Shown piece by piece: positions 1-25,475 of a stretch of 25,475 nucleotides of DNA. Source of the stretch: a virus. A program made the position numbers and the translations under genes. The notes beneath the pieces are model-generated. The model searched no databases. It saw only the letters and a program-made list of their open reading frames with translations, and was not told the origin of the DNA. Positions within the stretch are counted from its first letter, which is position 1. Each line of letters begins with the position of its first letter. Location: IMG/VR virus record IMGVR_UViG_3300042113_000285, positions 1 through 25,475 of that record. One strand, 5' to 3'.

Positions 1-1497
1 TCTTCTGGTGCCGTTGGTTGCAAGTGCAATGGCGTCTGTAGCAGGAAAATAAATTCCAGTGTTCGTATCAGAGCTGTTAAGACCTGCAGAAATAGAAGGT
101 AAACTAACTGTACCAGCGCGTACTCTGATCTGACCATCGTCCATGACTGTCAGAGCTTCTGTACCTGCAGAGTTTTCTACTCTCAAGGTAGCTGTTGACG
201 ATGTAGCTCCTATCCCTCTGATCTGCATCCTGGTGTTTGAAGCTTCTGAAGCGCCCATTCCTACACTTATAACACCATCTATGCCAGAGATGTAGATAAT
301 CCTGCCAGCTGTAGTAGATCCTGCCTGAAAAAAAATATCAGAATTTCCACCAGCACTACCGGTGCTGTTGGCAATAAAACCAAGCTTGCGATCGCCAACA
401 GAATTAATTAGAAATGTGTCCTGAAGAGAGGAGTTAGCATAGATTGCATTGACGTAGTTAATCTGACCCATGGCACTGTTGGCAGCGTCATATATAGTCA
501 GTCCATTGAGTGCATTAGAAGTGTTGGATGTGTTTCTGATGTTGACACCCTGAAATGTATTATCAGCATAGGTAAACGTAGGTACACCGCTGCTGTTGAT
601 GTTCATTCTTTCAACACCTGCCGTTGCTATGCTGATGCTGTCAGCTGCAGGAAAGTAAATACCAGTGTTTGTGTCAGAGCTGTTCAGCCCCGCACTGATG
701 GCAGGTAATGCAGCAGTTCCTGCAAGCACATTGATCCTGCCATTAGAGTCTATCCGCATTGCCTCTACACCACCTTCCACAAATCCAATGGTATCTGCCG
801 CGGGAAAATAGATTCCAGTATTGGTGTCAGAGCTACTCAGACCCGCTGAGATAACAGGTGCAGATACAGTTCCTGCAGTAAACCTGATTTGACCTGCCTG
901 GTCAACGCGAATCCTTTCTGTGGCACCTGTGTACCAGCGAAACGTACCAGAAGTACTGCTGCTAGGTATGGAAAACCACAAGCTGGGCACACCGCTGTCA
1001 GAACTAAACCCAATGGCTGTATCTACTGCACTGGCACTTACAGAAGGATTTAGAACTAGTTTGGTTCCTACACTTCTTGTAGTAACCGTTGGCGCACCTG
1101 CACCGTTTGCGTTAAAGTCAATCCTGTTGCCTGTAGCACCGTTCAGATAAAGCTGACCACCTCCTGTAGCAGTGTCATTTGCTTTGGTGGAAACAATCTG
1201 CGCTGCCTGGTCAATAGCAATTGTGCCAGACGTAGTGATTGTGCCTCCGGTAAGTCCTGTGCCTGCTGTAATGCTGGTGACAGTTCCACTACCACCACCA
1301 CCACCGGTTCCAAGTGGTCCAACTGTAACGCCATTAATTCTTACAAACAGTCCTGTACTAGTAGTCCACATGTCACCATCCGCAGGTCCACTGGGAGCAG
1401 TGCCATGTGGAAGTCTAATAGATGCATTACTAGTAGTACAAGCTGGTGCAATCAATAGACCAGAAAAATCAGCACTAGAAAGGATTCTAAGAGGCAT
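1..1497 (-). CDS. Tail fibre / receptor-binding protein, 3' end cut by window edge
   Basis: An open frame runs without a stop from ATG at 1497 to base 1 (499 codons), so the C-terminus lies outside the window. The protein is rich in G, S, T and A. It contains three diverged copies of a repeat with core ISAGLNSSDTNTGIYFPA followed by a G-x-E-R/A-M-x-I-x-S-x-G segment, encoded at about 1-105, 595-720 and 750-870. Repeats of this kind (DxNTGIxxPxxDxIxxxxxGxxxxRI) are common in trimeric phage tail-fibre shafts. The N-terminus MPLRILSS matches that of the next fibre upstream (MSLRILSH), which suggests a shared virion-attachment peptide. It is the last visible gene of the structural block. A strong hairpin lies 19 bases upstream of its start. 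The fibre role is well supported; the receptor is unknown. Confidence 0.85.
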   Translation of the reverse strand, partial: MPLRILSSADFSGLLIAPACTTSNASIRLPHGTAPSGPADGDMWTTSTGLFVRINGVTVGPLGTGGGGGSGTVTSITAGTGLTGGTITTSGTIAIDQAAQIVSTKANDTATGGGQLYLNGATGNRIDFNANGAGAPTVTTRSVGTKLVLNPSVSASAVDTAIGFSSDSGVPSLWFSIPSSSTSGTFRWYTGATERIRVDQAGQIRFTAGTVSAPVISAGLSSSDTNTGIYFPAADTIGFVEGGVEAMRIDSNGRINVLAGTAALPAISAGLNSSDTNTGIYFPAADSISIATAGVERMNINSSGVPTFTYADNTFQGVNIRNTSNTSNALNGLTIYDAANSAMGQINYVNAIYANSSLQDTFLINSVGDRKLGFIANSTGSAGGNSDIFFQAGSTTAGRIIYISGIDGVISVGMGASEASNTRMQIRGIGATSSTATLRVENSAGTEALTVMDDGQIRVRAGTVSLPSISAGLNSSDTNTGIYFPATDAIALATNGTRR

Positions 1498-1515
1498 ATA
1501 TAATTTTAATGTAAA

Positions 1516-1553
1516 TATAAAACAGGTACCTTAAAAAAAGTACCTGTTTTATA
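1516..1553 (-). terminator. Strong terminator-like hairpin between two fibre genes
   Basis: A perfect 14-bp inverted repeat (1516-1529 with 1540-1553) surrounds a 10-base loop. Read on the minus strand it starts 13 bases past the stop codon of the 655-aa fibre gene, and a U-rich stretch follows. It probably terminates or attenuates transcription after that gene. Only 18 bases remain before the next fibre start at 1497, so there is little room for a separate promoter. Read-through or control of translation is therefore possible. Confidence 0.7.
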
Positions 1554-1566
1554 AAATATTAGAATA

Positions 1567-3534
1567 TTAGTCAACCCTAAGAATACTAACCCTAAGGGTA
1601 TTAGCATTTTGGCTAGCAGCAAAACTAAATGAGAGAGAATTATTATCAGTAAAAACAGTGTCCGCAAGAACTAACTCTTTTCCAGCTCCAGCTTCTCTAA
1701 GAGTAACAATAAGATTCTCACTATTCAAGTTATGAGTAACAGACCAACTATTTGCAGTACTAGACGGGCCTTGGGCACTAAATGATTTAAGAGCAATAGT
1801 TGGGTTACCACTAACACCATCGCCATTACTAACAGTAATACCACCACCATATCCGGCACCTTGGCTAGTAGGGGCACTACCAGTGCCCGCAATAGTCCTA
1901 TTTGTAACAGTGCCATTTCCGTTCCTGACAACAAAACCATTTGCGGCAAGATTATGCAAAGACAAAACATTACCTGTGGCAAGCGAAATAGTATTACTAG
2001 TAATATCAATACCAGTTCCAGCTGTAAATGAACCAGCAGAACTAAACTGAACAAAAGTAATATTTGTAGTACCTATAGTAGCACCAGCATCTGTTGTACA
2101 AACAAAACCTCTATCTTGATTAGTGGTACCTGTCTCAACAAATGTAAATGCACCGGGAATCTCAGTATTCACATCAAAGTCAGTAGCACGTGTAAGTACT
2201 GGACTTACACCAGGACCACCAACAGTGGTAACTGTATAAATACCATTTTGAGCTGCAGTACTTTGATCTTTAACTAATAGACGGTCACCTATAGTATTAA
2301 CAGAAACACCATCAATACTCAAAGCACCTTGGAAAGTAACAGTCAAAGTTGCACCAACTCCTGAGGATCCGTTAGCATAAGTACCAGCTATATTTGCCGT
2401 AGTGGCAGCTTTTACAGAAGCTTTAACATCAAGACCTTGGGCAACACCGTCAACATATTGTTTATTAGCAGCATCAGTGGCAGCGGTAGGGTCAGCAACG
2501 TTAGTAATCTTTTTAGAAGCAACATCAACAGAACCTGTTCCAGTAGGAACTAAGTTCACATTGTTGTTTCCAGCCGCAGAAGTAAATGTAAGAGCGCCAG
2601 TACCCGTAATAGAACCCGAATTAGTTCCAGTACCACCGCTGGCTACAGGTAAAGTGCCTGTTACTGCGGCTCCTTGACTAAGGTTAAGCGCACCAAACGC
2701 AGGTACTCCACCAGCACCCGCTAACAAAACCTGATGTTGTGAACCAGCTGCAGTTACTGACAAAGCATTGCCAGCACTGCCATATAAAATACCATTTGCT
2801 GTAAAAGAGGTTTGACCAGTACCACCACGAGCTACAGTTAAAGTACCAGTTGTTCCGCCAACAATAGGTAAATTTGTACCGTTTGTCAAAATTACATTAC
2901 TAGGTGTACCAAGATTCGGAGTTGTAAGAACAGGACTATTGGAATAAACCAACGCGTCACTTCCCGTAGCTGAGTAACTCCCCTCATACAAAATATTCCA
3001 TCCTTCATTTTCAGCGCCAGTAGTTGTAGTACAAACAAATCTGACTATTTGGCCTCCAGCTACCGGTCCAAGTGATATAGGACCAACAGCACTAACGTTC
3101 ACATCGCCTTGTGAGTTGTCATTAATAATAGCAACAGACCAACCTACATATAATGTAGCAATAGATGGTAATGTAAGAGCTTGGGTTGCAGTTCCAGTAA
3201 AAACTTGCCTACTTGCACTAGCCGAAGTAAGAGTAACAGCAGTACCTGATTTGGCAGTAGACGCATAACCTACAGTAGCATTAGTAACTGTAACCGTACT
3301 AGTTCCACTTACACTAATACCATTACCCGCTGTAATACTTGTAACACCAGCAGAACTAACCCAAGTAGTACCATTATAAAAGAACAGGTCATTACTAACA
3401 TTATTGTAATAAATCTGACCTGCTACTGGTGAGGCTGGGGCGCTAGCTAAAGGATCAACCACTGCATTCTGCAGTTTGTTCTTTTGCATATCAATATCAA
3501 ACGACTGAATATGCGATAAAATTCTTAGTGACAT
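1567..3534 (-). CDS. Tail fibre protein (655 aa)
   Basis: This is a low-complexity protein rich in G, T, S, A, N and V, typical of trimeric beta-structured fibres. It has repeated ARGGTG and ASGGTG segments in the first half. Near the middle is the classic fibre motif ITNVADPTAATDAANKQYVD, found in many long and short tail-fibre proteins. The C-terminal part ends with a compact domain (SWSVTHNLNSENLIVTLREA onward) of the kind that often caps fibres. That same segment resembles WTIVHNLDKYPNVAIEDLSG in the next upstream protein (3553-4089), so a shared cap-like domain is possible. The N-terminus MSLRILSH matches the following fibre gene. It is transcribed with the upstream structural genes (18-base gap) and ends at the hairpin at 1516-1553. 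Host-receptor binding is inferred. Confidence 0.85.
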   Translation of the reverse strand: MSLRILSHIQSFDIDMQKNKLQNAVVDPLASAPASPVAGQIYYNNVSNDLFFYNGTTWVSSAGVTSITAGNGISVSGTSTVTVTNATVGYASTAKSGTAVTLTSASASRQVFTGTATQALTLPSIATLYVGWSVAIINDNSQGDVNVSAVGPISLGPVAGGQIVRFVCTTTTGAENEGWNILYEGSYSATGSDALVYSNSPVLTTPNLGTPSNVILTNGTNLPIVGGTTGTLTVARGGTGQTSFTANGILYGSAGNALSVTAAGSQHQVLLAGAGGVPAFGALNLSQGAAVTGTLPVASGGTGTNSGSITGTGALTFTSAAGNNNVNLVPTGTGSVDVASKKITNVADPTAATDAANKQYVDGVAQGLDVKASVKAATTANIAGTYANGSSGVGATLTVTFQGALSIDGVSVNTIGDRLLVKDQSTAAQNGIYTVTTVGGPGVSPVLTRATDFDVNTEIPGAFTFVETGTTNQDRGFVCTTDAGATIGTTNITFVQFSSAGSFTAGTGIDITSNTISLATGNVLSLHNLAANGFVVRNGNGTVTNRTIAGTGSAPTSQGAGYGGGITVSNGDGVSGNPTIALKSFSAQGPSSTANSWSVTHNLNSENLIVTLREAGAGKELVLADTVFTDNNSLSFSFAASQNANTLRVSILRVD

Positions 3535-3552
3535 AATTTTTTATTTGAAAGT

Positions 3553-4089
3553 TTAAGATAAATAGGCAGTTCCTGCCATTGGGATTATAAATGTTATTGT
3601 TATAGTGTTTAAATTTACATAAGATATTTGTGCCATAATATCATCACCAGATAAATCTTCTATTGCTACATTTGGATATTTATCTAAGTTATGAACTATA
3701 GTCCAAAGCGCTGATGGTGTAGGTTGTGTAAAAACAAAAGAATCTGGTTTTATGTTTTGTATTTCATCTTGTATAACGTTTAATTGATTTAAAATGTTAA
3801 TTAAAACTTTATTGTCAGGACATACTGTGACTTGAGGGCAGGTTTCATCTGTGCATGCTGTATTAACCACACTTGTTCCAACAAGTCCCACATTTACAAT
3901 GTTTGGAACACCGCCGGAACAACTTGACTCACAAGGTGAAATATCTTGCCAATCACAAATTTGCTTTTTAACTTTTAATTTTTCTAAATCAATATAACAG
4001 CATGAGGCAATACCATACTTCTTTTCTTTGAAGCTCCTGTAAACAGCCTCTCCAAAATTTTTTTCTGTTTGTATTGTCTTTGCACTCAT
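3553..4089 (-). CDS. Cysteine-rich virion protein, tail-associated (178 aa)
   Basis: The frame is open upstream to 4149, but the start at 4089 (MSAKTIQTEKNFGEAV) is preferred: it lies one base after the stop of the small cysteine-rich gene and is preceded by an A-rich stretch typical of Bacteroidota starts. An alternative ATG at 4113 would overlap that gene. The protein has eight cysteines, mostly in the first half (SCCY, PCESSC, CTDETCPQVTVC). A predicted helix (NILNQLNVIQDEIQN) follows, then a C-terminal domain with WTIVHNLDKYPNVAIEDLSGD. That segment resembles the SVTHNLNSENLIVTL segment at the end of the neighbouring fibre, so the two may share a cap-like domain. I do not recognise a named family; a tail or fibre-attachment role is inferred from position. 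Confidence 0.75.
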   Translation of the reverse strand: MSAKTIQTEKNFGEAVYRSFKEKKYGIASCCYIDLEKLKVKKQICDWQDISPCESSCSGGVPNIVNVGLVGTSVVNTACTDETCPQVTVCPDNKVLINILNQLNVIQDEIQNIKPDSFVFTQPTPSALWTIVHNLDKYPNVAIEDLSGDDIMAQISYVNLNTITITFIIPMAGTAYLS

Positions 4090-4090
4090 T

Positions 4091-4210
4091 TTATTTCTTT
4101 TTGCTTTTTTCATAATCAGATAAACAAGTCTTATGAACAAGACTTCCATCTTGAGCAGTTGCCTTCTGGCAACCGCAAGAAAAACCTTTTTCGCAATGTT
4201 TACAATTCAT
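4091..4210 (-). CDS. Small zinc-ribbon-like protein (39 aa)
   Basis: ATG at 4210 and TAA at 4093-4091 enclose 39 residues with five cysteines (C3, C6, C12, C14, C29), arranged CKHC then CGC, plus a His-Lys-x-Cys near the end. The layout suggests a small metal-binding fold. It sits neatly between its neighbours: five bases after the upstream stop (4216) and one base before the downstream start (4089). That spacing argues it is a real translated gene rather than chance. Small C-x2-C proteins of this kind occur in large Bacteroidota phages as far as I recall, but I know no assigned function. Metal binding is inferred from the cysteine pattern only. Confidence 0.65.
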   Translation of the reverse strand: MNCKHCEKGFSCGCQKATAQDGSLVHKTCLSDYEKSKKK

Positions 4211-4215
4211 AGTTT

Positions 4216-4770
4216 TTATTTACAGCCGCAGCTTTTGCAAATTATTTTATCTAACCTTTTAAGAGCATAATTATACATATCCATACCTTTAGATGGGCTG
4301 CTGCAATATTCAACATTAGCAACGGCCCCATCTATTACAGTTTTAATGTATTGTAATTCTTTAATCAAATCAGCTTTATCAGAAAATGGTTCACAATTAT
4401 TAAGATCAAGGCAGCAAAGAGTTTTGTAATAAGCATTTAAAATATTTGTAATTCTTAAATGATTGTATTCAACATACACTTTATCATTTGGAGCAACGCT
4501 ATATCTTATCACATAAACACCATCTGATAATGGTGCTCTTTGCTCATTACAACCCGTGGTTTGTATTCCTAAATCACAAGCGTTTAAGTTTATAAAAAAC
4601 CCCGGAGTTGTTTGAACTAAAATTGAAGACGTAAATCCTGGTAAAGTAATTAAAACTTGTGTACAATCTATAGGTAATAAATTAGAATACGTACTAGTAT
4701 CTCTTATAGACAAAATTTCACAGTTAGCTACTGTAGGAACTTCTAAGCTTAAGATGTGCTTACTAGACAT
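4216..4770 (-). CDS. Cysteine-rich structural protein (184 aa)
   Basis: The start MSSKHILSLEVPTVANCEILSIRD at 4770 follows an A-rich leader. The protein has 11 cysteines in 184 residues, ending CKSCGCK. The first half looks beta-rich; the second half is helical (NAYYKTLCCLDLN and a helix around DLIKELQYIKTVIDG). It lies downstream of a bidirectional terminator (4818-4851), so it may begin a separate transcription unit with the small zinc-ribbon-like gene, the 178-aa protein and the fibres. Position between a large structural protein and the fibres suggests a tail or collar component. I do not recognise a specific family, and enzymatic motifs are absent. Confidence 0.75.
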   Translation of the reverse strand: MSSKHILSLEVPTVANCEILSIRDTSTYSNLLPIDCTQVLITLPGFTSSILVQTTPGFFINLNACDLGIQTTGCNEQRAPLSDGVYVIRYSVAPNDKVYVEYNHLRITNILNAYYKTLCCLDLNNCEPFSDKADLIKELQYIKTVIDGAVANVEYCSSPSKGMDMYNYALKRLDKIICKSCGCK

Positions 4771-4817
4771 TTAATAGATTATTACAATTATAATATAATG
4801 AAAAAAAAAGATAAATC

Positions 4818-4851
4818 AAAAAAAAAGGTGAGTAAATTCTCACCTTTTTTT
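4818..4851. terminator. Bidirectional rho-independent terminator
   Basis: A GGTGAG / CTCACC stem with a six-base loop (4827-4844) is flanked by a run of nine A on one side and seven T on the other, so it works as a terminator on either strand. It lies 16 bases beyond the stop codon of the 414-aa structural gene (4868-6112) and separates it from the 184-aa gene. Confidence 0.85.
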
Positions 4852-4867
4852 CTAATTTTACATTTTA

Positions 4868-6112
4868 CTAATCTATGTTTGTTTCAAAAGTAATTGGGTT
4901 ACCAGATGCTCCACAAACAGTTGCAATTTTACCCATCAATGTATCCATTGCAGTAATTGTTGCAGTTTCACTACACTTCACATAAATCTTGTACACATAT
5001 TGATCATTATCAAAAGTGCTAGTAGGATTATTCAACCTTGGAATGCTATGCTGAATGTAATAAACTTTGTACAAGGCATCACGATCAATTGCAGCAAGAA
5101 TATCATCAGAACCCTCAATTTGACGAATACGTGCTGAATCTGGGTTTCCTTGATTATAAGGAGATTGCATGTAAGATTCAGTGAGAAGAACATCTCTCAA
5201 AACAGTTTCACCGGAAGTTTGCTGCATTGTTCCAGCAGTTGTAGTTACAACACCACATGTATTGCAAGGATCACCGGTTTCATTCAAGATTGAACCAATC
5301 AACTGAACAGGCTCTTTACCATAATAATCACGAGTGTCAAAAGAACAATTACCAAACTTAGTATCAACATAAGCACCTTGGAAAGTAACAGAAGCAACAA
5401 TGTTAGCAGTAACTGGATCTGCAGAAGGAGTATAGTTTCCAGAAGAAGCCAACCCCAAAACTTGTTGAATAGTGTAAGTAACAGCAGCTGCGGCACCAAC
5501 TTTTACAGTCATTCCACCGCCTGGTTTTTCAATTACAAAAGGCTTGATGATAGGATCTTCCAACAGCATAGCAGCAGCTTTTGCCAAAGCAACAGCAGGA
5601 TCAAGATATTCTTGGTCAATTGCACAGCAATTACCAGGTACAACATTTACTGCAGAACTTCCAGAACTATCACCAATTGCATAAGCATTATGATTCAAAA
5701 ATCTCAATGCTGGAGCGCCTTTGACATCTAAACGCAAAAACAAATTTGATCCACATGGAGCACAAGTAGGTCCAACTTCAATTTTTGTAGTTGCTGCAGT
5801 AGCAGTTACACAGTCAGAAGAATACAACCGGCTCACATATCTTGGATTAATACCCTTAGACTTAACGGATTCTGTGTACCCGCCATGACCAGGATTGTTA
5901 CCAATATTATCTTGGGTATGAAAACTACCTTGAACAAGATAAAACAAAATACCAGTTGGAATTGTGCCAGCACCAGATGCAGCAATAGATGCCCATGTGT
6001 TACCATTTACAAGTTCAAACTGTCCAGGAGTAAAAGCTGATGTTTTTGTACCAGCAGCGGCAAAGCTATTTACAACAAATGCTTTGGAAAAAGAGTGATT
6101 AAAGTACGACAT
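4868..6112 (-). CDS. Putative virion structural protein (414 aa)
   Basis: The start is MSYFNHSFSKAFVVNS at 6112. The composition (rich in G, A, T, V and S), the lack of catalytic motifs and the place in the structural block indicate a virion protein made in quantity. It has its own apparent promoter region with a palindrome (6147-6161) and its own terminator (4818-4851), consistent with high, separate expression. Ten cysteines include paired motifs CAPC, NCC and CNTC, unusual for a cytoplasmically assembled virion and perhaps metal-binding or disulfide-forming. Candidates are a tail-tube-like, collar or head-decoration protein. The sequence alone does not decide, and I recognise no named family. 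Confidence 0.75.
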   Translation of the reverse strand: MSYFNHSFSKAFVVNSFAAAGTKTSAFTPGQFELVNGNTWASIAASGAGTIPTGILFYLVQGSFHTQDNIGNNPGHGGYTESVKSKGINPRYVSRLYSSDCVTATAATTKIEVGPTCAPCGSNLFLRLDVKGAPALRFLNHNAYAIGDSSGSSAVNVVPGNCCAIDQEYLDPAVALAKAAAMLLEDPIIKPFVIEKPGGGMTVKVGAAAAVTYTIQQVLGLASSGNYTPSADPVTANIVASVTFQGAYVDTKFGNCSFDTRDYYGKEPVQLIGSILNETGDPCNTCGVVTTTAGTMQQTSGETVLRDVLLTESYMQSPYNQGNPDSARIRQIEGSDDILAAIDRDALYKVYYIQHSIPRLNNPTSTFDNDQYVYKIYVKCSETATITAMDTLMGKIATVCGASGNPITFETNID

Positions 6113-6146
6113 TTTTTTTAAATTTAAATTTTATAAATAAACATTT

Positions 6147-6161
6147 TGTGCACCGTGCACA
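6147..6161. promoter_or_regulatory. Palindrome upstream of 414-aa structural gene
   Basis: TGTGCAC-C-GTGCACA is a near-perfect dyad with a one-base centre, in an AT-rich 140-base gap, 35 bases upstream of the start at 6112. Its place upstream of a gene and its symmetry suggest an operator or activator site. A short RNA hairpin is unlikely with a one-base loop. A second, similar dyad lies at 8016-8031. Confidence 0.45.
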
Positions 6162-6253
6162 TATATAATATAAACTATTTTTTTCAATTTTCAAACATTT
6201 AAGCCAAAAAAATTAATTTATATTTTGCTGAGTTGATTGCATCTTTTACAGTT

Positions 6254-6958
6254 TTAGTTGTTTCTTTCTGCAGATTGTTGTTCTCTTTGCATTTGATTAA
6301 AGTTTTCAATATCACCGGCTATGATGGCAGCTGTATCATCAAGAATAACTTCTGTAATATCATCTTTAAACTCACATATAACATCAGTGGTAGAAACAAC
6401 TCCTGTGTAAGGATTTAAAGAACCAGCAAATTGAATTTTTACAGGTTGTCTATAGTAAGTTAAAACTGAGTTTGAAACATTAAAATCTCTAACATAAATC
6501 CTAACTTTATTGTTAATCAAAGTGGCAATAGTTTCACTCCAATCAAAGTCCGGCCTTTTCAATGGATCCCTTAAATATAAACTAATATTAGCCTCTTCCA
6601 CAAGATAAACAGTCATTGACCTAGGTTTTTCACAACACTCAGTAAAAGCATCGGTGGTCAATCTTTTATATTCCAAATAATCCGCGGGAGGAAAATTAGT
6701 ACTTTCAAAATATTTACCGTTAGAAGTTCCAGTTAAATTAAATTCAGTTAGTAAAATTTGTAAATCATCAATTCTCCTCTTAGAATATTCATCCCCTTCT
6801 TTGTATAAATTATTTCCGTGAAGCATACGTCTAACCCATTCTACTTGAGCTTTATTAAAAGCCTCAATAATCTGCCAGTTTTCTATATTGTCATAGTCAT
6901 TACTAGAAAGCTTGTTAAGTCTTTGCTTTAATTTCAAACGTAGAATCTGATTATTCAT
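6254..6958 (-). CDS. Head-tail connector / ring protein candidate (234 aa)
   Basis: The N-terminal 75 residues are strongly helical and charged (LKLKQRLNKLSSNDYDNIENWQ, then EAFNKAQVEWVRRMLHG and RRIDDLQILL). A beta-rich middle follows (MTVYLVEEANISLYL, KVRIYVRDFNV, VLTYYRQPVKIQF) and then an acidic helical C-terminus with DDITEVILDDTAAIIAG. Size, fold pattern and a position a few genes after the capsid gene are those of connector or adaptor proteins in crAss-like and other podoviral genomes, and I recall similar N-termini in Bacteroidota podoviruses. It follows the 338-aa gene by four bases, so translation is probably coupled. The adaptor role is inferred, not shown. Confidence 0.7.
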   Translation of the reverse strand: MNNQILRLKLKQRLNKLSSNDYDNIENWQIIEAFNKAQVEWVRRMLHGNNLYKEGDEYSKRRIDDLQILLTEFNLTGTSNGKYFESTNFPPADYLEYKRLTTDAFTECCEKPRSMTVYLVEEANISLYLRDPLKRPDFDWSETIATLINNKVRIYVRDFNVSNSVLTYYRQPVKIQFAGSLNPYTGVVSTTDVICEFKDDITEVILDDTAAIIAGDIENFNQMQREQQSAERNN

Positions 6959-6962
6959 ATAA

Positions 6963-7979
6963 TTAAATTACCCAATATGTTTCAATTTTATTTAACAAAG
7001 ATGTTAGAATTTCTTCATTAATTGGATCCTTTAAAAATTCAACTACTTCAGATGGGTTTTTACCCAGCTTTTGAGTGCCGTCAAAAGTTTCAATCCAACC
7101 GTTTGCTTTTGGCACAATAAATCTATAAAATATTGAATCTTTAACTAAAGCTCTAATTTTCAAATCCTCCATTGAAGATTCTGATGTATCTAAAAACTGT
7201 TTAGCCGCCCTAATTTTATTAGTTTCAGATCCTTCCCCATTAATAAACAAGTCCATGTTCTCATACAAAATATCATTCGGTGTTGACTTAGTATATTGCG
7301 TACTATTAATATCAACAACTTTAGCAACATACATAAGTTTATTTGTATTAGTATCATAAAGCTTTTGAAGCTCTGCAATTGCTCTGTTTCTAATTTTACT
7401 AAGTTCAGTCCTTGTGTTAACAGTTTCTTGCAATTGATCTAAATAAAACTTAGGTGAATCTGAAGAAGATTTTGCCTCTTTAAGCGATTTTGCAACAATA
7501 CTAAAACCACCAGCATTTATAGCATACAGCTTTATAAGATCATAGGGATCTGTTTCTGGGTCTAAATAAACTGGGTCATTGCCACAACGTAATGAAATTT
7601 TAGACCAAAATTTATCATTATCTGGTTTAAGTAGAGTGACTTTATTCCAAAAATCTTTGTCTTCTGGGTCAATTACATTTGCAGCAAGTTCAGCTTCTAA
7701 CTGAGCAACCACCTTTCTAATCTCTTTAATCTTTGCAGCTTTTTCTACAGCAGGTAGTTTTTTTACTTCTGGAGCAAACTCATTTAAGCCTGTCACATAT
7801 CTTTTAACACCATTTAATTCCAAACAAGCTAAAGACTCTTGGTGCCAAACACCATCATACAGAGCCATTCCATAATTTTCTAAACCCATGTTCTGTTTAT
7901 TAGAATCAAAGTATGGGCGGATTGCAATAGTTTTGCTTTTGTTTTGTTGATACTTTTCTACAATTGTGTAATCATTCAT
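6963..7979 (-). CDS. Conserved structural-module protein (338 aa)
   Basis: The start MNDYTIVEKYQQNKSKTIAIRPYFD is at 7979. The N-terminal 60 residues look beta-rich. They are followed by a lysine/glutamate-rich helical segment (KKLPAVEKAAKIKEIRKVVAQLEAEL), a globular middle, and a helical tail. There are no transmembrane segments and no enzyme motifs I can name. It lies between the small capsid-adjacent protein and the connector candidate, and is preceded by an AT-rich gap with a palindrome (8016-8031) that may belong to its promoter. It could be a head-completion, internal or tail protein; I cannot choose between these. Confidence 0.7.
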   Translation of the reverse strand: MNDYTIVEKYQQNKSKTIAIRPYFDSNKQNMGLENYGMALYDGVWHQESLACLELNGVKRYVTGLNEFAPEVKKLPAVEKAAKIKEIRKVVAQLEAELAANVIDPEDKDFWNKVTLLKPDNDKFWSKISLRCGNDPVYLDPETDPYDLIKLYAINAGGFSIVAKSLKEAKSSSDSPKFYLDQLQETVNTRTELSKIRNRAIAELQKLYDTNTNKLMYVAKVVDINSTQYTKSTPNDILYENMDLFINGEGSETNKIRAAKQFLDTSESSMEDLKIRALVKDSIFYRFIVPKANGWIETFDGTQKLGKNPSEVVEFLKDPINEEILTSLLNKIETYWVI

Positions 7980-8015
7980 AATGTTTTGGTTTAGGTTTTA
8001 AATTATAACTCAAAA

Positions 8016-8031
8016 GTACATAATTATGTAC
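8016..8031. promoter_or_regulatory. 16-base perfect palindrome upstream of 338-aa gene
   Basis: GTACATAATTATGTAC is self-complementary over all 16 bases. It lies 37 bases upstream of the start at 7979 in AT-rich intergenic DNA. Like the dyad at 6147-6161 it has TGTRCA-type half-sites and lies a similar distance from a structural gene, so the two may be related operator or activator sites. Confidence 0.4.
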
Positions 8032-8047
8032 ATTTTTTATAATCTAA

Positions 8048-8063
8048 TGCCGGTTTCCCGGCA
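8048..8063 (-). terminator. GC-rich hairpin after the 85-aa gene
   Basis: On the minus strand this reads TGCCGG-GAAA-CCGGCA, a six-bp stem with a GNRA tetraloop, 14 bases after the stop of the 85-aa gene, followed by an AU-rich stretch without a clean U-run. It could be a weak terminator or an mRNA 3'-end stabiliser. Confidence 0.45.
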
Positions 8064-8077
8064 AAAGTTTTTTGAGT

Positions 8078-8335
8078 TTATGCTGTTACTACAGTAACAG
8101 CTTTTGTAGTAGTGTTAAGATACAAATCCCCAACAGCCAAACCAGCAGTCACTGCTGCTGCGTTATTAGCATAAGATCTGGCAACTAAGGTGCTTTGGAC
8201 ATCAGCAAAAGCCTCAGTACCAAATTCCGACCTTTTAAAAAGACCGGCTGCAACAATTGCATCAATAAATTTTTCAATAGTTACATTTGTAAACTCCCAA
8301 ATGTATTTAAAAGGTCCTTTTTTATAAATTGACAT
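8078..8335 (-). CDS. Small virion-associated protein (85 aa)
   Basis: The N-terminus MSIYKKGPFKYIWEFTNVTIEKFID is helical. The C-terminal half, ARSYANNAAAVTAGLAVGD followed by LYLNTTTKAV, matches a short motif (xxDAxxAxxGLxVGxLYxNxxT) that recurs at the ends of many phage structural proteins. The gene follows the capsid gene across a strong terminator (8361-8398), which suggests it may be expressed at a different level. Candidates are a head-decoration or tail-associated small protein. The identification as virion-associated rests on the motif and context. Confidence 0.65.
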   Translation of the reverse strand: MSIYKKGPFKYIWEFTNVTIEKFIDAIVAAGLFKRSEFGTEAFADVQSTLVARSYANNAAAVTAGLAVGDLYLNTTTKAVTVVTA

Positions 8336-8360
8336 AATTTTTTTAAATTAAATTGTTAAA

Positions 8361-8398
8361 CAAAAAAAGTGGGGAGGCACTCAGACCTCCCCTCTTTT
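8361..8398 (-). terminator. Terminator after the major capsid gene
   Basis: A GGGGAGG / CCTCCCC seven-bp stem (8371-8377 with 8386-8392) with an eight-base loop is flanked by seven A and a T-rich side. On the minus strand it begins 19 bases after the capsid stop codon and runs into a U-run. This is a well-formed rho-independent terminator and fits a highly expressed capsid transcript. Confidence 0.85.
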
Positions 8399-8410
8399 GA
8401 TTTACAAATT

Positions 8411-10030
8411 TTAGAACGAACCTCCCGTAACTGGGTTTCTCATTACAATTTTAAGAACCTTGGTTGGGTCTTTAACCCAAATAGCAGGCATTGTTTGGCT
8501 CATGTACACACGGTATCCGTTGAATTGACCGGAGCTTGCAAAGCCTTGACTTCTACCCATATAGTCCATAGTACCATTTTGATAGAACCACTTCAGTTGA
8601 TTATCCCAGCTAAGTTTCAAAAGATAAATGTTATCATTACCATTTTCAGTGACATCAAAGATGATGAAGCTATAAGAGCTCAAAGGGCGGCCGTCAATCA
8701 ATGGATTTTCAACATCGTTTGTATGCAAGTTATCAAATGCAGGGTTAAGAACAAACTTAACATTTGCCAAAAACGGAATTGTAAAGCTGGTATAAGCAAA
8801 TCCAAAATCAAGATCCATGCCTTTACCATTAACAGCTCCAATTTCAGAAGCATTCTGAACCAAACCAGAACCATAAACTTCATCAGCAATTGCTTTATTA
8901 ATCATTTGCATACCGCCAATACCGGTTTGAACAACAAGCTTGCGTTGAGGATCCGGACCTTTGAATTCAACTTTACCTTGATAAAAGTTGTAAAGTTCAG
9001 ATTTGAACATATCAAGAGAAAATGAAGATTTGTTGTACACTCTCTTAAATGAATTGTCAAGCTGACTCCACAAACCTACAGACAGACGAATATCATCTGG
9101 ACCATCTTGCTTAACTCTACCACCTTTACCCCACATCAAGTAAGTTTCAATGTCGTTTGCAATTTTGCTAAGGTGAGCAGCTTCAAGGTTAGTAATAAAA
9201 GTTCTTGACAATTGACCGCTTTCAAAAGCCTGCCTTGCGCCAGATTTACCCATAGCAGCAACAAGTTCTTCAATTGAAGATACTGAAGGATTGTTTTGAT
9301 CTTGGTTAAAGTTCCTCCAAATTTCAGTTACTGGTACAGTTCCATCAGCATTCAAACCACCTTTGATCATCAAATCTGCGCGGCTAGAAATTGAATAATG
9401 AACGTGAGCTTCAGCTCCTCCTACAAAGTTGTAGAACTCACGAAATCCTGAACCTGTTTCCATGTCAGAAAAACGCTCACCATACTCACCACGGGCGGAA
9501 CCCTTACGGAAGAACTTAGTGCCAGGAGCAAGATATTTATTTGCAAGTACTGCGGAGTTATTGTTATTTACCAGCTGAACAGTGTAAATAAAACCATCAC
9601 CTGCAGAAATAATATCTGCTGCGGTAATATACAATTCCAAACCATTGTACTTATCATAAGTGATAATATCACCATGACCAAAAGATCTCTTAGACAATTT
9701 GATAGTAAAAGTAGTACCATCAACACCTTTTGTAGTGTTAGCTGGATCAAGATCCAAAACAATAAAAGGAAGATCCTGTGCAATAGGAGTTTGCCATTTG
9801 TATTCTCCACGGGCATTGTCTACCAAAATAGTATTTTTGCCACCAAAAGAAGCCATTTGGTACAAGGGCATTTCAACTTTTTGTGTCATTGCCCACAAAT
9901 CAACAGGACCCATGTCCATAGGTTCTGCGCTACCCAACATTTGAGTTAGGTGATATGAATCAACGTGAGAACTAGCCTTGTAGTTAGTATCTCTCAGGAA
10001 GATTCCATTGTTTAAAACTGGTGTTGCCAT
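8411..10030 (-). CDS. Major capsid protein (539 aa)
   Basis: The gene sits two genes after the portal and directly after an acidic scaffold-like protein, the usual place for the capsid subunit, and is followed by a strong terminator. The 539-aa protein has a mixed alpha/beta composition without membrane segments or catalytic motifs. Its size is close to that of the long HK97-fold capsid proteins of crAss-like phages. The N-terminal region (MATPVLNNGIFLRDTNYKAS, then SYHLTQMLGSAEPMDMGPVD) precedes helical and beta-rich segments, with a candidate spine helix around ISSIEELVAAMGKSGARQAF-like residues 250-275. The HK97 fold is inferred from context; no fold prediction was run. Confidence 0.85.
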   Translation of the reverse strand: MATPVLNNGIFLRDTNYKASSHVDSYHLTQMLGSAEPMDMGPVDLWAMTQKVEMPLYQMASFGGKNTILVDNARGEYKWQTPIAQDLPFIVLDLDPANTTKGVDGTTFTIKLSKRSFGHGDIITYDKYNGLELYITAADIISAGDGFIYTVQLVNNNNSAVLANKYLAPGTKFFRKGSARGEYGERFSDMETGSGFREFYNFVGGAEAHVHYSISSRADLMIKGGLNADGTVPVTEIWRNFNQDQNNPSVSSIEELVAAMGKSGARQAFESGQLSRTFITNLEAAHLSKIANDIETYLMWGKGGRVKQDGPDDIRLSVGLWSQLDNSFKRVYNKSSFSLDMFKSELYNFYQGKVEFKGPDPQRKLVVQTGIGGMQMINKAIADEVYGSGLVQNASEIGAVNGKGMDLDFGFAYTSFTIPFLANVKFVLNPAFDNLHTNDVENPLIDGRPLSSYSFIIFDVTENGNDNIYLLKLSWDNQLKWFYQNGTMDYMGRSQGFASSGQFNGYRVYMSQTMPAIWVKDPTKVLKIVMRNPVTGGSF

Positions 10031-10056
10031 AATTTATTTTTTTTAATTGTTAAAGG

Positions 10057-11301
10057 TTAAAAGCGTTTAAAAATGTTATTTTGTCTTTGTATTTTTCTTT
10101 TACTGTTTGGTTCTTCATTGTCATATACTCCTGTAGAATTTGCACTATTGTTTGCTTGTTCAATTTTTAGTTTTCTAACAGTTGCTTCCACAGCTTTTTG
10201 AGATCCTTTTTCCATGATTTTAGATTTATAACCATCAGGATCAGATAGCAACCAAAGTGCCTCTGAAATTAAAGCGTAATTTGGTTCAACAAATTGATAC
10301 TTCTCTAAAAGATGCCCCAAAAGATTTGTATTTCTACCACTAACAGAAGGATAGTTTGGTTCAACTAAACCTGCAAAAAGCATATTTTGTGTCTTTTTAT
10401 CTAATTTAATTTCACCAAGTTGACCATCTTTTAAAGTTTCATAAACATTATGAGCATATTTACGAGATGCATTTTCTTGTTGCCTACGTCTAAGTTCTTG
10501 TTCTTGAAGTTTTTGAGCTACAACTTCTTCTTGCATTTTGTCCAATTTTGGCTTAAACTTATTAGCTTGTGCTTCAAGTTTACCAAGATCTTTCCAAACT
10601 TCAATCTCCTCCTCAATTTCATCTTGTGTACCATAACCGGTGAAATGTAAATAATTTCTAATTATTGTCTCTTGATCCTTTTCATCTTTAACATCAAGCT
10701 CTCTAGTTTCTTCAACATAAGCTAGTGTCTGAAATAAACCTTTAAGATCAGAGCCACCGTTTGCTACATAACGAGCAGCAATTTGCAATTCTTCAGGCAA
10801 AGACTCAAAAAATTGTTTAGGAGTTTCCATTCGAGTCTGATTAGCCTTTTCTTCCAAATTAGCTTCAATCAGTTCTTCCCAATCTTTTATTGTGTATTCA
10901 TCAAAAGGTTTATCATCATCAAAAGGAACAAGTTTTTGTTCTTTAATTAGTTTATTAAAAAGATCTGACATCCCCTCAATTTTCTTCCTCCCCCTTGTTT
11001 CAATTTTCTCATCATCAGATAAATTTTCTAAATCTTCTATGGTAGCTACTGGAGTTTTATCTTTATTTTCATCAGGTTTATTATCAACCACTTTATCTTT
11101 AATATCATCTTTATCATCATCAGAATCTTCGGTGAATGAAAAATCCACAGGTTTTGATTTAGAAAAAATATTAACTGCTTTTTTCTCTGAACCAGACTCT
11201 GGAACAGTGATGCTATCCGCAGAGGCGGCTCCTCCAAAAAGTTGATCAATGTCTAGATCAAGAACTTCCACTTTAGTTTGCACGTTTTGTTGTGTACTCA
11301 T
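10057..11301 (-). CDS. Scaffolding / head-assembly protein candidate (414 aa)
   Basis: This is a strongly charged protein between portal and capsid genes, the usual position of a scaffold. Residues about 50-100 are very acidic (EDSDDDKDDIKDK, then KPDENKDK). The middle is helical with a long predicted coiled coil (KLDKMQEEVVAQKLQEQELRR, split around KFKP). The C-terminus is basic and short (SKRKIQRQNNIFKRF), like the capsid-binding tails of known scaffolds. No protease motif is apparent, so prohead maturation must use another factor if it happens. The 128-base AT-rich gap upstream (11302-11429) may hold a promoter for this gene and the capsid gene. The scaffold function is inferred from composition and position. 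Confidence 0.7.
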   Translation of the reverse strand: MSTQQNVQTKVEVLDLDIDQLFGGAASADSITVPESGSEKKAVNIFSKSKPVDFSFTEDSDDDKDDIKDKVVDNKPDENKDKTPVATIEDLENLSDDEKIETRGRKKIEGMSDLFNKLIKEQKLVPFDDDKPFDEYTIKDWEELIEANLEEKANQTRMETPKQFFESLPEELQIAARYVANGGSDLKGLFQTLAYVEETRELDVKDEKDQETIIRNYLHFTGYGTQDEIEEEIEVWKDLGKLEAQANKFKPKLDKMQEEVVAQKLQEQELRRRQQENASRKYAHNVYETLKDGQLGEIKLDKKTQNMLFAGLVEPNYPSVSGRNTNLLGHLLEKYQFVEPNYALISEALWLLSDPDGYKSKIMEKGSQKAVEATVRKLKIEQANNSANSTGVYDNEEPNSKRKIQRQNNIFKRF

Positions 11302-11429
11302 ATTTTTTTGGTTTGTTGGTTATGTATATAATATATAAAATTATTTTTAAATTAAACCTATAAAATTTTTTTGAAATGAAATATTTTACATCATATGGCT
11401 ATAATCAAAAATAATTTTTACTTTAAACT

Positions 11430-14177
11430 TTAATCATTTTTCTTCACTCCTTTATCATACTTATTTTTATTTTCTCTAGCTATCTCAAGCTGAGTTTGAG
11501 CAACTTCCCGTTGTGTGTTTAATCTTTCTTTTTCAACATTAAGTTTGTCTCTTTCAATACTACTTTTAACGGCATTCTCTTCTCTTTTAAAGTTCATCTG
11601 CTCCTGATACTCTGTTGTCTTACGTATATCAGTCATTGCATCTTTATAATCTGAAATCATATTCTTATTAACATCTTGGCCAGAACCAAAGGCAGCAGAT
11701 CTAATTTCAGCAATTAAAATATCTTTTTGCCTATTCTTCTCATTTTCAGTGATTTCAAAATTTATTTTCTCTTGATTCTCCTGTGCACGAGCCTGAAGTT
11801 GTTGTTCTTGCATCTGCCTTTGGTTTTCCATTGCCCTCTCTCTAATTTCATTTTGTTTTTCCTCAGAACTCTTAAGGGCAGATGTAATTTCAGCCATTGA
11901 TTCAGATTTAATAATATTACCGAGATCATAAATAGAGGCGCCGGCTGTATTATTTTGAATTGCAAGTTGTTTAAGTTGCTCTAAAACAGCTCTGTGATTG
12001 GTTTTTGTTGTAGCAAAAATGTTAAAATCTCTAAGCAAAAGCTTTGTACCATTAATAGTAAAATTAACTTTTTCCGCTTCACTTGTTATATAACTAAGCC
12101 TAACACTTGGATTTGAACTTTGATAAAACTGTGCTAAATCCGTTCTCATCTGATGAACACGAGGCATCAAATAATCAGAGTGCTGATTAAAGTAAATTTC
12201 TGTTTGAGCGTAAGATTGATTTAAGGCTTGTGTAACACCAGTGGCAGTTTCTTGTCCAATTGGAGCGCCAAGTCTTTGCGGATTAATTCCAATTGAATCA
12301 AAAGCCTGTTGTTTAAAATAATTAGAAAGCTGAATTCTTGTCATTAATCTATTTGTTTGTTCAAGATTCAAAGTTTGATAATGCTGAAAAGATAAAGGGT
12401 TTTCGGTGTTAGTAATGCTAGTATCTAAAGGAAGCATCTGAAAATTTTTCATGGCTACAAATGCCTTAGCATAATTACCCTTTCCCCAATCCTCTCCCAT
12501 AGAATGTCTAGGAAGAGCATTTTGATCAAACATAATAACTGTGCCAAGCTCATCCACCAATATATCGGCAATTTGATTGTTAACCATATTATAACCAATC
12601 TGATAAGCTTTCATTAAATCAACTAAAGATGTTGATTTTGTATTTCTATCAGAGAACACACGACCCTCAACCGGTAATTTGCATCCATACAAAGTTTGAC
12701 TGCCTTTAAATTGAAAAGGAATTCTGCCTGGTTTTTTTCTATTTATACCCAAATAAATTGGGTTGATATTATTAGATACATTTGATCTCCAAAAAGCTGG
12801 AAGGTTTGGTCCAATTTTAACACCACCCCAAACTTCATTAATCCAAATCCATTCAATATGTTCTCCCTCAATAAGATTTTCTTTTGTTTTGTTTTTAAAC
12901 ATTGATGTATCGTATATAGGCTTTTCTGTAACCTTAAATGTTTCATCAATAATTTCTTGAATTACCTCACCTTCTGAAGTTATTTTAGTTAAATGACCTA
13001 ATTTTCTTTGTGTTTTCCAGTAAGTTGTGCAGACTCTCATTAAATATCTTTCACCCCAAGTTGAAATATCATCCCCCTCTTTTAAAATAGAACTTAAAAT
13101 ATCCCCGCCAATAGCTGGATCATTAGTCCAATTACTAACAAAACGTCTATAGTCAAGACCTGGAGAATTTGTATTCCACTCATGCGACTTAGTAGCATCA
13201 TAATAACTGCCATCATTTTGGTATCCATTTACTTGATACAATGCTGATTTAGCAGGGTAAATATTCTGAAGAGACACTAATTGTTCTTCTGTCATTAAAT
13301 AACCATATTTGTCAACAACATCCGCGGCTGTCATTAAGTCAATTTTACCAACAAAATTTCCCTCTGATATATATCTACTATCCGGAGATTTATGATAAAA
13401 TGTAAGTACTGGATTCCATAACTCAACATCATAGTCATCTTCAAGCATCTTAAAATGCCAAAATTCTCTATCCGTGATGAGCATATCTCTAAAAGCCCTC
13501 TCCTCTAATTCTTGCATTTTAAATCTTTCTTCATCAACTTTATACTGATGACTTGCCCATTCCTCTACTAAAGATCTATAATCTTTCCTAAAAAAGTCTT
13601 CAATTTCTGGAAGAGACTTAATATTTTCTGGAGCTAATGATTTTTGAGCTTCCTCACTTTGAGGATCCAATCCCATTTCAATCATTTTAGCAATAAGTTT
13701 TGACTCTGCATCAGCTAATAAATTCTGTTCAATAAGAGCCCTTTTTTGTTCAAGCATCTCATTATAAGAGGTGTCATCAACAGCTCTAAATTGAATACCA
13801 TTATATCTTTTAGAAAACTCTCCACAAAGTACATTAATTACGTTTGGAATAATTGGATAGAATTTAAGTTCTAATGCTGATTCGTTTTCTTTGGTTAAAA
13901 CGTCAAGCATATCAGCGTAGTCATTATCATCAGAAACAATGTAATCTGTTTTATCTATGATCCCCTTGGCAAGTTTATAGTTTTTAAGTAACTTTCTAGC
14001 ATTCACTCTTAAAAATTCAACACCTTGTATTTCTAACCAATCTATATTCCAAGCTGCCCAATCATCATCTTTATCTTTTTGTGGTAAAAATTGAACCGGT
14101 TGTGTAAGGCTTGATGTAGCCTGGTAACCCTCTGCTTTAGCTCCTTTTTTTAAATCTAGTGCGTTGTATAGTTTCAT
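11430..14177 (-). CDS. Portal protein (915 aa)
   Basis: Its start codon shares one base with the TerL stop (TAATG), the classic TerL-portal order. At 915 aa it is much longer than standard portals (about 450-700 aa) but in keeping with the large portals of crAss-like phages. An alpha/beta N-terminal and central region includes ELKFYPIIPNVINVLCGEFSKR, where a portal often has its first wing helices. It is followed by a very long C-terminal helical, Q/E/R-rich segment (from about residue 770: KSSEEKQNEIRERAMENQRQ onward) ending in a lysine-rich tail. Such a helix would correspond to a barrel or crown projecting into the capsid. The portal assignment rests on position, length and architecture. 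Confidence 0.85.
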   Translation of the reverse strand: MKLYNALDLKKGAKAEGYQATSSLTQPVQFLPQKDKDDDWAAWNIDWLEIQGVEFLRVNARKLLKNYKLAKGIIDKTDYIVSDDNDYADMLDVLTKENESALELKFYPIIPNVINVLCGEFSKRYNGIQFRAVDDTSYNEMLEQKRALIEQNLLADAESKLIAKMIEMGLDPQSEEAQKSLAPENIKSLPEIEDFFRKDYRSLVEEWASHQYKVDEERFKMQELEERAFRDMLITDREFWHFKMLEDDYDVELWNPVLTFYHKSPDSRYISEGNFVGKIDLMTAADVVDKYGYLMTEEQLVSLQNIYPAKSALYQVNGYQNDGSYYDATKSHEWNTNSPGLDYRRFVSNWTNDPAIGGDILSSILKEGDDISTWGERYLMRVCTTYWKTQRKLGHLTKITSEGEVIQEIIDETFKVTEKPIYDTSMFKNKTKENLIEGEHIEWIWINEVWGGVKIGPNLPAFWRSNVSNNINPIYLGINRKKPGRIPFQFKGSQTLYGCKLPVEGRVFSDRNTKSTSLVDLMKAYQIGYNMVNNQIADILVDELGTVIMFDQNALPRHSMGEDWGKGNYAKAFVAMKNFQMLPLDTSITNTENPLSFQHYQTLNLEQTNRLMTRIQLSNYFKQQAFDSIGINPQRLGAPIGQETATGVTQALNQSYAQTEIYFNQHSDYLMPRVHQMRTDLAQFYQSSNPSVRLSYITSEAEKVNFTINGTKLLLRDFNIFATTKTNHRAVLEQLKQLAIQNNTAGASIYDLGNIIKSESMAEITSALKSSEEKQNEIRERAMENQRQMQEQQLQARAQENQEKINFEITENEKNRQKDILIAEIRSAAFGSGQDVNKNMISDYKDAMTDIRKTTEYQEQMNFKREENAVKSSIERDKLNVEKERLNTQREVAQTQLEIARENKNKYDKGVKKND

Positions 14178-16363
14178 TATTTAAGATTTTTAAAAGCCGC
14201 TCTAGAAACTTTACCTGAAATCAAAGACCCCCGGCGTTCTAAATTTTTAAACGGACTATACTTTAATTTATACAAATTTTTTTGATTTTCCAAGTTCTTT
14301 GTGCTATCTTCTTCATTTCTTTTAGCAAATCCTCTATTAGACTGCTGTATTTTAGCAAATGCAACTAAAGCGGCAAAAGAAACTAACCGGTCAACGTTTA
14401 CACCAGGCTGATATGCTAGCATCTCTTTTAATAACATCGGATCTGGGATCCTTTCAATTCCAAACTCTACACTTAATGTGTTTCCTTCGGAGTCAAGTTC
14501 TTTGTCAATCTCTTCCCTTAAAAACTCAATTGCATAAGAAATAAGATGGCTTTTAAACAAAGTTCCTGTATTTTTCCAACCATACTCCTGATAAACTGTG
14601 GTATTTGAACCTAAGTCTTTTAGAAATAAAATTTGTTGTTTTGGAACAAGGTATCTTTGTTTTCTTTTTGATATCATGTACTGAATAAAAAGAGAGATGT
14701 TGTTTTCTACTACAGTCCAAGCGTTATACCATTCTATGATTTTTTCTAATTGCTCATGTGTTTTGTTAATGTCATCATAACGACCACACCAAGCGGCAAC
14801 AATTTTATCTTTTTCTATAAAAGATTCATACCCATCTGGAGTTTCACGTTTAACTTCTGTGGCAGATTTATAAACATAAATGCTGCACAAAGAATCAGAG
14901 GTGGTTGTTTTACCTTCAGAAACAGGGTCAATAGAAGCATAGTAGTTTAAAAACCCAGGATTCTTTGTTGGCCTTTCCCAAACAACTAAAACCCCAGATT
15001 TGTCTGTTGTTTGTTTATCAATGGGAAATTGAGATATTGGTAGTTTACTAGTTCTCTTTGCAACAATACCTTCTGCTGTTCTTTCTAGTTCAATACATTC
15101 ATAAGGAAAATGCTTTTCTTCTATCTTTTTAAGATGTTTAGAAATAAGACCTTGAGGAAATATAGATTCCTTTCTATAAGCAAATGCTTCCGCAATATTA
15201 GTGGGGGACTGTGATATCCTAAGTTGATACTGTTCAGGATTTAATTCTGTCTTCCATTTTGCTCTCTGGTTATAAATACTCACTAATGCTTCTGAAACTA
15301 ATGAGTTACCGTAGGCATCAATAAACGGCGGCATTGACCATTGTTCAGGTATAAATAAACCGGCTAATCCAACAGTATTATCTCCATCTAAAAGATCTGT
15401 TTCCACAGCGTATATATCATTATTAGTGGGATTTAATATCATATCCTTAAGAGGTTTGCATTGCTCTAAGTCACCAACAGAACCCGCTGCAATAAACATA
15501 CCCGTGGTAAGTTGTCCGGATGACATAGCCGGCCTTAAATACTCATACGTCTCCATCATTTTTGGAGCAATGCCGGCCTCTTCATGAAAAAAGTATGTAG
15601 TTGGTCCACCGACGCCTGTGGTAGGACTTTTTTCAAATGAAGTACCTTGTATTTTAGATTTTAAACCTTTTGTGGTTTTTCTATTTCCAACTCTAACCTC
15701 AATTTGCTGTTGCCATAAGAGAACTTTTTCTGGATTGCTTGGTCTGTACCAAGCTGTATGCTGATTAAGAAAATCTTTATATTCATCTAAAAATTTCCAA
15801 GAACCTTTATCATTTATATAGTCCTTTAAACTAGCACCAATCTTACACACACTACCTTCTTCAAACCAATATGTATTTATAATCTTACCCATATGAAAGT
15901 AAGAAGAAGCAATCTGACGTTTTTTTAAAATTGCAACATGCTTAAAATTAAGTTCCGCCAGCAACTCATATAAAGCCATATGATACTGAGCATCTCTGAC
16001 TTTAGCAAACCCATATTTCTTTTCCTCTTTATCATATATCGGAAGAAAATTAAGCCACATGTAGTAATCTCTAGTTAGATACCACACGCGATCACCATTT
16101 TTAAAAATTACACCTTTTCTACATTTTTCTTTTTGATCATCCCAATAAGTATTAAAATCTTTAGACCTAAATGGTGATGCGCAATAAAAACCTTGCTCTT
16201 CAAAGTTTCTAGATTGTTGATTAAAATCTGAAGATGTCTCATCAAATTGATATTCCCCAGGAATTTTAAAAATAGAAATTAAAAAATCAATAAACTCCTG
16301 ATCCGTGTCAAATTCTGTAACGGTCCATTTTTTATCTTCATATGTTGGTATAATTCTACTCAC
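14177..16363 (-). CDS. terL: Terminase large subunit, ATPase-nuclease (728 aa)
   Basis: This protein pumps DNA into proheads and cuts it. N-terminal ATPase: a deviant Walker A-like motif KKRQIASSY at about 147-155, a Walker B-like YFFHEEAG ending near residue 264 with the catalytic-type glutamates but His before them, and a coupling motif AAGSVGD near 292-298. C-terminal RNase H-like nuclease: ASIDP (D479), VVENN (E553) and NVDRLVSFA (D658), the expected three acidic metal ligands. At 728 aa it is long, as in crAss-like phages. It overlaps the GroES-like gene by eight bases upstream and the portal by one base downstream. No small terminase is recognisable nearby; the 172-aa gene at 17719-18237 is one candidate. 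Confidence 0.93.
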   Translation of the reverse strand: MSRIIPTYEDKKWTVTEFDTDQEFIDFLISIFKIPGEYQFDETSSDFNQQSRNFEEQGFYCASPFRSKDFNTYWDDQKEKCRKGVIFKNGDRVWYLTRDYYMWLNFLPIYDKEEKKYGFAKVRDAQYHMALYELLAELNFKHVAILKKRQIASSYFHMGKIINTYWFEEGSVCKIGASLKDYINDKGSWKFLDEYKDFLNQHTAWYRPSNPEKVLLWQQQIEVRVGNRKTTKGLKSKIQGTSFEKSPTTGVGGPTTYFFHEEAGIAPKMMETYEYLRPAMSSGQLTTGMFIAAGSVGDLEQCKPLKDMILNPTNNDIYAVETDLLDGDNTVGLAGLFIPEQWSMPPFIDAYGNSLVSEALVSIYNQRAKWKTELNPEQYQLRISQSPTNIAEAFAYRKESIFPQGLISKHLKKIEEKHFPYECIELERTAEGIVAKRTSKLPISQFPIDKQTTDKSGVLVVWERPTKNPGFLNYYASIDPVSEGKTTTSDSLCSIYVYKSATEVKRETPDGYESFIEKDKIVAAWCGRYDDINKTHEQLEKIIEWYNAWTVVENNISLFIQYMISKRKQRYLVPKQQILFLKDLGSNTTVYQEYGWKNTGTLFKSHLISYAIEFLREEIDKELDSEGNTLSVEFGIERIPDPMLLKEMLAYQPGVNVDRLVSFAALVAFAKIQQSNRGFAKRNEEDSTKNLENQKNLYKLKYSPFKNLERRGSLISGKVSRAAFKNLK

Positions 16364-16637
16364 CCACTATCACAGCTAAAATATCATTGTGAGAAATTAA
16401 CAAATGCTTTTCACCATTATGATACATTTCTTGGGCATTTGCGTAATCTACATACTGAACCAACTCCCCAACATTAATATCAGAAATTTCTTTACCAACT
16501 CCAACAACATAACCTTGACAGGTTTTTTCTTTGGCGCTGTCTGGTATAATAATAGTAGTGCCTGGAAAAAATTGTTCAGGTTTTTTTTCCAGTATCAGTA
16601 TTTTTTTCCCTATCGGAATTATCTTTTGGTTTTTCAT
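16356..16637 (-). CDS. GroES-like co-chaperonin (93 aa)
   Basis: The 93-aa sequence follows the GroES (Cpn10) pattern from end to end: KIIPIGKKILILEKK, the mobile-loop region with hydrophobic triplet (GTTIIIPDSAKEK), the GYVVGVGKE strand, a GELVQYVDYA segment matching the roof/strand region, and the terminal HNDILAVIVGE. Phage co-chaperonins such as T4 Gp31 cap host GroEL and allow large capsid proteins to fold. No GroEL gene is in the window, so the partner is presumably host GroEL and the likely client is the capsid protein. It overlaps TerL by eight bases, tying it to the packaging operon. The fold is clear; the client is inferred. Confidence 0.88.
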   Translation of the reverse strand: MKNQKIIPIGKKILILEKKPEQFFPGTTIIIPDSAKEKTCQGYVVGVGKEISDINVGELVQYVDYANAQEMYHNGEKHLLISHNDILAVIVGE

Positions 16638-16728
16638 CTTTTATTTTTTTATATTTTTTTTTATTTATTTCATTAATAAACAAACAGTCATCCCAATAAC
16701 AAAAAATTAACTCTATATTTTTATTCAT
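16576..16728 (-). CDS. Possible small overlapping gene (50 aa)
   Basis: An ATG at 16728, two bases after the SET gene stop, opens a 50-codon frame ending in TGA. It begins MNKNIELIFCYWDDCLFINE and becomes lysine-rich. Its first 30 codons fill the otherwise empty gap 16638-16728. The last 20 lie inside the start of the GroES-like gene in another frame. The coupling-type spacing favours a real gene; the overlap and biased composition argue against. No family recognised. Confidence 0.35.
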   Translation of the reverse strand: MNKNIELIFCYWDDCLFINEINKKKYKKIKDEKPKDNSDREKNTDTGKKT

Positions 16729-16730
16729 CG

Positions 16731-17093
16731 TTAGGGTTTTAATAAATGTTTGTAAGTATCATAAGAGGGGTCAAAAGTTGAATAGTTTTCTGTAATTTCT
16801 TCTCCGGGATTTATATCTCTTAAAGCTTTTCCAGTGGCGCCATCTACAGTAGGATCATCAGCATGATTAATATACATAGTATCATCAATGCAATGATGAA
16901 CATTGTCACCAACAACCCAAGTGTAAGTATCCATATAAAAACTTGAAAAAGCACTAAGGGCTTCAGTATCATATTTTTTAATTTTTTGTATACTATTTTC
17001 ATAAACCAATGAATCTTTTGGAATAAATTCAGCAGCAAATAAACCTAACCCCTTACCGGCTGATTTGTCAATTAACGTTTTAAATAAAATCAT
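16731..17093 (-). CDS. Single-domain SET protein, putative lysine methyltransferase (120 aa)
   Basis: SET enzymes transfer a methyl group from S-adenosylmethionine to protein lysines. The expected signature is present in order: a glycine-rich N-terminal motif GKGLGLFA (residues 13-20), NHADDP (76-81) matching the NHxxDPN motif of the SAM pocket, and GEEITENYSTF (97-107) with the candidate catalytic Tyr104. The usual NHS is NHA here. No pre-SET or post-SET zinc cysteines are present. The length is nearly that of chlorella-virus vSET, a minimal viral SET enzyme of about 119 aa. It overlaps the 209-aa gene by ATGA and lies two bases from the next small frame, in the pre-packaging operon that also encodes an HU/IHF-like protein. 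The substrate is unknown; phage or host DNA-binding proteins are possible. Confidence 0.85.
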   Translation of the reverse strand: MILFKTLIDKSAGKGLGLFAAEFIPKDSLVYENSIQKIKKYDTEALSAFSSFYMDTYTWVVGDNVHHCIDDTMYINHADDPTVDGATGKALRDINPGEEITENYSTFDPSYDTYKHLLKP

Positions 17094-17719
17094 AACTGCT
17101 TTTTAAAATCTGTTAAGTAATTGTCATCAGTGTAATAACCGCGATTAGAATCTACAGTATAAATATTTCTATCAATTCTATAACCAGGATTATTGTTGAT
17201 TCTGACAAATGTATAAGCTTTATCAATCCAAATAATTCTATTATTGGGGTAAATAAAATAATTACCGTTGTCCATTTTAAAAACATGGCCACACTTATGC
17301 TCATATGTTTCAGAAAAATTTGTGTCCAGCATTGATTTATTCTCATGCGACCAATCAAGAGTGAACATATACACACCCAATCTTTTAACCCCACTAATTG
17401 AAATTAGTTCCGCGCTTAATGGATAAAGTCTAGCTCTTACTTGAACATCAATATACGGGCTAAAGCTATCCCAATAAACATGTTCTGTTAGTGGTAAAAC
17501 CTCTGCATCTGTTTTCCAACAAAAAGCATGAATGGGCCTACGAGTCCAGTTCACCCCATTCTCTAAAAAAGCCTCAAACAAAGGGACCATACCCTCTATT
17601 GATGCTACAGTATGTAAATTTGCTACAGTATATTCACCATGACCTCGTTCATGATTGAATAAAAACTCATTGCGAATAAAGCAAGGAGTGAGCGGGAGAT
17701 TATGATTTAAATAGGCCAT
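17090..17719 (-). CDS. Conserved-looking phage protein of unknown function (209 aa)
   Basis: The start MAYLNHNLPLTPCFIRNEFLF at 17719 overlaps the previous stop (TAATG), and its own stop overlaps the SET start (ATGA), so all three are coupled. The protein is globular, without membrane segments. It is rich in aromatic and histidine residues (FNHERGHGEYTVANLHTV, RRPIHAFCWK, CGHVFKM, YFIYPNNRIIWIDKAYTFV). The H-x-R-G-H and several other histidines could bind metal, but I cannot match a known enzyme. It lies between a possible small-terminase candidate and the SET protein. Confidence 0.7.
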   Translation of the reverse strand: MAYLNHNLPLTPCFIRNEFLFNHERGHGEYTVANLHTVASIEGMVPLFEAFLENGVNWTRRPIHAFCWKTDAEVLPLTEHVYWDSFSPYIDVQVRARLYPLSAELISISGVKRLGVYMFTLDWSHENKSMLDTNFSETYEHKCGHVFKMDNGNYFIYPNNRIIWIDKAYTFVRINNNPGYRIDRNIYTVDSNRGYYTDDNYLTDFKKQL

Positions 17720-18237
17720 TATATTTGATCATATGCTAAACCTTGACCACCTCTTACATGACTCTCTTGTTCTTGAACCATGTCATTAAAAGCACCTTTG
17801 TATGATTGTCTTATCTGTTCAAACTTAGCTGCTGCATTAACTAAAGAATTAATATTACCATCACGACCATGCTCAATAGCTGTTGTTTCCATATACTTTG
17901 CAAGTCTATCAAGCATTGATTTAATTCCTTTGTATGCTCTGTATGTTGGTGTTTCATAAAGTTTTTTACATATCAAAAGAGCATATACAATTGCATCATC
18001 CTCAACAGATTCTTGCAATTTAACCTCATCAATTATCAAATCTTCCTTTTCCACTTCTGAGACATTAAAGAAAGGATTCATATCTGGATTTGGGCAGGTC
18101 ATGTAAAATAAATACTGATAAACGGACATATATGTATCCGGGTAATTGTCCATGATTGCTTTTAAAGAACTGATTGCATAGCAATGTTCTGTTGGAATTG
18201 TCTTTCCGTTTTGTATATCAAATAATCTTATTATCAT
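17719..18237 (-). CDS. Unknown protein, small-terminase candidate by position (172 aa)
   Basis: This acidic, helical protein starts MIIRLFDIQNGKTIPTEHCY and ends with a helix-rich segment (SLVNAAAKFEQIRQSYKGAF) and a short glycine-rich tail VRGGQGLAYDQ. It overlaps the PD-(D/E)XK gene by ATGA and the 209-aa gene by one base. Its all-helical character, size and place a few genes before TerL are compatible with a small terminase subunit. There is no clear helix-turn-helix, and the SET and GroES-like genes stand between it and TerL, so that remains a guess. I recall similar GGQ-x-LAYDQ tails in Bacteroidota phages. Confidence 0.7.
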   Translation of the reverse strand: MIIRLFDIQNGKTIPTEHCYAISSLKAIMDNYPDTYMSVYQYLFYMTCPNPDMNPFFNVSEVEKEDLIIDEVKLQESVEDDAIVYALLICKKLYETPTYRAYKGIKSMLDRLAKYMETTAIEHGRDGNINSLVNAAAKFEQIRQSYKGAFNDMVQEQESHVRGGQGLAYDQI

Positions 18238-19043
18238 TTTTTATCTTTTATCCAATGCATTAATGTATTAACTTCATCCTTTAAATAAGGGAGATCATAA
18301 AAAACAATATCCTCAATTACAGGTTCACCATTAACATGTTCAATTATAGGGTATCCATTTTTATCATTTCCAAGTTGCACAAATTTTACATGTTGAAGCG
18401 TGAGCTTTCCAACGTTTAATCTCGGGTTGTGCTTCTTTATAATATACGCATAAATACTCAATTGTAAATTATAATGATTGAGATTGCAATTATCTAAATG
18501 AGAGAGAGGCGGTTGCATTTTTTCAGATACACCCTCCCAATTTGTAAAACTTGTTTCTTTAATTTCTTTGTTTGTTTTATAATCCGTGATGTTAACTGTA
18601 TTGTTAAATATCTCAACTAAATCAGCCTGACCACAAATACCAACAGATTTCAAATAAACCAAATGTTCAGGATAAATACCATCCGATAATCTTTGATCTG
18701 AAGAAATCTTAATTCCATTTTCAACAATTGGCTTTATGATAGGAAGATCAAAACCATCTTTACTGATATACTCAAACTCAGACATATCTGATTCTCTTTG
18801 ATGATGATACCAATTACCTAATGTGATAGCCCTTTGGGTTTCTCCTTCCCAAGCAGCTATAATCTCAGCTTCTGTCATTCCATACCACTTAGATTTTTTG
18901 TTTCCGGCTGCTTTTTTTGCTGCAGCTGCTGAATCAAACTTGGGTTTAAACATCCCAATAAAGGATGTGACACTAATCCAATTTATATCATCATTTTGAA
19001 CACTTTTGTATTTATGCCCATCTTCACTAAAAGTAAGCGCCAT
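18234..19043 (-). CDS. PD-(D/E)XK superfamily nuclease, Cas4/RecB-like (269 aa)
   Basis: The core motifs of the RecB/Cas4-type nuclease fold are visible: GNWYHHQRE (residues 76-84), a glutamate in YPEHLVY (E126), GQADLVEI with Asp141, the catalytic DYK triad half TDYKTNKE (D154-K156), and the QxxxY helix YNLQLSIYAYII (Q194). No iron-sulfur cysteines of Cas4 type are seen, and no helicase domain is attached. Free-standing members in phages act in DNA recombination, repair or end processing, and some crAss-like phages carry one near this position as I recall. It overlaps the next gene by four bases. The enzyme class is secure; the exact role (exonuclease or structure-specific nuclease) is not. 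Confidence 0.85.
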   Translation of the reverse strand: MALTFSEDGHKYKSVQNDDINWISVTSFIGMFKPKFDSAAAAKKAAGNKKSKWYGMTEAEIIAAWEGETQRAITLGNWYHHQRESDMSEFEYISKDGFDLPIIKPIVENGIKISSDQRLSDGIYPEHLVYLKSVGICGQADLVEIFNNTVNITDYKTNKEIKETSFTNWEGVSEKMQPPLSHLDNCNLNHYNLQLSIYAYIIKKHNPRLNVGKLTLQHVKFVQLGNDKNGYPIIEHVNGEPVIEDIVFYDLPYLKDEVNTLMHWIKDKK

Positions 19044-19046
19044 ATT

Positions 19047-19343
19047 TTAGTATTTAATTTTTATATTTCCAGTTACACTTGACACCCATTCCACAGGTAA
19101 AGAAGCTGATACAGAAAGATTATCTAATATTTGTACTTCATTCTCTTCTTCAGGCAATATGTTTTCAATAGAAACTTCCTCGTCAAAAGCATTATTATCT
19201 TTTACCAAGTCCATAAAATTATCAATAAAAAAATCTTCACTGTTAATTGCTTTAGCAACTAACATTTTAGATCTAACATATTTACCCAATTCAGCATTGC
19301 TTTTAATAGATTCAATCTCGGATTCAAAAATTTCAATCTTCAT
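19047..19343 (-). CDS. Small acidic protein of unknown function (98 aa)
   Basis: The frame is open further upstream, but ATG at 19343 (MKIEIFESEIESIKSNAELG) is chosen because it overlaps the zinc-ribbon gene by only 11 bases; the upstream ATG would overlap by 74. The N-terminal half is helical, then an acidic linker (DEEVSIENILPEEENE) leads to a beta-rich C-terminus ending WVSSVTGNIKIKY. It lies three bases upstream of the PD-(D/E)XK gene and may work with it. No family recognised. Confidence 0.65.
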   Translation of the reverse strand: MKIEIFESEIESIKSNAELGKYVRSKMLVAKAINSEDFFIDNFMDLVKDNNAFDEEVSIENILPEEENEVQILDNLSVSASLPVEWVSSVTGNIKIKY

Positions 19344-19653
19344 AGTTAATATTTGTTTTAAGTGTTTGTTCGGTTTGCTCATCCATGACAGCTTTCCACT
19401 TATCAAGTGGGCAACTAGAAGATAAAGCCCGGGTTTTAAATTCTAAACTGCACCCACATTCCCCACAACAGGGCTGGGTTCCATACATAACACACTTTGA
19501 ACCTGTAGTATCAAGCCGGTCACACGTTTTACATATAGACCATCTTAAAGCAGCTTCCGCCTCTATGTGCTCCTTCTTAAAGATATTATTTTTAATCCCC
19601 TCAAGTATCTGAGTGCTATTTGCAAAAGCCCCTAAAAAATTTTTTAAGCTCAT
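19333..19653 (-). CDS. Zinc-ribbon protein (106 aa)
   Basis: Eight cysteines form a compact cluster: CKTC (C41, C44), C54, CCGECGC (C62, C63, C66, C68) and SCPLDKW (C81). The pattern R-x-x-x-CxxC ... C ... CxxCGC-hydrophobic-x-x-K ... CPxxKW recurs in small phage proteins and is typical of a zinc-binding ribbon. An N-terminal 35-residue helix precedes it. The start at 19653 overlaps the HU-like gene stop by ATGA. Such proteins may bind DNA, RNA or a protein partner; the sequence does not say which. Its location beside an HU-like protein and a nuclease suggests a DNA-related job. Confidence 0.75.
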   Translation of the reverse strand: MSLKNFLGAFANSTQILEGIKNNIFKKEHIEAEAALRWSICKTCDRLDTTGSKCVMYGTQPCCGECGCSLEFKTRALSSSCPLDKWKAVMDEQTEQTLKTNINYED

Positions 19654-20030
19654 AGTTTATCTTTTGAATATTTTTCCTTTTTGAATTTTCTTTTATCTTC
19701 TAAAATCTCCTCATACTCGGCATTTATTTTTTCAAGCTGTTCAATTTTTTCTTTTACCGCCACTGTTTTTTCATAACCATGATATGTGCTTTTAGCAAGA
19801 TTGCCCAGGATATCTTTGTTTCTTTTAATTGTTTTTTCTAGTTTTTGTTTTCGTATTACAAATGTGCCAAGACCTTCAATATAAACTCTGGTGCTAGTTA
19901 AACCACTTAAGTTTTTTCTAACCTCTGCATAAAAAAAATCTATAAAATCTGAGACAACTTTAGAATGTACTCCCACTTCTTCAGCAATATCTTTTTCAAA
20001 ATCTTTATACTTTTTGGGGTTCACTACCAA
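19650..20030 (-). CDS. HU/IHF-like DNA-binding protein (126 aa)
   Basis: Residues about 10-70 follow the HU/IHF pattern: an N-terminal helical pair (FEKDIAEEVGVHSKVVSDFI, then FYAEVRKNLSGL), the strand VYIEGLGTFVIRKQK matching the VxLxGFGTFxVR core, and a basic continuation. The proline-containing DNA-intercalating arms of standard HU are not evident. They are replaced by a long charged helical extension (KEKIEQLEKINAEYEEILED) with a lysine-rich tail. IHF-like genes near the lysis and packaging genes are a recurrent trait of crAss-like phages. It overlaps the upstream gene by 26 bases and the zinc-ribbon gene by four. It probably bends or compacts phage DNA, and is a possible target of the SET enzyme (speculative). 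Confidence 0.8.
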   Translation of the reverse strand: MVVNPKKYKDFEKDIAEEVGVHSKVVSDFIDFFYAEVRKNLSGLTSTRVYIEGLGTFVIRKQKLEKTIKRNKDILGNLAKSTYHGYEKTVAVKEKIEQLEKINAEYEEILEDKRKFKKEKYSKDKL

Positions 20031-20373
20031 GTATTTTAAAGTCTAAAAAAATATTACCTGAAGCTGTAATCTGCATATCGTCATTAATCCTTATTGTCTT
20101 TTTGTTTTTCCCATGTTTGGTTATAAGATTCTTAGCATGAGCTTTAGCCAAAGCGTTTCTAACGGATTGCTCACTTTTGAAAATCTTCATATTAAAAACA
20201 GTGCTGCAAAATTTAGTCAGTTCCACATCTTGGTTTAAAGCAAGTTGTGTCAAACAATCCAATTCAGCTTCCGTGACATGAATTGAATTGAAAAAACAAT
20301 ATGTGAAAATCTGATATTTCACAGCATTTTCAGATGTTGTCTGAACCTTTTTTTCAATTTTTTGTACAATCAT
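20005..20373 (-). CDS. Small winged-helix-like protein (122 aa)
   Basis: The protein is largely helical. Residues about 70-105 (QSVRNALAKAHAKNLITKHG, then KNKKTIRINDDM) resemble the recognition helix and wing of a winged helix-turn-helix: an S/T-x-R-x-x-L-x-x-L-style helix followed by a basic beta-hairpin. It may therefore bind DNA as a regulator or replication accessory. It sits one base from the amidase gene and overlaps the HU-like gene. I recognise no named family, and the winged-helix reading is tentative. Confidence 0.65.
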   Translation of the reverse strand: MIVQKIEKKVQTTSENAVKYQIFTYCFFNSIHVTEAELDCLTQLALNQDVELTKFCSTVFNMKIFKSEQSVRNALAKAHAKNLITKHGKNKKTIRINDDMQITASGNIFLDFKILGSEPQKV

Positions 20374-20374
20374 A

Positions 20375-21292
20375 TTACAAACTCATTATAACATCAATAA
20401 GCCTAGGATCCGGGTAAACATCCATCTTGTCCCTCCTTATATTAGTGTGAGACAACAAACCTTTAACCTTACCGTAATAAGCATCATCTTGGTAATCAAA
20501 AGCTTTATTGACACCCTGGGTTTTAATCCATTGATACAAACCAGCTCTCAAATCAATCCCATCTCTTTCACCAATAAATCTTAACCATTTAGATACAGCA
20601 TCAATCTGTTTATCAGAATATCTATGCCAATTCACAAATCCCTTAAACGGGGTGTCTAGCTTAATAACCTGCTCAGGCGCTGCAGTACTTTTGACATAGG
20701 TTTTAAATTTGGCATCTAAATTCCCCATTGAACAGATTTCTAAACCCACAGCCCTGCGATTCATATACCCTGATCCTGAGTTACCTATGTGCCAAGCATT
20801 ATTACCAGTCGGAAAAGCCTGCACCATAATTCCATCATTTTTGTCTGAGCTTGTGACATGATTCTGACCCCCTAAAACAAACTCAGTACCCACACGCCCT
20901 CTGGTGTCTTTTGCCCACATGTCAATCGTGAAATATGGGTTATCATTGCCGGCCGTGTGATGAAGAATAGCGTATTCTTTAGGCACATTATCATTAACAT
21001 ACTCATTTTTAGGCATATAATACTTATGTATTAATTGCTCATAATTGTTTGCATAATAGTTAGCAGATAGATCTGTGTCTTTATCAATAGCCTCCATAAA
21101 ACCCCCCTTTGACAAAAGAAGTGTCCATGTGGTATTTCCAACAACACCATCCGGAAAAATTTCATGGTGCAGCTGATAGTTTACAACAGCAGCCCTAGTT
21201 ACATCACCAAATACACCATCTGCCTTTAAGCCCAGTATCTGCTGTAGCTTTCTTACTTCCTCTCCCTTATCCCCCTTTTTTAGCATCTTCAT
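20375..21292 (-). CDS. Endolysin: N-acetylmuramoyl-L-alanine amidase with PG-binding domain (305 aa)
   Basis: This protein would cleave the bond between MurNAc and the peptide stem of peptidoglycan. Residues about 5-62 form a peptidoglycan-binding domain (GEEVRKLQQILGLKADGVFG, then TRAAVVNYQ and DGVVGNTTW). From about 105 it is an Amidase_2 domain: YAILHHTAG (zinc ligand His111 or His112), GGQNHVTS, NNAWHIGN, RRAVGLEIC, and a late SHTNIRRDKMDVYPDP carrying the second zinc-ligand region and an acidic residue. No signal peptide or membrane segment is present, so a holin or tail delivery would be needed; none is obvious beside it, and it is separated from neighbours by only one or two bases. It could act in lysis or in cell-wall entry. 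Confidence 0.9.
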   Translation of the reverse strand: MKMLKKGDKGEEVRKLQQILGLKADGVFGDVTRAAVVNYQLHHEIFPDGVVGNTTWTLLLSKGGFMEAIDKDTDLSANYYANNYEQLIHKYYMPKNEYVNDNVPKEYAILHHTAGNDNPYFTIDMWAKDTRGRVGTEFVLGGQNHVTSSDKNDGIMVQAFPTGNNAWHIGNSGSGYMNRRAVGLEICSMGNLDAKFKTYVKSTAAPEQVIKLDTPFKGFVNWHRYSDKQIDAVSKWLRFIGERDGIDLRAGLYQWIKTQGVNKAFDYQDDAYYGKVKGLLSHTNIRRDKMDVYPDPRLIDVIMSL

Positions 21293-21294
21293 AC

Positions 21295-21582
21295 TTAATC
21301 TCTCTTTAACTGTCTACGGGGTGCCTCTTCCAATTCCTCATTTTCAGATGGATCCTGGCCATCTTCAGGGTTATTCTCAGCAAAAACCTGGGCAATAAAC
21401 ATTTGAGCTCGTGCCCGTTTTGCTCTAAGCTCCTCAATTTCAGTGAGTAAAGATTCGTATTTAACCTGAATCTCCAAATGTTTTATATTAGAAGAATAAA
21501 ACTCTGAGATCTCTTCCCGCCTTTTGGCAATTTCCTCCTTTGAAAGTTGCGTGGCATTTTGTTGTTCTAAGTTGTTTTCCAT
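21295..21582 (-). CDS. Small coiled-coil protein (95 aa)
   Basis: This is a helical, charged protein. Residues about 14-65 form a likely coiled coil (KEEIAKRREEISEFY, then LTEIEELRAKRARAQMFIAQ), followed by an acidic tail (NPEDGQDPSENEELEEAPRR). It is preceded by a promoter-like region with a dyad and lies two bases upstream of the amidase. It might help lysis or regulate the amidase, but there is no membrane segment to make it a holin or spanin. No family recognised. Confidence 0.65.
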   Translation of the reverse strand: MENNLEQQNATQLSKEEIAKRREEISEFYSSNIKHLEIQVKYESLLTEIEELRAKRARAQMFIAQVFAENNPEDGQDPSENEELEEAPRRQLKRD

Positions 21583-21585
21583 TTT

Positions 21586-21620
21586 TTATTTGGTTTAATT
21601 AATGCAAATATACCAAATAA
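21586..21620 (-). promoter_or_regulatory. Promoter-like -7 box inside an inverted repeat
   Basis: On the minus strand TATATTTG (21605-21612) matches the Bacteroidota -7 consensus TAnnTTTG, 23 bases upstream of the start at 21582. A nine-bp inverted repeat, TTATTTGGT (21586-21594) with ACCAAATAA (21612-21620), brackets the region, so a regulator could occlude it. No convincing -33 element was found. Confidence 0.45.
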
Positions 21621-21637
21621 AGTTAAATAAAAAATGT

Positions 21638-21898
21638 TTATGTATTTATTTTTTTATTTAATGCCTCCAATAACTCGGCACACCTTTCATATTCCTCTAA
21701 ACCCTCATAGTATTCAATCACATCCTTTATAGTATTCTCACTTATTTCCTTATCCGGGTCATGAACTAAAAGTGTCACATTCCCCTTATTAGTATCTTCA
21801 TCTAATAGATCTGTGAAGCTTACCTTATTAGTAATGATTCTATAAGTGCTATAATAAGCTTTTTCAAGCTTCTTTTCAAATTCAATATGTTTGTCCAT
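21638..21898 (-). CDS. Small acidic protein, first gene of the minus block (86 aa)
   Basis: The start at 21898 (MDKHIEFEKKLEKAYYSTYR) is chosen over an upstream ATG at 21988 because the longer version would run through G-runs and the promoter-like box at 21931-21938. The protein is acidic and mostly helical, with a central strand segment NVTLLVHDPDKEISENTIKD and a final helix YYEGLEEYERCAELLEALNK. I have seen short phage proteins with a LLVHDPD-like segment followed by a Y-x-x-x-EEYE-x-C-AEL helix in Bacteroidota phages, without known function. It may be an early regulator. Confidence 0.7.
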   Translation of the reverse strand: MDKHIEFEKKLEKAYYSTYRIITNKVSFTDLLDEDTNKGNVTLLVHDPDKEISENTIKDVIEYYEGLEEYERCAELLEALNKKINT

Positions 21899-21930
21899 AT
21901 TATAATATACCAAATTTTTTTTATACTCCC

Positions 21931-21938
21931 CAAATTTA
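21931..21938 (-). promoter_or_regulatory. Candidate -7 box for the minus-strand operon
   Basis: The minus strand reads TAAATTTG, an exact match to TAnnTTTG, 33 bases upstream of the start codon at 21898. It would begin the leftward block of 20-odd genes. A -33 element is not clear because the upstream DNA is unusually G-rich. Confidence 0.4.
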
Positions 21939-22042
21939 CTACCCCCCATCCATTTAGGTGGGAAATATACCCCCCCTCCAGATGGCACTGTAACTGAAAG
22001 TTTTTTATTTAGTGCATTGTGTGGGGGTGCTATTGAACCGCT

Positions 22043-22123
22043 CCCCGGCTACAATTTGACCGGGGTTGGCCCCCCGGATAAACTTAACCTCTAAACCCTA
22101 TTGCCGTGGCCAATCCAGTTTAT
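22043..22123 (+). promoter_or_regulatory. Mutually exclusive RNA hairpins before and over a GTG start
   Basis: CCGGGG (22060-22065) can pair with CCCCGG on its left (22043-22048) or with CCCCGG on its right (22072-22077). An overlapping stretch, GGGTTGGCC (22063-22071), can instead pair over nine bases, one G-U, with GGCCAATCC (22108-22116), which covers the first codons of the GTG ORF. A further seven-bp pairing joins 22078-22084 to 22117-22123. The element looks like a switch or attenuator, or the 5' end of the large RNA. Confidence 0.5.
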
Positions 22124-22444
22124 TTTCTTAAATTTAGAGTCACCAATGAGACAGGAAATGTCCATATGTTGCTCTCCTCTGCCCCTATGGCACAAGCCAA
22201 GGCAGACATTTTAGGTTTCCATGTTGGGATTCGCACCCAACCTGCCGACCTAAAAATTGGGATTCTCCCCTTAACCGATCCAATTACCGGTCAAGGTTTG
22301 AAACCCACTCACCCCTCCATTTTAGGTTTGCAAGCAAAACTAAAAGTTGGGATGGAGGTTCCCGGTCTTCAGATTGACACCAAGAACACCCACCCCGTTG
22401 GGGCCGATGGTACGACCTACTATAAGGTCGTCCAAACTGCGTAA
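22106..22444 (+). CDS. Possible GTG-start protein of unusual composition (112 aa)
   Basis: This frame opens with GTG (residues MANPVYFLKFRV) and ends in TAA. About 63 percent of codons begin with a purine, third positions favour pyrimidines, and GC content is well above that of neighbouring phage genes, which suggests coding DNA of different origin. Against it: there is no ATG at the start, no visible ribosome site, and the DNA contains strong hairpins (TTTAGGT with ACCTAAA around TTGGG/CCCAA; CCTCCAT with ATGGAGG; ACGACCT with AGGTCGT). The stop codon falls in the GTAA loop of a perfect seven-bp hairpin. The predicted protein is beta-rich with two related stretches (DILGFHVGIRTQPADLKIG and SILGLQAKLKVGMEVPG). 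It is either a small unknown protein or the 5' domain of the structured RNA. Confidence 0.45.
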   Translation: MANPVYFLKFRVTNETGNVHMLLSSAPMAQAKADILGFHVGIRTQPADLKIGILPLTDPITGQGLKPTHPSILGLQAKLKVGMEVPGLQIDTKNTHPVGADGTTYYKVVQTA

Positions 22445-22514
22445 GCAGTTTTACACCAAAAGACACTGCGCATAGTTACTTGACCTTTCAAGTACTATGT
22501 GCAGTCTTCTTTGT

Positions 22515-22549
22515 AATGCACCATAACTCACTTCCCAAGGGTGAGCAGT
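22515..22549 (+). repeat. Covarying hairpin repeat, copy 1
   Basis: AATGCACCAT is followed by a five-bp stem CTCAC/GTGAG around the loop TTCCCAAGG and then CAGT. Copy 2 at 22741-22774 keeps the flanks and loop exactly but has a different, still complementary stem. Confidence 0.8.
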
Positions 22550-22723
22550 TGTAATAAATAAAGAAGAGAGAAAGTAACCAATGTTATCCTTTATTAATTG
22601 GTTATGAACACCTTGATAGATTTACAGGTAATGCTGGTTTAAATAGAATCTATTTTGATGAACGTGTATCTTCTTTATGCCTTTCAGATAGTAAATAAAG
22701 CTATGCTACTGATTGGTATTACA

Positions 22724-22737
22724 ACTGAGTGCAGAGG
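22724..22737 (+). repeat. Direct repeat ACTGAGTGCAGAGG, copy 1
   Basis: Fourteen identical bases recur at 22830-22843. Both copies, and the shorter GTGCAG at 22499-22504, are followed within 20 bases by TGCACC or TGTACC, which can pair back to GTGCA. Confidence 0.75.
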
Positions 22738-22740
22738 AAT

Positions 22741-22774
22741 AATGCACCATTCCTGATTCCCAAGGTCAGGCAGT
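22741..22774 (+). repeat. Covarying hairpin repeat, copy 2
   Basis: AATGCACCAT, stem CCTGA/TCAGG around the identical nine-base loop TTCCCAAGG, then CAGT. Compared with copy 1 (22515-22549), the two stem strands changed together while loop and flanks stayed fixed. Confidence 0.8.
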
Positions 22775-22829
22775 ATGTGACCGTGTAGTGTCTTAACTTA
22801 TCCGTGATGTAGAAATACAGGATAAGCAT

Positions 22830-22843
22830 ACTGAGTGCAGAGG
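22830..22843 (+). repeat. Direct repeat ACTGAGTGCAGAGG, copy 2
   Basis: Identical to 22724-22737, 106 bases downstream. It precedes TGTACC at 22848-22853, which here forms the base of the 18-bp domain helix. Confidence 0.75.
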
Positions 22844-23700
22844 GTGATGTACCTTAATTGTAGTCCAGTGACGCGTTATAACGTGCTTGACTAGGCTAGC
22901 TGAACATAGGTCAAGTTTACCAGCAGAGGACTACAATTAGGTGCAAATAAATTCATAATTTTTTGGTTATGAGTGTTTTAAATTGTGGATGGCAACACCC
23001 CCATAAAAACACTAACTAAAACAAGAGTGAATCTGCCGTTACATAATAGAATATATATAGCTATACCCAAACCAAGGTGGCTATATTAGCATAGCATAAG
23101 TGCTGATGAAACAATGCAAGTATAGGATACTTATTATCTTACACCTAGGTTGGAAGACCTTGACAAAAAACTTAATAACTTCTCAAGTTGTTGAGAGCAC
23201 CAGTTCTTTGTAAAACTTATGTTAGTACCATTGGTAGCAAAATCTAACAGAGCTTATATCAAAGTTTAGGTGTAAAACACAAACCTTAGATGCTGGTGAG
23301 TTAAACCAGATAGTTATCCTTAAAGTAAGAATAGGGATAATGAATGTAGCGTTCTTACAAGTAGGTGTTTTCTACTTATCCAAGTATCTTCATATAAGGT
23401 TGCAAACTTTATGAAGCTCTATGAGTTATGTTTAAGTAAGTTTTGTCAGGTTGGATACTTCCTGGCATTAACAACCCATAGGTTGGCTAGTTAAATAGTA
23501 AAAACAAATAATCTTGACGAAGGTTATGCTACTATTTAATGAATAAGTACACAAGTTAAAACCCTCAGAGTTTAAATACTCATGGTGTGTACGTTAAACT
23601 ACTCTAAGTAGTTACTAATTTAACAAGGTGAATCTTACTACCGTTAAGTGTAAGAACAATTAAATCCCAACTGGCAAGTTGTAATAATGTGTAAAAAAAA

Positions 23701-23955
23701 ATGAAAACAAGTTTGATTTCAGATGTAATTACATTAATGTTTTTGTATAGGATTCTTTTTCAAAAGGGCATTACAGATGATGTTGATTTAATGAGATGTA
23801 ATATTCTTGCTATGGAAATAGCACGAAATGAGCACACTGTTGAATCTATTAAAAAAACATCGGCTTATTTGGGTTGTAACAATGATGTTCCAACGTCAGA
23901 TGAATTTCTACAAAGTTTACTTAATAAAAAAGAAGAAATAATAAAAAAACCTTAA
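23701..23955 (+). CDS. Small helical protein of unknown function (84 aa)
   Basis: The ATG at 23701 follows a run of A (AAAAAAAA), the usual start context in this genome, and lies 19 bases after the last hairpin of the large RNA, so RNA and gene may share a transcript. The protein is mainly helical and soluble: SDVITLMFLYRILFQKGI, then RCNILAMEIARNEHTVESIK, and a lysine-rich end. No motif or family is recognised. It starts a run of four tightly spaced small genes (two-base gap, then overlaps). Confidence 0.6.
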   Translation: MKTSLISDVITLMFLYRILFQKGITDDVDLMRCNILAMEIARNEHTVESIKKTSAYLGCNNDVPTSDEFLQSLLNKKEEIIKKP

Positions 23956-23957
23956 AG

Positions 23958-24140
23958 ATGAGATACATTATCACTCCGTTATACTATGCATCACTGCATG
24001 TATTACTATTCATTGTCTACACAATGCCTTGTTTATTGCTATTTGATTTGATTATGTCATTTGAATACAATGGACACAAAGCAGAATATTTTCATACTAA
24101 ACTCCAAAATCTTTTAGAAACAAAAATTCATAAACTATGA
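23958..24140 (+). CDS. Small membrane protein (60 aa)
   Basis: Residues about 6-34 (TPLYYASLHVLLFIVYTMPC and LLLFDLIMSF) form a strongly hydrophobic segment, long enough for one kinked or two short membrane helices, followed by a soluble charged tail of about 25 residues (NGHKAEYFHTKLQNLLETK). Its stop overlaps the next start by ATGA. It could be a holin-like or superinfection-exclusion protein, but nothing specific shows this. Confidence 0.6.
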   Translation: MRYIITPLYYASLHVLLFIVYTMPCLLLFDLIMSFEYNGHKAEYFHTKLQNLLETKIHKL

Positions 24141-24361
24141 ACGAAATTAAAAAATTGCCAATGCCTCTTCAGATAGTTGCATGGCCTATTATTGCAGGTT
24201 TGATGGTTATAAGCTGGGACTTATTTTTAGCTTTCACAATCTCTGCAATTACAAGCATTACCTTTTATGACATTATGGATTCTGTACCACTTTGGGTTAT
24301 GAATTTCTTTTTGTTTGTGGGCTGTTTAGTTGCTGTTGGTTCTTGGTTATGGGAAGAATAA
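24137..24361 (+). CDS. Small membrane protein (74 aa)
   Basis: Two or three hydrophobic segments span most of the protein: IVAWPIIAGLMVISWDLFLA with TISAITSITFY, then VPLWVMNFFLFVGCLVAVG near the end, with a short charged C-terminus. The N-terminus is short and positively charged (MNEIKK), suggesting it faces the cytoplasm. It overlaps both neighbours, so the cluster is translated together. Holin is possible from size and topology alone, but the amidase is far away on the other strand. Confidence 0.6.
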   Translation: MNEIKKLPMPLQIVAWPIIAGLMVISWDLFLAFTISAITSITFYDIMDSVPLWVMNFFLFVGCLVAVGSWLWEE

Positions 24362-24549
24362 AAACTTTTAGAACCGTGAAACTTCATCCTGTACAGTATG
24401 AAGCACAACATGATAAGACATTTATTAATGCTAATAATGTCAAGTGTATGCACTATAAAGGTTACTTTATAGAAAACTGCTCAACTAAAAAAGAAGCAGA
24501 ATCAAGAATAGATAGCTATAATAATCAAGAGTTACTTATTAATTTATAA
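24349..24549 (+). CDS. Small soluble protein (66 aa)
   Basis: The frame is open upstream to 24292, but ATG at 24349 (MGRIKTFRTVKLHPVQYEAQ) is preferred because it overlaps the previous gene by only 13 bases and avoids an out-of-frame hydrophobic stretch. The C-terminal part, MHYKGYFIENCSTKKEAESR followed by IDSY, resembles short phage proteins with a KGYxIxxxxxKxEAxxxIDxY pattern, perhaps a beta-hairpin plus helix. No function known. Confidence 0.55.
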   Translation: MGRIKTFRTVKLHPVQYEAQHDKTFINANNVKCMHYKGYFIENCSTKKEAESRIDSYNNQELLINL

Positions 24550-24559
24550 TTGAAAGTCT

Positions 24560-24710
24560 AAAATAACTACAGCGCATGAGGGGTGTTTACGAGATCTGAT
24601 CACTTATTGCACCTACATAGGCTTAAAACTTAAAAAAGGTTTTTATCTCATTTTGTTTGTGAGATATTTTAAGTTTTCAGGCCACTGAAACATAGCGCTG
24701 TAGTTTTTTT
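24560..24710 (+). ncRNA. Structured RNA or elaborate terminator (about 150 nt)
   Basis: An 11-bp perfect helix, AACTACAGCGC (24565-24575) with GCGCTGTAGTT (24695-24705), extended by A/T pairs beyond one mismatch, closes the element and leads straight into a T-run. Inside is a second perfect 11-bp helix (24625-24635 with 24667-24677), extended outward through GGC/GCC and inward by TATCTCA/TGAGATA (24644-24650, 24660-24666). A GGTG/CACC hairpin (24582-24585, 24610-24613) forms a third arm. The three-way layout with a terminator-like end fits a small independent RNA. No ORF fits here. The remaining bases of the gap, 24711-24747, are AT-rich without features. Confidence 0.65.
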
Positions 24711-24747
24711 AGACAATTTTTTTTAATCTTTAAGTTTTAAAAATCTT

Positions 24748-24990
24748 ATGAAAAGTTTTTTCTTTCCAATCCTATGCTCAGTCATTGGGATAATTCTTAC
24801 AACATTTTTAATTGTATGTTCAATTGCATATTCAATATTCCATACTTATTCAACATGGGATTTTGTTTTGTGGCTTACAATATTAGTGGTTGTTGATCTT
24901 ATTTTTGTTAGAATATTTATTCTCTGCAAAAGAGAATCTAAACTACAAAATGAAAAGTTGTTTAAATCTAATACTTTTAAAAGGTTTTAA
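24748..24990 (+). CDS. Small two-helix membrane protein (80 aa)
   Basis: Two hydrophobic stretches, FFFPILCSVIGIILTTFLIV (residues 4-23, continuing to about 31) and WDFVLWLTILVVVDLIFVRI (about 37-56), are followed by a basic soluble tail (CKRESKLQNEKLFKSNTFKR). The start follows an A/T-rich leader after the structured RNA. Two membrane helices and a positive tail are compatible with a class II holin, but also with many phage membrane proteins. Confidence 0.6.
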   Translation: MKSFFFPILCSVIGIILTTFLIVCSIAYSIFHTYSTWDFVLWLTILVVVDLIFVRIFILCKRESKLQNEKLFKSNTFKRF

Positions 24991-25003
24991 TTAAACAAAG
25001 CAT

Positions 25004-25114
25004 AGTCAGGTGGCGGAATTGGTAGACGCAGACCGCTGAAAGTTAAGTGGTTCAGAGTTGTTCGTCTGATTGCCTAAACGAGTAAACATACAGGTTCGAA
25101 TCCTGTCCTGACTA
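25004..25114 (+). tRNA. Atypical Leu-type tRNA gene, expanded anticodon and variable regions
   Basis: The acceptor stem AGTCAGG/CCTGACT (7 bp), D arm GCG-GAATTGGTAGA-CGC in the Leu style, and T arm ACAGG-TTCGAAT-CCTGT are all intact. CCA is not encoded. The length is about 110 nt against 85-87 for a normal tRNA-Leu. The five bases after position 26 (GACCG) do not pair with the expected partner. Instead GACCGCT can pair with AGTGGTT (25031-25037/25046-25052), or CTGAA with TTCAG (25036-25040/25051-25055), giving loops larger than seven. The loop contains GAA and TAA, so the anticodon is uncertain (TAA would suit Leu). A long variable arm lies near 25058-25085. Confidence 0.7.
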
Positions 25115-25160
25115 CTAAAATTTTATGTAAACAACTTAAACCAAATAAAAAACACACATT

Positions 25161-25475
25161 ATGGGCTTAGACATGTTCGCTTACAGATTAAAGGGTTTCA
25201 ACCCTTCATCTCCAGTTGATTTCGGCAACGAGGTTCAAGTTCTGAGAGAAAGTGAAGAAAATTCACAGGAACCAGAGGATTTCTTTTACTGGAGAAAACA
25301 CCCAAACCTCCACGGTTTGATGGAGCAAATTTACAGGGAAAAAGGAGGGAAGGAGGCAGCATTCAATTGTGTTCCTGTTCAACTTACCCAGGAAGATTTG
25401 GACCGAATTGCTGCCGTCATTATTGATGACGAACTTCCACTCACCGAAGGTTTCTTTTTTGGGGAATCAACGGAC
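25161..25475 (+). CDS. MGLDM-family phage protein, cut by window edge
   Basis: An ATG at 25161 opens 105 codons without a stop. The protein begins MGLDMFAYRLKGF, then YWRKHPNLHGLMEQIYREKG, FNCVPVQLTQEDL and a final LPLTEGFFFG. This matches a small protein common in phages and some bacteria (MGLDMxxY ... WRKxxxLHGWM ... NC-x-V-L-x-DL ... LPxTxGFFFG), often labelled phosphoglycerate kinase in databases without evidence. Its biochemical function is not known. The spacing of W, H, N-C and the GFFFG motif is fully kept. It lies just downstream of the tRNA-like gene and may start a new operon. Confidence 0.8.
   Translation, partial: MGLDMFAYRLKGFNPSSPVDFGNEVQVLRESEENSQEPEDFFYWRKHPNLHGLMEQIYREKGGKEAAFNCVPVQLTQEDLDRIAAVIIDDELPLTEGFFFGESTD

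Follow-up and report, generated by a model that had tools for sequence, protein, structure and literature searches.

A minimal SET-domain protein of an environmental crAss-like phage lineage and its recurrent pairing with a neighboring gene

What might a stand-alone SET-domain protein of 120 residues do in a phage, and which protein might be its partner? The question is raised by a single open reading frame in a virus fragment of 25,475 bases, an IMG/VR record (IMGVR_UViG_3300042113_000285) that we analyzed whole and refer to here as the window. Very little is known, as far as we are aware, about the methylation of proteins by phages, and we know of no candidate target for a phage SET enzyme so far. 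An earlier note on this DNA had read the frame as a minimal SET methyltransferase and had suggested, as its target, an HU-like protein encoded in the same operon.

The window is a fragment of an environmental crAss-like phage lineage. Three of its proteins, TerL, the portal and the major head protein, fall into PHROG head and packaging families; the TerL shares about 22-25% identity with terminases of Crassvirales. The SET gene lies in a minus-strand operon that encodes an amidase, a 122-aa protein, the HU-like protein, a 106-aa protein, a PD-(D/E)XK nuclease, a 172-aa protein, a protein that we call X, the SET protein, a GroES-like protein, TerL and the portal (Table 1). This layout is common to some 80 related contigs, most of them without X and SET. 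The GroES-like gene, just upstream of TerL, is kept in most crAss-like relatives, including most of those without SET, and was not found in the L091/L106 clade. The 106-aa protein (19333-19653, minus strand) is Cys-rich and conserved beside the HU-like gene; it weakly resembles DUF6171 and is possibly a zinc-binding protein.

Table 1. Features of the SET locus in the window (positions are those of the 25,475-base record).
Feature	Position	Strand	Evidence
GroES-like co-chaperonin, next gene downstream of SET	16356..16637	-	PF00166 E=1.9e-13
SET-domain protein, predicted protein-lysine methyltransferase, 120 aa	16731..17093	-	PF00856, AF2/vSET fold match, dN/dS about 0.2
SET motif IV GEEITENY with catalytic Tyr104, residues 97-104	16782..16805	-	E99 and Y104 invariant in 33 relatives
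SET motif III NHADDP, SAM-binding/active site, residues 76-81	16851..16868	-	N76 and H77 invariant in 33 relatives
SET motif I GKGLG, SAM-binding GxG, residues 13-17	17043..17057	-	G15 and G17 invariant in 33 relatives
4-nt ATGA overlap of X stop and SET start	17090..17093	-	sequence
Protein X, 209 aa, PHROG 3704; conserved partner gene of SET	17090..17719	-	phrog_3704 E=1.8e-44
Conserved crAss-like operon protein, 172 aa, upstream of X	17719..18237	-	synteny in TerL relatives
HU/IHF-like protein with lysine-rich tail	19650..20030	-	PF00216 22.5 bits vs cut-off 22.4

The frame, which starts with ATG, encodes a SET domain that is complete and has its catalytic core intact, and this is not a chance occurrence. 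It matches Pfam PF00856 with E=4.8e-10 and 40.2 bits, above the curated cut-off of 22.4, and the alignment is full-length, residues 15-104 corresponding to positions 1-104 of the 105 in the profile. A six-frame search of the whole record found SET at this single place. All three motifs singled out in the earlier note are present, and 33 relatives show no variation at G15, G17, N76, H77, I94, E99 and Y104. The GxG, the NH and the catalytic Tyr of motifs I, III and IV also line up with MLL3. Every one of the SET relatives matches PF00856, and a profile built from them finds MLL, NSD2, EZH2 and vSET from sequence alone. PHROGs and NCBIfam gave no SET family assignment, and a defense-system library gave no match for either SET or X.

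The AF2 model of the SET protein (mean pLDDT 92.1, pTM 0.79) has the SET fold, and a PDB fold search with it returned 306 matches at E<=0.001, led by vSET (3kma_A; E=2.4e-7, TM 0.59/0.66) and followed by MLL1, Set7 and SET8. The two checks proposed earlier, an HMM search against SET families and a structure prediction, thus both uphold the reading as a phage-encoded SET protein. The protein is minimal in size and lacks pre-SET and post-SET zinc modules; there is no cysteine-rich post-SET in its 120 residues. In wider comparisons among sister contigs its dN/dS is 0.18-0.25, which implies that the gene is under purifying selection. One position departs from the usual pattern. NHADDP aligns with NHSCAPN of MLL3, and the usual NHSxxPN reads NHADDPT in the window, with the final Asn replaced by Thr (by Ser in the sister contigs); because of this replacement after the Pro, full SET activity is likely but not assured. 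We conclude that the protein is a further member of an already known family and, as predicted, probably a working protein-lysine methyltransferase.

A bacterial host has no nucleosomes, and a histone target in a eukaryotic host does not apply to the window SET, which is carried with TerL, portal and MCP genes of crAss-like families. How far, then, does its likeness to vSET of the chlorella virus PBCV-1 (A612L; PDB 1n3j, 3kma) extend? vSET is likewise a minimal stand-alone SET of about 120 aa, and the claim of nearly equal size was accurate (119 aa in 1n3j and 120 aa in the window). It matches the profile of SET relatives significantly (E=4.2e-15); in the fold alignment, identity between the two proteins is about 22%. 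The target of vSET, according to the PDB records, is host histone H3 Lys27, whereas the window SET has a phage protein, X, as its neighbor. The two are therefore alike at most in fold and size.

Stand-alone SET proteins of bacteria and archaea (Methanosarcina mazei Go1-SET, and relatives in WWE3, Lokiarchaeota, Nanoarchaeota and Bacteroidota) have the same domain and motifs, and the WWE3 relative, L013, is 36% identical to the window SET. SET proteins in both groups are established (PMC3980110), and to call the enzymes chiefly eukaryotic, as had been done, was too strong. That they are uncommon in phages holds among deposited phages, with 7 of 50,697 records, though SET is carried by dozens of environmental viral contigs. 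Some bacterial loci (L017, L018, L024) have two or three SET genes in tandem.

The proposal that SET acts on the HU-like protein was right in its premise: an HU/IHF-like protein with a lysine-rich tail is encoded in the same operon, although its PF00216 match is borderline. Its distribution, however, is not that of SET. Among 73 crAss-like operon loci spanning the 122-aa gene to TerL, HU is present in all 73. SET is present in 20, and 19 of these have X as well; one further locus, L074, has X without SET. One SET among the 20 belongs to a second, different lineage; it lies in a crAss-like contig (L086:4984-5307) just upstream of the amidase gene, away from X. The lysine fraction of the HU tail is 0.216 with SET (7 unique sequences) and 0.220 without it (46 unique), and the HU and SET genes are not adjacent. 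The co-occurrence and the equal tail lysine content speak against the HU-like protein as the substrate and remove the reason to expect its methylation. In its favor, lysine makes up 22% of the HU tail, and in archaea there is a precedent in Go1-SET, for which the DNA-binding protein MC1-alpha is a substrate (Manzur and Zhou 2005, reviewed in PMC3980110). Nevertheless, we find it barely credible that DNA packing is tuned by SET through methylation of the phage HU/IHF-like protein or of host HU.

Gene pairing points to X, not to the HU-like protein, as the partner of SET, and this is our best reading of the locus. The ATGA shared by the X stop and the SET start suggests that translation of the two genes may be coupled. 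We examined adjacency by searching with SET alone, without reference to X, using four queries. SET adjoined X in 4 of 8 viral loci found with the window SET, in 11 of 12 found with the SET of L007, in 12 of 13 found with that of L158 and in 30 of 30 found with that of Synechococcus myovirus RN05-S, counts that include related contigs and so do not represent independent trials. The four window-query loci without X in the stretch examined are other SET lineages, and the thirteenth L158-query locus is cut off by the contig end. Among cellular SET relatives, unlike in the window, X was near SET in none of 12 loci.

The pairing spans several unrelated aquatic phage groups, with crAss-like phages and T4-like myoviruses among them. 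The paired genes are on the same strand, in most cases overlapping by 1 to 13 nt, and both orders occur: X comes first (X-SET) in crAss-like phages and in some further contigs, and SET comes first (SET-X) in Synechococcus myoviruses, among others. In the Synechococcus myoviruses S-B05, S-B43, RN05-S, RB11-B, Sf-CH1b and SynMITS9220M01, a SET-like gene directly overlaps the X gene as in the window, but in the opposite order. Their SETs are about 30% identical to the window SET; for X, identity is about 63% in S-B05, RN05-S and Sf-CH1b. The Sf-CH1b record names the two products "SET domain-containing protein-lysine N-methyltransferase" and "PurM protein".

From the side of X, the picture is different. 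At loci with enough flank on both sides, the X genes that resemble the window's have SET as a neighbor in 32 of 74 cases, those that resemble the X of L007 in 1 of 73 and those that resemble the pelagiphage X in 0 of 64; contig L228 has a pelagiphage-type X with SET, but its flank is short. SET is the commonest X neighbor among those that occur on both sides. X is thus common without SET, and the SET of these lineages is rarely away from X. Because SET is missing next to the majority of X genes, X does not need SET. In crAss-like contigs of the L007 group, X is present without SET, flanked by the nuclease gene and the 172-aa gene; in L007 itself, SET fills the slot right after X. We regard X as the older and far commoner gene and SET as an optional addition to it.

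If the two genes had simply traveled together, their trees should agree. They conflict. In the SET tree, the window clade groups with the L007-type SETs of crAss-like phages; in the X tree, it falls inside an X clade that also includes contigs with the SET-X order, such as L146. Pairwise identities follow the same pattern: the window and L146 are 32% identical in SET and 73% in X, L188 and L007 are 70% identical in SET and 32% in X, and L011 and L012 are 54% identical in SET and 34% in X. AU tests with better-placed outgroups (the first groupings were uninformative, being compatible as unrooted splits) rejected the X-tree grouping imposed on SET (p=0.007) and two SET-tree groupings imposed on X (p=0.0003 and p=0.0045); as the groupings were chosen after the trees had been seen, these p values are indicative. 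In L188 (1486-2667), a contig with a gene read as T4-gp32-like, a SET of crAss-like type stands beside an X of S-SSM5 type; here SET appears to have moved between distant phage groups. It appears from these sequence comparisons that SET landed beside X, or that X was exchanged beside SET, several times, and it is this repeated re-pairing that speaks most strongly for a functional link between the two.

What is X? The family is widespread in aquatic phages, with 112 phage records (Synechococcus, Prochlorococcus, Pelagibacter, Flavobacterium and others) in addition to viral contigs. The database names for PHROG 3704 are "ferredoxin" and, in cyanophage and pelagiphage records, "PurM". Neither name, PurM (phosphoribosylaminoimidazole synthetase, AIR synthetase) or ferredoxin, is supported by Pfam, NCBIfam or PDB comparisons. 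When 26 members were compared with Pfam at E<=0.05, only two weak and unrelated matches appeared, with no PurM/AIRS and no ferredoxin; the window X had no Pfam match at that threshold and no NCBIfam match, and no PDB entry matched X significantly by sequence or fold. The AF2 model of X (pLDDT 73, pTM 0.72) has a mostly beta core and a disordered C-terminal tail. Its top PDB fold matches, none of them significant, are tandem SH3-like/Tudor barrels (SETDB1, FMRP, Spindlin), the SETDB1 tandem Tudor coming first at E=0.1 and a TM of only 0.22. The strand order in the model suggests an internal duplication of two SH3-like barrels, but a profile comparison of the two halves of X found nothing.

X is very conserved (dN/dS about 0.05 in sister contigs), and SET evolves faster. 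K142 is the only lysine that is invariant in a wide alignment of X, and it is equally invariant without SET. No lysine column of X tracks the presence of SET convincingly, and none is gained where SET is present. A few X genes have other enzymes as neighbors. In Prochlorococcus phage P-RSM4 (L399:1902-3175), a 2OG-Fe(II) oxygenase gene lies directly before X and overlaps it by one base; a gene of the same kind lies directly before X in L245 (2519-3687), and a cupin gene directly after X in L148 and L154. The P-RSM4 overlap raises the possibility that X recruits other modifying enzymes elsewhere, and the modifying enzyme that serves X may differ from phage to phage.

Overall, we consider it rather probable, from the arrangement and re-pairing of the genes, that the stand-alone SET methyltransferase acts jointly with X, the product of the gene that it overlaps. 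The two proteins would be co-translated and meet; SET would then methylate a lysine of X, or X would hold SET on a third target, and the methylation would tune what X does during infection. The most substantial alternative is that the two genes, early or accessory ones, are independent of each other and have a favored insertion slot in common or travel together, the target of SET being some unrelated protein of the host, for instance a ribosomal or translation protein. That X so often lacks SET and that none of its lysines is linked to SET favor this alternative and count against a joint action of SET and X. So do the other neighbors of X, the 2OG-Fe(II) oxygenase of P-RSM4 and the 2OG-oxygenase or cupin genes of a few contigs, which imply that the X site may be simply a hot spot. 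However, SET stays next to X, on one side or the other, across different phage groups and genome positions, and what the trees show is re-pairing, not joint travel. Enzymes other than SET are also rare next to X: among 220 unique X sequences, a set partly gathered through SET searches, 4 have a non-SET enzyme (2 oxygenases and 2 cupins) and 57 have SET. We therefore regard independence of the two genes as unlikely, although by no means negligible.

The Thr of motif III (Ser elsewhere in the window clade), a further point against the favored reading of a methyltransferase acting with X, raises another alternative, in which SET is degenerate or non-catalytic and is kept as a binding module for X. 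The faster evolution of SET would fit such a role. Its GxG and NH motifs, E99 and Tyr104 are nevertheless invariant in the 33 relatives, and the AF2 model is a confident SET fold; loss of catalysis strikes us as quite improbable. The most far-reaching version of a joint action, and decidedly a long shot, would make SET and X a "writer and partner" module: a tandem SH3/Tudor-like X, either modified by SET or reading the lysine methylation that SET writes, would bring a chromatin-like logic between phage and bacterium, traded between unrelated phage groups.

A conserved, re-paired neighbor gene makes X a concrete first candidate for the substrate or partner of a phage SET enzyme, and the pair is present in cultured phages, the Synechococcus phages. 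The "PurM" or ferredoxin annotation of X, widespread in environmental data, is now in question. X has been counted as a purine-synthesis auxiliary metabolic gene, "PurM" (PMC6293099, whose CL131 gene is a member of the PHROG 3704 family), and similarly named purM genes appear in PMC3037559 and PMC7678222. Should X prove instead to be the center of a protein-modification system, the presence of a gene so common in aquatic phages would have to be explained anew. The module appears to be undescribed in the open-access literature, the scope of our search: we found no description there of the recurrent pairing and nothing relevant on SET proteins of phages or cyanophages, which is not proof of absence. 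One candidate report, PMC10172136, contains only "C2-set" immunoglobulin domains.

Beyond the operon, the window switches strand, and positions 22106-25475 (plus strand) hold short ORFs, some of which apparently encode membrane proteins; none has a PHROG match save a single weak one. Within this region, a stretch of 111 bases (25004-25114, plus strand), which is absent from the ARAGORN output, matches an Rfam tRNA model with 40.1 bits and is perhaps a tRNA gene with an insertion.
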